In this document: positions 1 through 64,000 of the stretch, piece by piece
Numbering within the stretch: position 1 is the first letter of the stretch
Layout: every line of letters starts with the position of its first letter
Assembly: GCF_022447245.1 (NCBI RefSeq)
Contig: NZ_JAKVBC010000032.1
Span: 1 to 64,000, forward strand
Length of the DNA: 64,000 nt
Origin: Kordia sp.
GTDB lineage: Bacteria > Bacteroidota > Bacteroidia > Flavobacteriales > Flavobacteriaceae
Direction of reading: 5' to 3'
Translations under genes and position numbers: made by a program
The notes under the pieces: generated by a model
What the model was told of the DNA's origin: nothing
The model's input: only the letters and a program-made list of their open reading frames with translations
The model's database searches: none

Positions 1-177
1 GAAACCTTGTTCTCACAATTGTGCGATCAGTTCATGATAAGACGCAACTATGCGAAATCTTTTGATGGGTTTAAGACAAGAATACTGTCTAAAAAATCAG
101 CATTAACAACCATTCAATACGTCAATAAGTTTATTTTCAAAAGAAATATTAACAATATTAAAATTGGCATTATATAA
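1..177 (+). mobile_element. IS982-family transposase, C-terminal end (truncated by window edge)
   Basis: Frame 1 is open from the first base to a TAA at 175-177 and gives about 58 residues. The stretch reads like the end of IS982-family transposases: an LCDQFMIRRNYAKSF-type segment, then FDGFKTRILSKKSALT, and a tail ending NINNIKIGII. The catalytic DDE residues would lie upstream, outside the window. Just after the stop, a CACAACAGGTTA stretch near 187-198 may be the element's right inverted repeat, but the left end is not visible. Whether the element is intact cannot be judged. Family call is from recall of the C-terminal motif. Confidence 0.7.
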
Positions 178-207
178 AATGCACAACAGGTTAAGTAGAT
201 AAATAAG

Positions 208-238
208 AAGACCTTATATTTTTTTGATACAAGGCCTT
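208..238 (+). terminator. Hairpin plus T-run after the transposase
   Basis: AAGACCTTATAT pairs with ATACAAGGCCTT around a short T-rich loop. The stem contains G-U pairs, and a run of Ts follows. It lies 30 bp after the transposase stop and fits an intrinsic terminator. Confidence 0.55.
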
Positions 239-353
239 TTTTTATTTCTAGTGAAAGGAATATTTATGGTAACATAAATATTGGAATTTCTAAAATGCAT
301 GCTTCGTAAACAGGTGAACAGGAAGTTTGTGCAATTTTATAACATATCCGCAT

Positions 354-1121
354 TTATTTACTTCTATTAGATTTAGTTCTTCCGCCACTGTGGAAACCAG
401 ATCCACCAGATCCTGAGTTCCAGTGTGCTGTATGCCAAGAGCCGTTGTGGAAGTAACGACCGTTAAAATTACTCGGTAATCGAGAATGCCAAGCATTGTT
501 GTAATAGTACTTGTTTTGATTCGATTGCCATCCAGGAGGGAAATTATTGGTACCGTTGTTATTAGAATTTCCGTGCGCCGTATGCCAAGAGCCATTATGA
601 AAATACGACCCCCAATAGTTTGCAGGTAATCTATTATGCCATCCACCTTGGTAATAATATTTTCCTTGATTCCATTGCCATCCAGAAGGGAAAGAACCAT
701 GATTTCCATTGTCAGAATTTCCATGTGCTGTATGCCAGGAACCATTGTAAAAATAGGAGCCTCTATAATTACTTGGTAATCTGCTATGCCATCCTCGATA
801 ATAGTAATACTTTCCCCTATTGTATTGCCAATTAGGAGGATAGTATCCTTGGTTATCATTGTTGGAGTTGCCATGGGCTGTATGCCAAGTACCATTATAG
901 AAATAAGATCCCCAGTAATTGCTTGGCAACCTACTATGCCATCCGCCTTGGTAAAAGTATTTTCCTTGATTCCATTGCCATCCATCTGGATAAGAACTTG
1001 TTCCGTCATGAAATCCTTGTCCATGTCCAAAAGAAGAATCTGTATATAAGGAACAGGAAGTAAAGATAGTACAAAGGCACAACGTGCATAATGCTGTGAT
1101 AAAAAATGATTTGATATTCAT
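354..1121 (-). CDS. Lipoprotein built of four exact 50-residue aromatic repeats
   Basis: 255 residues. Residues 1-23 form a lipoprotein signal ending in TSC (Cys23), so export and outer- or inner-membrane anchoring are expected. From about residue 44 to 243 the protein is four tandem units of exactly 50 residues (GWQ at 47-49, then every 50). Each unit has the order GWQxNxxKYYY, WHSRLPSNY, GxYFxNGSWHTAHxNS. It is very rich in Trp, Tyr, His, Asn and Gly with almost no acidic residues. The tail is basic (SGGRTKSNRSK). I do not recognise the family; the unit resembles short aromatic cell-surface repeats, but no function is assigned. Same-strand overlapping ORFs are frame shadows caused by the repeats. 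Confidence 0.85.
   Translation of the reverse strand: MNIKSFFITALCTLCLCTIFTSCSLYTDSSFGHGQGFHDGTSSYPDGWQWNQGKYFYQGGWHSRLPSNYWGSYFYNGTWHTAHGNSNNDNQGYYPPNWQYNRGKYYYYRGWHSRLPSNYRGSYFYNGSWHTAHGNSDNGNHGSFPSGWQWNQGKYYYQGGWHNRLPANYWGSYFHNGSWHTAHGNSNNNGTNNFPPGWQSNQNKYYYNNAWHSRLPSNFNGRYFHNGSWHTAHWNSGSGGSGFHSGGRTKSNRSK
393..992 (-). repeat. Four tandem 150-bp coding repeats
   Basis: This is the DNA equivalent of the four 50-residue units of the lipoprotein gene. The period is exactly 150 bp with no indels between units. The DNA copies are clearly diverged while the Trp/His/Tyr framework is kept, which suggests an old duplication under protein-level constraint. Confidence 0.8.
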
Positions 1122-1315
1122 GATTTTAAAATAGATGCTACAAATTAAAACATTATGATGAAACGAACAATAGTTATTGCTAGAAGATTTTTTTTACCAC
1201 GGTTCTAATACTACGGTAAGTATTTGGAATTACAAATACAGGGCGGTACACAATTATTATGAAACTGGCAGAAACAAAAAAATTATTAATCTCAAAATGG
1301 AATATTTACATTAGA

Positions 1316-1955
1316 CTGGACAAAGAGTTAAGAGATTAAATTATTAATTAACTTAACTTTGAAAAGATGTCAAAAAAACGAAAGACGCAAACAGAGTCAC
1401 TTAAGCGCTAGATAGTAGCATTAAGCTATCAAAAGGATAATGTATAAGAAACTTTCCGAGAATAAGGATTATCAACATCAGTATTGCATTGTTGGCGAAA
1501 AGCGTACAATGGATTTGGTTAAAACAGTTTTCCAGTACGTTAAAATCCAAAACAAACAGATGATCCAAAAGAAATAGCCAAACTAAAGAAACAATTACGA
1601 GTGCATAGCAAATAAAATGAAATATTAAAAAAAGCGGTAAGCATCTTCTCTAAGACCGACAGGACAACTATAGATTTATAAAACACAATAAGTTGAAGTT
1701 TCCAGTTGAGAAGATGAGTAAAGTATCAGAGGTAAGTAATAGTAGTTATTATAGTTGGTAGAGCAAAGGTCCATCAAAACGATGGTTAAACAATCATTCT
1801 ATAATGTGTTTCATCAAACATATTTTTCAATACAGTTATCAAAGCAATGAAGCAGGAACAATGAAAGCTGAATTAGAGAAATATGGTCATCATATATCTA
1901 AACAGAATATAGAAAATCAAAAATAAGCACTGTAAATCCTTAACTTTTTGTCCAG
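1316..1955 (+). mobile_element. Decayed, internally deleted IS3-family element with both terminal inverted repeats
   Basis: The left end CTGGACAAAGAGTTAAG (1316-1332) is matched in inverted orientation by the right end at 1939-1955, with 16 of the first 17 bases complementary. Inside are orfA remains and the head of orfB, followed directly by the right end, so most of orfB (the catalytic part) is gone. The total is 640 bp, against well over 1 kb for intact IS3-family elements. No clear target-site duplication is seen next to the ends. Confidence 0.75.
1367..1926 (+). pseudogene. IS3-family transposase orfA/orfB remnant
   Basis: OrfA would start at ATG 1367 (MSKKRKTQTESLKR) and meets a stop almost at once. 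Further stops and frameshifts follow, but recognisable pieces remain: IAKLKKQLR, NEILKKAVSIFSKTDR (the leucine-zipper end of OrfA), KFPVEKMSKV, SSYYSW, GPSKRWLNN, YQSNEAGTMKAELEKYGHHIS (start of OrfB). The reading ends at TAA 1924-1926 just before the right inverted repeat. No complete DDE domain is left, so it cannot move by itself. Confidence 0.75.
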
Positions 1956-2083
1956 TTTTTTGTTGCTATTCCAGTATTATCTTGCTCAACAAAATGGTCA
2001 AGTACTTTAAAGCTTGTGTTTTTTTTAACCTACGGATTTAATGCTATCCGAAGTGAAGGATTAGAAAACAAAGCTGGTTTAAC

Positions 2084-2112
2084 AATCTAAACTAGACTAA
2101 CAAGTTTAGATT
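2084..2112. other. Perfect 10-bp hairpin at the 3' end of the Kir gene
   Basis: AATCTAAACT and AGTTTAGATT form a perfect 10-bp stem with a 9-nt loop. It overlaps the stop codon of the minus-strand potassium channel gene. No strong T-run follows on either strand, so it is only a possible terminator or mRNA 3'-end structure. Confidence 0.45.
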
Positions 2113-3028
2113 ACATTTTCTTAGTATGACTTATTTTTTGATGGTCAAGCACTGTAAAACCTTCATTATCGTAGTAGAAAGCATTTTCGAAAGCGACGTT
2201 CATAAGCACTTCTTCAAATGTGTATGAGTGTAGTTTGTAGACTTCTTCGTTGAACGCTTCATCATAATACGAAACCATGATTAGGAATTCCCCATTAAGT
2301 TGTTGCAATTCGCTTTCAGAGAACTCATGTAATGGCGATTTTTCATCAATTTCATGCACCAACGTCCATGTGGTTGGCAAATAAGTAATATGATCTCTTT
2401 CCAGCTCCAGCTGATAAAAATTACGTTTATAACCTTGTTGATCATCTGCTTCTGTAATTGCCAAAGTTACTTTTACACGCGGATTAATCATTACATCTGT
2501 TTTGTTGTTCATCAAACGAAACATCAATGCCTTTCCTTCTTTAAAATCGCGGTAAATGATATTCTCACTAAACTTGATAGATGCTTTCGGTTTGGAAAAA
2601 CGACCATACAATAACCCAGTGACAAATGAAAAACTCAGCAGTCCAGCTACAGCTTGAAAACTAGAAATAATTCCTGCCAAAACACTTGTAGGCGCCATTG
2701 CGCCATATCCTAGCGTAGTAATGGTTTGTGAGGAAAAGAAAAAGGCATTCACAAAATTTTTCAGAAATCCTTGAGGTTCTACAGAAATATACTCCACTCC
2801 AATAGCAACATACACTAAAGCAAACACCATGTTTATGACGAAATAAACCAAAAAAACCCACAAGAAAAAACGCGACCAACTGATATCGACCAAATACGCA
2901 TACAAAGTAGAAATTCCCACTTTACCGTTTACGTGTTTGATGTTAAACGAACCGTCTTTATTGACGATTCGTTTTGCTGTAGTGATAGTTGCTTCTCCTA
3001 AGCCTGGATCTTTTACTTTTTTTGCCAT
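2111..3028 (-). CDS. Inward-rectifier (KirBac-type) potassium channel
   Basis: 305 residues. The first transmembrane helix is about residues 52-76, the pore helix and selectivity filter TLGYG are at 105-109, and the second helix is about 117-142. A C-terminal cytoplasmic beta-rich domain follows from about 150 (KASIKFSEN..., FRLMNNK), as in Kir/KirBac channels, which form tetramers passing K+. Length is normal for the family. It is the last gene of a minus-strand run, 9 bp after dapA, with DUF6913 before that. Shared transcription with dapA is inferred from spacing; a functional link to lysine synthesis is not obvious. Confidence 0.9.
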   Translation of the reverse strand: MAKKVKDPGLGEATITTAKRIVNKDGSFNIKHVNGKVGISTLYAYLVDISWSRFFLWVFLVYFVINMVFALVYVAIGVEYISVEPQGFLKNFVNAFFFSSQTITTLGYGAMAPTSVLAGIISSFQAVAGLLSFSFVTGLLYGRFSKPKASIKFSENIIYRDFKEGKALMFRLMNNKTDVMINPRVKVTLAITEADDQQGYKRNFYQLELERDHITYLPTTWTLVHEIDEKSPLHEFSESELQQLNGEFLIMVSYYDEAFNEEVYKLHSYTFEEVLMNVAFENAFYYDNEGFTVLDHQKISHTKKM

Positions 3029-3037
3029 CTAGTTTAT

Positions 3038-3919
3038 TTACGCATTCAATGCATCTGTAAAGTTATGCAACTTTTGTTTGAGTGCTTCCGAAGCTTCTAT
3101 CAAAGGCAAACGCACTGTCGCTGTTGACAGGTTCAACTTTTCAAATACTGCTTTGATTCCTGCAGGATTTCCTTCCTCAAAGATATAATCAATAGATGGC
3201 ATTATTTTGTAATGTAACTCGTTGGCAGCTTTTATATTTCCTGCCAAACCTAAACGCACCATCTCCGAGAATTCTTTTGGATATCCTTGTCCGATCACAG
3301 AAATAACTCCTGCTCCACCAGCATTTACCATAGGCAAAGTTATCATATCATCTCCTGAAATTACTAAGAAATCTTCTGGAGCATCTTTAATTAAACGCAT
3401 AGCTTGTACAATATCGCCTGCTGCTTCCTTTACTGCGATGATATTCTCAAAATCGTTGGCTAGTCGAATCACCGTTTCTGGCAATACATTACTTGCTGTA
3501 CGTCCTGGCACATTATACAATACAATTGGTTTTGGACTCGCTTCTGCAACTGCTTTAAAGTGCTGATAAATTCCTTCCTGCGTTGGTTTATTATAATAAG
3601 GAGAAACAGATAAAACGGCATCAAAATGCTGCAAATCTGTAGTTTTTAATTCATTCACAACAACAGCGGTATTATTTCCTCCAATTCCTAAGATCATTGG
3701 CAAGCGTTTCTTATTTGTCTTGATAATGGTATCAATAACTACCTGTTTTTCTTCCTTTGTCAAAACGGCACTTTCTGCGGTAGTTCCTAAAACTACCAAA
3801 TATTCTATTCCGCCTTCAATTACATGCTCAACGATGTTTGCTAGTGCAATTGTGTCTATTGAACTGTCTTCGTTAAAAGGTGTTACCAACGCAACTCCAG
3901 TTCCTATGAATTTCTTCAT
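3038..3919 (-). CDS. dapA: 4-hydroxy-tetrahydrodipicolinate synthase
   Basis: 293 residues, the usual length. It condenses pyruvate with aspartate semialdehyde in the first committed step of the diaminopimelate/lysine pathway in the cytoplasm. The TIM barrel carries GTTAES near residue 45, the catalytic Tyr in LYNVPGR (Tyr135) and the Schiff-base Lys in [10 protein letters not shown] (Lys164). It follows the DUF6913 gene by 2 bp and precedes the Kir channel by 9 bp, so a three-gene operon is likely. The other diaminopimelate gene of the window, dapF, lies about 50 kb away. Confidence 0.96.
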
Positions 3920-3921
3920 TA

Positions 3922-4431
3922 TTATAATTTATTAAGTATGTGTAAATATGTATGTAGTTCTTTTGCAAATGTTGTCACTTCATTTTCTTTTGTTTGAATA
4001 ATGACATCATGTATTTCCTGATTGCTTCCTGCAATACCGACTTTAAAATTTGCTTTTTGTAAACCTGAAGCCAGTTGTAATGGTAAAATCTCATCACTGT
4101 AATAACTGATCAATAAATCGTATGGTTTATTAAGAAATTCCGCAAGCTCCGTTGTTTTAGCTTTTCCTTTCCATCCAAAGTCTTTTTCATAGAAAACAGG
4201 ATAGTTCACTTCGCGTGTTTTTTGAAAGGCTTTATGATAACACATCACCTCAATTTCAACATTAAGTTGTAAACTCTTAACAATGTGCTGAAAATCTTCT
4301 GTTACGTCAGCATTTACGATAATACCAACTGTTTTAATTGGCGCTGCTTCCACTTCTTTTGTAGTGGTTTTGTTAAGCTTTTTCGTAAGTACTTTCTTAG
4401 CTAACTTATGTTGTAATCCTTTTAAAAACAT
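3922..4431 (-). CDS. DUF6913-like protein upstream of dapA
   Basis: 169 residues with no signal or membrane segment. A basic N-terminus ([18 protein letters not shown]) is followed by an alpha/beta domain with [23 protein letters not shown] and [11 protein letters not shown] place it in the DUF6913 group of Bacteroidota proteins of unknown role, often found next to dapA; this is from recall. The start ATG at 4431 sits 20 bp downstream of a good TAnnTTTG element. It is the first gene of the unit with dapA. Confidence 0.75.
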
Positions 4432-4451
4432 GGATGCGAATTAATATTTTA

Positions 4452-4459
4452 CAAAAATA
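4452..4459 (-). promoter_or_regulatory. TAnnTTTG (-7) element of the DUF6913-dapA unit
   Basis: On the minus strand the bases read TATTTTTG, an exact match to the Bacteroidota -7 consensus. It lies 20 bp before the DUF6913 start and downstream of the strong minus-strand terminator at 4471-4505. So the operon has its own promoter and is insulated from the upstream transcript. No good -33 TTTG is seen at standard distance. Confidence 0.55.
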
Positions 4460-4470
4460 CTCTTTTTCGA

Positions 4471-4505
4471 CAAAAAAAGAGATGCATGAATGTACATGCA
4501 TCTCT
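4471..4505 (-). terminator. Strong intrinsic terminator on the minus strand
   Basis: GAGATGCATG and CATGCATCTC form a perfect 10-bp stem (extendable by one A-T pair) with a 6-nt loop. On the minus strand it is followed at once by seven Ts. On the plus strand there is no T-run, so it works for leftward transcripts only. Confidence 0.8.
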
Positions 4506-4552
4506 CTTGTAACAAAAAAATGTTGATTATGTTCTTCCTCTTGAACGTAAGT
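4471..4552 (-). ncRNA. Candidate small RNA, about 80 nt, ending in a strong terminator
   Basis: A perfect minus-strand terminator stands between two divergent genes, so something short must be transcribed toward it. Upstream on the same strand is a matching TAnnTTTG element (TAACTTTG, 4566 to 4559). Upstream of that is a two-copy direct repeat placed where an activator would sit. The predicted RNA starts near 4552 and ends in the T-run near 4471. Apart from an ATG inside the terminator stem, I see no start codon with a usable frame, so it is probably non-coding. Existence and ends are inference. Confidence 0.45.
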
Positions 4553-4558
4553 TATACA

Positions 4559-4566
4559 CAAAGTTA
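4559..4566 (-). promoter_or_regulatory. TAnnTTTG (-7) element for the candidate small RNA
   Basis: The minus strand reads TAACTTTG, an exact consensus match, about 90 bp before the terminator. At the -33 position there is a T-tract rather than a clean TTTG, as expected for a promoter that needs an activator. Confidence 0.5.
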
Positions 4567-4592
4567 CAAGGAGTTTTTGGGATGAAAAAAAT

Positions 4593-4640
4593 TATTTTAT
4601 AAGCGTCAATTTTTAACAATGAACGTCAATTTTTGGCAAG
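4593..4640. promoter_or_regulatory. Two-copy direct-repeat operator, 20-bp period
   Basis: The 11-mer CGTCAATTTTT occurs at 4604-4614 and again at 4624-4634, exactly 20 bp apart, so both copies face the same side of the helix. It lies just upstream of the presumed -33 of the small-RNA promoter and about 100 bp upstream of the plus-strand nucleotidase gene. The arrangement resembles LytTR-type paired direct repeats, but the binding protein is unknown. The first 16 bases of the site, 4593-4608, recur exactly at 30843-30858. Confidence 0.5.
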
Positions 4641-4736
4641 TAATCACAAAAAAAGTGTATGTTTTTAAAATTATTTAGTATTGTTGACAACGGTTGTATC
4701 TGCTATTTTTTATAATTTGCCGCATATTTTAAGTTT

Positions 4737-5486
4737 ATGAGAAAAATTATTGCGCTGCTAGCCATTTTTATAGCAATTTCTTGTTCCAAAGAAAAACAGT
4801 CAGTTTCTAAGATTGAAGGAAAACGTATCAACATCAACGATTCCATAACTACCAATCAAGAAATTGAAGATTTTATCAAACCTTTCCGTAAGCGTATCCA
4901 AGAAGATATGAATAAAGTCTTGAGCTATGCCTCAAAGGATATGCACAAGAATGATGGCAAGTTAGAAACTACGATTGGAAATTTAATGGCTGATTTGGTA
5001 AAATCGCAAAGTGAACCTATTTATAAAAAACGAACTGAAAAAAGTATTGATATTTGTATCTTAAATCATGGAGGAATTCGTGCTCCTATTCAAGCAGGTC
5101 CAATTAAAACACGTACTGCATTTAATGTAATGCCTTTTGAAAACTCAATTGTTGTGGCTGAATTAACTGCTGAGAATGTACACGGCATGATTGATTATCT
5201 GGTAAAAGCAAAACGAGCTCATCCTATTTCAGGATTAACGATTAAGTTAGACCAAAATGATAAACTTGTTGAAGCCCTGGTTAATGGAAAACCTATTGAG
5301 GCTAACAAAACCTATGCTGTAGTTACTTCAGATTATTTGCAAAATGGCGGCGATCGTATGGATTTCTTGAAGAATCCTGAAAGCCTAGAGATTTTGGATT
5401 ATAAAATTCGTAATGCAATGATTGATTATTTTAAAACTGTTGACACCATTCCTGCAAAATTAGATGGCAGATTTATTCAACAATAA
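4737..5486 (+). CDS. 5'-nucleotidase C-terminal domain lipoprotein
   Basis: 249 residues. A lipoprotein signal ends in AISC (Cys16). The rest is the C-terminal substrate-binding domain of UshA-type 5'-nucleotidases: NHGGIR near residue 117, then AFNVMPFENS, and QNGGDRMDFLKN near 200. The metallophosphatase domain that normally precedes it is instead encoded by the next gene, 11 bp downstream. The two products probably work as one periplasmic or surface nucleotidase that releases phosphate and nucleosides. Split pairs like this are known in Bacteroidota; the order here is C-terminal half first. Confidence 0.88.
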   Translation: MRKIIALLAIFIAISCSKEKQSVSKIEGKRININDSITTNQEIEDFIKPFRKRIQEDMNKVLSYASKDMHKNDGKLETTIGNLMADLVKSQSEPIYKKRTEKSIDICILNHGGIRAPIQAGPIKTRTAFNVMPFENSIVVAELTAENVHGMIDYLVKAKRAHPISGLTIKLDQNDKLVEALVNGKPIEANKTYAVVTSDYLQNGGDRMDFLKNPESLEILDYKIRNAMIDYFKTVDTIPAKLDGRFIQQ

Positions 5487-5497
5487 CTTATTAAGAA

Positions 5498-6415
5498 ATG
5501 AAAAGAAGAGATTTTATACAAAATTCGTTGGCTTCTAGTGCTTTTGTAACATTGGGAGGTTTGTCACTACAGAGTTTTACAGCGAATTCCGCAAAAAAGC
5601 ATATCACAATTTTACACACCAACGACGTACATAGTCATATTGATCCTTTTGGGGCAAATCATCCAAGAAACCCAAATCAAGGTGGTGCGGCACGTAGAGC
5701 AAGTTTGATTTCAAATATTAGAAAAGAAAATCCAAATACATTGTTGTTAGATGCTGGTGATATTTTTCAAGGAACACCATATTTTAACTATTATGGCGGC
5801 GAATTGGAATTTAAGCTCATGAGTATGATGAAGTATGATTTGGCTACCATCGGAAATCATGATTTTGATAATGGTATTGACAGATTATATGCACAGTTAC
5901 CAAATGCAAATTTTGAATTCGTTTCTGCCAATTATGACTTTAAAAATACCGTTTTAGATACACATGTAAAACCTTATAAGATTTTTATGAAAGATGGTAT
6001 TAAGATCGGAATTTTTGGTTTGGGTGTAAAACTAGCAGGATTGGTTGATAAACGTATGTATAAAGAAACTGTGTACAACGATCCTATTGAAACTGCACAA
6101 GATATGAGTCGTATTTTGAAAGAAGAAGAAAAATGTGATTTAGTAATTTGTTTATCACACATAGGGTATAACTACAAAAGAAACCCAGAACGTCCTTCTG
6201 ACTTAAAGTTAGCACGTGCTACCAAAGATATTGACTTAATTATTGGTGGACATACACATACATTTTTACCTAAACCTACAATTGAAAAAAATAGCAAGGG
6301 AGAATCAGTATTAGTTAATCAAGTGGGTGCATATGGAGTTTATGTTGGAAGAATAGATTTTTACTTTGATGCTGAGAAAAATGTAATTGCCAACGGTAAA
6401 TCGATTATTGTATAG
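5498..6415 (+). CDS. 5'-nucleotidase metallophosphatase domain, Tat-exported
   Basis: 305 residues. MKRRDFIQNSLASSAF is a twin-arginine signal. The calcineurin-type dinuclear metal site is complete: HTNDVHSH (about 40), DAGDIFQGTP, GNHDFDNG, an LSHIGY segment and GGHTHTFLP. It ends after this domain, without the UshA C-terminal domain, which the upstream gene supplies. Tat export suggests folding with metal in the cytoplasm, while the partner lipoprotein goes through Sec; assembly outside the inner membrane is inferred. Confidence 0.9.
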   Translation: MKRRDFIQNSLASSAFVTLGGLSLQSFTANSAKKHITILHTNDVHSHIDPFGANHPRNPNQGGAARRASLISNIRKENPNTLLLDAGDIFQGTPYFNYYGGELEFKLMSMMKYDLATIGNHDFDNGIDRLYAQLPNANFEFVSANYDFKNTVLDTHVKPYKIFMKDGIKIGIFGLGVKLAGLVDKRMYKETVYNDPIETAQDMSRILKEEEKCDLVICLSHIGYNYKRNPERPSDLKLARATKDIDLIIGGHTHTFLPKPTIEKNSKGESVLVNQVGAYGVYVGRIDFYFDAEKNVIANGKSIIV

Positions 6416-6460
6416 GTTTTTAAATATTTTTTAGTCTTAGTCACTAGCGTTTTAGCTATT

Positions 6461-7138
6461 TTATATTTCTGAGCTTGTTTCTTGAGCATCCTTTGTAATA
6501 ACGTATTCCCACATTTTATAATGCGAGAATATAAAAAGGATATTGGCTATGACTGTATATATAGGCTTTTTATCCAAAAATATAAACGTTCCAAATAGCA
6601 ATCCCATCAATCCGGTAGACAAGCCAGCAAGCATTAGTTTCTTTGTGATAGGAGTTCTTTTGCTTATATATGCCATTGAAGACATAAAGGCAAAATAGCC
6701 AATTGCAAAGGTATAGAAGATGATTTCACCAAAAATTTCATCCTTTATTTTTTCTACAAAAAATATAAAAGGAAGCATGTAAAAAGCTAAAAAAGGCACA
6801 GTACTTAAAAGCAATCTTCTAGTAGAAATGTAGTGTGATTGTATTAATACAATAATACCATATATAGATAACGCTATTCCACTACTTATAATTCCATTTG
6901 CTAATGCTTTATCTACAAAAAAATAATAATCTGCAATCATAAAAGCAGCCAAAGCAAGCAAATACAGCATATTTTTGACCTCAACATATAAAAAATAGCA
7001 GATTGTAATTACGGGAATTGTCAATACAATGGCATAGTTCCGTGGTATAACATCAGGGAAAAAAAACCATATAATATCTACAAACGCAATACAACTAAGT
7101 AGAAAGATTAAAAGTGAAGCAATCTTTTTCATTAACAA
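6461..7138 (-). CDS. Multi-pass membrane protein, YhhN-like group (copy 1 of 4)
   Basis: 225 residues with about eight hydrophobic segments spread evenly, no signal cleavage site and a short charged C-terminus. The pattern (an IADYYFF segment in the third helix and a HYKMWEYV end) is like a distant YhhN/TMEM86 membrane protein, but key YhhN residues are not clearly kept, so this is tentative. Three similar genes follow on the same strand up to ligA. The ATG two codons downstream of the first could also be the start. Confidence 0.6.
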   Translation of the reverse strand: MLMKKIASLLIFLLSCIAFVDIIWFFFPDVIPRNYAIVLTIPVITICYFLYVEVKNMLYLLALAAFMIADYYFFVDKALANGIISSGIALSIYGIIVLIQSHYISTRRLLLSTVPFLAFYMLPFIFFVEKIKDEIFGEIIFYTFAIGYFAFMSSMAYISKRTPITKKLMLAGLSTGLMGLLFGTFIFLDKKPIYTVIANILFIFSHYKMWEYVITKDAQETSSEI

Positions 7139-7220
7139 TACAAAGTAACTTATTTCTGTATAGAAATCCTATATTTTTATATTTTCAATCTAATACTAAA
7201 CGCCCTATTAATATCATTTC

Positions 7221-7859
7221 TTATTTCGCTGTTACATATCTATACATTGCATAGTGCATAAAAAGAAAGGTAAAAACAATAGCGACTCTTATAATTACAA
7301 GATACGTATCAAAAAGAATATATCCATTTAAGATCGTTGAAATGACGAAAACAATTCCCGAACTCAACAACCACAAGTTTTTTGTAGATCGCTGATTGAT
7401 ATACATGAGTGTGGAGATAAAGAAAAACAACCCAATAAAAAACACATAAAACATGATGTAGTTGAATATTTTTACGGGTACAGCATCAGAATAGTAAAAT
7501 AGAGGAACCAAATACACAATTAAGCAAGGGATCGTTGCCGTAAAAATACTTTTCATGGAGATTACGGCTGTTTTTAAACTAATAATAACATAAAGACACA
7601 CGCCTATTCCATAAAAAATAAGTGATGGCTTAAAATAAGATTCTGCATGAAAAAATACAATTCCTAAAAATGTAGAAATTAAAGATATAATGTATAGCAC
7701 ATTTACCTTTTTTACAGAAGATAGATATAATAAAATCAATGTTGGAAACGGTAAAAAAGTCACATAATTTTTATCAATAATCTCTGGGTAAATAATTCCA
7801 AATGCATTCAAAATAGAAAGAAAAACAAAGAGATATGTTAGGGGGTTTTGTTTTGACAT
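7221..7859 (-). CDS. Multi-pass membrane protein, YhhN-like group (copy 2 of 4)
   Basis: 212 residues with about eight hydrophobic helices. It shares with copy 1 the layout FPDV/YPEI near residue 25, a loop with SMKS near the middle, a YINQRSTKNLWLLSSG stretch and a final HYAMYRYVT. It is separated from copy 1 by 82 bp. No enzyme motif is seen. The YhhN-like label is inference from topology and the late segment with a conserved N/D-L pattern. Confidence 0.6.
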   Translation of the reverse strand: MSKQNPLTYLFVFLSILNAFGIIYPEIIDKNYVTFLPFPTLILLYLSSVKKVNVLYIISLISTFLGIVFFHAESYFKPSLIFYGIGVCLYVIISLKTAVISMKSIFTATIPCLIVYLVPLFYYSDAVPVKIFNYIMFYVFFIGLFFFISTLMYINQRSTKNLWLLSSGIVFVISTILNGYILFDTYLVIIRVAIVFTFLFMHYAMYRYVTAK

Positions 7860-7977
7860 TCAGCAGTACTTCTTAAGTAACTCTTAAGTTACGAAATATT
7901 TTACAATAATTAAATCTTTCCTATTTTTTGTAAGTGCTATTATGTCTTGCCGACTACAAAGTCATTAAAAATCAATA

Positions 7978-8376
7978 ATATAAAAAAATACATTCCATTC
8001 ATTATTCGTCTAGCAGTGGCAGTAATTTTAATACAAACATTACGATTTAAATTAACAGGAAATCCAGATAGGGTCGCTATTTTCAGGAAGCAGGTTTAGA
8101 GCCTAATGGCTGTATCGGAATAGGAATAGCTGAGCATATTACAGAAGTTTAATTGTAATCCCTAAAACAGCTTGGATAGGTGCTACATTAACTGTAGGAA
8201 TCATAGGTGGTGCTATTATGATGCACTTAACGATACTAGGAATTGAAGCTCCACTCAAAGGAGAGCCTGATGGCGGTCTTTTATTCATCACGGCAATTGT
8301 TGTGTTTATTTTAAGTGCAATTACACTTTGGTTACAGCGTAGAGAGATTCCATTTATTGGCAAGAAGTTTCTGTAA
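7978..8376 (+). pseudogene. Broken DoxX-family membrane protein gene
   Basis: Reading the plus strand across frames gives a coherent DoxX-like protein: KYIPFIIRLAVAVILIQTLRFK, then EAGLEPNGCIGIGIAEHIT, then LIVIPKTAWIGATLTVGIIGG, MMHLTILGIEA, DGGLLFITAIVVFIL, WLQRREIPFI and a stop at 8374-8376. At least two frame changes are needed (near 8085-8095 and 8145-8155), and no intact start is seen. It lies head-on inside the row of minus-strand membrane genes. Confidence 0.75.
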
Positions 8377-8388
8377 TTTGTTGAATAC

Positions 8389-9078
8389 TTAGACAATGTC
8401 AGTCAAAGTATTTTTTTCATCTTCTAGCATAAATTTAAATGAAAAGTATAGCACAAAGTGATTGCAAAATATCGCAATTACAGTAAAAATCGTCTCGTAC
8501 ATGTACAATTCATTTATGGTAATTATGATATTCATAATTCCTAAGTTAGCAGCCACAATTAACATCCACAAATTCGACTGATTTTTGTTTCTTATATAAT
8601 AATACAATGCTGCCATAAGGTAGATTAGCATTAATAAAACCATAATTGCAAAATACACATAGTCCTCTTTTATCTCAGGATATATCAAACAGATGACTCT
8701 GTAGTAAATGTATAATATAGGAAGGAATATAATCAATAGCTTAAGGTACATTTTGATTGTTGTATTCATTTTTTCATTTTTCAAATACATCAATCGAAGG
8801 TATATTAAATAGAATATTGAAACTAAGATGGAAACTTCTGGCACATATTGTCCGAAGCCTATAATTAAATAAACTCCACTAGAAAGCCCAAAAATAAGCA
8901 CAAGCACATATAAAATACTTATCGGTCCTTTTTTTTCAGTCATATACAGCACAAAAATAGAAACGAACGTAAGTGGATATACAAATAGTAAATTTATTTT
9001 TTCAAAAAAAAGAGCAACCAACAACGAAATAAAAGCTGTTATAAAGAAAGCTAGATATGTTGATTTTATATACTTCAT
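8389..9078 (-). CDS. Multi-pass membrane protein, YhhN-like group (copy 3 of 4)
   Basis: 229 residues with about eight helices. It is clearly homologous to the next gene (copy 4): both have YPLTF/QPFTV, an IYLRLMYxxN loop, ILYIYYxVI, ALYYYxxNK and NLWMLIAAxNLGxMNIII followed by NELYMYETxFTVI. The late NLGxMNIIxxxNELYM segment is the part most like YhhN. It starts 1 bp after the end of copy 4, so the two are co-transcribed. Function unknown. Confidence 0.65.
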   Translation of the reverse strand: MKYIKSTYLAFFITAFISLLVALFFEKINLLFVYPLTFVSIFVLYMTEKKGPISILYVLVLIFGLSSGVYLIIGFGQYVPEVSILVSIFYLIYLRLMYLKNEKMNTTIKMYLKLLIIFLPILYIYYRVICLIYPEIKEDYVYFAIMVLLMLIYLMAALYYYIRNKNQSNLWMLIVAANLGIMNIIITINELYMYETIFTVIAIFCNHFVLYFSFKFMLEDEKNTLTDIV

Positions 9079-9777
9079 TTAACCCATTAAATTTAGAATA
9101 TTATCATCTTCACTGCTATCGTGTAGCATAAACTTCAATATAAAAAACTGTATACATATACTACAAAATACAACAATTACAGTAAAAAAGGTTTCATACA
9201 TGTACAATTCGTTCAAACCTATGATAATATTCATAAATCCTAAATTAATGGCAGCAATTAGCATCCAAAGATTGGCTGAAGTTTTATTTTTAAGGTAATA
9301 ATATAAGGCAGTAATGATGTAACTCAGCATGAAAAACATCAAAAAACTAAAGTATATCATCACATCTTTAAGTTCAGAGGAAATAATTTGAATAACTTTA
9401 TAATAAATATACAGTATTGGGATCGAAATTAGAGAAACATAAAAATACGTCCGAAGTTCTGTTTTCTTCATCACATTGCGTACATACATCAATCGTAAAT
9501 ATATGATATAAAACAATGAAAATAATATAAAAACTGCTTCTAAATAATGCCGCATTCCTAATATGAGCAATATACCTCCAACTAAACCAATTACTTGCGA
9601 GAGTAAGTATAAAAAACTAGCAGGCTCTTTTTTTTCTGTAAAATATATGACTAATATGGTAAATACCGTAAACGGCTGCGCATAAATCAAACTAAACTTT
9701 TCTAAAAATATAGCTACAAGTATTGTTGCTATAGAAGCAAGAATAAAAACTACATGTGTCGGTTTAGTTAAATTCAT
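9079..9777 (-). CDS. Multi-pass membrane protein, YhhN-like group (copy 4 of 4)
   Basis: 232 residues with about eight helices, a close paralogue of copy 3. It is directly downstream of ligA (stop of ligA at 9778) and directly upstream of copy 3, so ligA and both paralogues may share a message. The C-terminus is acidic (DSSEDDNILN). The high similarity to copy 3 points to a recent tandem duplication; copies 1 and 2 are older relatives. Confidence 0.65.
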   Translation of the reverse strand: MNLTKPTHVVFILASIATILVAIFLEKFSLIYAQPFTVFTILVIYFTEKKEPASFLYLLSQVIGLVGGILLILGMRHYLEAVFILFSLFYIIYLRLMYVRNVMKKTELRTYFYVSLISIPILYIYYKVIQIISSELKDVMIYFSFLMFFMLSYIITALYYYLKNKTSANLWMLIAAINLGFMNIIIGLNELYMYETFFTVIVVFCSICIQFFILKFMLHDSSEDDNILNLMG

Positions 9778-11787
<2,010 letters not shown>

Positions 11788-11932
11788 TTATCGGGGATAA
11801 TAACAAATATAACAAACTCTACATTGCTTACAAGAAATTTGGTTAGATTATCCTGTAATATTCAATTAGAATTTAAGTCAACTAGTTTTGACCTAGCTTA
11901 GGAAGCATTCTATTTTCGATTATCGAATACAA

Positions 11933-12586
11933 TTATTTAAAATTCGAATTATAATAATCAACTATTTTTATGAGGTCTTTTTCGAAATCACTAGCATCTA
12001 TTTTTGTTACCAATTCAGAACAATCTGAAAAATACTTCTTTGCTGTTTTTTTGAAGTTTTTAAAAACATTGGCAAAAAACTCATTGCTAGCCACTTTTTC
12101 ATCAGCTCTTTTTATATAAAAGTTATCATAATCTGCATACAAATCACTTTGATTTATATCTGTTCGATCGTTTCCATAGAAAAAATTAGCTTTGAGAGTA
12201 TACAATGAAACCTTGCCTTCTGTGATCACTTTGAGTATTCGCTGTCATTTTTTTCTGACACAAAAACAGTGGCATATTTTACTATTTCACCATCATTTTT
12301 TTTAACCGTAAAAGAACGAAAAGCTTCTTTTTTATATTTTTTCTTTTTCTGTTTTTTTAAAGAATATTTTTCGCATGATAGCAGGAGCACCTCCTAAAGA
12401 CTTCATGGCACTTTCATACTTGATCAGTCCTTTTAAAGTCTCACCATTATTTAACACCAATTCGCCTTCATACCATTTATTTGAAAAAGTACCATTCTCT
12501 CCAAATGTCATTTGAGCAGATGATTCATGAGTACATATTAATAAAAAGCTAGCTAAAATAAATACTGTAATTTTTTTCATCGTCAT
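11933..12586 (-). pseudogene. Broken small exported protein gene (two compensating frameshifts)
   Basis: The 5' part (12332-12586) encodes a signal peptide (MKKITVFILASFLLICTHESSAQ) and a WYEGELVLNNGETLKGLIKYE segment. It runs into a stop after an A-rich run near 12345. The coding sense continues in another frame (KKEAFRSFTVKKNDGE, ATVFVSEKND) to about 12235, then returns to the first frame as VITEGKVSLYTLKANFFYG down to 11933. So two indels of opposite sign fit one exported protein of about 215 residues. The family is not recognised. A read error at the A-run is possible for one of them. Confidence 0.7.
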
Positions 12587-12704
12587 ATATAATTTATTTG
12601 AATTAAAATAGAATATTTTTTGGTAAAATCATTTGAAATAACAAAATATTCTTATTCAAATTCGATCTAAAAATTCTAAAAAAGTTACAAACATTATAAA
12701 AAAA

Positions 12705-14018
12705 TTACGCTAAATATTTTCGCTTCGTATATCCGTAATACATAATGTACGCATAACAAACCAATACAAGAATTAAAGCTACTTTAAATCCTTGAAGGTC
12801 TGAAAATAATCCATACAATGGAGGAATTACTGCGCCACCAACAATTGCAGTACATAATATTCCTGATGCTTGGGGTTTCAATTCGTCAAGTCCATCAATT
12901 GCAAGTGTAAATATTGTTGGGAACATAATTGAATTAAATAATCCTACTGCTAAAATTGCCCACATAGAAACCAATCCTGTAGTAGTCATTGATAAAACAA
13001 TCATAGTTATTGCAAGTATCGCAAAAACACTTAATACTTTAGCTGGCGCTATAATTCGAGTCAAATATGCTCCTACAAAACGACCAATCATGGCTCCAGA
13101 CCAATATAGTGTTACAAAGATTCCTAATAAGGATTTAGGATTTGCATCATCAAACGATTTACTAAACAAATCTGCTACACTATTGGCAATTCCCATCATA
13201 AAATCACTCTCACCTACTACTTTATATAGTTCCATACTCATAAAGTAATCTACCAAATAGCTTCCAATAGACACTTCTGCTCCAACATACACAAATATTC
13301 CCAACGCTCCATACATTAATGGCTTATGAGATAGTAATTTTTTATATCCTTTGTTAGATACCTTTTGCAGCAATTTAGGCAATTTTACAAATAAGAACAC
13401 TACTCCTAGTAACACTGCAAAAGCTCCCAAAATCAAAAAAGGAGATTGTACCGCAGAAGCTTCTGTTGCAAAATATGCTTCTTTTTGCACTTCATTTAGT
13501 TGGGCTAATTGCTCTTCGTTTTTTACATGGCTACTAAGAATAAATAATGCTCCAATAGTCGGCGCAATTGTAGTTCCTAAAGAGTTAAATGCTTGTGACA
13601 AATTTAAACGACTTGAAGCACTTTCTTCAGGTCCTAAAGTAGCCACATACGGATTGGCTGCCACTTGTAAGGTTGACAAGCCTGCTCCAATCACAAAAAC
13701 TGCAATTAAAAAGACACCATAAATTCTAAAATATGCAGCTGGATACATCATAAAACATCCAAAACCTATGACCAACAACCCTAAAATAATTCCTTTCTTA
13801 TATCCAATCTTTGCTAATAATTGACTCGAAGGAATAGAAAACACGAAATATGCTAAAAAGAAAGCCAGCTGAATTAATCCAGATTGAAAGTTAGAGAGTT
13901 CAAATACTTCTTTTAATCTTGGAATTAATGAATCGACCAATACTGTAATAAATCCCCAAAGGAAGAACAAGGTGGTTACAAATAAAAAAGCGCTTTTGTA
14001 CGATTTGTTGGTTGACAT
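12705..14018 (-). CDS. FHS-type sugar MFS permease (FucP/GluP-like)
   Basis: 437 residues with about 12 transmembrane helices. The N-terminal FFLWGFITVLVDSLIP and the AANPYVATLGPEESASSRLNLSQAFNSLGT segment mark the fucose/galactose/glucose-H+ symporter family. It imports a hexose by proton symport across the inner membrane; the exact sugar cannot be told from sequence. Being next to glycosylasparaginase, GH92 and GH20 genes makes import of mannose or GlcNAc from N-glycans plausible (inference). Confidence 0.85.
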   Translation of the reverse strand: MSTNKSYKSAFLFVTTLFFLWGFITVLVDSLIPRLKEVFELSNFQSGLIQLAFFLAYFVFSIPSSQLLAKIGYKKGIILGLLVIGFGCFMMYPAAYFRIYGVFLIAVFVIGAGLSTLQVAANPYVATLGPEESASSRLNLSQAFNSLGTTIAPTIGALFILSSHVKNEEQLAQLNEVQKEAYFATEASAVQSPFLILGAFAVLLGVVFLFVKLPKLLQKVSNKGYKKLLSHKPLMYGALGIFVYVGAEVSIGSYLVDYFMSMELYKVVGESDFMMGIANSVADLFSKSFDDANPKSLLGIFVTLYWSGAMIGRFVGAYLTRIIAPAKVLSVFAILAITMIVLSMTTTGLVSMWAILAVGLFNSIMFPTIFTLAIDGLDELKPQASGILCTAIVGGAVIPPLYGLFSDLQGFKVALILVLVCYAYIMYYGYTKRKYLA

Positions 14019-14203
14019 TTGAATTTGGTGTTAGGTGTTGGTTACTGGTTCAGTTATTTATTTTTTATGTGTTCAAAGTATGAATTGCTAAACTTATAAA
14101 CTTTTTAACTTCTTTTTTGTTAATTCATTAGTAGTGGATTTGTTCGTTGTTTTGCGCGACTCATTACTCTTCACTTTTTTAACTCTTAACTTCTAACTGA
14201 TTC

Positions 14204-15220
14204 CTACTTGGTTTTTATATAAAAATCAGATTTTATGTTTTTGTTTTCGCCTTCTTTGTAAAGGTTATAACTAAAATGTTCATGAATGGAATACGCGCCC
14301 GTTTCTCCTTTTTTATTGACAGCGATATAACCTACTTGAAAGTTTTTGTAATCACTATTAGGTTTGCTTACAATTCGTCGTATCGCTTCTTCACAAGCTT
14401 CTTGTGGCGATTTTCCTTGTCGCATCAATTCTACAATTAAAAAGCTTCCCACGGTTTTTAAAACCTCTTCTCCAAGTCCCGTTGCAGAAGCGCCACCAAT
14501 TTCATTATCTACAAACAATCCGCCGCCAATAATTGGAGAATCTCCTACTCTTCCTGCCATTTTATATGCCAGTCCGCTCGTAGTACACGCTCCAGAGATA
14601 TCACCGTCTTTATCAATTGCCAACATACCAATGGTATCGTGGTTTTCAATATTGATAATAGGCTTGTATTCTGATTTCACTTTCCATTCTTCCCACGCCT
14701 TCCTAGAGTCTTCTGTCAATAGATTCTCCTTCTTAAATCCTTTTTCATACGCAAACTTTTCTGCTCCTTTTCCTACTAACATCACATGCGGCGTATCTTC
14801 CATTACTTTTCTTGCCAATGAAATTACGTGCATGATATTTTGAACACCCAAAACAGCACCGTAATCTCCTTGTTTGTTCATAATGCAGGCATCCAAGGTT
14901 ACATTTCCATCTCTGTCTGGCAAACCTCCTTTTCCGACAGATTGCCCTTTTTCATTGGCCTCTTCAACTCTACAACCTTGTTCTACAGCATCTAATACCG
15001 TTCCTCCATCTTGCATCACTTTTGCCGCAGTTTCAACTGCCAAAGGTGTATTCCATGTTGCAATCACCAAGGGTCTTACAGGTTTTGTAGCATCATTTGT
15101 GCTTGCTAAAGCAGCCTTTTCTGTTGTTTTTTTATCTTCCGCACAAGCGGTCAAGGCACTACCAACAGTTAACCCTAACCCCGTTAAAGCAGCACTTTGA
15201 ATAAACTTTCTTCTTTTCAT
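14204..15220 (-). CDS. N4-(beta-N-acetylglucosaminyl)-L-asparaginase, Tat-exported
   Basis: 338 residues. A twin-arginine start (MKRRKFIQSAALTGLG) is followed by Cys26 in a possible lipobox (TAC). The Ntn-hydrolase fold has the autocleavage site NHDTIGM, giving Thr196 as the new N-terminal nucleophile. GRVGDSPIIGGG and GGASATGLGEE form the substrate-binding part. It cuts the GlcNAc-Asn bond left after proteolysis of glycoproteins, the last step of N-glycan removal. It lies between the FHS permease and two GH92 genes on the same strand. Confidence 0.93.
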   Translation of the reverse strand: MKRRKFIQSAALTGLGLTVGSALTACAEDKKTTEKAALASTNDATKPVRPLVIATWNTPLAVETAAKVMQDGGTVLDAVEQGCRVEEANEKGQSVGKGGLPDRDGNVTLDACIMNKQGDYGAVLGVQNIMHVISLARKVMEDTPHVMLVGKGAEKFAYEKGFKKENLLTEDSRKAWEEWKVKSEYKPIINIENHDTIGMLAIDKDGDISGACTTSGLAYKMAGRVGDSPIIGGGLFVDNEIGGASATGLGEEVLKTVGSFLIVELMRQGKSPQEACEEAIRRIVSKPNSDYKNFQVGYIAVNKKGETGAYSIHEHFSYNLYKEGENKNIKSDFYIKTK

Positions 15221-15342
15221 TTGTGAGTAATTTTAAACGCTGCTTTTCAAGATTTTCAAATTAAATGAATAAAATGAAAAACAGTCAATCGTATTTTGAC
15301 TTCTTTTGATACTATTTAATTGCTATGCTTATTATGAGACAA

Positions 15343-17676
15343 TTATTTCCCTTTGACAGGAGTTTTGCTCATTTCAAAAACTAGTTCGCCTCCATTCATT
15401 AATTCTCCATGCAAAATATAATTTCTGTCAATTTCTTTTCCATCAATAGTTACTTTAGAAACATATACATTTTCTTCGCTCTGATTGATCGTTTTGATTC
15501 TTAATTGCTTCCCATTTTCTAAATTTAGAATCGCTTCTTTTACTAATGGACTTCCCAAGGCATATTGATTAGATCCAGGCGTCACAGGATAAAACCCTAA
15601 ACTACTAAAAATATACCAGGCGCTCATTTGTCCTGCATCATCATTTCCACACAAACCATCTACTCCAGGTCCGTACATTGTACGCATAATCATACGAACA
15701 CGTTCTTGTGTTTTGTAATGCTGCCCTGTCCAATTGTATAAATATGGAATATGATGTCCGGGTTCATTTCCATGCACATAATTCCCTATAATTCCATCTC
15801 TGGTGATATCTTCATGTTTGGCTATGTATTTATCATCCAACTCCATCGTAAACAACGAATCTAAATGTTGCCCAAACTGTTCTTTTCCGCCCATCATATC
15901 AACCATTTTATCTAGCTCGTGTGGAACGTATAATCCATAATTCCAAGCATTTCCTTCTATAAAACCTTGTCCATGCGTATCTAGCGGATCAAAATTTTCT
16001 CTAAATGTTCCATCTGCCAATTTTGGACTCATATAGCCAATTTTTGCATTGTATACATTTTCGTAATACGAGGCTCTTTCTAAAAATTCTTTTTCAATGC
16101 CTGTGTCTCCTGCTTCTTTGGCTATTTGTGCAATACACCAATCGTCATACGCCAACTCTAAGGTTTTAGAAACTGAAGAATGGCTTTTATCATCAGGCAC
16201 ATATTTATATTTTATATAATCGCCTAAACCGTCAAAATACGGAACTTTTGCCGTATTCACAGAAGCCTTTAATGCACGATTTACATCAAAATCTCCAACA
16301 TTCTTAACCTTAGCATCCGCAATTATAGACGCCGCATGATAGCCAATCATACACCAATTTTCATTTGCATAGTGACTCCAAATTGGTAGCATTTTATGTA
16401 CACTTTCATCATGATGCGCCAACATTGATTTTATCATATCATTGTTTCGTTCTTGCTGAATGACATTGAATAAAGGATGCAACGCTCTATACGTATCCCA
16501 AAGCGAAAAAATTGTATAATTAGCAAAGCCGTCCGATTCATGAATATTTTGATCTAAACCTCTGTATTTTCCATCCACATCTTCGTAAAGTATAGGACTC
16601 AGCATGGTGTGATACAAAGCGGTATAAAAGGTTTCTGTGTCAGCAGCTGTCAATAAGGTAGCATCTAGTTTAGAAAGTTCTGCATTCCACTTTTCTTTGG
16701 TTTCTGCCTTTGTTTTCTTAAAATCCCAATGCGGAATTTCGGCAGTTAAGTTCTTCATCGCACCTTTTGTACTGACTGAGGATAAAGCAAACTTTACATT
16801 GATTTCTTCATCTTTTTGGGTGTCGAAATTGAAATAGGCTCGAATATTTTTCCCTGCCATTTCTGGAAAGTTTTCTTCTTCCTTAAATCGTCGGTAAAAA
16901 CCATTGTAGCTTACATTATCATAGTTTTTGTGTCCATAACTTTTAAAAGGTTTCGAAAAAGTCATGGCAAAAAATACTTTTTTGGTTCGTGCCCAACCTC
17001 TTGTCTGACGATACCCTGTTACCAACGTATCATTTTCCACACGAATAAATGTCCATACATTTTTATCGTCATGATGATATACATTATACACCAAATCAAG
17101 TAAAATATGAGCATCTTGTGATTCAGGAAATGTGTATTTATGAAAACCTACACGATCACTCGCTGTTAACTCGGCTTTAATATTGTAATCTTCTAAATTT
17201 ACTTTATAATAACCTGGGCTAGCCTTCTCTGTTTCGTGTGAAAATGTGCTGTAAAAACCTTTTGTTCCCGATTCCGTTTTTATGGGATCAAGTATCAATT
17301 CTCCTGTGGTAGGCATAACCAACAAATCACCTAAATCAGAGTGTCCTGTTCCACTAAAATTAGTGTGTGCAAAACCTATAATTGTAGAGTCTTTATATTG
17401 ATATCCTGCGCAATACTCGTATGTTTTTGAGTTATAACTACCATCTTCCTTAAACATCACTTCCATATTGGTTTGTGGACTCAATTGCACCATTCCAAAT
17501 GGTGTAGTAGCTCCGGGAAACGTATGTCCCATTTTACTAGTTCCTATGATTGGATTTACAAATTTTGTAAAATCTTTTGTCGTTGAAGAAATAGTTTTTG
17601 TGGTATCTACTTGCTTCTCTTTACATCCAAAAATAAGTATCAATCCTAATAAAGTGATCGTTTTTTTCATCATCAA
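15343..17676 (-). CDS. GH92 alpha-mannosidase lipoprotein (shorter copy)
   Basis: 777 residues. The lipobox IFGC gives Cys17. The whole mature protein is one GH92 catalytic unit: VNPIIGTSKMGHTFPGATTPFGM, the GFAHTNFSGTGHSDLGD loop, FSLWDTYRALHPL, GQGFIEGNAWNYG, and the late GNDDAGQMSAWYIFSSLGFYPVTPG region that holds the acidic catalytic residues. GH92 enzymes are Ca2+-dependent exo-alpha-mannosidases acting on high-mannose N-glycans, mostly alpha-1,2 or 1,3. It follows the longer GH92 gene by 11 bp. The exact linkage is not predictable here. Confidence 0.93.
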   Translation of the reverse strand: MMMKKTITLLGLILIFGCKEKQVDTTKTISSTTKDFTKFVNPIIGTSKMGHTFPGATTPFGMVQLSPQTNMEVMFKEDGSYNSKTYEYCAGYQYKDSTIIGFAHTNFSGTGHSDLGDLLVMPTTGELILDPIKTESGTKGFYSTFSHETEKASPGYYKVNLEDYNIKAELTASDRVGFHKYTFPESQDAHILLDLVYNVYHHDDKNVWTFIRVENDTLVTGYRQTRGWARTKKVFFAMTFSKPFKSYGHKNYDNVSYNGFYRRFKEEENFPEMAGKNIRAYFNFDTQKDEEINVKFALSSVSTKGAMKNLTAEIPHWDFKKTKAETKEKWNAELSKLDATLLTAADTETFYTALYHTMLSPILYEDVDGKYRGLDQNIHESDGFANYTIFSLWDTYRALHPLFNVIQQERNNDMIKSMLAHHDESVHKMLPIWSHYANENWCMIGYHAASIIADAKVKNVGDFDVNRALKASVNTAKVPYFDGLGDYIKYKYVPDDKSHSSVSKTLELAYDDWCIAQIAKEAGDTGIEKEFLERASYYENVYNAKIGYMSPKLADGTFRENFDPLDTHGQGFIEGNAWNYGLYVPHELDKMVDMMGGKEQFGQHLDSLFTMELDDKYIAKHEDITRDGIIGNYVHGNEPGHHIPYLYNWTGQHYKTQERVRMIMRTMYGPGVDGLCGNDDAGQMSAWYIFSSLGFYPVTPGSNQYALGSPLVKEAILNLENGKQLRIKTINQSEENVYVSKVTIDGKEIDRNYILHGELMNGGELVFEMSKTPVKGK

Positions 17677-17687
17677 GAACTTTGATT

Positions 17688-20612
17688 TTATTTAATTTCA
17701 ATCTCGTCTACAAACAACCAAGAGCGGCCGTCATGTTTGTATCCTAAATGCCATTCTGGAAGTACGCCAAGTTTTTTAGCAACTACATTTACATAGCGTG
17801 CTTTTCTAGCACTGAAAGATGCCCCAAATTTTTCAACAACAGGATGATCTGTTGGTCTTGGCTCTTTTACCAATTGTCTTTTTAAAGATGTAAAATTCTT
17901 TCCATCTGTAGAAATAAAGAATTGAACTTGTGTTGGTAAGAATATCCACGACTTTTGATCTTTTAAGAAGTTCACGTTGATTTCACTGATATTTTTTTCA
18001 CTGCCTAAATCAACCATAGCAATTACATCTGTATCAAAATATCCTTGCCATGTTCCTGTACGGAAATCTTCAGTTCCTACAATTCCGTCAATCAAAGCAT
18101 TTTGTCCTCCTGCATTGTACTGATTTGCATATTCTGTACCTAATTCAATCTTTAAATTAGGATCAATTTTAAAGAATTCCGTAGTGATTTTTGGACTTTC
18201 ATTTCCTTTGTCATCTGTAGCATACACTGTTAATTTACATGCTTCCGAAATGGTAAAAGGTTTGTCATACATTTTGAATTCAGAATCGTCAATACTATAA
18301 AATATTTCTGCTGGAGTGTTAGGCATTGAAAGTGTCACGTCCGTTTGCCCTTTAAATGCAATGTCACCTTTGGCGATAAATGGCGGCGGTACTATTTTAT
18401 GTTCTATAATTTGAGTAACAGGAATTGCGTCATCTGCTGTTCCCCAATCTGTTGCTGCGTTGGTCATTTCAAACACTAAAGTTCCTCCATTGATGATATC
18501 TTGATGATTGATAAAGGTTTTTGGATGATTCTTCCCGTTTAAGCTTACCGATTTGATATACTTATTCTCTTTCGAAATATTATTCGCGACAATGGTAAAG
18601 GTTTTTCCATTTTCTAAATTAATCGTTGCCTTGTCAAACAACGGCATTCCAATAATATATTCATTATTTCCCGGTGTTACTGAGTAAAATCCTAAACTAC
18701 TCAATACATACCACGCACTCATTTGTCCACAATCTTCATTTCCTGACACACCATCAGGTTCGTTTTTGTATAACGTGGTGAGTATTTGATGTACGTATTC
18801 CTGCGTCTTTGAAGGTTTGTTGATGAAATTATATAAATATGCCATGTGGTGACTCGGCTCGTTTCCATGTGCATATTGTCCAATCAATCCTGTGATATCT
18901 GCTTGATTACGCCCAGAAGTTTCTTGTTTTGCTGTGAATAACTTATCTAACTGCGCTTCTAACTTATCTTTTCCTCCTAACAATTCAATAAAACCAGACA
19001 CATCTTGCGGTACATGAAAGCTGTATTGCCAAGAGTTGGCTTCAGTATAATTAAAGTTGACTTCATACGGATCAAATGGTGCAAACCATGTGTTTCGGAA
19101 ACGTCCGCGCATAAACTGCGTTTCTGGATCAAATACATTCTTATAAAACTGCGCACGTTTGGTAAATGTTTCGTAATCTGCTGTTTTATTCATTGCCTTT
19201 GCCATTTGCGCAATGGTCCAATCGTCATAGGCATATTCTAAGGTTTTAGAAACCGATTCCGATTCTTTCTCCACAGGAATATATCCTAATTCTTTATAGT
19301 AATCTAAACCTAATTTATCACGTGTTGCACTGTGTTTCATAGCTTCAAACGCTTTTTCCACATCATAATCACGAATTCCTTTCATGTAGGCATCTGCAAT
19401 CACAGGAACCGCATGATATCCAATCATACAACCTGTATAGTTTGCGGACAAATCCCAAATTGGCATGATACCTCCTGATTCGTATTTCTTAATAAATGTT
19501 TTGATGAAATCATTCGTACGATCTTGTTCTATAATCGTGTACAATGGATGTGCGGCACGATAGGTATCCCACAATGAGAAAACCGTGTAATGCGTATGAT
19601 CCTTAGATTCGTGAATTTCCAAATCCATATCACGATACCTTCCATCTACATCTTGGTATAAGTTTGGTGCAATCATCGTATGATACAAAGCCGTATAAAA
19701 ATTGGTTTTATAATCTACATCATCACTTTCAATCACAATCTTTTCCAATTGTTGTTCCCAAGTATCTTGCGCTAGCTTCTTAACTTCTTCAAAAGACTTT
19801 GCGCCTATTTCAGCTTCTAAATTTTTCTTTGCACCAGCCTCATCTACAGCCGAAATTCCAATCTTTACAAAAACAGGTTCGTTATTTGGATTGTCAAGTT
19901 CTAAAGCTAACTTATTAGGTGCAATTTCATATTTCCTATTCCAATTCTTTATCGGATGTGAAAACTTCATATGGTAGAATAACTTCTGATTGGTTGCCCA
20001 TGCTTTGGAATGGCGAAATCCTTGAATTTCTGTTTCTGACTCAAACTGAACTGAACTATCTAACAACTCATCACGGTGAATCAAATCAAAAATGACTACT
20101 TGATTTTCTGCCGAAGGAAATGTGTATTTGTGGATTCCGCTACGCTCAGAAACGGTCAATTCTACATCAATATTTGTACTGTCTAAATGTACTTTGTAAT
20201 ATCCAGCTTCTGCTACTTCATTATCATGTGAAAAATGTGCACGATAACCTTCTTTTCCATCTGCTCCATTATTCATAATAGACTTATTTGTTGGCATTAA
20301 CAAAATATCTCCATAATCGGAAACACCTGTTCCGCTTAAATGTGTATGCGAAAACCCATAAATATATTCATCTGAATAGTGATAGCCAGAACAACCGTCC
20401 CAACCATCCAAACGCGTATCTGGACTCAGTTGCATCATCCCAAAAGGCATTGTAGCACCCGGATACGTATGTCCATGCCCACCAGTTCCAATAAAAGGAT
20501 TTACATAATTGATTAAGTCTTTATCTTTTTGAGCAATTTCTATTTTTGGATCTTTCGCACAACTAAAAAATAGCGAAATAACAATAAAAAAGGTAGTGTA
20601 TTGAAGTTTCAT
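17688..20612 (-). CDS. GH92 alpha-mannosidase lipoprotein with C-terminal binding modules
   Basis: 974 residues. The lipobox FFSC gives Cys18. The GH92 catalytic part covers about residues 35-720 (VNPFIGTGGHGHTYPGATMPF, FSLWDTYRAAHPL, NEDCGQMSAWYVLSSLGFYSVTPG). A chitobiase/hexosaminidase-type C-terminal domain follows (PAEIFYSIDDSEF), then an F5/8-type carbohydrate-binding module ending RSWLFVDEIEIK. The same tail type closes the neighbouring GH20 protein. It is the first gene of the leftward unit; GH20 starts divergently 40 bp away, so the two directions may share control. Confidence 0.93.
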   Translation of the reverse strand: MKLQYTTFFIVISLFFSCAKDPKIEIAQKDKDLINYVNPFIGTGGHGHTYPGATMPFGMMQLSPDTRLDGWDGCSGYHYSDEYIYGFSHTHLSGTGVSDYGDILLMPTNKSIMNNGADGKEGYRAHFSHDNEVAEAGYYKVHLDSTNIDVELTVSERSGIHKYTFPSAENQVVIFDLIHRDELLDSSVQFESETEIQGFRHSKAWATNQKLFYHMKFSHPIKNWNRKYEIAPNKLALELDNPNNEPVFVKIGISAVDEAGAKKNLEAEIGAKSFEEVKKLAQDTWEQQLEKIVIESDDVDYKTNFYTALYHTMIAPNLYQDVDGRYRDMDLEIHESKDHTHYTVFSLWDTYRAAHPLYTIIEQDRTNDFIKTFIKKYESGGIMPIWDLSANYTGCMIGYHAVPVIADAYMKGIRDYDVEKAFEAMKHSATRDKLGLDYYKELGYIPVEKESESVSKTLEYAYDDWTIAQMAKAMNKTADYETFTKRAQFYKNVFDPETQFMRGRFRNTWFAPFDPYEVNFNYTEANSWQYSFHVPQDVSGFIELLGGKDKLEAQLDKLFTAKQETSGRNQADITGLIGQYAHGNEPSHHMAYLYNFINKPSKTQEYVHQILTTLYKNEPDGVSGNEDCGQMSAWYVLSSLGFYSVTPGNNEYIIGMPLFDKATINLENGKTFTIVANNISKENKYIKSVSLNGKNHPKTFINHQDIINGGTLVFEMTNAATDWGTADDAIPVTQIIEHKIVPPPFIAKGDIAFKGQTDVTLSMPNTPAEIFYSIDDSEFKMYDKPFTISEACKLTVYATDDKGNESPKITTEFFKIDPNLKIELGTEYANQYNAGGQNALIDGIVGTEDFRTGTWQGYFDTDVIAMVDLGSEKNISEINVNFLKDQKSWIFLPTQVQFFISTDGKNFTSLKRQLVKEPRPTDHPVVEKFGASFSARKARYVNVVAKKLGVLPEWHLGYKHDGRSWLFVDEIEIK

Positions 20613-20652
20613 TAAAATAGATTCGTAGATTTATGGCAACTAATATACTAAA

Positions 20653-22962
20653 ATGAAAAGCAATATTTTTTTCAAATTCATAATTTTCCTTTGTTTAATT
20701 AGCTGCTCAAAACCACAGCCAGAACCGCAACCTCCTGTAAGACCTTATATCATACCTATGCCCAGCGATTATGGCTTAGAAAAAGGTAGTTTTTTATTTA
20801 ATGATCAAGTGTCTTTTCACACAGATACAGAATTGAAAGCTGTGGCAGATTTTGCCAATGATTATTTTAAAGAAAAACTCGGATACAAACTTATCACGCA
20901 TAGTCGCCCAAATGTCAATGTGTTGAAATTTGAATTTGATAAAAATATCAAGCATGATGAAGGCTATGAATTAGTGGTTGACAGTACCAAAATCAACATT
21001 AAAGCAAAAACTGCACAAGGTGCTTTTTACGGATTTCAAACCTTGCGTCAATTTTTTCCACCAAGTGTAGAAAATAGTACATTCCCTAACAAAGAAATTC
21101 TGCTACAAAATGCTTTTGTAAAAGATGCGCCACGATTTTCATACAGAGGCATGCATTTAGATGTTTCGCGTCATTTTTATTCGGTTGATTTTATTAAAAA
21201 ATATATTGATCTGATTTCTCAGTTAAAAATGAACACCTTTCACTGGCACTTAACCGATGATCAAGGTTGGCGCATTGAAATAAAAAAATATCCTAAACTA
21301 CAAGAGGTAGCAGCATTTAGAGACGAAACACTTATTGGACATTACAACGATTCACCTCAACAATTTGATGGCAAAAGATATGGTGGATTTTATACACAAG
21401 ACCAAGTAAAAGATGTGGTTGCCTATGCCGCAGAACGATTTGTTACCGTCATTCCTGAAATTGAAATGCCCGGGCATTCACAAGCAGCTATTGCCGCATA
21501 TCCTGAATTGGGCTGCACTACAGAAAAAATAAAAGTTGCTACAAAATGGGGCATTTTTGAAGATATTTATTGTCCTTCGGAACAAACCTTTGCGTTTTTA
21601 GAAGATGTTTTGGACGAGGTAATGCCTTTGTTTCCTGGAAAATATATTCATATTGGCGGTGATGAAGCTCCAAAAACACGTTGGAAAGATTGTGAATATT
21701 GCCAAGAGCTTATTAAGAAAGAAAACTTAAAAGATGAACATGGATTGCAGAGTTATTTTATTGCTCGCATGGAAAAATACATCAATAGCAAAGGCAAACA
21801 GATTATTGGCTGGGACGAAATTTTAGAAGGTGGATTGGCGCCAAATGCAACAGTAATGTCTTGGCGTGGCTTAAATGGAGCAATTGAAGCAGCAAAATCG
21901 GGTCATAATGTAATCATGACGCCAACATCGCATTGTTATTTTGATTACTATCAATCTGATAATGCAGATGAACCTTTGGCAATTGGCGGTTATTTACCAT
22001 TGAAAAAAGTATACAATTTTAAACCGATTCCAAAAGAATTAAGACCAGAAGAAGCTAAACTTGTTTTAGGCGCACAAGGAAATGTATGGACCGAGTACAT
22101 TCCAACTGCCAAAAAGGTAGAATATATGGCATTTCCTCGTACCATTGCCATGGCAGAAGTCAATTGGTCAAACCCGTACCGAAGAGATTATCAGGATTTT
22201 GCTTATCGTTTGTCACATTACCACAAACGTTTGGATGCGATGAATGTTAACTATGCAAATCATTTGTATGAAATAGAAGGAGTAATTGCGAAACGTAACA
22301 ACCAAATGGTATTTGATTTACAAACCATTATTAAAAACAAAACCATTCGCTATACCACGGACAATTCGTCTCCAACCATCACCTCTACAGCATACAAAAA
22401 ATACATTCCTATTGAAAAGTCTACGGTGTTAAAAGCGGCTGTTTTTGATGAAAAAGAAAAGCTAGGACGCGATTTTACATTGACTTTCAACAAACACAAA
22501 GCTGTCGGTGCAAATATTACACTCAATCCACAACCATACAAAGCGTATGCAGGAAGCGGGAAAGAAGGATTAATCAATGGAATCTCTGGAAGTAATACTT
22601 GTTATGGCGATAAAGAATGGTTAGGCTTTTGGGGCAAAGATGTTACGGTTACGATCGAATTTGACAAACCTACAACTATCAATTCCATTTCAACACGGTT
22701 TTACAATGCGAATGGACAGTGGATTTATGCGCCAAAAGAAATTGGTGTAAGTTATGTTAATGAAGAAGATGGCAGAACGCCACATCAAATCAACCAAATT
22801 AAAACTACAGATTCCAAACTTATTTCGCATACCATACAAATTGAAGAAATCACTACAAAACACATTGAAATTTTCATCCCTAATTACGGAACTATTCCTG
22901 ATGGTAGACAAGGTGCAGGAAATCAGGCTTGGACGTTTTTGGACGAAATTATCATAAAGTAG
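20653..22962 (+). CDS. GH20 beta-N-acetylhexosaminidase lipoprotein with C-terminal binding modules
   Basis: 769 residues. The lipobox LISC gives Cys19. A GH20 N-terminal (GH20b) domain precedes the TIM barrel: GMHLDVSRHFY, FHWHLTDDQGWRIE, EIEMPGHSQAA, and the catalytic Asp-Glu pair in IHIGGDEAP (Asp337, Glu338). The C-terminus has a chitobiase-type domain (RYTTDNSSPTIT) and an F5/8-like module ending QAWTFLDEIIIK. It removes terminal beta-GlcNAc or GalNAc outside the cytoplasm. Divergent from the GH92 unit. Confidence 0.94.
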   Translation: MKSNIFFKFIIFLCLISCSKPQPEPQPPVRPYIIPMPSDYGLEKGSFLFNDQVSFHTDTELKAVADFANDYFKEKLGYKLITHSRPNVNVLKFEFDKNIKHDEGYELVVDSTKINIKAKTAQGAFYGFQTLRQFFPPSVENSTFPNKEILLQNAFVKDAPRFSYRGMHLDVSRHFYSVDFIKKYIDLISQLKMNTFHWHLTDDQGWRIEIKKYPKLQEVAAFRDETLIGHYNDSPQQFDGKRYGGFYTQDQVKDVVAYAAERFVTVIPEIEMPGHSQAAIAAYPELGCTTEKIKVATKWGIFEDIYCPSEQTFAFLEDVLDEVMPLFPGKYIHIGGDEAPKTRWKDCEYCQELIKKENLKDEHGLQSYFIARMEKYINSKGKQIIGWDEILEGGLAPNATVMSWRGLNGAIEAAKSGHNVIMTPTSHCYFDYYQSDNADEPLAIGGYLPLKKVYNFKPIPKELRPEEAKLVLGAQGNVWTEYIPTAKKVEYMAFPRTIAMAEVNWSNPYRRDYQDFAYRLSHYHKRLDAMNVNYANHLYEIEGVIAKRNNQMVFDLQTIIKNKTIRYTTDNSSPTITSTAYKKYIPIEKSTVLKAAVFDEKEKLGRDFTLTFNKHKAVGANITLNPQPYKAYAGSGKEGLINGISGSNTCYGDKEWLGFWGKDVTVTIEFDKPTTINSISTRFYNANGQWIYAPKEIGVSYVNEEDGRTPHQINQIKTTDSKLISHTIQIEEITTKHIEIFIPNYGTIPDGRQGAGNQAWTFLDEIIIK

Positions 22963-22964
22963 GC

Positions 22965-22978
22965 TTCGACTCCGCTCA
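22965..22978. repeat. TTCGACTCCGCTCA repeat element (intergenic copy)
   Basis: This 14-mer just after the GH20 stop is identical to one inside the beta-mannosidase gene at 35208-35221. Such TTCGACTCCGCTCA sequences are familiar as a short dispersed repeat in flavobacterial intergenic regions (recall). Confidence 0.5.
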
Positions 22979-23099
22979 GCCTATCCGTTTGGTTTTGGCT
23001 TTGGCCTAATTCGTTTGATATTTGATATAAAAAATAAACTTAAAATACTTAAAAAGAATGACCTTATAATATTTTAACGAACTGGCAAAACAAACACTC

Positions 23100-23480
23100 T
23101 TGATAAGCTCTTTATTGAATGGTTTTTCTATTGCGGTTGTTGCAAACCTGTTGGTTTCCAATAAAAATGAGCAACTTACCAATATCATTTTAAAAGCAGC
23201 CACTTTAGCTGCAGGCTGTTTCTTGGTATCCGTATTTGCTATGGTTAATATTGTCATGACCACAACACCTGGCGGTTATTTACAAGAAGTTTCTGTAAAT
23301 GATTTTCAAATCTCAAGAACTGTAGGATTGCTGACATTTATGATAGGGCTTTTTGCTTTAACGACTATGATTGCATTATCTGGTTGGACGAAATCAAAAA
23401 AAGTGGGACGTTTTACAACCATTGTTGGCATATTGACACTTATCCTAATTTTTGTCACGATGATACGATTCAATTTTTAA
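23100..23480 (+). CDS. Small four-helix membrane protein, start doubtful
   Basis: 126 residues from a TTG, with about four hydrophobic helices (residues 3-20, 28-50, 73-92, 103-122). Not recognised. In the same frame an ATG at 23058 begins M-T-L, then a TAA, then YFNELAKQTLLISSLLNGFS without a break into the protein. This suggests an original start at 23058 interrupted by one stop at codon 4 (23067-23069). It may be translated from the TTG or be a fresh pseudogene. It lies between GH20 and a small cytosolic protein gene. Confidence 0.55.
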   Translation: MISSLLNGFSIAVVANLLVSNKNEQLTNIILKAATLAAGCFLVSVFAMVNIVMTTTPGGYLQEVSVNDFQISRTVGLLTFMIGLFALTTMIALSGWTKSKKVGRFTTIVGILTLILIFVTMIRFNF

Positions 23481-23523
23481 TCCTAGGGAAAAACAGATGA
23501 ACCATTAATACATAAAAACAAGC

Positions 23524-23973
23524 ATGGGATTTTTTGATATTTTTAAAAAGAAACCGAAATTCAATGACGACCTATTTGGCGAGTTAACATACGTCACTTA
23601 TAAAGATGCTTCCTTAAACTGTTATGAGGGAACAATTCATTTTCAGGGAAGTACTATTGGAATTGGCATAGATGCAGACGAAAATGGTCCTGCGAAAGCG
23701 CAAAAAGAATTCTTTAAAAAATTAGATGCAGAATACCATCATATAAAAGAAACCATTATCATTCCTTTCTTAAAAAAAGAACTTGAGGATGCACTTGAAC
23801 ATACTGGACTTGATGATTTTGACAATCAATTTGACTTTGATGGAATTTCAATAGAACGTATCAAAGACGAAAATATAAAGTGGTCCATTACCTATGACTC
23901 AAAACCTATGCGGCATTATGTTACCATTGATTTTGAAAATATGGAGCCTACACTCGTGGGAATTGATGGATAA
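23524..23973 (+). CDS. Hypothetical acidic cytosolic protein (DUF2004/DUF6985-like pattern)
   Basis: 149 residues with no signal or helix spanning the membrane. It starts MGFFDIFKKKPKFND, then LTYVTYKDASLNCYEGTIHF, a helical middle with DADENGPAKAQKEFF, and a closing YVTIDFENMEPTLVGID strand. The ATG at 23524 is preceded by an A-rich stretch. The fold pattern recalls small beta-rich DUF2004 or DUF6985 proteins, which often act as immunity-like or standalone proteins, but I am not confident. Followed by an unrelated exported protein. Confidence 0.6.
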   Translation: MGFFDIFKKKPKFNDDLFGELTYVTYKDASLNCYEGTIHFQGSTIGIGIDADENGPAKAQKEFFKKLDAEYHHIKETIIIPFLKKELEDALEHTGLDDFDNQFDFDGISIERIKDENIKWSITYDSKPMRHYVTIDFENMEPTLVGIDG

Positions 23974-24021
23974 AGTATTCCTAAGCGAATCTGTAACCAT
24001 CTGATATAATATTTACGCAAT

Positions 24022-25200
24022 ATGAAACGATTTTTAATCATCCTAATAATACTTCTCGCCCTCAATGTCCATGGGCAAGTTACAGAATCATGGAATTTAG
24101 ATATTGATCAATATACACACAATTCTTCTACGTATGTAACAAAACATCCACCTATTGAAGTTGCTTTATTTTCAAATAACGACATGATCATCCTATTTCA
24201 AAAAGGAACATTCACCAAAATAAATAGCAAAGGAGCCATCATTTGGAAAAAAGAAATAGAAGCTTGCGCACAACAAAGAATATTGATAGATAAAAACAAT
24301 ACTATTACAGTAAGTTGTGGCACTACAATAAGTAAGTACAATACAGATGGAACAATCATTTGGGAAAAGGATTATTCAGACCGTTTTACCGAACAAGAGA
24401 TCACTTTTGATGCCATTACTACTTACAAAGGTAACCTCTATATTGCTGGACATTTTATACATGAAAATGTAATATTTCAATTGGCACTTGATCAAGATGG
24501 TAACATATTGTGGAAAACTAGCTTCGAGCAAGAAATAGCGGATACCCATTCATTAATTCCTCCGAAAGAAATCATAATCTATAAGGATCAAATTATTACA
24601 CAAGCAGAACATTATTCTGCCTCAAGATCAGTATTATATTCTTCTGATTTAGACGGTAAAATCAGTGTAGAAAAACCGTTAGATTATAAAATCAAAAAAC
24701 TAAAACCATATAATGGATCGCTAATCGCAGTAGGTCAGTCAGGTACTTTTTTTAATGACGATATAATTGTAAATACCGTTGACATCAATTTAACGCTATC
24801 CAATTTTTCTACATATTCACTTCCACGTAATGCATTAATTTCTACAACATCTTCTCCAGATGAACTGAAACCTATACAAAGAACCCGCACCAATTATACG
24901 GTAAATGATTTTGAATTTTTAGATGTTAACACTATAATCGTTGTGGGGGATTCAAATGTAAAACCTTGGATCATAAACTTAGGAATTAATAACAAAATAA
25001 TTCGGAATTGGGATCCTATAGACACTCGATATATTAAGTTTAACAATGAAAATACGCACCACTCTTATCAGTTCACAGCTATTCATAAAATAGGCGACAA
25101 ATTCCTCGTCTCAGGAATCCACAAGGAAGAAGATGATAAGGAAGACTTATTTACTACATATCTAAATCTCTTTATACGAGCATTGGAAATTAAAAAATGA
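24022..25200 (+). CDS. Exported beta-propeller-like protein
   Basis: 392 residues with a Sec signal (MKRFLIILIILLALNVHGQ). Repeated patterns such as GAIIWKKE, GTIIWEKDY and GNILWKTSF, each ahead of LYIAG/ITQAEH strands, are typical of PQQ-like or WD-type beta-propeller blades. No catalytic residues are recognised. It overlaps the next gene by 4 bp (ATGA), so translational coupling with the EEP hydrolase is likely. Confidence 0.7.
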   Translation: MKRFLIILIILLALNVHGQVTESWNLDIDQYTHNSSTYVTKHPPIEVALFSNNDMIILFQKGTFTKINSKGAIIWKKEIEACAQQRILIDKNNTITVSCGTTISKYNTDGTIIWEKDYSDRFTEQEITFDAITTYKGNLYIAGHFIHENVIFQLALDQDGNILWKTSFEQEIADTHSLIPPKEIIIYKDQIITQAEHYSASRSVLYSSDLDGKISVEKPLDYKIKKLKPYNGSLIAVGQSGTFFNDDIIVNTVDINLTLSNFSTYSLPRNALISTTSSPDELKPIQRTRTNYTVNDFEFLDVNTIIVVGDSNVKPWIINLGINNKIIRNWDPIDTRYIKFNNENTHHSYQFTAIHKIGDKFLVSGIHKEEDDKEDLFTTYLNLFIRALEIKK

Positions 25201-26027
25201 AAAAACACGTACACATCCTATTTTTTGTCATCTGTCTGATACCGCTTAGCGGACTTGCACAAACTTCCATAATGTCTTTCAACATACGATACGACAATCC
25301 GAATGATAAAGAAAATTGGTGGGAACATCGAAAGTCTGCACTTACTACTATGCTTTTATATTATGAACCAGATATTCTTGGTGTGCAAGAAGCACTACAT
25401 ACACAAGTACAATACCTAGACAGTTCTTTAGTAGATTATAAGTATATCGGTGTGGGTAGAGATGACGGAAAACAAAAAGGTGAATACACAGCCATCTATT
25501 ATAATACGAAAAAGTACAAATTGCTCCACTCAAAAACCTACTGGCTCTCTGAAACTCCAAATACCATTTCTGTAGGTTGGGACGCTTCTATGGAACGTAT
25601 TGTCACTGTAGGAGAATTTCAAGATAAAAGCAACGGAACGCGTTTGTATGTATTCAATGCGCACTTTGATCATATAGGAAAGCTCGCTCGGAAGAAATCG
25701 GCAGCATTGCTGCTAAAACTAATTGAAGAAATGGGCATACAAAACCAAAAAATCATTCTAATGGGCGATCTGAATTGTCTACCTAAAGATGCTCCGATAC
25801 AAACACTTGAAACAGCGCTAGCAGACACGTATAAGATCAGCAAAGCGAAACCCTACGGTCCAGTAGGAACATTTAATGGCTTTGATCTACAAAGCAAACT
25901 CACCAAACGAATTGACTATATTTTTGTCAAAAATGTAGAAGTAATGCAATACCTCACTATTGACGATAGAAGAAACAATAAATTATACCTATCAGATCAT
26001 TTTCCAGTGTTTGTCCGAATACAATAA
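25197..26027 (+). CDS. Endonuclease/exonuclease/phosphatase-family protein, exported
   Basis: 276 residues with a Sec signal (MKKHVHILFFVICLIPLSGLAQ). EEP-fold motifs are in order: MSFNIRYDN, GVQEALH (metal-binding Glu), FNAHFDHIG, MGDLNCLP (Asp/Asn pair) and SDHFPV (catalytic His). The family hydrolyses phosphodiesters or phosphomonoesters with Mg2+. The secreted location suggests breakdown of external nucleic acid, phospholipid or phosphosugar; the substrate is unknown. The start overlaps the upstream propeller gene. Confidence 0.88.
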   Translation: MKKHVHILFFVICLIPLSGLAQTSIMSFNIRYDNPNDKENWWEHRKSALTTMLLYYEPDILGVQEALHTQVQYLDSSLVDYKYIGVGRDDGKQKGEYTAIYYNTKKYKLLHSKTYWLSETPNTISVGWDASMERIVTVGEFQDKSNGTRLYVFNAHFDHIGKLARKKSAALLLKLIEEMGIQNQKIILMGDLNCLPKDAPIQTLETALADTYKISKAKPYGPVGTFNGFDLQSKLTKRIDYIFVKNVEVMQYLTIDDRRNNKLYLSDHFPVFVRIQ

Positions 26028-26450
26028 AAGGATGCTAAAATATTTTATCAAAAGCTGATTGTATGAGTATAATCTTTATTTTACATTTACTCAAAAGAAC
26101 ATAACAGAAAACAAATAACTAATACACAAATAGAATTATTTTTAGGAATTGTGAATATTATAAAGGATTAATAACGACACTAATTGATTTTAAATTTTCA
26201 TTCTTTTGAAAGCTAAGAATAAACTTAAAAAAGAAGACGAATGGTTTCGGAAATACGTAACATTTTTTAAAATTGAAAGAATCACAGTTTTGATATTCAG
26301 GATTAGCGAGTCAATAAAACGTAAAAAATTAAAACCTTGTTTTTCATTTCAGTACAAACTCTAAAGCGAATCCTTATTTACAACTAATTGTCATACACAA
26401 AACTTTGCACTACCTGTCCTGAGGATTTTTAACTCTTTAGGTTTTTAAAT
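26028..26450. other. Gene-free interval, nothing definite seen
   Basis: This is an A/T-rich stretch between convergent genes (EEP hydrolase and cobC). I see no tRNA, no complete ORF and no strong terminator. A short plus-strand stretch near 26215-26345 reads KLKKEDEWFRKYVTFFK, but it lacks a start and context. Confidence 0.4.
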
Positions 26451-27014
26451 TTAAATTAATTTGATGATACTATCAAATTGCCGATTTGCTCCTAGATTGA
26501 ATACAAAGTGTTCGTGAAATCCTACAGGAATTTTAAAAATATTTTTTAAAGGAATTTCAAGCAAATATGCCCATACACATCTAATAACTCCCGCATGAGA
26601 GATGATCAAAATTTTTTCATAAGTTTTATTTCTCAAAGCATTCATAAAGCTTGAAATTCTTGCATACATTTCTTCTAGGGATTCTCCTTCAATTGGTGCA
26701 ATACTTACAAAGTTCTCCATCCAAAGATGCAAAGCCTTTTGATCAATTTCATGCCACAATTTACCTTCCCAAGCTCCGAAATTTAATTCTAAGAGTCTTT
26801 CGTCTGTTACAATAGTATCGAATGCTAGTGCTGACGCCAATTGTGTACATCTTTTTTTTGGACTAGAATAGACGATATCATAATCATCGTTTAGCACTTT
26901 TTTGATGGCTTTTACATCTTTTTCAAAACTATCTGCTAATGGTACATCTAACTGACCATAACATTGGTTTTTATTAACTTCGACAGGAGTATGTCTGATT
27001 ACATGAACTTCCAT
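26451..27014 (-). CDS. cobC: Alpha-ribazole phosphatase-like histidine phosphatase
   Basis: 187 residues of the histidine phosphatase superfamily: the RHTPVEV phosphohistidine motif is at residues 6-12, SSPKKRCTQLA near 50, ELNFGAWEGKLW near 80, and ISHAGVIRCVWAYL near 140. Placed right after cobS and cobT, it most likely removes phosphate from alpha-ribazole phosphate or adenosylcobalamin phosphate. It overlaps cobS by 16 bp. Specificity rests on context. Confidence 0.85.
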   Translation of the reverse strand: MEVHVIRHTPVEVNKNQCYGQLDVPLADSFEKDVKAIKKVLNDDYDIVYSSPKKRCTQLASALAFDTIVTDERLLELNFGAWEGKLWHEIDQKALHLWMENFVSIAPIEGESLEEMYARISSFMNALRNKTYEKILIISHAGVIRCVWAYLLEIPLKNIFKIPVGFHEHFVFNLGANRQFDSIIKLI

Positions 27015-27781
27015 ATAGCTATATAACTAAGAATACAAATACATTCTGCTAACTGTTCTACCGCGCCTAAACAATCGCCAGTATATCCATCAATCCATTT
27101 TTCAAAATAGTATTTTGATCGGATAAAAAGTACAAAAAGAGGAATAATGACTAGGGCAAACTCCCAATGAAACCAGCTGAGTACTGCAAGTGGTAGAAGA
27201 CCAAATATATATGCTCCAAAAATTTCTTGAGCTCCATGAGTTTTGGCTATTGGTTTTATTTTACTTGTTGCATCATCTCTTGAATATTGAGAAGTAAAAA
27301 TAATATTTACGGCTGTCAAACGTGCTAAGGAATGGTACGAAATGAATAGCAAAGCAATCATATGCGTTTGTGCGAATTTGTCAACTGCCAAAATCAATAC
27401 TCCATATTTAAGTAAAAAAAGTAAAACCAGTGAAATGGCACCAAAAGCTCCAATACGACTATCTTTCATGATATCCAGAATCTTTTGTTTTGTCCATCCA
27501 CCACCAAAACCATCTACCACATCAGCCAAACCATCTTCATGAAAGGCACCTGTGACAAGTACCCCAATAATTAATGATATAACCACAGAAATAGAGGTAT
27601 TAAAAACATAGGAGCTTCCCAAGAAAGCTAAAAAGGATAATCCTCCTACTATCCAACCAATTAAGGGAAAGTATCGGGTTGCTTTGTTAATATAATCTGG
27701 ATGATGGTCAGTGCTACTTGGACAAGGAATTCTTGTGTAAAACATCAGAGCGGTAAAAAATATTCTTATTTCCTTTTTCAT
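26999..27781 (-). CDS. cobS: Adenosylcobinamide-GDP ribazoletransferase
   Basis: 260 residues from the ATG at 27781 (MKKEIRIFFTAL), which gives a 4-bp gap from cobT; a longer reading into cobT is not needed. Six to seven membrane helices. The family signature HEDGLADVVDGFGGGWTKQKILDIMKDSRIG-type block lies near residue 85-115. It joins adenosylcobinamide-GDP with alpha-ribazole in the membrane to finish cobalamin. Middle gene of cobT-cobS-cobC. Confidence 0.93.
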   Translation of the reverse strand: MKKEIRIFFTALMFYTRIPCPSSTDHHPDYINKATRYFPLIGWIVGGLSFLAFLGSSYVFNTSISVVISLIIGVLVTGAFHEDGLADVVDGFGGGWTKQKILDIMKDSRIGAFGAISLVLLFLLKYGVLILAVDKFAQTHMIALLFISYHSLARLTAVNIIFTSQYSRDDATSKIKPIAKTHGAQEIFGAYIFGLLPLAVLSWFHWEFALVIIPLFVLFIRSKYYFEKWIDGYTGDCLGAVEQLAECICILSYIAIWKFM

Positions 27782-27785
27782 AACC

Positions 27786-28803
<1,018 letters not shown>

Positions 28804-29012
28804 TCAAATATACATATTGCAATATTCAAAATATACTTAGTTTTAAAAATAATCGTAAATTAAAAACTGTATTTTTGAAATAGAAATTGGGTGATCTCTT
28901 TAACTGCTTTTGTAGCATCTGTAAAAACTCTGAGAGGAATCTAAAGTTATTTTACACTAGCATTTCATAGTCCTATTAGGTCAAGGTGAATTTTTCAATA
29001 AGTAATTAATTA

Positions 29013-29450
29013 TTGAATCCCATAGTGTTTTCGTCCTTCGGCAAAGTTGTTTTAGGATATAAATTTGGATCTAGAAAAACCAAAGAATTTACAGACTCCA
29101 ACTATTTTGATTTTATATTTTTGGATTTAGACGGCAATATTACTGAGGAAGCACCAGTTGCAGGAGGCTCATGCGGATTTACAATTGATAAGAAAACGCT
29201 TGAAATTAAAAACCTGACTTTTAGCGATCTTGGAATGATAGCACTAAATGAAAGAGAAATAAATAATGGATACAATAAGCTTACTGATATTAAAGAAAAG
29301 TCAAAATCATTAATGTGGTTAAAGTCAACATATAAACTCTCATCTCCAGAATTACTTAAAATAAAAGTCATCGACACTACTGAATTTGAAAAAGAAACGG
29401 TTCTGGAACAAATAGATCAACTCATAAAAACAACAACCAATACTATATAA
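29013..29450 (+). CDS. Hypothetical cytosolic protein
   Basis: 145 residues from TTG 29013; GTG at 29025 is an alternative, and an in-frame stop lies just upstream, so the 5' end is fixed within a few codons. Segments are VVLGYKFGSRKTKEF, FIFLDLDGNITEEAPVAGGSCGF and IDKKTLEIKNLTFSDLGM. No membrane segment, no family recognised. The VAGGxCGFTIDKKTxEIKNLTFxDL block looks like one conserved beta domain. Followed after 12 bp by a small membrane protein, perhaps in one unit. Confidence 0.55.
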   Translation: MNPIVFSSFGKVVLGYKFGSRKTKEFTDSNYFDFIFLDLDGNITEEAPVAGGSCGFTIDKKTLEIKNLTFSDLGMIALNEREINNGYNKLTDIKEKSKSLMWLKSTYKLSSPELLKIKVIDTTEFEKETVLEQIDQLIKTTTNTI

Positions 29451-29462
29451 TTACATACATTG

Positions 29463-29699
29463 ATGTTTAAAATCCTTTTATCACTCTGCTTTATCTTTGG
29501 ATTCTTCTTTTTTAGAGAAGTTGAACCAATTATTTCTGGGAAGATGAAAGCGTTTATCAAAAAAAAGCATCCTGAACTCGTTGAAAAAACAGCTATCTTT
29601 TTTAAAATATCCCAAGTGGCTTCTAAAGTAATGTCAATACTATGCCTGGTCTCCATTATTTTAATTTGGACAGGTGTTATAATTATTCCTTTTAAATAA
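29463..29699 (+). CDS. Small membrane protein with two helices
   Basis: 78 residues from ATG 29463. Helices are at about residues 2-17 and 49-75, with a basic loop (KMKAFIKKKHPELVEK) between. Not recognised. It lies 12 bp after the upstream hypothetical gene and converges on the DUF6261 pseudogene, with 16 bp between the stops. Confidence 0.5.
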   Translation: MFKILLSLCFIFGFFFFREVEPIISGKMKAFIKKKHPELVEKTAIFFKISQVASKVMSILCLVSIILIWTGVIIIPFK

Positions 29700-29715
29700 A
29701 TAATTATTACAAAGC

Positions 29716-30450
29716 CTACTCCTCCTCTACGCTACGTTTCGATGCCTTTCTTCTCATCTTCACTACTTGATTATATTGTCGCGCCAACTCATAGATTTTA
29801 TGATATATGGCAGCATACGCTTCATTCGTATTCAATGTCTGATAAGCGCGAATAGCAGCTAAAAATGAACGATAGCTCGTTTTTGCATCCGTACGTAAAC
29901 TATAAAAGCTAACCATAGGATTTGCAGCGGTATCACTCACTCTCGCTATATAATGTTCATTAAACTCCCTATTTACTTCTTGTAATCGATTGATCCATTC
30001 GGTAAGTTTCAACAATGTCACTGCTTCCTGTAAATTACTTTCGGTATTCCAATCAGCAAGCATGCTATCAATAATCGCAGTTTGCGCTTGGTAATTAGCG
30101 CGCGTCACTCGCTTTCCGTAACTCTGCATATGGAACAACAAACGCTTGGCAGCTTCCTGTTTTACAGCATCAAAATGATAGGTATTTCCTTGTAACACGT
30201 ATTTGATCCCTAAAAAAAGCTGATCGCGTTGTGCATCCAATGTTTCCAAAACCTTAGTATAGCTATGTTGCGTATTTTGTTAAAAAGCAGTTTCAAATGC
30301 TTCCGTATGTATAGTCAGCGCATCACGCAGTGCTGCAAGTCCTAAGGAAGTCACATCAAAGGCGTTTACCAATTCCACTACATCTTTCATATACTGCAAA
30401 AACTCGCTATTGCGATAGTCATTCAATATAGGTTCTTTATAGGTATTCAT
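29716..30450 (-). pseudogene. DUF6261-family gene with a single nonsense codon
   Basis: The frame starts at ATG 30450 (MNTYKEPILNDYRNSEF) and would give 244 residues, normal for DUF6261. Codon 57 is TAA (30280-30282), after ALRDALTIHTEAFETAF. The frame continues cleanly as QNTQHSYTKVLETLDAQRDQLF to the usual end. The rest is helical with VTLLKLTEWINRLQEVNREF. The family is common and often multicopy in Bacteroidota; its function is unknown. A TTG at 30249 could restart translation. Confidence 0.8.
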
Positions 30451-30573
30451 TTAATAGATTCTTTTATAATATTTACAACATAACTCACTACAAAACAAAC
30501 ATTTGACAATTCATGTGTAATCGAAATTCTTTTTTATAAAAAGCTCATGGATTACAGATTCCTCAAAAAAAAT

Positions 30574-30740
30574 AGCATCCCAGAACTTAGGGAAGTCTCT
30601 CCCCATTGTGCAAGTAGCATCCCCGAACTTGGGGAAGCTTCTCCCGTTGTGCAAATAGCATCCCTGAACTTAGGGAAGCCTCTCCCTGTTGTGCAAGTTG
30701 TATCCCCTAACTCGGGGAAGCTTCTCCCTGTTGTGCGAGT
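30574..30740. repeat. Four tandem 42-bp GC-rich palindromic repeats
   Basis: Units begin at 30574, 30616, 30657 and 30699; three are 42 bp and the second is 41 bp. Each unit holds CCCN-six bases-NGGG followed by GGGAAG...CTCCC and a TTGTGCAA-like spacer. The fourth arm position pairs differently in each unit: A/A mismatch, C-G, T-A, C-G. A 70-codon plus-strand ORF runs across, but the 41-bp unit shifts the frame between units 2 and 3, so protein coding is unlikely. The GC content is far above the surroundings. Confidence 0.75.
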
Positions 30741-30830
30741 AACTCCCCCAATTACATAAATCCTACTTGTTCTTCTGTTTGTTTTTATGAAGTACTAAAA
30801 AATCAATGAAACATCCAAAGAATCTTTTAT

Positions 30831-30860
30831 GAGCGTCGTAAATATTTTATAAGCGTCATT
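30831..30860. promoter_or_regulatory. Second two-copy operator-like site, 20-bp period
   Basis: AGCGTC occurs at 30832-30837 and 30852-30857, exactly 20 bp apart. The 16 bases at 30843-30858 are identical to 4593-4608. It lies about 230 bp upstream of cutC. Read leftward, a TA-containing box (TAGTACTT, a poor TAnnTTTG) lies at nearly the same distance as the good one at the first site, so the target could also be a leftward transcript through the palindromic repeats. Confidence 0.45.
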
Positions 30861-30978
30861 TTTTGAACCAAAAACAAACATTTTATACACACTAAAAAGT
30901 CCTACAATCAAAAAATCATATCAATAATTGCAGGATAAGTCGCAATAGAAAAGATTAATAAATAATATATTTGGTACA

Positions 30979-31017
30979 TTGCTTCAACAGGCTCAGTATA
31001 AATAATGCTCAGCAATC
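30979..31017. repeat. Short imperfect palindrome of the GGCTCAG/GCTCAG type
   Basis: ATTGCTTCAACAGGCTCAG and its partner GCTCAGCAAT form an imperfect inverted repeat in the leader region of cutC. It resembles the dispersed TTCGAC...CTCAG elements seen elsewhere in the window. Confidence 0.35.
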
Positions 31018-31086
31018 ATAAAAGAAGTTGAATATGAGCTAGACTAATTAACGAATAAACAAACCAACAAATAACTATTTCAAAGT

Positions 31087-31812
31087 ATGCTCCTAGAAAT
31101 CTGCGCAAGTTCCTATCCTTCTGCCATCAATGCTGAAACAGCAGGTGCGCATCGTATTGAATTGTGTTCAGAATTGGCGGTTGGCGGAATTACACCTTCA
31201 TACGGATTACTTAAAAAAGTATGTGCAAATCTCAACATTCCCGTTTGTGTACTTATTCGTCCGAGAAGTGGCGATTTTACATATACAGCTGCTGAATTTG
31301 AGATTATGAAAGAAAACATTCAACTGTGTAAAGAATTGGGTTGTGCAGGCATCGTTTCTGGCGTATTACACAAAGATTTTACAATTGATATCGAACGTAC
31401 ACAGGAATTAGTTGAACTATCAAAACCGATGACATTTACCTTTCACCGCGGTTTTGATTGGACACCAAATCCTAAAGAAGCTATCAAGAAATTAGCTGCT
31501 ATAGCTATAGATCGCGTGTTGACTTCTGGACAAGCTGCTGCCGCCAAAAAAGGCATTCCACTTTTAAAAGAATTACAAGAAATTGCAGGAAATGATCTTA
31601 TCGTTATGCCCGGCGGTGGCATCAATCCTGAAAATGCTTCACTATTTAAAGAAAGTGGTTTTCAAGAAATTCATTGTTCAGCAACAAGTTTACAGGAATC
31701 CATCGATGAACCAAAAATCAGTATGAACAGTCACAAATTTTTAAGTGATATTCATATAGCAACTTCAGATACCAAAAAAATAAAACAAATACTAGCGAGT
31801 ATTCAATCATGA
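31087..31812 (+). CDS. cutC: CutC-family TIM-barrel protein
   Basis: 241 residues, family length. Motifs are EICASS, AHRIELCSELAVGGITPSYG, IRPRSGDFTY, GIVSGVLHKDF, FTFHRGFD, DRVLTSGQ and MPGGGINPEN. The fold is a TIM barrel in the cytoplasm. The family was named for copper tolerance, but in E. coli that phenotype was later traced to the MicL small RNA encoded at cutC, so the biochemical role is open. Here it starts an operon with a PNGase F-like protein (4-bp overlap) and a beta-mannosidase, which hints at sugar metabolism (inference). Confidence 0.93.
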   Translation: MLLEICASSYPSAINAETAGAHRIELCSELAVGGITPSYGLLKKVCANLNIPVCVLIRPRSGDFTYTAAEFEIMKENIQLCKELGCAGIVSGVLHKDFTIDIERTQELVELSKPMTFTFHRGFDWTPNPKEAIKKLAAIAIDRVLTSGQAAAAKKGIPLLKELQEIAGNDLIVMPGGGINPENASLFKESGFQEIHCSATSLQESIDEPKISMNSHKFLSDIHIATSDTKKIKQILASIQS

Positions 31813-33017
31813 AAAATATTCAAAAAATAAGTCTATTCATAATCATCTTTTGTACTGCATGTACAGAACAGAAATTAGAAAGCATAGGCGATACTTCTAT
31901 TACAGTATTCAATAAAGAGAATTTACATTTTAACATGGCTTTCAAAGAAAATGTAGCGGAAGACGAAAACGGACTCTTGCGATTGGATGCTGGTCGTGTG
32001 CTTGTCAAAAAAATAAAACTTCCAGACTATCAACTACAGCCAGAAGTCACACTACATGTAACACTTACTTCAAATGGTGATCCTTGGGACAAATCGGGTT
32101 CCATGTTTGTAATTCCAAAAACTTCCAACCTAAGTTTAGTGGATTTTGAGACAGGGAAGTTTGATCTTAAAACACTAAAACAAAAATTTCCTGCAATTTC
32201 TACGTATAAAAAAGACAGTCTTTTACACGAACCAAATCTGGAGCTGTTACGTTTTATGACACCATTTGGTGTAGGACATTTTACCAATGATGAGCGTGTT
32301 AAAAGTCGCAAACCAGTGTACATTCCGAAATGGGAAAACGAAGTCAATTGGTCGCAAAACATTACACATTTATTGCCTTTATTAGAAGATGAAGTATATG
32401 TCGGCGTATTTATTGATACATGGACAAAAGAAGGTTATAACATTACCGCTACATTGGATTTTAAAGAAAGTGAAATTCCAAATCATGCTAAAAAACAACA
32501 AACCATTATACCCTTAGTGAATACTTCTAAATATGCTTCTGATCAAAAATTATATGATGAATTTTCTCGTTCGGACTTAACTGTTACATTTGAAATGCCG
32601 GCGAGTTATAAAAATGCCAAACTGTACTATATCACCACAGGACACGGCGGACATGCTGGTGGAGATGAGTTTGTAAAAAAAGAAAACAACATCTCGTTAG
32701 ACGGAGAAACGATCAAAGCATTTATTCCTTGGCGTGACGATTGTGCGAGTTTTAGACGTTTCAATCCGACTTCGGGAACTTGGAAAGCTAATGAATTTTA
32801 TGATGATGTAGATGATTGTGAAAAAATCGCCTCTTCCGATTTATCACGCTCCAATTGGTGTCCAGGAAGTGACATTCAACCTGAAATCATTCCGTTAGAT
32901 AATATTTCACAAGGAAAACACACATTAAAAATATCAATTCCAGAAGCACAAGAAGCCAAACAAGGCGAAGACAACTATTGGATGGTTTCTGCTTACATCG
33001 TATATGACAATGAATAA
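31809..33017 (+). CDS. PNGase F-like peptide:N-glycosidase lipoprotein
   Basis: 402 residues with a lipoprotein signal (CTAC, Cys18). The N-terminal half holds paired beta-sandwich strands (VTLHVTLTSNGDPWDKSG, LLRFMTPFGVGHFTNDE). The C-terminal half has TGHGGHAGGDEF, FIPWRDDCASFRRFNP and SNWCPGSD, the arrangement that in PNGase F carries the acidic active-site residues and Cys pairs. These enzymes release whole N-glycans by cutting GlcNAc-Asn. It overlaps cutC by 4 bp and the GH2 gene by 14 bp, so tight coupling is expected. Activity is inferred from family. Confidence 0.88.
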   Translation: MKNIQKISLFIIIFCTACTEQKLESIGDTSITVFNKENLHFNMAFKENVAEDENGLLRLDAGRVLVKKIKLPDYQLQPEVTLHVTLTSNGDPWDKSGSMFVIPKTSNLSLVDFETGKFDLKTLKQKFPAISTYKKDSLLHEPNLELLRFMTPFGVGHFTNDERVKSRKPVYIPKWENEVNWSQNITHLLPLLEDEVYVGVFIDTWTKEGYNITATLDFKESEIPNHAKKQQTIIPLVNTSKYASDQKLYDEFSRSDLTVTFEMPASYKNAKLYYITTGHGGHAGGDEFVKKENNISLDGETIKAFIPWRDDCASFRRFNPTSGTWKANEFYDDVDDCEKIASSDLSRSNWCPGSDIQPEIIPLDNISQGKHTLKISIPEAQEAKQGEDNYWMVSAYIVYDNE

Positions 33018-35553
33018 AATTTTCACACTTTTACTCGTACTCCTAATGATTAGTTGTGCCAAAGACGATCGACCAACTGTAGCAAATATTCACCAAAACT
33101 GGGAATTTAAAGAAACTACAGATACCAATTGGAATACGGCAAGTGTTCCCGGAAATGTATATTCTGACTTGCTTTCACATAACAAAATTCCAGATCCTTT
33201 TTTGGGTTCCAATGAGTTGAATGTCCAATGGGTTCCTACCAAAGATTGGGAATATCAAACTACTTTCAATCTAGACGAAGAAACATTAAAGAAATCAAAT
33301 ATTGAGTTGACCTTTGAAGGTCTGGATACCTATGCTAGTATTTACCTCAACGATTCGTTAATCGGGAAAACCAACAACGCTTTCCGTACGTGGAAATTTG
33401 ATATTAAAGACCTGGCTAAAGCTGAAAACTCATTACGCATTGGTTTTCAAAAAACTAGCGTTCACGAAGAAAAAGAAACAGCCAAACTAGAGTATTTATT
33501 AAATCCAGGTATTCGTGTATTTACTAGAAAAGCGCAATTTCAATATGGTTGGGATTGGGGACCAATTGTGAATACGTCTGGAATTTGGAAGCCGATCAAA
33601 ATTACCTCCTGGAACAACATGAAGTTGGACGATGTCTTTTTTAAGCAAGAAGAACTCACCGATTCCATAGCTTCTTTGAATGTAGAATATACAATCTCTG
33701 CTGACGAAGATGTAAAAGATGCTACTTTTGAAATAAAAAACGGAGAAGCAATTCATACTGTCAAATTCCCTGTATACAAAGGAACACATACTTATACGAC
33801 ACGATTTCAGATTAAAAACCCAAACCGTTGGTGGACGTATAATTTAGGAACACCGCATTTATATGAATTAGATGTAAAGCTGAAGCAAGGGAACGATTTA
33901 AAAGCACAGAAAACCGTAAAAGTTGGATTGCGTACTATTGAATTAGTTAGAGAAACTGACGAAAAAGGAGAAACTTTCTACTTTAAACTCAATGGCATTC
34001 CAGTGTTTATGAAAGGAGCCAATTACATTCCGCAACACAGCATGCAAGACAAAGTAACGGATGCACATTATGAAAAACTATTAAATGATGTCAAAGACGC
34101 CAATATGAACATGTTGCGTGTTTGGGGCGGCGGAATTTATGAAAACGATATCTTTTACAAACTCTGTGATGAAAAAGGAATTTTAGTATGGCAAGATTTT
34201 ATGTTTGCTTGCGCGATGTATCCTGGAGACAAAGCCTTTTTAGACAATGTACAACAAGAAGCGATTGACCAAGTAAGTCGTTTGCGCAACTATGCCTCTA
34301 TTGCACTTTGGTGCGGAAACAATGAAAACAATGAAGCGTGGCATCGTTGGGGCTGGCAAGCGGACAAAACCGAAGCGCAACGAAAAGCAATTTGGGATAG
34401 TTATTTAGCGGTTTTTGATCGTATTTTACCAGAAACAGTTGCCAAATACCATCCTTCCATTTCTTATTGGGAAAGTTCGCCGAGTTACGGACGTGGCGAT
34501 GAAAGATTTCAGTTTGAAGGCGATGCACACGATTGGGGCGTTTGGCATGATGCCTTGCCTTTTGAACGCTTTGAGCAAAAAGTACCACGTTTTATGAGCG
34601 AATTCGGTTTTCAATCCTTTCCATCGTATGAAGCCATTCGTGCGTTTACAGGAGAAGACAGTATCAGTATCAATCACGATAGTTATATCACGCATCAAAA
34701 GCATCCGAGAGGTTTCAAGCTTATTCGTGAATATATGGAACGCGATTATCCCGTACCAACTGCTGGAGATGATTATGTATACATGAGTCAACTTACACAG
34801 GCCAAAGGAATCACCATGGGCATGGAAGCTGAACGTCGTGCGATGCCATATTGCATGGGAAGTTTGTATTGGCAATTAAACGATTGTTGGCCTGTAGTTT
34901 CATGGTCGAGTATCGATTTTATGGGGAATTGGAAAGCTTTACACTACAAAGCAAAGAAATCCTTTGAAGACGTGTTAATTTCTTCTATTGTAGAAAATGA
35001 TACCATCAATACCTATATTGTTTCTGATAAGTTGCAAGACATAGAAGGTGATTTTACTTTAGAGTTTTTGGACTTCAATGGAACAATCATTCATAGTACA
35101 AAACAAAAATTAACGGTTGTAGCAAATACAAGTCAGATAGTAGCTAAAACACCTATGACTGATATCAAAGGGAATGCGAGTGAATATGTGATGAGAGCAG
35201 TCTTTATTTCGACTCCGCTCAATACAAATGCTCAGACTGGTGATACTTTGACTTCAAATTCTCTTTTCTATGTAGCACGGCCTAAAGAGTTGAACTTACC
35301 GAAAGAAGACATCTCCACAAAAGTTACCAAAACAGAAGATGGATTTACGATTGAGGTTTCTGCTAAGACCTTACAAAAGGATGTATTTTTATATACAAAA
35401 GCCAAAGGTCATTTTTCAGACAACTTCATTGATGTTTTACCGAATCAAACCATTACGATTACATTTACCACCGAAGCAGAAAGCATTGATGATTTAGCGT
35501 TTAAAACCTTGAATGGGATTCAACGAAAAGTAGCAAAATCTGCAAACTACTAA
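33004..35553 (+). CDS. GH2 beta-mannosidase lipoprotein
   Basis: 849 residues. The lipobox MISC gives Cys18. GH2 domain order: a jelly-roll sugar-binding domain (PGNVYSDLL, WEYQTTF, LTFEGLDTYASIYLND), an immunoglobulin-like domain, then a TIM barrel with MLRVWGGGIYENDIFY, acid/base Glu441 in CGNNENNEA, and nucleophile Glu533 in MSEFGFQSFP. YQLNDCWPVVSWSSIDF near 620 is typical of beta-mannosidases. It removes the core beta-1,4-mannose of N-glycans. The C-terminal part carries a short repeat-derived stretch (see 35208). Confidence 0.94.
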   Translation: MTMNKIFTLLLVLLMISCAKDDRPTVANIHQNWEFKETTDTNWNTASVPGNVYSDLLSHNKIPDPFLGSNELNVQWVPTKDWEYQTTFNLDEETLKKSNIELTFEGLDTYASIYLNDSLIGKTNNAFRTWKFDIKDLAKAENSLRIGFQKTSVHEEKETAKLEYLLNPGIRVFTRKAQFQYGWDWGPIVNTSGIWKPIKITSWNNMKLDDVFFKQEELTDSIASLNVEYTISADEDVKDATFEIKNGEAIHTVKFPVYKGTHTYTTRFQIKNPNRWWTYNLGTPHLYELDVKLKQGNDLKAQKTVKVGLRTIELVRETDEKGETFYFKLNGIPVFMKGANYIPQHSMQDKVTDAHYEKLLNDVKDANMNMLRVWGGGIYENDIFYKLCDEKGILVWQDFMFACAMYPGDKAFLDNVQQEAIDQVSRLRNYASIALWCGNNENNEAWHRWGWQADKTEAQRKAIWDSYLAVFDRILPETVAKYHPSISYWESSPSYGRGDERFQFEGDAHDWGVWHDALPFERFEQKVPRFMSEFGFQSFPSYEAIRAFTGEDSISINHDSYITHQKHPRGFKLIREYMERDYPVPTAGDDYVYMSQLTQAKGITMGMEAERRAMPYCMGSLYWQLNDCWPVVSWSSIDFMGNWKALHYKAKKSFEDVLISSIVENDTINTYIVSDKLQDIEGDFTLEFLDFNGTIIHSTKQKLTVVANTSQIVAKTPMTDIKGNASEYVMRAVFISTPLNTNAQTGDTLTSNSLFYVARPKELNLPKEDISTKVTKTEDGFTIEVSAKTLQKDVFLYTKAKGHFSDNFIDVLPNQTITITFTTEAESIDDLAFKTLNGIQRKVAKSANY
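35208..35221. repeat. TTCGACTCCGCTCA repeat element inside the beta-mannosidase gene
   Basis: Identical over 14 bases to 22965-22978. A second half (TGCTCAGACTGG) follows 10 bp later, so part of a dispersed palindromic element seems to be read in frame as the FISTPLNTNAQTGDTL segment of the GH2 C-terminal domain. Confidence 0.45.
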
Positions 35554-35571
35554 AGACAATAAATATTCATC

Positions 35572-35599
35572 AAAAAGCACATTCATTGAATGGCTTTTT
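35572..35599 (+). terminator. Intrinsic terminator of the cutC-PNGase-GH2 operon
   Basis: AAAAAGC(A)CATTC pairs with GAATGGCTTTTT around a 3-nt loop, ending in Ts. It lies 18 bp after the GH2 stop. Confidence 0.75.
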
Positions 35600-35709
35600 C
35601 TTTAGGTGTGACTTTTTACTTTTATGGTAGTAAATTCAAATTAAATTTACCTTCCTTTGAAATTTAAATTCACAATGAAAACTGTATTTTAGCTTTACAA
35701 TCATACTAC

Positions 35710-36264
35710 ATGAAAGATAACGATTACGCATATACCATAAAAGATACTGAAATAATAGGAAACTATGTAAAACGCACTGCCAATCAAAATATGTTACGAA
35801 TTGCTAGTGTAATGACTATTTTATTACTACTCCTTTTTTGGTTTACGTATAGTTATCATGCGCATACAGTAATCATGCCGCCAATGGCAATGATGCTTGT
35901 CGGAGTTACAGTATTTGTATATATCTTTTCTTTTATTCAAATTAGAAACATTGCAAGTAAAACTTTTTTCAATATTACAGAAACCATTGTTGAAAAAGTT
36001 GTTGTCAAAGAAGAATTGAATTGGACAAATCAATTCGCACAAAATAGACTTGAAAAAAAGTATGGCGAAAAAGCAAATCGAAGCTTTCTAACCCATGAAA
36101 TAGAAACGACCAAAATAACACCGAATGACATCATTGTAAAAAGTTATGATTACAATTTATTTAATGCTAATGGGAAAATTGTAATTCCTAAAGAAATAAA
36201 TGATTTCCATAAGGTAAAAGCGTTTATCTTAGCGCATCCAGAAAAATTCAAAATAAATTCCTAA
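35710..36264 (+). CDS. Two-helix membrane protein with cytosolic domain
   Basis: 184 residues. Two hydrophobic helices lie near residues 30-48 and 55-78, flanked by soluble parts; the C-terminal 100 residues look like a PH-like or YcxB-type domain (ITPNDIIVKSYDYNLFNANGKIVIPKEI). Such proteins are usually of unknown role. It stands 9 bp before the first of four exported paralogues and may be in their unit. Confidence 0.6.
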   Translation: MKDNDYAYTIKDTEIIGNYVKRTANQNMLRIASVMTILLLLLFWFTYSYHAHTVIMPPMAMMLVGVTVFVYIFSFIQIRNIASKTFFNITETIVEKVVVKEELNWTNQFAQNRLEKKYGEKANRSFLTHEIETTKITPNDIIVKSYDYNLFNANGKIVIPKEINDFHKVKAFILAHPEKFKINS

Positions 36265-36273
36265 GGTGCATTT

Positions 36274-36780
36274 ATGAAAAAATCCATTTACATTGCTATA
36301 TTCTCTTTTGTCTCTATGGTATGTATTTCCTGTACTTCAGAGTCGAAACCAGAAGATTTTGCTTCAAAAAAAGCGTTTGGTTTACTGCAAAAAATGAACA
36401 CGATGTCGCAAGAAGAGTTTAACAGCCATTTTATTTCATTGAACGAATTGCGTGAGATTGTAAAAGACACTGCGGTAAATGAAACTTTTAGAAATGCTAT
36501 TACCCGTGTTTCAAAGGAAATTCACAACAACAGACTACAACAATCGTATACCATGATAAAAGAATCAGGAAAGCGATTTGAAATTGATTGGAAAGACATC
36601 TCCTTTAAAGAATATCCGTATGTCATGCGAGATGAGGAAAACGCACTCACATTTCAAGATGGTTTCTTAGCCTTTGATTACAAAGAAAAAAAGTTAGTCG
36701 CTAAAATTGTTTCTATTCAATATAAAGACAAAAAATACTTATTTAATTTTTCTAATATAGAACCTGTACGCAAGCAATAA
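36274..36780 (+). CDS. Exported lipoprotein, tandem paralogue 1 of 4
   Basis: 168 residues with lipobox CISC (Cys20). The mature part starts with an alpha-helical region (AFGLLQKMNTMSQEEFNSHFISLNELREI), then a beta-rich end (IDWKDISFKEYPYVMRDEEN, FLAFDYKEKKLVAKI). It shares layout with the next three genes but is the most diverged. The family is not recognised; the cystatin/NTF2-like size suggests a small periplasmic alpha+beta fold. Confidence 0.7.
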   Translation: MKKSIYIAIFSFVSMVCISCTSESKPEDFASKKAFGLLQKMNTMSQEEFNSHFISLNELREIVKDTAVNETFRNAITRVSKEIHNNRLQQSYTMIKESGKRFEIDWKDISFKEYPYVMRDEENALTFQDGFLAFDYKEKKLVAKIVSIQYKDKKYLFNFSNIEPVRKQ

Positions 36781-36857
36781 TCGTAGAAATCATTCTGATT
36801 GTAGTTATAGGCTTGGTTAATTTTTCTATCTTTAGAAAATAACTTACGCATATCCCG

Positions 36858-37370
36858 ATGAAAAAAATACAACTTATTGTCACCGTTTTGGTTGCCGCTG
36901 CCTTATTCATTTCTTGTAAAAACTCTAAAGGTGTTTCTAAACCTGATGATATTGGGAAATACGCCTTTGCGATGTTGAAAGATTTTGACAACATTACTAA
37001 AGACAATTATATCAATTCAATTTTCACGATTGACGAAATTAAAGCATTTGGAAAACGAAATGCTGAAACCTTAGAATCAAAGGCACTTAAAGAAATTGAG
37101 AGACTTGAAAAAGGAAATTATAATCGACGCATGGGGAACGACTACAATCGTTTGAAAGAAAGAGCTATAAAGGAGGGAATTTCTTGGAATGCGATTGCAT
37201 ATGACGATTATGAGTTTGAGGAAAGAGATGAAGATGGAATTAAAGCCTATCGTGGAAAGTTAACATTCAAACACAAGGATAAAACCTATAATGTTTCTAC
37301 CATTTCAGTGTTGATTGAAGAAACATATACCTTAGTTCGAATTTTCAGACTTAATAAAGAAGCAAAATAA
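36858..37370 (+). CDS. Exported lipoprotein, tandem paralogue 2 of 4
   Basis: 170 residues with lipobox FISC (Cys20). Shared core: a KPDDIGKYAFAMLKDFDNITKDN-type helix, TIDEIKAFG, YNRLKERAIKEGISWNAIAYDDYEFEERDEDGIKAYRGKL with FKHKDKTYNV. It stands 77 bp after paralogue 1 and 24 bp before paralogue 3, so the row may be one transcript. Function unknown. Confidence 0.72.
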   Translation: MKKIQLIVTVLVAAALFISCKNSKGVSKPDDIGKYAFAMLKDFDNITKDNYINSIFTIDEIKAFGKRNAETLESKALKEIERLEKGNYNRRMGNDYNRLKERAIKEGISWNAIAYDDYEFEERDEDGIKAYRGKLTFKHKDKTYNVSTISVLIEETYTLVRIFRLNKEAK

Positions 37371-37394
37371 AATTATAATACAGAAACTTTTTCC

Positions 37395-37901
37395 ATGAAA
37401 AAATTACAATTCATTTTTAGTATCATCCTTGCTACTGCTCTTTTAATCTCTTGCCAAAACCCAAAACATTTTTCAAAAGCAGAAGACCTTGGAAAGTATA
37501 CATTTGACTTTTTAAAAAAGCTGGAAAATGTCTCCAAAGAACAATTTCTAAATAATTTATTAACGCTTAAAGAATTTAAAGAATTTGCTAATAAGAAAGA
37601 CGATTCGATGCAAGATATTGTAAAAGAAAGCATTGAACGATTGGACAAAAAGACTTACGAAGCAGGGTTGCTTAGACAATACACATTACTAAAAGAAAAA
37701 GGCAAGCAATACAATATTGTATGGAATGATATTAGTTATGTTGACTTTACCTATGAACAACGAACAGATGATGTTATGACCGGAATCCGTGGGAATTTAA
37801 TATTTAAACATAAGGATACTGAATACAAAGTACTCACTTCTGCATTACAAGATGGTGATATTTATGTTCCAGTAATCATTAACAGATTATCTAAAAACTA
37901 A
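37395..37901 (+). CDS. Exported lipoprotein, tandem paralogue 3 of 4
   Basis: 168 residues with lipobox LISC (Cys20). Core as in paralogue 2: LGKYTFDFLKKLENVSKEQFLNNLLT, LKEKGKQYNIVWNDISYVDFTYEQR, IRGNLIFKHKDTEYKV, ALQDGDIYVPVIINRL. It is closest to paralogue 4, from which it is separated by only 13 bp. Function unknown. Confidence 0.72.
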   Translation: MKKLQFIFSIILATALLISCQNPKHFSKAEDLGKYTFDFLKKLENVSKEQFLNNLLTLKEFKEFANKKDDSMQDIVKESIERLDKKTYEAGLLRQYTLLKEKGKQYNIVWNDISYVDFTYEQRTDDVMTGIRGNLIFKHKDTEYKVLTSALQDGDIYVPVIINRLSKN

Positions 37902-37914
37902 AAACTACAGACTC

Positions 37915-38433
37915 ATGAAAAAGATATCTTTTCTTTTCATTGCATTTTTGACGATCTCTTTTTCAGGATTTAGTCAAAATTCAGAACCAATTAAAAATGC
38001 TGATGGAGTTGGTAAATACACCTTGAACCTCCTAAAGAACTTTGAAAATACTTCCGAAGAAGAATTTGTAAATAGTTTGATGACTACTGAAGACATCATA
38101 AAGTTTGCTGAAAAAGTTGCTGATACCGCTGTTGGTAATAACTTGAAAAAAGAAATTACCAAAATGGGCGCTACTAAATATTATAGCAGAGTAGCAGAAG
38201 TATATCACGACCTTAAAGAAAAAGGTAAAGAATATGGTATTGTATGGAAAGATATTGCCTATGTAGACTTTACCTATGAGCTTCGTGATAAAAAAGGTAT
38301 CAAAGGTATAGAAGGTGCGTTAGTTTTTTCATGCAAAGGAACTAAGTATAAAGTAAAAACAGATGCCTTGTATGATGGTGACGCTTACCTGCCCATCATT
38401 GTTAGAAAATTATATAAGAAAGACGATGACTAA
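37915..38433 (+). CDS. Exported soluble protein, tandem paralogue 4 of 4
   Basis: 172 residues. Same core as paralogue 3 (GVGKYTLNLLKNFENTSEEEF, YGIVWKDIAYVDFTYELRDKKG, YKVKTDALYDGDAYLPIIVRKL). The signal ends SFSGFSQ with no lipobox Cys, so it would be released instead of lipidated. It ends in an acidic KKDDD tail. The stop overlaps the convergent LOG-family gene by 4 bp. Confidence 0.72.
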   Translation: MKKISFLFIAFLTISFSGFSQNSEPIKNADGVGKYTLNLLKNFENTSEEEFVNSLMTTEDIIKFAEKVADTAVGNNLKKEITKMGATKYYSRVAEVYHDLKEKGKEYGIVWKDIAYVDFTYELRDKKGIKGIEGALVFSCKGTKYKVKTDALYDGDAYLPIIVRKLYKKDDD

Positions 38434-39002
38434 ATTTTCAACCATTTTGGAGTCGCTTGTGGTACAAAGTTGCGCATGCGCTCCAATAATTTTGTGACAT
38501 CAGTTTCTATGATGAGCATGTCAAAATTCTTTTCTTTAAGTAGTTGTTTTTGCATCATGGTTTTCATCAAGGCAATCAATTCGTCATAATAACCATTACT
38601 GTTTAGTATTGCCACAGGATGTGCTATTTGTGCCAATTGTAGCGCTGTAATTACTTCAAAAAATTCTTCCATGGTTCCAAATCCGCCTGGAAGTGCAATA
38701 AATCCTTCCGAAAGTTCAATCATTTTCATCTTACGTTCTACCATGGTTTCAGTAGTATGTAACTCTGTAAGATTGGTATGTGCGATTTCTTTTCGTTTCA
38801 AAAACTCAGGAATAACACCAATTACTTCTCCTCCATTTTCTAAAGCCGCATGAGCAACAGTTCCCATAATTCCAATTTTTGCACCGCCGTAAATGACTGC
38901 AATATTTTCTTGTGCTAATTTTTTTCCTAATTCCGTAGCGTCTTCTACGATTTTGGGATCGTTTCCTAAGCTACTTCCACAATAAATGGCTATACTTTTC
39001 AT
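38430..39002 (-). CDS. LOG-family (TIGR00730) nucleotide phosphoribohydrolase
   Basis: 190 residues, Rossmann-like. MKSIAIYCGSSLGND binds nucleotide, VIYGGAKIGIMGTVA follows, and the PGGFGTMEEFFE signature is near residue 95. Related proteins release the base from nucleoside 5'-monophosphates, including cytokinin ribotides. Cytoplasmic. The physiological substrate in non-plant-associated bacteria is unclear. Confidence 0.9.
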   Translation of the reverse strand: MKSIAIYCGSSLGNDPKIVEDATELGKKLAQENIAVIYGGAKIGIMGTVAHAALENGGEVIGVIPEFLKRKEIAHTNLTELHTTETMVERKMKMIELSEGFIALPGGFGTMEEFFEVITALQLAQIAHPVAILNSNGYYDELIALMKTMMQKQLLKEKNFDMLIIETDVTKLLERMRNFVPQATPKWLKI

Positions 39003-39054
39003 TTGTTAGACTTGTTATACATGTTATACTTGTTATAAACTATAAAATATGAAA

Positions 39055-39138
39055 CGTCATTGCGAAAGTTTTGAAAAAACTTGTGGCAATCTGTTTGTAT
39101 TGAAACAAATTACTTCGTCATACTTCCTCGTAATGATG
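39055..39138. repeat. CGTCATTGCGA dispersed intergenic repeat, copy A
   Basis: It starts CGTCATTGCGAAAG, holds GTGGCAATCTG in the middle, and ends CTTCGTCATACTTCCTCGTAATGATG, so the ends are inverted. This matches the widespread CGTCATTGCGA...GCAATCT...CGTAATGACG intergenic element (recall). The copy ends just inside the 3' flank of prmC. Confidence 0.6.
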
Positions 39139-39157
39139 TTTTCATTTACTTCAAATT

Positions 39158-40027
39158 TTAAATATCTGCCTTCAGCATTCGATCGACTCCAAAAATATCT
39201 TTTCGCAGTTCAATATTTTGAAATTGCTTTCCATCTAATAAATCAATCATTTCTTTTCCTAAATATTGATTGATCTCAAAATACAAACTACCATTAATTT
39301 TTAAATACTTCATGGCAAGGTTGGCAATTTTATCATAAAAAACCAACGGATTATTATCTTCAACAAACAAAGCTGAATCTGGCTCATACTCCAATACATT
39401 TTTTCGCATTTCAGCTTTCTCCAAATTCCGCACATAAGGTGGGTTTGATACAATAATATGAAACGGTTCGTCGTTATTTTTAAATATATGCAAATCATTC
39501 AACGACAACACATCTGCCTGCACAAATTGTACCTCAACATCGTTATCCTTTGCATTCTTTTGCGCTACTTCCAAAGCATTTTCTGAAATATCAATAGCAA
39601 AAACTTTAGCATATGGAAGTTTCTTTTTTAAAGCAATCGCAATACAACCACTTCCTGTACCAATATCTAAAATACTGAGGTTTTTATTAGTCGCATATTT
39701 TGCTTTCTCTAAAATAAATGTGATCAATTCTTCCGTTTCTGGTCGTGGAATCAATGTGTGTTCGTTCACTGTAAATTCCAAACCATAAAAATGTGCCTTT
39801 CCTAAAATATGCTGAATTGGCTTTTCAAGTCTTAATTCGCTTAACGCTGAAAAAATAGAAGTTTCTTGTTCTTTAGTAATTACGATATCAGGATCTAAGG
39901 CTAAGGTGAATCGCTCTATCCCAAAATAATCTTCTGTCAACATAAAAAAGAAACTATCTACTTCATTTTTTCCGTAAATCTCATCTAATTCTTTGTGAAA
40001 TATGTCTTGTATATCTTTTAATCGCAA
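39158..40027 (-). CDS. prmC: Peptide chain release factor N5-glutamine methyltransferase
   Basis: 289 residues. An N-terminal helical domain (KDIQDIFHKELDEIYG) is followed by a class I SAM methyltransferase domain: ILDIGTGSGCIAIALKK near residue 120, FAIDISENALEVA, and the glutamine-binding NPPYV motif near residue 195. It methylates the GGQ glutamine of RF1/RF2 to promote termination. Length and order are normal. Confidence 0.94.
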   Translation of the reverse strand: MRLKDIQDIFHKELDEIYGKNEVDSFFFMLTEDYFGIERFTLALDPDIVITKEQETSIFSALSELRLEKPIQHILGKAHFYGLEFTVNEHTLIPRPETEELITFILEKAKYATNKNLSILDIGTGSGCIAIALKKKLPYAKVFAIDISENALEVAQKNAKDNDVEVQFVQADVLSLNDLHIFKNNDEPFHIIVSNPPYVRNLEKAEMRKNVLEYEPDSALFVEDNNPLVFYDKIANLAMKYLKINGSLYFEINQYLGKEMIDLLDGKQFQNIELRKDIFGVDRMLKADI

Positions 40028-40191
40028 TTGGTTTGGAGTTTTAAACTGTTTATTCTTTTTTTTCTATCGAAGGTTTAACCATTAACTTACAAACAGCTAA
40101 ATTCTTTTTTTATGTTAAATATTAAATTATAAATTCTGAATTCACTACGAAAAAATTCTTATACCAAAAACCTAACATTTAATATTCTACA

Positions 40192-40668
40192 TCACAATTC
40201 TTTCAACATCCAAACATCGCAGGAATAATGTCCTGTAGCACCTAATGGTGTGTCTAAATGTTCAAATCCGTATAATTCGTAAATATGAATGGCAGCTTTA
40301 AAGTTTGGTGAAGATTCTAAATAACATTTTTTGTATCCAAATTCTTTTGCCGCTTCCATGCATTTTTCAAATAGCTTTTTTCCATAGCCTTTTCCTCTTA
40401 TTTTAGCGAAAAAATACATTTTTTGAAACTCACATACATTATCTGCATTGTCGCGCAATTCCTTAATTCCCGCACCGCCAAGTACTTCTCCATTTTCTTC
40501 AATCACATAATAAACTTCACGTTCACCTTGGTAGGCTTCAAACATCGCATCGGTTTCTGGATCTTCATACGCCGTTCCAACTTTGGGCATTCCAAATTCT
40601 GGAATCACAGATCGGATACACGCTGCCATAGCTGGATTATCTTCTGGTTGTATTTTTCTAATGATCAT
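40192..40668 (-). CDS. GNAT-family N-acetyltransferase
   Basis: 158 residues. IIRKIQPEDNPAM starts the fold, VLGGAGIKEL follows, then the acetyl-CoA binding stretch KMYFFAKIRGKGYGKKLFEKCM near residue 95 (R/KGxGxG pattern), and CYLESSPNFKAAIHIYELYGFEHL. Cytoplasmic. The acceptor is unknown. Confidence 0.88.
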   Translation of the reverse strand: MIIRKIQPEDNPAMAACIRSVIPEFGMPKVGTAYEDPETDAMFEAYQGEREVYYVIEENGEVLGGAGIKELRDNADNVCEFQKMYFFAKIRGKGYGKKLFEKCMEAAKEFGYKKCYLESSPNFKAAIHIYELYGFEHLDTPLGATGHYSCDVWMLKEL

Positions 40669-40713
40669 ATTTTTTTGATTGAATGATTCAAAGGTTAAAA
40701 AATAAAATAACTC

Positions 40714-41289
40714 TTAACTCTTAACTACAATATCATATTTGGTAAGCAAACCATGAATTTCCTTTCGGGAAAATTTTGCCTTTTTCAATTGATTTTCTGT
40801 CGGATCAATCGTGTAATTACGTGCCGTTGTAAAATCTGCTTTCTCTACATTAGTTTGCTCAAAAATTGCAGCTTTCAAATTACAATCATCAAATACAGCA
40901 CTTTCCAAATTCGTTTCAGTAAAATCTACTTTTTGCAAATTGCATCCTTTAAATACGGTCTGTTTGATTGTCAATCCTGCAAAAGACACCAATTCTAAAT
41001 TGCAAGTATCAAAACGTGCCGAAAACATAAAATCGTTACACATACTAAAATCGACACCAAGCAATTTGCAATTCACAAAACCTACTTCATTAAATGAGGA
41101 ACTTTTTACTTTTGCATTTGTCAAGTCACAAGTATCAAACGTACACTCTAAAAACGTCATTACTGCCATGTCTACATTTTCAAATTTACAATTGATAAAC
41201 GTACAATTGTCGTATTCTCCATTCGGGAAAACTTGTTGTGTATAATCAATTTGAGTAAAAGTTTGATCTTGATAGAATTCTTGGTTCAT
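40714..41289 (-). CDS. Pentapeptide-repeat protein
   Basis: 191 residues with about 25 A(D/N)LXX-type pentapeptides (CTFDTCDLTNAKVKSSSF, CNLQKVDFTETNLESAVF, CNLKAAIFEQTNVEKADF). This predicts a right-handed quadrilateral beta helix. Some such proteins mimic DNA and protect gyrase (Qnr/MfpA), but most have no known role; nothing here decides between these. Many Cys residues occupy repeat positions, as is common for cytosolic members. Confidence 0.9.
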   Translation of the reverse strand: MNQEFYQDQTFTQIDYTQQVFPNGEYDNCTFINCKFENVDMAVMTFLECTFDTCDLTNAKVKSSSFNEVGFVNCKLLGVDFSMCNDFMFSARFDTCNLELVSFAGLTIKQTVFKGCNLQKVDFTETNLESAVFDDCNLKAAIFEQTNVEKADFTTARNYTIDPTENQLKKAKFSRKEIHGLLTKYDIVVKS

Positions 41290-41385
41290 TTTGTATGCGC
41301 TTCAAATAGAAATTGCGTAGTTTTGCGATGCTGTGAAGATACTGATTTTGGGTGAATTTTGAAGTCAAAAAACAGATCTTTGAAT

Positions 41386-41450
41386 CGTTATTGTGATCTC
41401 CAACTTGTTTTGGAGAGAAGCAGATTACTTCGCTTTCATTCGTAATGACG
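41386..41450. repeat. CGTCATTGCGA dispersed intergenic repeat, copy B
   Basis: CGTTATTGTGATC at the left and TTCGTAATGACG at the right form inverted ends, with AGCAGATTACTTCGC between. It is the same element type as at 39055, here in the gap before the LEA-type lipoprotein gene. A half copy (TCTTTGCGATAAG...GTGGCAATCTAG) lies at 51343-51378. Confidence 0.6.
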
Positions 41451-41474
41451 TATCAATTATATTAAATAATATTC

Positions 41475-41936
41475 ATGAAAAAACTTTTAATCATTCCGTT
41501 AGTACCCTTATTTATAAGTTGTAGTGTCCGTGAAAAGCCTTTCTTTGTAAAGATTGATACTATGAAAGTAGCATCTTCTTCCTTAGAAAATATTGTACTG
41601 ACGGCAGATGCATACTTTATCAATAAAAATGATATTGGTGGAAGTTTGGAAAGCAAGAATATTGATGTAATTATCAATAATACCACAGTAGCCAAAATGA
41701 GTTCGGAGATATTTGAAGTGCCTGCGGGCGAAGAGTTCACCATTCCACTCAAAGTGGTTATTCCCACAAAAAAAATATTAGACAATAAAGAAAGTGGTGT
41801 TTTAGGAGGTATTTTAAATAGTATCCTCAACAAAAAGATCAATGTACAGTACAAAGGAATAATTACGTATCATAAACTCGGTTTTTCCTATGATTATGAA
41901 GTAGATACCACACAAGAAGTTAAAATTAAAATCTAG
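41475..41936 (+). CDS. LEA type 2-like lipoprotein
   Basis: 153 residues with lipobox FISC (Cys16). The mature part is a single immunoglobulin-like beta sandwich: VKIDTMKVASSSLENIVLTADAYFINKND, IIINNTTVAKMSSE-like strands, and a VPAGEEFTIPLKVVIP stretch, the pattern of LEA type 2/WHy domains. It ends one base into ribD, so co-expression is likely, though a role in riboflavin synthesis is not implied. Confidence 0.75.
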   Translation: MKKLLIIPLVPLFISCSVREKPFFVKIDTMKVASSSLENIVLTADAYFINKNDIGGSLESKNIDVIINNTTVAKMSSEIFEVPAGEEFTIPLKVVIPTKKILDNKESGVLGGILNSILNKKINVQYKGIITYHKLGFSYDYEVDTTQEVKIKI

Positions 41937-42982
41937 TGCTCAATACACACGAAACATATATGAAACGCTGCTTGCAACTGGCCAAAAATGGTTTAGTTGC
42001 TGCCATGCCCAATCCTTCCGTTGGCGCTGTCATTGTTCATAACGACGTGATCATTGGCGAAGGCTATACAAGTGCGTATGGAGGAAGTCATGCAGAAGTC
42101 AATGCTGTTCATTCTGTAAAAGATAAATCGCTACTTAAAGAAGCTACGATTTATGTTTCACTTGAACCGTGTAGTCATTTTGGGAAAACACCGCCATGTA
42201 GCGATTTAATCATAAAACATCAAATTCCGAAAGTGGTAATTGGTACCATTGATCCATTTGCAAAAGTAGCTGGTCGTGGTATTCAAAAGCTAAAAGATGC
42301 AGGTCGTGAAGTCATTTTGGATGTTTTGAAAGAAGAATGTATTGCTTCCAACAAACGATTCTTTACTTTTCATCAACACAAACGCCCATATATTATATTG
42401 AAATGGGCACAAACATCTGAAGGCTTTATTGATAAAAGTAGAAACGAAAACGATCCTGTGCAGCCGAATTGGATCACCAACCAATATTCACGTCAATTGG
42501 TTCATAAATGGCGAAGTGAAGAAGCCGCAATTTTAGTTGGAACAAATACAGCAATTACAGACAATCCAAAGTTAAATACGCGCGATTGGCAAGGTAAGAG
42601 TCCTGTGCGAATTGTGTTGGATAAATCACTTCGAATTCCAGAACATTACAGCTTGTTTGATGCATCTGTAAAAACCATTGTATTGACGGAACAAGAAAAA
42701 GTTTCTTCTGAAAACCTCATCTTTGAGAAGATTGATTTTTCTCAAAACCTGGCGCAGCAAATCTGTGAAGTTTTATATCGTCACAATTTGCAATCTGTTA
42801 TTATTGAAGGTGGCAAGCAAACTTTACAAACTTTTATTGCTGCCAATTTGTGGGATGAAGCCCGAGTTTTTACAGGAAGTGTTTCGTTTACTGATGGAAT
42901 TCGAAGACCAAATCTAAAAGGAAAATTACAATCCGAAACCCTCATTTTAGACAATTTATTACAAACGTATATCAATGATTAA
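41936..42982 (+). CDS. ribD: Bifunctional riboflavin deaminase/reductase
   Basis: 348 residues from a GTG that overlaps the upstream stop; the ATG at codon 8 (MKRCLQLAKNG) is an alternative. The N-terminal deaminase has zinc ligands in GSHAEVNAV and PCSHFGKTPPC. The C-terminal reductase (about 145-345) has RPYIILKWAQTSEGF, EEAAILVGTNTAITDNPKLNTR and IIEGGKQTLQTFI. It carries out two steps from the GTP-derived pyrimidine toward riboflavin. Overlaps the HAD gene by 8 bp. Confidence 0.95.
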   Translation: MLNTHETYMKRCLQLAKNGLVAAMPNPSVGAVIVHNDVIIGEGYTSAYGGSHAEVNAVHSVKDKSLLKEATIYVSLEPCSHFGKTPPCSDLIIKHQIPKVVIGTIDPFAKVAGRGIQKLKDAGREVILDVLKEECIASNKRFFTFHQHKRPYIILKWAQTSEGFIDKSRNENDPVQPNWITNQYSRQLVHKWRSEEAAILVGTNTAITDNPKLNTRDWQGKSPVRIVLDKSLRIPEHYSLFDASVKTIVLTEQEKVSSENLIFEKIDFSQNLAQQICEVLYRHNLQSVIIEGGKQTLQTFIAANLWDEARVFTGSVSFTDGIRRPNLKGKLQSETLILDNLLQTYIND

Positions 42983-43589
42983 AAATATAATTTTCGATTA
43001 CGGAGATATCTTTATCAACCTAGACAAAGCTGCAACCAATCGTGAGTTGCACAAATTGGGAATTGATGACTTTACTCCTGAAATGATTGCAATAAATCAG
43101 GCGTATGAAAAAGGATTGATTTCTACAGAAGAATTTGTCAATTTTTATCACGAACAATTCCCAAATACAACCAAAGAAGCGTTGATTGATGCCTGGAATG
43201 CTATTTTGCTCGATTTTCCAAAACATCGTATGGAATTCATCAAACAATTGGCAAAAGACAACAAGTATCGCTTATTTATATTAAGCAATACCAACGATTT
43301 GCATATTTCATGGATTCAGGAAGATTGGGGAATGGAATTGTATACGGAATTCAAAAATTGTTTTGAGCAATTCTATTTATCTCATGAAATTCATTTCCGT
43401 AAACCAGATGCAGCTATTTACGAATTTGTACTAAATGAGAACAAGCTAAAAGCGGAAGAAACTATTTTTATTGACGACACGACTGAAAATACAGAATCAG
43501 CTGCAACACTCGGAATTCACGTATGGAATTTGATTCCTGGCTTTGAAGATATCGTTGATTTATTCACACACAAAAAGTCACTATTTTGA
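42975..43589 (+). CDS. HAD-superfamily hydrolase
   Basis: 204 residues. Motif I is FDYGDIFIN, with a single catalytic Asp pattern often seen in this flavobacterial group. A helical cap follows, then ILSNTND (motif II), FRKPDAAIYEF (motif III Lys) and IFIDDTTENTESA (motif IV). A small-molecule phosphatase is likely; being joined to ribD it could dephosphorylate the pyrimidine intermediate of riboflavin synthesis, which is speculation. Overlaps the EamA gene by 4 bp. Confidence 0.88.
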   Translation: MIKNIIFDYGDIFINLDKAATNRELHKLGIDDFTPEMIAINQAYEKGLISTEEFVNFYHEQFPNTTKEALIDAWNAILLDFPKHRMEFIKQLAKDNKYRLFILSNTNDLHISWIQEDWGMELYTEFKNCFEQFYLSHEIHFRKPDAAIYEFVLNENKLKAEETIFIDDTTENTESAATLGIHVWNLIPGFEDIVDLFTHKKSLF

Positions 43590-44461
43590 TTTACCTTATC
43601 CTAAGTGTTTTTATTTCGAGTTCGTTATTTGTCATCTTTAAACTATTTGACAAATATCAAGTCAACACATTTCAAGCCATTGTGATCAATTATATCACGG
43701 CGTTTTGTTGTGGGTTTTTCTTTTATGGAAATGGTATCACGCTTACGGAAATGATCGAGCGTCCTTGGAATATTGGTGCCATCATATTAGGTGGCTTGTT
43801 CATCTCTGTGTTTATCTTAATGGCTTTGACGGCACAACGCAATGGACTTTCTGTAGCTTCTGTTGCTGGAAAGATGTCAGTTGTTATTCCAGTGATTTTT
43901 GCCGTAATCGTATACAAAGAACATTTGAGCACATTGAAAATAGCAGGAATTCTTCTGGCTTTACTCGCTGTATATTTAACAACCGTAAAAAATGATGGCG
44001 GCACCTTTGATCGTAAAAAACTACTGTATCCTATGCTACTATTTTTAGGTTCAGGAGTTATTGATACTGCCATAAAATATATAGAAACTAACTATGTTGC
44101 CAAAGGTGAAACGCCTATCTTTTCTGCGGGGATTTTTGGTTGTGCTTTCCTTGCGGGAATCATCATTCTATTTTTACGACGTGATTTTAAAATTACAGGA
44201 AAGACTATTTTGGGAGGAATATTGCTTGGAATTCCGAACTTCTACTCTATTGTATTTCTTTTAAAAGCCTTACGTCCAGAACATATTGGCGATAGTTCTA
44301 CGGTATATCCAATCAACAATGTGGCAATTGTCATGTTATCCACTATATTTGGTATTATCTTATTTAAAGAAAAACTTATTGTTAAAAACTGGATTGGAAT
44401 TGCCATTGCTATTATTAGTATTGTGATGATTGCGATTTCTGCTCAACCTGTAAATGCTTAA
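43586..44461 (+). CDS. EamA/DMT-family transporter
   Basis: 291 residues from a TTG start that overlaps the HAD stop. Ten hydrophobic helices in two EamA halves (FKLFDKYQVNTFQAIVINYITAF; later GSGVIDTAIKYIETNYV and VYPINNVAIVMLSTIFGIILFKEKL). These export or import small metabolites across the inner membrane; the substrate is not predictable. Confidence 0.88.
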   Translation: MIYLILSVFISSSLFVIFKLFDKYQVNTFQAIVINYITAFCCGFFFYGNGITLTEMIERPWNIGAIILGGLFISVFILMALTAQRNGLSVASVAGKMSVVIPVIFAVIVYKEHLSTLKIAGILLALLAVYLTTVKNDGGTFDRKKLLYPMLLFLGSGVIDTAIKYIETNYVAKGETPIFSAGIFGCAFLAGIIILFLRRDFKITGKTILGGILLGIPNFYSIVFLLKALRPEHIGDSSTVYPINNVAIVMLSTIFGIILFKEKLIVKNWIGIAIAIISIVMIAISAQPVNA

Positions 44462-44464
44462 TAT

Positions 44465-45088
44465 TTGGAAATAAAAGACACATACAAAACCATTGATGTA
44501 GCTTCGGAAGAAGTATTATTTAAAGACAGAAACAGTAAGTTTTTTGGCTATGCATTTCCAGTTTCTAATGAAGCAGATATTAAGAAACATTTAGAAGCCT
44601 TGAAGAAAAGTCATCATACAGCGCGCCATTGGTGTTATGCTTGGCAATTAGGGAAAAGTGAGCCGTTTCGTTTTCGAGCTAACGATGATGGCGAACCTTC
44701 TAACAGTGCAGGAATGCCAATTTATGGACAAATTCAGTCTTTTGATGTCACCAATATATTAATTGTAGTCGTTCGTTATTTTGGTGGTACCAAATTAGGC
44801 GTTGGCGGATTAATCAACGCATATCGAACAGGAGCACAAATGGCTTTGGAAGTAGCTGACATTAAAGAAAAAACCATCAATATTGACTATTTACTCATCT
44901 TCGATTACAAGAACATGAACAAAGTCATGCGTGTTATCAAAGAACGAAACCTTAACATTACAGCACAACAACTGGAAATGGATTGTCGTATTACTATTTC
45001 CGTTCGTCAAAAAGATGCACAACAGATTTTTGACTTGTTTACCAATATGTATGAGATTCAGATTAAATCACTAGAAGAAATAGTTTAA
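44465..45088 (+). CDS. YigZ/IMPACT-family protein
   Basis: 207 residues from TTG 44465, 3 bp after the EamA stop. The IMPACT N-terminal domain has RHWCYAWQLG, FRANDDGEPSNSAGMPI and VVVRYFGGTKLGVGGLINAYRTGAQMAL; a small DUF1949-type ferredoxin-like domain closes the protein. The family may bind ribosomes or RNA in stress; the bacterial role is not settled. The stop overlaps the convergent TIGR04222-like gene by 4 bp. Confidence 0.93.
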   Translation: MEIKDTYKTIDVASEEVLFKDRNSKFFGYAFPVSNEADIKKHLEALKKSHHTARHWCYAWQLGKSEPFRFRANDDGEPSNSAGMPIYGQIQSFDVTNILIVVVRYFGGTKLGVGGLINAYRTGAQMALEVADIKEKTINIDYLLIFDYKNMNKVMRVIKERNLNITAQQLEMDCRITISVRQKDAQQIFDLFTNMYEIQIKSLEEIV

Positions 45089-45930
45089 CTACATCCGCCA
45101 CAACCACCACAACCGCTGCAGCTTGAACATCCACTATCAAATACTGAACAACCTGAAGCATCAAATTGTGTATCAAAAGAATCTAATGTATCATCTAGAT
45201 ACGATTGGAAAGAAGTACCATTGTCAAAATCATCACTAAACAAATCATTGTGTTCATAAAAATCCATATGTAGATTCCAGTAACCATAATCATCAGACTC
45301 GCTATTTGATTCTGACCTCTTTTGTGCTAACAGTTGTTTATCAATATTTTTCAGAAGTTCAAAATTCAAATTCTTCAATAAAAATATATTGCCTCCTATG
45401 GTTAACAATATTTCCAAAGCTTTCTCCTTATCATTCTCTAAAAGATGATTGATTTTTGAATCAACTTCTTTCAAGTAGTTTGAAATTTCTTTTTTAGTTT
45501 TCTCGCCTTGTTTATTCAATCGAATCATTCCGAATAAATTCAAAAAAAAGGAACTTTTCAGAAAAGCATCTAGGTTTCCCGTTTTCTTTACTTTTTTCTT
45601 GTAGCCTATACTTTTTCCTGTTGCTTCATAACCGATCTTCACAAAATGATGAAACAATATTTGAATATCGTCTTCTTCTTCAAAAGGAGTTGTATAAATT
45701 GATTCATGCGGATTGGGTTTACAGTTAGCAAAGTTTTTCCCTTTTTCTATATATGTATAAACTCTACTATCATTCCTAGGATGTGATTGTTTTTCAACTT
45801 CCACAATCTTAATCACTTTTTTAAGTAACAAATCCATGAAAGTCAATTTCATTAAATCTTTAAATGAAGCTGTTCTATTTTCTAAAATAAGTTCCGTTTC
45901 TGCTGGTGTCAATATTGAAAGTAATCTCAT
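45085..45930 (-). CDS. TIGR04222-like protein with Cys/Gly-rich tail
   Basis: 281 residues. An N-terminal domain starts LLSILTPAETELI, with KDLMKLTFMDLLLKKVIKIV, and has a helical middle. A very acidic, aromatic linker (DDYGYWNLHMDFYEHNDLFSDDFDNG) follows, and the last 25 residues hold eight cysteines ending SGCSSCSGCGGCGGCS. The pairing of this domain with a GRDP-like gene is known in many bacteria; its function is unknown. No membrane helix is convincing here. It overlaps the GRDP-like gene by 4 bp. Confidence 0.75.
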   Translation of the reverse strand: MRLLSILTPAETELILENRTASFKDLMKLTFMDLLLKKVIKIVEVEKQSHPRNDSRVYTYIEKGKNFANCKPNPHESIYTTPFEEEDDIQILFHHFVKIGYEATGKSIGYKKKVKKTGNLDAFLKSSFFLNLFGMIRLNKQGEKTKKEISNYLKEVDSKINHLLENDKEKALEILLTIGGNIFLLKNLNFELLKNIDKQLLAQKRSESNSESDDYGYWNLHMDFYEHNDLFSDDFDNGTSFQSYLDDTLDSFDTQFDASGCSVFDSGCSSCSGCGGCGGCS

Positions 45931-46421
45931 GAGCGCTTCAATAATAGTTTAGGAAATATCCAGTTTTTATGTCGATTAACACGTGTAAAGTGATTTTCTT
46001 TAAATCGTGTTTCTACATCTACCCAAATATGCTTTGGTGGCTTCTTTTTAAACACTGATTCGTAAAACTCAAGAGTTTTGAGATATTGATCTTTAAACAA
46101 AGGCTTTTGTTCTGCTCCCTTAGTTGGACCATGATGAATATCTTTTTGGATTGTATTTTTGCAAAAATCTATCCAGTAGGATTGTGTATATAATAAATGT
46201 AAATGCCAAACTTGATCAATTTGATCAGATGGTGTTAATGGAAAATCTGCAATCAATATGAGGAAGAGAAACTTTTTATATTCAAAAACAGCTTTTATAG
46301 CGTATTCAATTGTCCAATTATTCTCTCTTGCTAGTCGATCCGTAAATGTAAAAGAAGAAGTAGGATCATCAATTTCAAAATTTCTGATTTTATTCCACAA
46401 TACAATTTGTTCTTCTGTCAT
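45927..46421 (-). CDS. GRDP-like (glycine-rich-domain-like) protein
   Basis: 164 residues from the ATG at 46421 (MTEEQIVLWNKI); a start seven codons earlier is less likely. It is helical with the family signature PSDQIDQVWHLHLLYTQSYWIDFC near residue 80, followed by HHGPTKGAEQ and LKTLEFYESVF. The DxxWHxHxL pattern is the hallmark of the GRDP-like family, with possible metal-binding His. Translationally coupled to the TIGR04222-like gene downstream. Confidence 0.8.
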   Translation of the reverse strand: MTEEQIVLWNKIRNFEIDDPTSSFTFTDRLARENNWTIEYAIKAVFEYKKFLFLILIADFPLTPSDQIDQVWHLHLLYTQSYWIDFCKNTIQKDIHHGPTKGAEQKPLFKDQYLKTLEFYESVFKKKPPKHIWVDVETRFKENHFTRVNRHKNWIFPKLLLKRS

Positions 46422-46473
46422 AATTTTAAGTTGCCTGTACAATTAGAATAATTTCAGACCAAAAAGTTACACA

Positions 46474-46932
46474 TCAGAAGTCAATTGTCGATAATTTTTC
46501 GATCAAATGCTCAGGGCATTTCATAGGTCTTTTGGTTTCCATATTAATGAATGCCAAAACCGTGTTAGCTTCTGTAATAATTTCCTTACTTTCGTTCAAA
46601 ATCACATAGTCAAATTCAATCTTAACAGACGGCAACTTTTTAAGAGTAGTTCGTACCGTTAATTCATCGTCATAATAAGCAGATTTTTTATAATTAATTT
46701 GAATAGAAATTACAGGGAGCATCACTCCCATTTCTTCCATTTCCCTGTAGGAGATACCTAAGGCGCGTAACCACTCAGTCCGCCCCATCTCTATAAATTG
46801 CACATAATTTCCATGATAAACTACACCCATTTGATCGGGTTCTGCATAACGGATTCTTGTTTTTATTTCGTGACTTCTCAAAGTTTTTTTTATATATGTT
46901 ATGTTAACGAATTGTAAAGAAATTGTTTTCAA
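46474..46932 (-). CDS. Acyl-CoA thioesterase (4HBT, YbgC-like)
   Basis: Up to 152 residues; the true start is probably the TTG near 46881 (LRSHEIKTRIRY), since the first 17 residues are unlike the family. The hotdog fold has RIRYAEPDQMGVVYHGNYVQFIEMGRTEWL with the catalytic Asp. It hydrolyses acyl-CoA or related thioesters. It lies divergently from dnaA with about 150 bp between. Confidence 0.88.
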   Translation of the reverse strand: MKTISLQFVNITYIKKTLRSHEIKTRIRYAEPDQMGVVYHGNYVQFIEMGRTEWLRALGISYREMEEMGVMLPVISIQINYKKSAYYDDELTVRTTLKKLPSVKIEFDYVILNESKEIITEANTVLAFINMETKRPMKCPEHLIEKLSTIDF

Positions 46933-47081
46933 TCATGCGAAAAAAATTCAAGAAATTCAATAGATATCAAGTTTTTTTTTCACTTTTTTTTTCACATATT
47001 TGTTCACGCTAAAAAATAATGGAAAAAACCCCGATTTTCTTTTTTTCCTACACCTAATAATAACAATTTTAACGACAATAA

Positions 47082-48509
47082 ATGAGTGTAACTGCGCAAT
47101 CAGTATGGGATAACTGTCTGTCTTTCATAAAGGACAACATTCAACCACAAGCATACAAGACTTGGTTTGAGCCTATAAAGCCTGTAAAGTTAACAAATAA
47201 AGCGCTAAGCATTCAAGTTCCCAGTAAGTTTTTTTACGAATGGCTCGAAGAGCATTATGTGAAGTTGTTAAAAGTAGCTTTGGTAAAAGAATTAGGGAAT
47301 ACTGCTCGATTAGTGTACATTATTAAGATGGAAAATACGTATGGTAACAAAAAGCCATTTACGGAAAAAATCCCAAGTGCAAATCGCAGCAATGTAAAAG
47401 CACAAGAAATTGATGTGCCAATTAAAAATAAAAGTCCTGAACTGAAAAATCCTTTTATCATTCCTGGTATCAGAAATGTTAAGATTGAGTCTCAGTTAAA
47501 TCCAAATTATAATTTTGACAATTTCCTAGAAGGTGACTCTAACCGTTTGGCGCGTTCTGCTGGAATGGCCGTTGCTAACAAACCTGGAGGAACTTCGTTT
47601 AATCCACTTCTAATTTTTGGAGGTGTTGGTTTAGGTAAAACACATATTGCGCATGCAATTGGTGTTGAAATTAAAGATAAATATCCCGAAAAAACAGTAT
47701 TGTATATTTCTGCTGAGAAATTTACACAACAATATATAGAATCCGTAAAGAAGAATACACGTAATGATTTTATACATTTTTATCAATTAATTGATGTATT
47801 GATTATTGATGATGTGCAATTCTTCTCTGGAAAGTCTGGTACGCAAGATGTATTTTTCCACATCTTTAATCACTTACACCAAAATGGAAAGCAAGTGATT
47901 TTAACTTCAGATAAAGCTCCTGTAGATATGCAAGATATTGAACAACGCTTATTATCTCGTTTCAAATGGGGACTTTCTGCTGAATTACAAACACCAGATT
48001 TTGAAACACGTGTTTCTATTGTTAAGAATAAGTTATATCGTGATGGTGTTGAAATGCCTGATGACATTATTGAATATGTTGCCAAAAACATCAAAACAAA
48101 TGTTCGTGAACTAGAAGGTGCTATCATTTCATTGATTGCGCAGTCTTCTTTCAATAAAAAAGAAGTAACGATCGAATTAGCGAAACAAGTTGTAGAAAAG
48201 TTTGTAAAGAATACCAAACGAGAAGTTTCTATAGATTATATCCAAAAAGTAGTTTCCGATTATTTCCAAATGGATGTTTCTACCTTACAATCAAAAACAC
48301 GTAAGCGTCATATTGTACAAGCGAGACAATTAGCTATGTTTTTTGCGAAGAAATTTACAAAAGCTTCTTTGGCTAGTATTGGGTCTCAAATTGGAAAGCG
48401 CGATCATGCTACTGTACTACATGCCTGCAAAACGGTTGATAATTTGTCATCTACTGATAAGCAATTTAGAAAGTACGTTGAAGATTTAACTAAGAAACTT
48501 TCGCTGTAA
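47082..48509 (+). CDS. dnaA: Chromosomal replication initiator
   Basis: 475 residues. Domain I is SVWDNCLSFIKDNIQPQAYKTWF; a variable linker follows, then the AAA+ domain with Walker A GGVGLGKTH (Gly180-Thr187), Walker B VLIIDDVQF and sensor/arginine residues in EQRLLSRFKWG. Domain IV has the DNA-binding KRDHATVLHACKTV signature. It opens the origin and controls initiation. The 150-bp upstream gap is T-rich, but I see no TTATCCACA-type boxes, so the origin is not evident here. Confidence 0.97.
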   Translation: MSVTAQSVWDNCLSFIKDNIQPQAYKTWFEPIKPVKLTNKALSIQVPSKFFYEWLEEHYVKLLKVALVKELGNTARLVYIIKMENTYGNKKPFTEKIPSANRSNVKAQEIDVPIKNKSPELKNPFIIPGIRNVKIESQLNPNYNFDNFLEGDSNRLARSAGMAVANKPGGTSFNPLLIFGGVGLGKTHIAHAIGVEIKDKYPEKTVLYISAEKFTQQYIESVKKNTRNDFIHFYQLIDVLIIDDVQFFSGKSGTQDVFFHIFNHLHQNGKQVILTSDKAPVDMQDIEQRLLSRFKWGLSAELQTPDFETRVSIVKNKLYRDGVEMPDDIIEYVAKNIKTNVRELEGAIISLIAQSSFNKKEVTIELAKQVVEKFVKNTKREVSIDYIQKVVSDYFQMDVSTLQSKTRKRHIVQARQLAMFFAKKFTKASLASIGSQIGKRDHATVLHACKTVDNLSSTDKQFRKYVEDLTKKLSL

Positions 48510-48519
48510 ATTCCACCAT

Positions 48520-48975
48520 ATGAAGACTAAAATTTTAATGGTTTGCTTAGGGAATATTTGCCGATCTCCTTTAGCGGAAGGAATTTTAGCATCTAAACTT
48601 GACCCTACTAAATATTTTGTAGATTCTGCAGGAACAGCAGGTTATCATACTGGTGAACTTCCTGACAGACGCTCTATTGCTATAGCAAGACAATACGGAT
48701 TAGACATTTCCCACCAACGATCGAGAAAGTTTGTTAGAAATGATTTTCAAACGTTTGATTACATCTTCGCCATGGATCAATCGAACTATACTAATATTTT
48801 AAGGTTAGCTGAAACTCAGGAAGATCGTGACAAAGTTCAAATGATTTTGAATCAAATCAGTCCAAATTCCAATGCCGAAGTTCCTGATCCATATTACGGC
48901 GGCGATCAAGGTTTTGAAAATGTATATCAAATGTTAGACGAAGCCTGCTCAGTTTTTGCTAAAAAAATTCCTTAG
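48520..48975 (+). CDS. Low-molecular-weight protein tyrosine phosphatase
   Basis: 151 residues. P-loop MVCLGNICRSP with nucleophile Cys9 and Arg15; HQRSRKF and the late acid VPDPYYGG follow the family order. It may remove phosphate from tyrosine kinases of polysaccharide export or act in general signalling. It starts 10 bp after dnaA, so co-transcription is likely. Confidence 0.93.
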   Translation: MKTKILMVCLGNICRSPLAEGILASKLDPTKYFVDSAGTAGYHTGELPDRRSIAIARQYGLDISHQRSRKFVRNDFQTFDYIFAMDQSNYTNILRLAETQEDRDKVQMILNQISPNSNAEVPDPYYGGDQGFENVYQMLDEACSVFAKKIP

Positions 48976-49132
48976 ACTGTTCATATTCAAAATAGTATGT
49001 GTTATTTTTTGTATCTTTCTATAAATTAGCAATCTACTTTGTTATGAAATACACCTTCGCCTTAGTTCTCTCGAACTAAACACACCTTTTTCCTAGGCTG
49101 AGTATATCAAACAAGGTTAAAAGACACAACCT

Positions 49133-50527
49133 ATGAAAAAGAAATTACACCTATTACTAGGGATACTATTCCCTATGCTATTATCTGCTCAAGGGATCGC
49201 TATAACCCCATTTGCCACTGGCTTTTCACGACCCGTAGACATCAAACACGCAAACGACTCTCGACTATTTATTGTGGAGCAAGATGGTGTGATCAAAATT
49301 TTGGACGATCAAGGAAACACAAATGCCACACCTTTTTTAGATATTGACACACGTGTTCGCTCTACTAGTAATGAACAAGGCTTACTTGGTTTAGCTTTTG
49401 ATCCAAATTACACTACAAACAATCGCTTTTATGTAAATTATATCAACAATAGCGGCGATACCGTTATTGCAAGATTCACAACTTCAGCAAATCCAGATAT
49501 TGCCGATGACACTTCTGAAGAAATTCTATTGACCGTTTCTCAACCATACACCAATCATAACGGAGGTTCTTTAGCTTTTGGAACCGACGGATATTTATAT
49601 ATTGCTTTAGGTGATGGCGGAAGTGGTGGCGATCCTGATAATTATGCACAAAATTTACAATCGCACTTAGGAAAAATTTTGCGAATTGATGTGAGCAGCA
49701 CTACTGGATATACAGTTCCTTCAACGAATCCTTTTGTGGGAAATCCTGCTGGATTGGATGAAATTTGGTCTTATGGATTACGAAACCCTTGGAAAATCTC
49801 TTTTGATAGCGATAATGGCGAATTATGGATTGGCGATGTAGGACAAAACAATCGAGAAGAGATTAACAATGTCCCTATTGTAAATACAGGTTATAATTTT
49901 GGCTGGAGATGCTATGAAGGAAACGCCACATTTAACACCTCTGGTTGTCCAGTAGCAGCCACTACCACTTTTCCTGTAGCAGAATACAATTACGGAGGAA
50001 GTCCGTTTCGATGTTCTATTACTGGCGGCTATATTTACAGAGGAAGCATGTTTCCAAATATACAAGGATGGTACGTTTTTGCAGATTATTGCAGCAACGA
50101 ACTTGGTCTGTTAGAACCTACTCTAGGGAACACCTGGAACTTAACTATGACAAATTCTGGTTTTTCTCCTAACATTTCCACGTTTGGAGAAGATGTGAAT
50201 AAAGAATTATATGCAGCTGGATTGAGCAATGGAACAATCTATAAAGTATTTGACCCAACTTTAAGCGTTCCTGAAAATTCACTTACAAACAACTTTCAAT
50301 TGTATCCAAATCCTGCGAAAGACTATTTCCAGATTAACAATCAAAATAGAGCTTTAGCACTCAAAGAAATAGCAATATTTTCGTTTAACGGAAAATTGAT
50401 TTCTACCACAAAAATTACAACTGAAAATCAAAATATTACGACAGAACAACTTACAGATGGAATCTACATTGTACAATTAATTTCAAATAATGGCAACGTT
50501 TCGTATCATAAATTAGTTAAAAATTAG
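49133..50527 (+). CDS. Exported PQQ-type sugar dehydrogenase-like protein with T9SS sorting domain
   Basis: 464 residues. Sec signal (MKKKLHLLLGILFPMLLSAQG). A six-bladed beta-propeller of the glucose/sorbosone dehydrogenase family follows: ITPFATGFSRPVDIKH, SNEQGLLGLAFDPNY, NHNGGSLAFGTDGYLYIALGDGG, IWSYGLRNPWKISFD. The C-terminal 80 residues (FQLYPNPAKDYFQINN ... DGIYIVQLISNNG) form a type A sorting domain for type IX secretion, so it ends on the surface or outside. PQQ dependence and sugar are inferred. Confidence 0.9.
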   Translation: MKKKLHLLLGILFPMLLSAQGIAITPFATGFSRPVDIKHANDSRLFIVEQDGVIKILDDQGNTNATPFLDIDTRVRSTSNEQGLLGLAFDPNYTTNNRFYVNYINNSGDTVIARFTTSANPDIADDTSEEILLTVSQPYTNHNGGSLAFGTDGYLYIALGDGGSGGDPDNYAQNLQSHLGKILRIDVSSTTGYTVPSTNPFVGNPAGLDEIWSYGLRNPWKISFDSDNGELWIGDVGQNNREEINNVPIVNTGYNFGWRCYEGNATFNTSGCPVAATTTFPVAEYNYGGSPFRCSITGGYIYRGSMFPNIQGWYVFADYCSNELGLLEPTLGNTWNLTMTNSGFSPNISTFGEDVNKELYAAGLSNGTIYKVFDPTLSVPENSLTNNFQLYPNPAKDYFQINNQNRALALKEIAIFSFNGKLISTTKITTENQNITTEQLTDGIYIVQLISNNGNVSYHKLVKN

Positions 50528-50557
50528 TTTTATTTGTAATAATCAAACTCCAAATCT

Positions 50558-51271
50558 ATGCAAGTACCAAACGGAATTTTATATTTGATTCCAACTACTT
50601 TAGGTGATAACGAACCTTTGGAAGTATTGCCGTTGTCCGTAAAGAAAATCATTGAAGCTACGAATCATTTTATTGTTGAGAACGAAAAAACTGCACGTCG
50701 ATTCATAAAAAAGATCACCCCAAAAAAAGTGCAACCTTTATTGGAATTGCATGTATTGAATAAATATACACAAGACCAAGAGTTACCTGCCTTTTTAGAA
50801 GCTATTTATCAAGGAAAAAATGTAGGATTGCTTTCTGAAGCTGGCTGTCCTGGTGTTGCTGATCCGGGCTCGGAAATTGTAAAAATTGCACATGAAAAAG
50901 GAATTCGCGTTGTTCCACTTGTTGGACCATCTTCTATTTTAATGGCAATGATGGCATCAGGAATGAATGGACAGAATTTTGCATTTAATGGATATTTACC
51001 AATTGATAAAGACGAACGTAAACGCGCTATCAAACAATTGGAAAAACGCGCTATTGATCTTCAACAATCACAAGCATTTATAGAAACACCGTACCGAAAC
51101 GATAAATTATTAGCAGATTTAATAAGTACACTTTCTGCAAATACACGCTTATGTGTTGCTTGAGATATTACACTTGCTACCGAATATATTCGAACGCTGA
51201 CTATTAACGAATGGAAAAAGACTTCTGTGAATTTACACAAGCGACCAACCATGTTTGTGATAGATAAGTAG
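50558..51271 (+). pseudogene. RsmI-like SAM methyltransferase with in-frame TGA
   Basis: Tetrapyrrole methylase fold: NGILYLIPTTLGDN, IVENEKTARRFIKK, GLLSEAGCPGVADPGSEIV, VPLVGPSSILMAMMASGMNGQNFAFNGYLP. The frame stops at TGA 51161-51163 (codon 202), right after TRLCVA. It would continue as DITLATEYIRTLTINEWKK ... HKRPTMFVIDK to TAG 51269-51271, the normal 237-residue end. The stop stands where relatives often have Cys (ACDIT), so one base change TGT/TGC to TGA explains it. Function would be 16S rRNA or related methylation. Confidence 0.85.
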
Positions 51272-51792
51272 ATTGGTTAGACTTGTTAAACTCACTGATG
51301 CTTTAGACTTTTAAATCGCTTACGCTACTCTATTTTAGATATGTCTTTGCGATAAGCATAGCTCCGTGGCAATCTAGTTCTTTAATAATAGCATTTTCTT
51401 TGTAGTGACTTTTAAGATGTTATAAACAAACTAATTGCTTTCAAATCTTCTATCAAAAAGTTCGATTTTAAAACTTTAGGTTTTAGATTAACAGACTTGT
51501 TTTACTTTCAGATTCTTCTTGTTTTTAATGCTAATTCTCCCAATTAGAATGTGATTCTTATGCCATTTTGAATTACTCCTAAAACTTGACCTACAAACTT
51601 TAAAAACCTCAAATCATCACTTCGAGTGGTTTTTCGAAATAAAATGAGGAAAAAATGTATCGAGAAGTACTTTAAAATATTAGACTACGAATACTGTATC
51701 TTGAATTATTTTTAAAACTAAAAAACTTTAAAAGTCTCTTAGATTATTTAATTCAGATTATCAGATAAATTTTAACTTAATTATATAAAATA
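51272..51792. other. Gene-free interval with repeat fragments
   Basis: No ORF of substance. It contains a CGCTTACGCTACTCTA segment (51317-51332) like AGATCGCTTGCGCTCTTAGA near 60238, and a half CGTCATTGCGA-type element (51343-51378). The rest is A/T-rich with nothing recognised. Confidence 0.45.
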
Positions 51793-51828
51793 AAAAAACC
51801 TCAGCATATAATTATACTGAGGTTTTTT
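51793..51828. terminator. Bidirectional intrinsic terminator
   Basis: AAAAAACCTCAG and CTGAGGTTTTTT form a perfect 12-bp stem with a 12-nt AT loop. A- and T-runs on both sides let it work in both directions, chiefly for the leftward lysozyme-like gene ending 41 bp away. Confidence 0.85.
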
Positions 51829-51868
51829 ATCTATAATGTTAACCAAATTTGAGTACAACCAACCAAAC

Positions 51869-52507
51869 TTATACTCTTGCTTTCTTGTTGGCTTTAATTG
51901 ATGAAACATCATATCCAGCAAATCGCTTCATATAATATTTCACAGTTGTACCATAAGCATCAGAAAATCCATGTTTTCCTCCACTTCTTAAATACTTCTT
52001 TACACTTCCAGGTCCTGCTAAGTGTGCCGCAGCCAAAATTCCTGACTCTGTTACAACTACACCGTTGATTCGCTTACCTACTGAGCGTTGAATGTCTCTT
52101 CTAAGAATCCACTTATTCCTTGAGGCGTTGGCTTCAAAGGCTCTCTCTTGTAACTTTGGATCTTTTAAGAATGCTTGCGGATTATAAATTCCGATAAGTT
52201 CTAATGTTCCTTTTCCAAATTGGTACTTTCCGAGATAACCTAAGGTATTTACCACAAAGTAATTTCCCTGAGATTCTTTAAATGCTACTGCTTCTTTAAA
52301 GCCCAAATATCTTTGTCCTGTAAACGGAATTGGCGCTTCCTCGAAGTAGTCGTCACCTATGGGGTTTACTGTAAACAGTTCAGGTGACATTTTATGATTT
52401 TCAATATTATTTTTAAGAACGTTGGCTTCTTTTCTTGAAGTGAAACCGAAACTTACAAATGTTAAAATAGCTATTAAAATTGAGAATTTTATTGCTCTTT
52501 TTCCCAT
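51869..52507 (-). CDS. Exported lysozyme-like (SLT-type fold) protein
   Basis: 212 residues with a Sec signal (MGKRAIKFSILIAILTFVSFGFTSR). The domain at about 65-205 has FKEAVAFKESQGNYFVVNTLGYLGKYQFGKGTLELIGI, with a candidate catalytic Glu in KESQG, and AHLAGPGSVKKYLRSGGKHGFSDAYGT. This matches the lysozyme-like transglycosylase fold, so peptidoglycan cutting in the periplasm is likely. Not part of a clear operon. Confidence 0.75.
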   Translation of the reverse strand: MGKRAIKFSILIAILTFVSFGFTSRKEANVLKNNIENHKMSPELFTVNPIGDDYFEEAPIPFTGQRYLGFKEAVAFKESQGNYFVVNTLGYLGKYQFGKGTLELIGIYNPQAFLKDPKLQERAFEANASRNKWILRRDIQRSVGKRINGVVVTESGILAAAHLAGPGSVKKYLRSGGKHGFSDAYGTTVKYYMKRFAGYDVSSIKANKKARV

Positions 52508-52615
52508 AAAATTTGATTTCTTTAAGACTTACTAATTCGAGAATTAAGCTTAAAATTTCAGCGTGCAAATATAAGACTCTTTTTTTTAAAACCAAATTAT
52601 TTCGTTAAAATTATA

Positions 52616-53527
52616 TTAAAAATAGATTGAATGAAACTTAAACTCACCTAAACTATTGATTTCCAATGTTGGAGCAGGTATTTTGATGAAGTTTATAACG
52701 TCAAAAATACTATTAAGAAACTTCGATTTTGTCTGTATTTTTGTTAAATCAATGTCAATACTGAAATAAAACTGCCGAAAACGTTTGAGTTCTGGAAAAA
52801 TCTCGCGTTGTGTCTCCATAGTTCCTGCTACCAATCCATCTGCTCCATACCCAAAAGCAACATTGAACCATTTGGGAATTTTACTTTGTTTAAAAAAGGA
52901 ATGTACGTTGGCACTTAACCAATAGGTTTGTCCATTATAATCTTTTAGAGTTTCTTCTAAAAAACCACTTCCAAGCTTATTTGGTCTTAATTCGGCAAAT
53001 CGTGTTCGATGAAAAGAATACTTTAGTTTGATGCGTTGCTCATTCCATAATAACTCCTGCCCTACGTATAAGCCTGTTCCGAGTCCGTTAGCAAGCACAT
53101 CGCCCCAAGAACCTCCCCATTCAGCAGAATATCCATCCATGACTTCTACGGCCGTTAAAAAGCTAAATCCGAGCGTTGCTCCAAAAATTAATTGATTTTT
53201 CTTTGAAACGCCACTCCATCTGAGTACTTCAGCTCCAATGTTTCCCACATAATAAGAAGTAAAGACATGTCCCGCTTTATCCATTTGCAACCACTCATTA
53301 TTATCATTAATAAATTTAAAAGAAGAGCGCGGAAAATCTGCATACCAAATTCTATCCAACCCAATTAATGTCACTGTTGCTAATGAAGCTTCTGTAATAG
53401 CCACAAAATTACGTCTTGGTTTGTGCAAAGTATCAGAAGCTACCCAAAAATTAGGCGGTGTTAGTTGTGCACTCGCAGTGTTTGCGATACAGACTAAAAA
53501 GAGGAATCGTAAAAGTAGTTTCATCAA
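52616..53527 (-). CDS. DUF2279-family exported protein
   Basis: 303 residues with a Sec signal ending ANTASAQ. DUF2279 block: RIWYADFPRSSFKFINDNNEWLQMDKAGHVFTSYYVG, FLTAVEVMDGYSAEWGGSWGDVLANGLGTGLYVGQ. It ends with beta-strand-like FHSIYF, typical of outer-membrane-associated proteins. Role unknown. It follows the short MltG-like gene directly. Confidence 0.82.
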   Translation of the reverse strand: MMKLLLRFLFLVCIANTASAQLTPPNFWVASDTLHKPRRNFVAITEASLATVTLIGLDRIWYADFPRSSFKFINDNNEWLQMDKAGHVFTSYYVGNIGAEVLRWSGVSKKNQLIFGATLGFSFLTAVEVMDGYSAEWGGSWGDVLANGLGTGLYVGQELLWNEQRIKLKYSFHRTRFAELRPNKLGSGFLEETLKDYNGQTYWLSANVHSFFKQSKIPKWFNVAFGYGADGLVAGTMETQREIFPELKRFRQFYFSIDIDLTKIQTKSKFLNSIFDVINFIKIPAPTLEINSLGEFKFHSIYF

Positions 53528-54103
53528 CTATTGCTGATTTTGTTGTTGACTATTCTTAATCATAAAGTCTCTAAATGCTTCTGCAGTGGTACTCCAAGGC
53601 ATTTTATAGGTTCCAGGTTTGTATATATCTCCGTTGACAAGTTTTTTTTCTTGTATAAGTTTTTTTAGAAACATTGAATTCGACAAAACTATTGAAAGTT
53701 CTTTTTTTGTAGCTTCAATATATTTGGAGATTTCTTCTGCCCTTTCCCACGATTTATTTGTATCAGGAATTACGACATCAACCAAAACACTTTTATCTAA
53801 CAATGTTTTTACGATATCGTTACTGTTCATTCCTTTTCGAATGATATACTTTCCCCCTTTTACTCGCTTTTTATATCCAAGTTTTGCTGCTAGCGTCTCA
53901 AAAGCATCTATATCAGTTAACAAAGGTTCTAAATCTTTTTTAACATATTCAAAATTTGCATCCGAAGGAATGTAAATATACGCTACTTCATTTTTAAACG
54001 CAGTAATGGGTTTAAATATGGTTTGCGAAATGTTGTACATAATATAGCAACCTCCCAAGATTCCAAGAATCAAAATTCCAATCAATATTTTACGTATGTA
54101 CAT
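53528..54103 (-). CDS. MltG-like protein lacking the catalytic domain
   Basis: 191 residues, against roughly 340 for MltG. An N-terminal membrane helix (residues 5-25), then the LysM-like region (IYIPSDANFEYVKKDLEPLL, VKGGKYIIRKGMNSNDIVKTLL) and NGDIYKPGTYKMPWSTTAEAFRDFM. It stops at exactly the point where MltG proteins begin the catalytic Glu-containing segment; a Gln-rich NSQQQNQQ tail follows. The next gene begins 1 bp later, and no lost catalytic segment is seen. Either a specialised non-catalytic relative or an old truncation. Confidence 0.75.
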   Translation of the reverse strand: MYIRKILIGILILGILGGCYIMYNISQTIFKPITAFKNEVAYIYIPSDANFEYVKKDLEPLLTDIDAFETLAAKLGYKKRVKGGKYIIRKGMNSNDIVKTLLDKSVLVDVVIPDTNKSWERAEEISKYIEATKKELSIVLSNSMFLKKLIQEKKLVNGDIYKPGTYKMPWSTTAEAFRDFMIKNSQQQNQQ

Positions 54104-54625
54104 TTAGTTAAGTTTTTGATAAAGGAGTTCGTTTTTAAATTCGCCGTTTACAAAAGTCCAATCTTTTTTGACACCAATTTGCTGAAAATCCAAACTTTCA
54201 AACAATTTAATACTTGCTTCATTGTTCTCTCCAATATTTGCATAGAGTTGATGCACATGTAAATGTTTGAAAGCATAGTTACAAACTAATTGCAATGCTT
54301 CTTTTCCGTATCCTTTGTATCTAAATTCTTTTTTAGCAATCAATAAACCAACACCGACACGTTTATTTTTTGGGTCAAATTCAAAAAGGTCAATCAAACC
54401 AATATTTTCCTTTTTATTACTTACCATCACCAAGCGTAATTGTTTCGCTTCATAAATATCTTGATGTGCATTTTCCAAATACTGTTTGATTAAGAATCGT
54501 GAGTATGGAGTTTGTGTCGCACTGATTTCCCAAATAGTTTCATCATTTTCTATCTCATAGATAAAATCTAAATCTTCTGGTTCTAATGCGCGTAAATATA
54601 GTTTTTCACCTGTAAGTGTTAGCAT
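54104..54625 (-). CDS. RimJ/RimL-type GNAT acetyltransferase
   Basis: 173 residues. KLYLRALEPEDLDFIYEIENDETIWEIS start, IGLIDLFEFDPKNKRVGVGLLI, YGKEALQLVCNYAFKHL and LHQLYANIGENNEASIKLFESLDFQQIG are the classic RimJ/L order. It acetylates an N-terminal or small amine; the substrate is unknown. It overlaps dapF by 7 bp, as in many flavobacteria. Confidence 0.9.
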   Translation of the reverse strand: MLTLTGEKLYLRALEPEDLDFIYEIENDETIWEISATQTPYSRFLIKQYLENAHQDIYEAKQLRLVMVSNKKENIGLIDLFEFDPKNKRVGVGLLIAKKEFRYKGYGKEALQLVCNYAFKHLHVHQLYANIGENNEASIKLFESLDFQQIGVKKDWTFVNGEFKNELLYQKLN

Positions 54626-55398
54626 GAAATTTCTCCTTTAAATACTTGTGTTGCTTTTCCTTTTAAAAAGATGTTTTTGTATGCATTTGAATCATATTCA
54701 TATGATACTTTTAATGTACCACCTTCTACTTGCAAAAGTACTTCGTTTGCTGTTGTTTCTTTTAAATGATGCATTGCCAAAGCTACTGCAGTTACACCAG
54801 TTCCACAAGAAAGTGTTTCATCTTCCACACCTCTTTCGTAGGTTCGGACTCTAAATTCGGTATCTGAAATCTTTTTTACAAAGTTTACATTGCTACCTTC
54901 TTCAAAATAAGGCGCGCCATAACGAATTGTTGCTCCTTCTTTTTTAATATCAAATTGTTCAATTCCTTCTTTGAAAGTGACGTGATGTGGCGAACCAGTA
55001 TCTAAAAACACATGATTTTCATGATCTTCTATCATTGTGACGTCTTGCATTTGCAAATGCACAATATCATCTTCTAATGTAGCATAATGCTTTCCATCAA
55101 TAGCAACAAACGTAGTTTCTTGCTGAATGACTCCAAGAAAATTCGCGAAAGCTACAATACAACGTCCACCATTACCACACATCGTACTTTCATTTCCATC
55201 CGAATTGTAGTATACCATTTTAAAATCACAATCTGCATCGTTCTCCAAAAGGATTAAGCCATCAGCGCCAACGCCAAATTTTCGTTCGCACAAATGGTGT
55301 ACAAGTTTGGTATCATTTTTGGGAAATATATCCTGTCGATTATCAACAAGAACAAAATCATTTCCTGTTCCTTGATATTTATAAAAAGATAGTATCAT
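54619..55398 (-). CDS. dapF: Diaminopimelate epimerase
   Basis: 259 residues from ATG 55398 (MILSFYKYQGTGNDFVLVDN); an upstream in-frame start would add ten unlike residues. Catalytic cysteines are in TMCGNGGRC and LSCGTGVTA. It turns LL- into meso-diaminopimelate for peptidoglycan and lysine. It heads the run dapF-GNAT-MltG-like-DUF2279 on the minus strand. Confidence 0.95.
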   Translation of the reverse strand: MILSFYKYQGTGNDFVLVDNRQDIFPKNDTKLVHHLCERKFGVGADGLILLENDADCDFKMVYYNSDGNESTMCGNGGRCIVAFANFLGVIQQETTFVAIDGKHYATLEDDIVHLQMQDVTMIEDHENHVFLDTGSPHHVTFKEGIEQFDIKKEGATIRYGAPYFEEGSNVNFVKKISDTEFRVRTYERGVEDETLSCGTGVTAVALAMHHLKETTANEVLLQVEGGTLKVSYEYDSNAYKNIFLKGKATQVFKGEISC

Positions 55399-55555
55399 GT
55401 ATTGCTTTTGATGGCAACAAAAGTACAAAATAAAAGATAGGAAATTATAACGAAATTGCTTTAGAAAATCACATTTTTACAGGAATCTGTATGAATCCGA
55501 CAAAGTGTAAATTATATTCGTTTTAAGTCCATTTTAACAGACTTATTAAAATTGA

Positions 55556-55577
55556 GTTAAAGTGTCGTTAAAGTTGT
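55556..55577. promoter_or_regulatory. Tandem GTTAAAGT repeat upstream of degP
   Basis: GTTAAAGT occurs at 55556 and again 11 bp later at 55567, about 100 bp before the protease start. One helical turn between copies suggests a protein-binding site; the regulator is unknown. Confidence 0.3.
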
Positions 55578-55670
55578 AATGCGACTACAATAAATATGTA
55601 ATTTTAAGTGTTATAAGAAGACAAAGACATTAGAATTATTCATAAAAATCAATAAATAAAATAACTAAAT

Positions 55671-57098
55671 ATGAAAAAATTTGCAAGTTTACTATTGGTT
55701 TCTGCATTAGGAGGCGTTATTAGTATTGGAGCTTATAAATTTCTTTCAGAATCCCCTGAAAAAGTTGAGCAAGCTTCTGTTGTTGAACAAACATCTTATA
55801 TTCCAACGAATTTTGTAAATAGTCCCACAAAGACAACTACTACAAATGCAGCTACGGCAGGTATTGATTTTACTGTTGCCGCTGAAAAAACTGTAAATGC
55901 AGTTGTTCACGTAAAGAATAAAGTAACAAGAGTTGCTCCAAGAAGCATTTGGGATTTATATAATGGTACGGGAAGACCTGAAACTCAAATAGGAACTGGT
56001 TCTGGAGTAATTATTACACCAGATGGACATATTGTTACAAACAATCATGTTATTAAAGGTTCAAATGAAATTCAGGTAACTTTAAATAACAATAAAAATT
56101 ATGTCGCAAAATTGATTGGAACTGATCCTAATATGGATATTGCTTTATTAAAGATTGATGCAGACGAAGAGTTGCCTTTTATTTCTTTTGGTAATTCTGA
56201 CAATGCCAAGATTGGAGAATGGGTTTTAGCTGTTGGGAATCCTTTTAATTTAACCTCTACTGTAACTGCAGGAATTATTAGTGCCAAAGGAAGAGATTTA
56301 AATGAAGGAGATAATTTAAGTCAATCATTTATACAAACAGATGCTGCTGTAAATCCAGGAAACTCTGGTGGAGCTTTGGTAAATACAAATGGTGAATTGA
56401 TTGGAATTAATACAGCTATCACCTCACAAACAGGTTCTTATATTGGATATTCGTTTGCGGTACCAAGTAATATTGCACAAAAAATTGTAGCCGACTTATT
56501 AGAGTTTGGCGATGTACAAAAAGGATTGCTCGGTGTTTCTGGTGGATCATTGAATGCCGTTGTTGCTGAAAGAATTGGCACCACAGAAACAGAAGGTTTT
56601 TATGTTGGCAAGGTATTTGCCGAATCAGGAGCAGAGGAAGCTGGAATCCAAGAAGGCGATGTTATTAAAAAGTTAGACGAAGTTAAAATTTCAAACTTTG
56701 CAGACTTGTCAGGGTATTTAAGCTCTAAGCGCCCTGGAGATGTTGTAAATGTTACGGTAATGCGAAACGATGATTACGAAACATTGGCAGTTACTTTGAC
56801 AAAAGAAGAGCGAGCAAATTCTGTAAAGCTGATGAATATGCAGCTAGAGAATTTAAGCAAAGACGATGCTTCAAAATATGAAATAGATTACGGTTTAAAA
56901 GTTACCGATAACAATAACAAACAATTATATCAAGAGCTAGGAATTACGCCAGGATATATTTTAATAGAAGTGAATGGTAAAAAAGTGCAATCTGCGCAAG
57001 GATTACAAAACTTTATCGACTCATACGGCGAAGATCAGGTTCGCATCTTAGCATTCATAAATCCGAAAGGACAATACGAGCGTTTTATCTTTCGATAA
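55671..57098 (+). CDS. degP: DegP/HtrA-family periplasmic serine protease
   Basis: 475 residues with an N-terminal signal/anchor (about 1-25). Protease domain: TNNHVI with His126, NMDIALLKID with Asp156, GNSGGAL with Ser232, so the triad is complete. Two PDZ domains follow (about 285-375 and 385-475: GVSGGSLNAVVAERIGTTETEGFYV; YGLKVTDNNNKQLYQELGITPGYILIEVNGK). It degrades or refolds misfolded envelope proteins. Single gene with its own terminator. Confidence 0.95.
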   Translation: MKKFASLLLVSALGGVISIGAYKFLSESPEKVEQASVVEQTSYIPTNFVNSPTKTTTTNAATAGIDFTVAAEKTVNAVVHVKNKVTRVAPRSIWDLYNGTGRPETQIGTGSGVIITPDGHIVTNNHVIKGSNEIQVTLNNNKNYVAKLIGTDPNMDIALLKIDADEELPFISFGNSDNAKIGEWVLAVGNPFNLTSTVTAGIISAKGRDLNEGDNLSQSFIQTDAAVNPGNSGGALVNTNGELIGINTAITSQTGSYIGYSFAVPSNIAQKIVADLLEFGDVQKGLLGVSGGSLNAVVAERIGTTETEGFYVGKVFAESGAEEAGIQEGDVIKKLDEVKISNFADLSGYLSSKRPGDVVNVTVMRNDDYETLAVTLTKEERANSVKLMNMQLENLSKDDASKYEIDYGLKVTDNNNKQLYQELGITPGYILIEVNGKKVQSAQGLQNFIDSYGEDQVRILAFINPKGQYERFIFR

Positions 57099-57121
57099 AA
57101 AGTGCCAACTCTATATAGTTG

Positions 57122-57155
57122 AAAAGCGAGACACCTTTAAAGTGCCTCGCTTTTT
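57122..57155 (+). terminator. Intrinsic terminator after degP
   Basis: AAAGCGAG and CTCGCTTT pair, with an inner CAC/GTG pairing, followed by a long T-run. It lies 24 bp after the degP stop. Confidence 0.85.
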
Positions 57156-57312
57156 TTATGTTTTCTTTCGTATTCTTTCAAAATCAAGTATTTCTGATTC
57201 TGCCCCTTAATATAAAAGTTTTTTTGACGTGTTTTCTTAGCCTCGAATACGTAGCTAAAATTCTATATTAAAAAAACTTTTTCTTTTGTTTACGAAAACG
57301 TTTGAAATTGTA

Positions 57313-57320
57313 TACTTTTG
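57313..57320 (+). promoter_or_regulatory. TAnnTTTG (-7) element of the GAPDH gene
   Basis: TACTTTTG matches the Bacteroidota -7 consensus 37 bp before the start codon. A TTTG at 57285-57288 is the likely -33 partner, though the 24-bp gap is slightly long. Confidence 0.55.
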
Positions 57321-57357
57321 CGCAAAATTTTAAACACAACTCCACAAACGTAAGACT

Positions 57358-58806
57358 ATGAGTTTTAATGAAATTTATGAAAAGGAACTCACTTTTCAAG
57401 CAGATAGAAGACGTGCTACTGTTGAATTCATCAAGAATGTAAGCGATTTATGGTATGATAAATCAATTGAACTTGTACTTTTTAGAAATCAACTAATTGA
57501 CAGAAATGTTAGTGAAATTTTAAATCTTCACGAATATGCTGGTCAATTTGTACAAAAACCTATCTCAATTTTTGATACTGTAGAAATTGCACAAGCGATT
57601 GCTAAGATTGATCTTCCGCCATCCAAAATTGATATAGGAAAATTAACGTATGAGTATCACTTAGAAGACAATCAGTATGCAGACGCTACTTCGTTTGTAG
57701 TTGACAAATTAAAAGACGCTAAGAAATCTTCTGAAATTACACCAAAAGATGTTGTATTATATGGTTTTGGTCGTATTGGACGTTTATTAGCTAGAGAATT
57801 AATGGTACGAACTGGACGTGGAAATCAATTGCGTTTACGTGCTATTGTGACACGTGGTAAAGTTGACGCTACAGTTCTTGAAAAAAGAGCTTCGTTGTTA
57901 CGTAACGATTCTGTTCACGGGGAATTTCCTGGTACGGTTGGTATTGATGTTGAAAATTCAGCGTTAATTATTAACGGAACTACAGTTCATATTATTTCTG
58001 CAAACGGACCAGAAGAGATAGACTATACAAGCTACGGAATTAATGACGCACTAATTATCGATAACACAGGTGCTTTTAGAGATAAAGAAGCTTTGGAAAG
58101 ACACTTAGTACCAAATGGTGCTGATAAAGTATTGTTAACAGCTCCTGGAAAAGGAGTTCCTAATATTGTATATGGTGTAAACCACAAAGAACATAATCCT
58201 GATGAAGTGAATGTTTGGTCTGCTGCTTCTTGTACAACAAATGCAATTACACCAGTTTTAAAAGTGATTGAAGATTCTTTCGGATTACGTCACGGACACT
58301 TAGAGACAATTCACGCATATACCAATGACCAAAACTTGGTAGATAACATGCACAAGAAATACCGTCGTGGTAGAGCTGCTGCGTTAAATATGGTGATTAC
58401 AGAAACTGGAGCAGGAAAAGCAGTTTCTAAAGCATTGCCATCATTGGAAGGAAAATTAACTTCAAATGCTATTCGTGTTCCTGTGCCAAACGGTTCACTT
58501 GCAATTTTAAATTTAGAAATTGACAATGCTACTTCTTTAGAAGGTGTTAATACAATTTTAAAGAAATATGCTTTAGAAGGTGATTTAGTTGAGCAAATTA
58601 AATACGAATTGAACGATGAATTAGTTTCTTCTGATATCGTAGGCTCTTCTGCTCCATCAATATTTGATAGCAAAGCAACCATTGTTCGCGAAGGTGGAAA
58701 AAATATCATTTTATATGTATGGTATGATAATGAGTATGGATACTCTCATCAAGTAATGCGATTAGCGAAATACATTTCTAAAGTAAGACGTTTTACCTAT
58801 TACTAG
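57358..58806 (+). CDS. gap: Glyceraldehyde-3-phosphate dehydrogenase, long form
   Basis: 482 residues, with an extra N-terminal region of about 125 residues before the NAD-binding fold (VLYGFGRIGRLLARELM). The catalytic Cys is Cys292 in SAASCTTNAITP; the partner His lies in ETIHAYTNDQNLVD. This long form is usual in Bacteroidota beside or instead of the short form. Glycolysis/gluconeogenesis in the cytoplasm. It has its own promoter and terminator. Confidence 0.95.
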   Translation: MSFNEIYEKELTFQADRRRATVEFIKNVSDLWYDKSIELVLFRNQLIDRNVSEILNLHEYAGQFVQKPISIFDTVEIAQAIAKIDLPPSKIDIGKLTYEYHLEDNQYADATSFVVDKLKDAKKSSEITPKDVVLYGFGRIGRLLARELMVRTGRGNQLRLRAIVTRGKVDATVLEKRASLLRNDSVHGEFPGTVGIDVENSALIINGTTVHIISANGPEEIDYTSYGINDALIIDNTGAFRDKEALERHLVPNGADKVLLTAPGKGVPNIVYGVNHKEHNPDEVNVWSAASCTTNAITPVLKVIEDSFGLRHGHLETIHAYTNDQNLVDNMHKKYRRGRAAALNMVITETGAGKAVSKALPSLEGKLTSNAIRVPVPNGSLAILNLEIDNATSLEGVNTILKKYALEGDLVEQIKYELNDELVSSDIVGSSAPSIFDSKATIVREGGKNIILYVWYDNEYGYSHQVMRLAKYISKVRRFTYY

Positions 58807-58825
58807 TAAACAATAATATACATGT

Positions 58826-58855
58826 AAAAAGAGTCTCACTTTAGAGACTCTTTTT
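58826..58855 (+). terminator. Intrinsic terminator after the GAPDH gene
   Basis: AAAAAGAGTCTC and GAGACTCTTTTT form a perfect stem with a 6-nt loop and T-run, 20 bp after the stop. Confidence 0.88.
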
Positions 58856-58931
58856 TTATTCTTAAAATTCATACAATAAATAAAAATATCTTCGTTTATT
58901 TGTCAACTCTTATTAAAAACATGAAAAGACG

Positions 58932-59531
58932 ATGAAAGTGAAACACCTACTCCCTGTACTTGCGCTATGTTTTTCTCTTTTTGTAAACGCACAAAACGTA
59001 GCCAAAAATGCAAATTTGCAATTAAAAGATGGACCAATTAAAGAACAATTTGAGTTCATTTTAAAAAACTCTAATAAATATCAAAACTACAAAGTAGTAA
59101 AACGCGTTTGGATTGAAAAACTTCAACGAAATGTGGCAGATTCTATTAATGCAGTTCAAAAAGACTTATCTACGGAAATAGCAAAAGTAGCGACACAACA
59201 AACTGAAATTGAAAAATTAAAGTCTGATTTGGCTACCGTAAATCAAAAAATTGAAGATTTAAACACCGAAAAAGATAGCATGTCATTGCTAGGTTTGCAA
59301 TTTAGCAAAGGCAATTATCAATCCTTAATGTGGGGAATTATTGGAGTGTTGGCTATATTATGGTTATTTTTTACGTACCGATTTAGAGCTAGCAACGCTA
59401 TTACCAAAGAAGCAAAAGCGAAACTGGCTGAAACTGAACAAGAATTTGAAGAACATCGCAAACGTGCTTTGGAACGTGAGCAACAAGTACGTAGAAAGCT
59501 TCAAGACGAAATCAATAAGAATAAAAACTAA
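58932..59531 (+). CDS. Exported coiled-coil protein upstream of trmD
   Basis: 199 residues. Signal peptide (to VNAQ, about 21). A helical part (KEQFEFILKNSNKYQNYKVVKRVWIEKLQRN), coiled coil at about 75-115, one membrane helix at 134-150 (LMWGIIGVLAILWLFFTY), then a second charged coiled coil to the end. It is often found next to trmD in flavobacteria and sometimes wrongly named as a methyltransferase. Function unknown; the shape suggests an inner-membrane scaffold. Confidence 0.75.
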   Translation: MKVKHLLPVLALCFSLFVNAQNVAKNANLQLKDGPIKEQFEFILKNSNKYQNYKVVKRVWIEKLQRNVADSINAVQKDLSTEIAKVATQQTEIEKLKSDLATVNQKIEDLNTEKDSMSLLGLQFSKGNYQSLMWGIIGVLAILWLFFTYRFRASNAITKEAKAKLAETEQEFEEHRKRALEREQQVRRKLQDEINKNKN

Positions 59532-59537
59532 TACATC

Positions 59538-60215
59538 ATGCGTATTGACATCATTTCTGTAGTTCCTGATTTAATGAAAAGTCCTTTTGAAGCTTCTATC
59601 TTGAAAAGAGCTATTGATAAAGGTATTGTGGAAATTCATTTTCACAACTTACGCGATTATGCTACTGATAATTATAAGTCAATAGACGATTATCAGTTTG
59701 GCGGCGGTGCAGGTATGGTGATGATGGTTGGTCCAATAGATCGTTGTTTGACAGATTTAAAATCGCAACGTGAATACGATGAAGTCATTTATATGACGCC
59801 TGATGGAAAAACCTTGAATCAAGGAATTGCCAATCAGCTTTCGTTAAAAGGAAACATTATTATTTTGTGCGGACATTATAAAGGTGTAGACCAACGTGTA
59901 CGCGATCATTTTATTACGAGAGAAATTTCTATTGGTGATTATGTACTTTCTGGAGGTGAATTAGGAGCTGCGGTTTTATGTGACTCAGTCATACGATTAA
60001 TTCCAGGTGTATTGGGTAATGAAACTTCTGCCCTTACCGATTCGTTTCAAGATAATTTATTAGCTCCTCCTGTATATACAAGACCTGCAAAATATAATGA
60101 TTGGGAAGTGCCTGAAGTATTACTATCTGGTAATTTTCCAAAAATTGAAGCTTGGCGCGAAGAACAGGCTTATGAACGTACAAAGAAGTTACGACCAGAT
60201 TTGTTGGACGACTAG
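59538..60215 (+). CDS. trmD: tRNA (guanine37-N1)-methyltransferase
   Basis: 225 residues. SPOUT fold with the knot motifs [22 protein letters not shown] and [24 protein letters not shown] and [23 protein letters not shown] follow. It makes m1G37, which prevents +1 frameshifting. Its usual partner rplS follows at 60541, but with its own promoter and leader. Confidence 0.96.
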
Positions 60216-60283
60216 TCATAGACACGCAATGCTTTTAGATCGCTTGCGCTCTTAGATTTTTAGAGACGCTTCGCTTTAGATTC

Positions 60284-60311
60284 TTGGCTGTTGGCTGTTG
60301 GCTGTTGGCTG
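60284..60311. repeat. (TTGGCTG)4 microsatellite
   Basis: Four perfect copies of a 7-mer in the trmD-rplS gap, after a CGCTTGCGCTCTTAGA / GACGCTTCGCTTTAGA segment. It is outside any ORF. Confidence 0.8.
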
Positions 60312-60437
60312 TTAATGTGTTCTTTTGATTACCAAGACCAAACTTCTTAACTAATTTGTTTTTTATTTCATGAGACTTACACTAAGCAATTCACAATCAA
60401 CAAAGACACTTTTACATTTAAAATTTGAGATTTAGTA

Positions 60438-60467
60438 TTTGAGATTCAAAAAAAATGATTATTTTTG
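60438..60467 (+). promoter_or_regulatory. rplS promoter: TTTG-N18-TAnnTTTG
   Basis: TTTG at 60438-60441 and TATTTTTG at 60460-60467 are 18 bp apart, a full match to the Bacteroidota housekeeping promoter. The start of transcription would be near 60474. Confidence 0.75.
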
Positions 60468-60479
60468 CACTCAATTTTG

Positions 60480-60540
60480 GATTAACCTCTGGCGATAGAC
60501 GTGAATGTTGGTTCAAATCAACCTTTATAAAAAGTTTAAA
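60480..60540 (+). ncRNA. Candidate structured leader of rplS
   Basis: GATTAACC (60480-60487) can pair with GGTT(CA)AATC (60510-60519) across a two-base bulge, enclosing TCTGGCGATAGACGTGAATGTT, between promoter and start codon. I recall that an L19 leader RNA has been proposed in Flavobacteria; whether this matches that model is not checked. It could give feedback control by L19. Confidence 0.4.
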
Positions 60541-60894
60541 ATGGAAGCTTTAATTAAATTTGTACAAGACGAATTTGTAACAAGAAAAGAATTTCCTGAG
60601 TTCGGAGCAGGAGATACAATTACAGTATACTACGAAATTAAAGAAGGTAGTAAGACACGTACTCAGTTCTTTAGAGGAGTTGTAATTCAACGTAGAGGTT
60701 CTGGATCATCAGAAACATTTACAATCAGAAAAATGTCTGGAACTGTTGGAGTTGAGCGTATATTCCCAGTAAATTTACCAGCACTTCAAAAAATCGAAGT
60801 TAACAAAAGAGGTAAAGTTCGTAGAGCACGTATCTTCTACTTTAGAGGTCTTACAGGTAAGAAAGCTAGAATTAAAGAAAGAAGAATTAAGTAA
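60541..60894 (+). CDS. rplS: 50S ribosomal protein L19
   Basis: 117 residues from ATG 60541 (MEALIKFVQDEF). The longer reading from 60505 falls in the leader and is rejected. FGAGDTITVYYEIKEGSKTRTQFFRGVVIQRRG, IRKMSGTVGVERIFPVNLP and RRARIFYFRGLTGKKARIKERR cover the whole family. It sits at the 30S-50S interface. Own promoter and terminator. Confidence 0.97.
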   Translation: MEALIKFVQDEFVTRKEFPEFGAGDTITVYYEIKEGSKTRTQFFRGVVIQRRGSGSSETFTIRKMSGTVGVERIFPVNLPALQKIEVNKRGKVRRARIFYFRGLTGKKARIKERRIK

Positions 60895-60916
60895 TTCCTT
60901 TCAAAAATATATTACT

Positions 60917-60947
60917 AAAAAGTCTTGCAAATTTGCAGGACTTTTTT
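60917..60947 (+). terminator. Intrinsic terminator after rplS
   Basis: AAAAGTCTTGCAA pairs with TTGCAGGACTTTT (one mismatch/wobble) around a short loop and runs into Ts, 22 bp after the rplS stop. Confidence 0.85.
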
Positions 60948-61467
60948 GTTATTAACAATTGTTAACAACTTCGGTTTATATCTTGTTGATTTCTAACTCC
61001 TTATATTTCTTGCTTTTTAAAAAACTTATACTACATTTATAAAAGAATTTACAAAAAGTGGTGTAAACTACTTTCTATAAATCCTAATGAACGTTCTATC
61101 AGTTGTTATTTTAATAGGTTTTCTGGAAATGATTTTTGGGTACAAATGATCATCAAAGAAAATGAAATTCTATTTCCAATATAGCTTGCTATAATGGGCT
61201 TAAGGAATATCACCGAAATTTATTGGTATTGCTAAGATGCGAATAAAGTGTTACATGAGATTGAATTCCGCAAAGAGCAAAAAATCATGTAAAAGGACAA
61301 ATCACTAAAGTAGATCTGTACAAGTAGGTATATTAAAAAACAGCAGAAGTAAGTTTCAAAAAGGTAAAACGCCAATAACGACGAGACTTATTTCATAACT
61401 GAAGTGATGTATTATAAAATGAATTAGCTGAGAAATTAGTAAAAACATTTGTAAAAACACATTTCAA
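60948..61467 (+). other. Gene-free interval with a decayed coding trace
   Basis: There is no intact gene. On the plus strand at about 61205-61430, one frame reads NITEIYWYC, a stop, DANKVLHEIEFRKEQKIM, stops, and later NDETYFITEVMYYKMN. This looks like a protein broken by several stops; the family is not recognised. The remainder is A/T-rich. Confidence 0.35.
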
Positions 61468-61509
61468 AAAAGCCATGTCAAGGTAAGTAATTACAATGAT
61501 ATGGCTTTT
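61468..61509 (+). terminator. Hairpin terminator upstream of icd
   Basis: AAAAGCCAT pairs with ATGGCTTTT across a 24-nt loop, followed by a short T-rich stretch. No intact gene precedes it, so it may be the terminator left from the decayed coding trace. Confidence 0.55.
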
Positions 61510-61579
61510 GTCTTTTATAAATAAACATTAACTTCTCATACTAGGTTAGTTATCATTACCTAAATATCTTATCATTTTG

Positions 61580-61587
61580 TATATTTG
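61580..61587 (+). promoter_or_regulatory. TAnnTTTG (-7) element of icd
   Basis: TATATTTG matches the Bacteroidota -7 consensus 52 bp before the start codon; no clear -33 TTTG is seen. Confidence 0.5.
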
Positions 61588-61597
61588 CCATTCGTAA

Positions 61598-63868
<2,271 letters not shown>

Positions 63869-63890
63869 GTAAATACAAAATATTATATAT

Positions 63891-63917
63891 AAAGCTTCTT
63901 ATTCGTAAGGAGCTTTT
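63891..63917 (+). terminator. Intrinsic terminator after icd
   Basis: AAAGCTTCTTA pairs with TAAGGAGCTTT around TTCG, then a long T-run. It starts 22 bp after the icd stop. Confidence 0.85.
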
Positions 63918-64000
63918 TTTTTCTTAATGATTTATTAATTGAGAATATTAACTATAAAAGCCCCCTCTAAACGAGATGCTCTTTAAGGGTAATCAGTTGC

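Follow-up and report, generated by a model that had tools for sequence, protein, structure and literature searches.

A candidate small RNA gene behind a LytTR-type operator in Kordia, and the DNA-uptake-like regulon around it

Which transcript could end at a terminator that points left between two divergent genes? A gap in the genome of a Kordia sp. (Flavobacteriaceae) raises this question: it lies between a DUF6913-dapA unit on the minus strand and a divergent gene whose product has a 5'-nucleotidase C-terminal domain. We studied it within a window, meaning the whole stretch of 64,000 nucleotides that was analysed, and found the gap in all 11 Kordia genomes. From its sequence, the gap is probably an independent small RNA gene of about 83 nt (RNA1), which would be switched by a LytTR-type activator and would sit within a DNA-uptake-like regulon. 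The parts of this reading that sequence supports are the gene anatomy, its conservation, the operator, the spacing and the regulon membership.

Layout of the gap and the predicted RNA1

On the minus strand, the gap reads as a direct repeat, 32 bp, a -7 box, 53 bp, and a hairpin followed by seven Ts (Table 1). The gene to its right, described as divergent in a preliminary description of this DNA, indeed lies on the plus strand. The TAnnTTTG box of Flavobacterium psychrophilum is placed at -12 to -5 in the available text of PMC9723704, and this placement puts the start of RNA1 near 4554 and its length near 83 nt.

Table 1. Positions of the predicted RNA1 gene, its control elements, the flanking genes and a second operator in the window
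Feature	Position	Strand	Basis
dapA (DHDPS)	3038..3919	-	PF00701, E 1.8e-75
DUF6913 protein, first gene downstream of RNA1	3922..4431	-	PF21857, E 6.7e-46
-7 box TATTTTTG before DUF6913-dapA	4452..4459	-	TA[TC]TTTTG at -27/-28 from the start codon, 11/11 genomes
Predicted small RNA (RNA1), about 83 nt	4472..4554	-	Start from box placement at -12 to -5 (PMC9723704)
Intrinsic terminator, 11-bp stem, 6-nt loop, T run	4472..4505	-	Sequence, fold, 11/11 Kordia genomes
5' region of RNA1, predicted small hairpin, GAGG-type loop	4520..4553	-	Fold; two forms in the genus
RNA1 -7 box TAACTTTG	4559..4566	-	32 bp downstream of the operator, as elsewhere in the regulon
Predicted LytTR-type operator ACGTTCAT-N12-ACGCTTAT	4599..4626	-	Genome-wide pattern and matrix score 36.2
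Candidate -7 box TAATTTGC (TAnnTTGY type) of the divergent gene	4713..4720	+	Read in the sequence; motif type from PMC9723704
Divergent protein, 5'-nucleotidase C-terminal domain (5_nucleotid_C)	4737..5486	+	PF02872, E 1.2e-25
Second operator of the same type in the window	30829..30856	-	Before a tandem-repeat array

The terminator has a perfect stem (4505-4495 paired with 4488-4478), a loop at 4494-4489 and seven Ts at 4478-4472. Its stem counts 11 bp, or 10 bp when the outer A-T pair is assigned to the tail, so the leftward perfect 10-bp terminator with seven Ts that had been reported stands within that one pair. A simple terminator scan called no terminator in the gap; the likely reason is that the longest stem extends into the T tract. 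The predicted RNA1 folds at -24.3 kcal/mol (z -5.33, with 0 of 200 shuffles as good), mainly due to the terminator.

A terminator stem of 10-11 bp lies 46-48 nt ahead of the DUF6913 start in all 11 Kordia genomes. No such terminator was found in the 400 bases upstream of DUF6913 at loci of other genera (0/19, part of 37 matching genomes outside Kordia; in eight of these loci the match begins inside the ORF and the 400 bases are counted from that point). The terminator alignment comprises 14 pairs with 91.6% of cells paired, and its covariation score was reached by none of 500 shuffles, with the structure derived from the same alignment of 11 sequences. Four of the 14 pairs changed on both sides, which is the covariation in the stem that the preliminary description had proposed as a check, and sliding the partners lowers the number of such changes.

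The 11 RNA1 sequences have no reading frame or start codon in common, and a conserved leader peptide was rejected on these grounds. The expectation of an RNA of about 80 nt with no useful reading frame thus agrees with the prediction made here. Upstream of the terminator, the 5' part takes two forms that differ by a 3-base gap: five genomes have GUUC-(8)-GAAC and six a CUAAC..GUUAG-like version. Both put a GAGG- or AGGG-like stretch in the loop. Across the 11 genomes this hairpin displayed no covariation beyond single wobble changes and is not counted as evidence; its sequence has a mean identity of 63% across the genus, which we count against an independent RNA.

Searches by similarity added little. 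At the gathering score, Rfam gave no match for RNA1 or for the scanned loci of a second RNA-like element, RNA2, described below. Sub-threshold Rfam matches in the gap were rejected as chance-like (Ref66, 30.4 bits against a cut-off of 92; PyrR, 25.9 against 54). A search with the RNA1 DNA in 249 sampled genomes of the family, 247 of them from other genera, found five matches beyond Kordia, each 23 to 42 bases long and none of them convincing. Elsewhere in the window, the sole Rfam match at gathering score was an L19-Flavobacteria ribosomal leader (60483-60510, plus strand, 41.8 bits).

Each of the two leftward -7 boxes can be followed across the genus. The exact TAnnTTTG box noticed before RNA1 is present as TAACTTTG in this genome; two of the 11 genomes have TAACTTCG and eight have TAnnTTGC, so the exact TAnnTTTG is not the usual RNA1 form in the genus. 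The TAnnTTGC form resembles the SM5 motif TAnnTTGY, for which the available text of PMC9723704 considers control by an alternative sigma factor most likely. Eight RNA1 promoters, including that of this genome, lack a TTG at -33 and three have one; thus, the need for an activator is not uniform. The separate box that had been assigned to the dapA unit beyond the terminator was recovered as TATTTTTG and in its TA[TC]TTTTG form in every Kordia genome. No TTG was found 14-23 bp before this box, at -33, in any of the 11, so the case for a separate DUF6913 promoter is made by the -7 box by itself. We count both TTG results against an independent RNA1.

On the other side of the gap, the stretch around CACTTTTTTTGTG (4645-4659) has 93% identity, the highest among the gap segments measured, and is possibly a site for the divergent promoter.

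The direct repeat as a genus-wide operator

The direct repeat consists of ACGTTCAT (4626-4619) and ACGCTTAT (4606-4599), and its period of 20 corresponds to an 11-bp spacer for 9-mers. The pattern ACGYTYRT-N12-ACGYTYRY has 148 matches in the 11 Kordia genomes (10 to 20 in each), compared with one for the reversed control. Among 297 sampled family genomes outside Kordia, 29 have one match each, versus 46 with a match to the reversed control. We tabulated 147 of the 148 sites; the missing one, a site of genome G003, was removed either as a duplicate 70-base context or by an edge filter.

A TAnnTT box follows the repeat at 32 or 33 bp in 101 of the 147 sites. Between 6 and 69 bp, other pairs of neighbouring offsets have 4.3 sites on average and at most 11, a control that leaves out offsets 0-5, where offset 4 alone has 29 matches and is part of a longer operator consensus. 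The box is absent at 32/33 bp from the other 46 sites, and this is counted against the independent-RNA reading. All 11 RNA1 sites obey the spacing to the leftward -7 box and keep the operator orientation.

With a matrix trained on 90 sites, comEC sites kept and no RNA1 site among them, RNA1 operators scored 26.9-43.4 in the 11 genomes. The best background score was 2.7 among 1000 400-bp stretches of other genera and -6.2 among 1000 taken at dprA loci of the genus itself. Thus, the two-copy repeat of 20-bp period seen by the preliminary description is there, and its reading as an activator site is strongly supported by an operator found genome-wide with constant spacing to the -7 box. That description had staked its case on relatives keeping the promoter, the repeat and the stem, and all 11 Kordia genomes keep them. 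The finding withstood this check; what had not been recognised was the LytTR type of the repeat and the DNA-uptake-like regulon.

The general LytTR consensus gave the first hint that the repeat is of LytTR type. In a DNA search of this genome the repeat turned up once more, ahead of the gene for a stand-alone LytTR-domain protein. In published LytTR operators, 9-bp direct repeats separated by 11 to 13 bp lie directly before the -35 element, and the BrsR operator reads ACCACTTAT-12-ACCGCTTAT (available text of PMC6193735). The Kordia repeat has the same core, with half-sites that agree and a spacer of 11 bp. The direct repeat is most likely a LytTR-type operator, and its binding is a prediction from this likeness.

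The operator also precedes LytTR genes, at 11 sites in five of the 11 genomes (blast cluster, one member Pfam-confirmed). None of the eight such sites that were classed has a box at 32/33 bp. Regular-expression classing gave eight LytTR and eight RNA2 sites; blast clustering gave the 11 LytTR sites, and the ninth RNA2 site is L131.

The second operator in the window is followed after about 90 bp by a tandem array (30570-30736) of four copies of a 42-bp hairpin-like unit. Such arrays lie behind operators at 11 sites in nine of the 11 genomes, according to a simple self-match test.

Genes and RNA-like elements behind the operator

Representative genes behind the operators matched, in Pfam, RadC, RecA, YifB/ComM-type Mg-chelatase, ComEC (Competence), HU-HIG and tyrosine recombinase; for recA and yifB/comM, one member each was Pfam-confirmed. 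Sites of the strict pattern were present before RNA1/DUF6913 in 11 of 11 genomes, the recA leader in eight, radC in seven, yifB in five and a pilin-like gene in four. The pilin-like protein matched ComP_DUS below the curated cut-off (24.0 versus 27.3 bits). The ORFs around it, judged by eye, include pilins, a PilB-type ATPase, a PilC-type platform protein and a secretin, and we read the cluster as putative type IV pilus or secretion genes. In Bacteroidetes, systems of such pilus type can be secretion systems, according to the available text of PMC6668835. Sites of the remaining class, 68 of the 147, precede lipoproteins, secreted proteins, tandem arrays and unknowns, and this class is counted against the reading; seven of ten further downstream genes that were scanned had no Pfam match.

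Three or four operators occur in each of four stretches (L106, L107, L108 and L109) whose gene clusters look like type IV pilus or secretion systems. These clusters contain a large protein, RHS-like by eye, which had no Pfam match in the one stretch scanned.

For competence genes proper, we used a matrix of 87 training sites with neither comEC nor RNA1 among them. An operator lies 91-95 nt before the comEC start codon in all 11 genomes, with scores of 7.8 to 47.2 and two weak sites (L254 and L260). Within 400 bp upstream of dprA, no operator was found in any of the 11 genomes (scores -31.1 to -13.1), a distance at which a site further up the operon would escape. Three of the 11 dprA scores exceed the 95% point of -16.8, none of them near a true site; the background behind this point contains the true sites of L106-L109, and its 99% point is 37.6. 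Judged by this negative result, which we count against the reading, dprA seems to stand outside the DNA-uptake-like regulon.

Several operators precede no ORF, and at one such site there follows RNA2, an RNA of about 80 nt with two strong hairpins. RNA2 is present in all 11 genomes, unlinked to RNA1, with the operator found by the matrix in ten and by the pattern in the eleventh. Its terminator displays compensatory changes by eye, and outside the genus it gave short matches only, in 22 genomes. Since RNA2 stands behind a like operator, RNA1 is less likely to be a one-off accident of a divergent promoter.

The RNA2 locus L205 (G000:C33, about 32200-32900) and its counterparts (L203-L213) form a cluster of small-RNA-like elements. 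In L205, an element behind the near-perfect palindrome ACGTAATTTATAAATTACGT comes first, and then RNA2 with nearly the same terminator hairpin; a third terminator-ended element follows RNA2 in seven of ten aligned stretches of L203-L213. Besides, the roughly 500 bases from operator to recA hold strongly conserved hairpin-like stretches (ACTGCAACTACGGGAAAAATAAAAGTGCTTC... and CTAGCTAATTCATTGTTAAT...) at L104, L067, L121, L136, L141, L152, L155 and L177, and no Rfam match was found in the three of these eight loci that were scanned.

Alternative explanations, proposed mechanism and known systems

The same arrangement could be a 5' leader with a conditional terminator, in which LytTR-driven transcription would read through into DUF6913-dapA and the hairpin would act as an attenuator. 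In all 11 genomes the operator does share the strand of DUF6913 and precede it by 193-196 nt, with no gene between, and the lack of a -33 TTG before the DUF6913 box means that the gene's own promoter may be weak. However, that -7 box is conserved after the terminator in every genome, the terminator is the dominant fold among the minimum-energy and consensus folds computed, and the linker able to hold an antiterminator strand is the least conserved part of RNA1 (45% identity), so we consider attenuation unlikely. Still less credit goes to RNA1 as a by-product, with a LytTR site that serves the divergent nucleotidase or some other purpose and a terminator that merely shields dapA from stray transcription. 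In its favour, the operator sits in a divergent intergenic region beside the 93% identical CACTTTTTTTGTG element. Against it, every Kordia genome keeps both the operator orientation and the 32-bp spacing to the leftward -7 box, this geometry is directed downstream at 101 of the 147 sites, and RNA2, likewise without an ORF, stands behind an operator of this kind in all 11 genomes; we find this reading very unlikely.

The genome has 49 LytTR-domain matches, and a close paralogue of the stand-alone type (E 1e-15) was found in only six of the 11 genomes, so several LytTR proteins are candidate regulators; this, too, is counted against the independent-RNA reading. As these 49 matches allow no one-to-one pairing, a regulator outside the LytTR family could bind the repeat. 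We regard this as improbable, given that the repeat length, the 11-bp spacer, the position before the promoter and the CGCTTAT core equal those of published LytTR sites and that 11 operator sites precede LytTR genes.

For an independent RNA1, we infer its transcription, the identity of its activator, its pairing and its targets as follows. Transcription of RNA1 would begin near 4554, run leftwards and stop at the terminator (4505-4472). A LytTR-domain activator bound to the repeat, centred near -58, would aid RNA polymerase and offset the weak or missing -33 element, and the same activation would occur at nine or more other operator sites of this genome. Through this common LytTR-type activation, RNA1 would be made together with the DNA-uptake and recombination set, that is, with comEC, recA, yifB/comM, radC and the pilus-like genes, while DUF6913-dapA would be served by its own box. 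RNA1 might then tune mRNAs by base pairing via its 5' GAGG-loop region; pairing through this loop is a guess by analogy with AgrA-RNAIII and the pneumococcal csRNAs.

One close likeness is to AgrA of Staphylococcus aureus, a LytTR regulator whose binding to direct repeats immediately ahead of a poor core promoter activates RNAIII (available text of PMC4227749). In Kordia, too, LytTR-type direct repeats lie upstream of a promoter for a putative regulatory RNA, but neither neighbour of RNA1 is a LytTR gene. RNAIII encodes delta-hemolysin and has its intergenic region in common with the agr operon, whereas the Kordia RNA1 is predicted at about 83 nt with no common frame. The HdrRM and BrsRM systems of Streptococcus mutans are alike in their 9-bp direct repeats 11-13 bp apart before -35, and may be alike in their autoregulation and their tie to natural competence (PMC6193735). 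However, the available text of that source does not mention a small RNA for them, and no paired membrane inhibitor gene was found at the one Kordia LytTR locus with its ORFs inspected (L002).

Among small RNAs, the csRNAs of Streptococcus pneumoniae are likewise several related RNAs tied to competence control (available text of PMC4507080), but they are driven by CiaR and target comC; their likeness to the Kordia RNAs is one of description. The Rfp RNAs of F. psychrophilum are small RNAs of a flavobacterium whose genome has TAnnTTTG-type promoters; LytTR and competence, however, have no occurrence in the main text of PMC9723704. No LytTR competence regulon or competence small RNA in Bacteroidetes was found among the literature matches listed, with subscription journals mostly outside the coverage. 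The pieces are of known kinds, and their combination in this phylum looks new.

Natural transformation has been shown in a few Flavobacteriaceae, among them Riemerella anatipestifer. According to the available text of PMC8459023, transformation of that species requires ComEC, DprA, ComF and RecA and is poor in YifB mutants, and no pilus homologues were found. With comEC, recA, yifB/comM, radC, pilus-like genes and two predicted small RNAs all marked by it, the sharp Kordia operator offers a way into the timing and the means of DNA uptake in such bacteria. On a wider and more tentative level, Kordia may possess a LytTR-controlled DNA-uptake programme that turns on uptake and recombination genes along with several dedicated small RNAs (RNA1, RNA2, and perhaps the recA leader and the hairpin-repeat arrays). 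If true, this would be a competence regulon that includes its own layer of RNA, in a phylum for which no such competence regulator was found described in the literature searched. The operator set predicts small RNAs as part of the uptake switch, and with it the control of DNA uptake in this group becomes testable.
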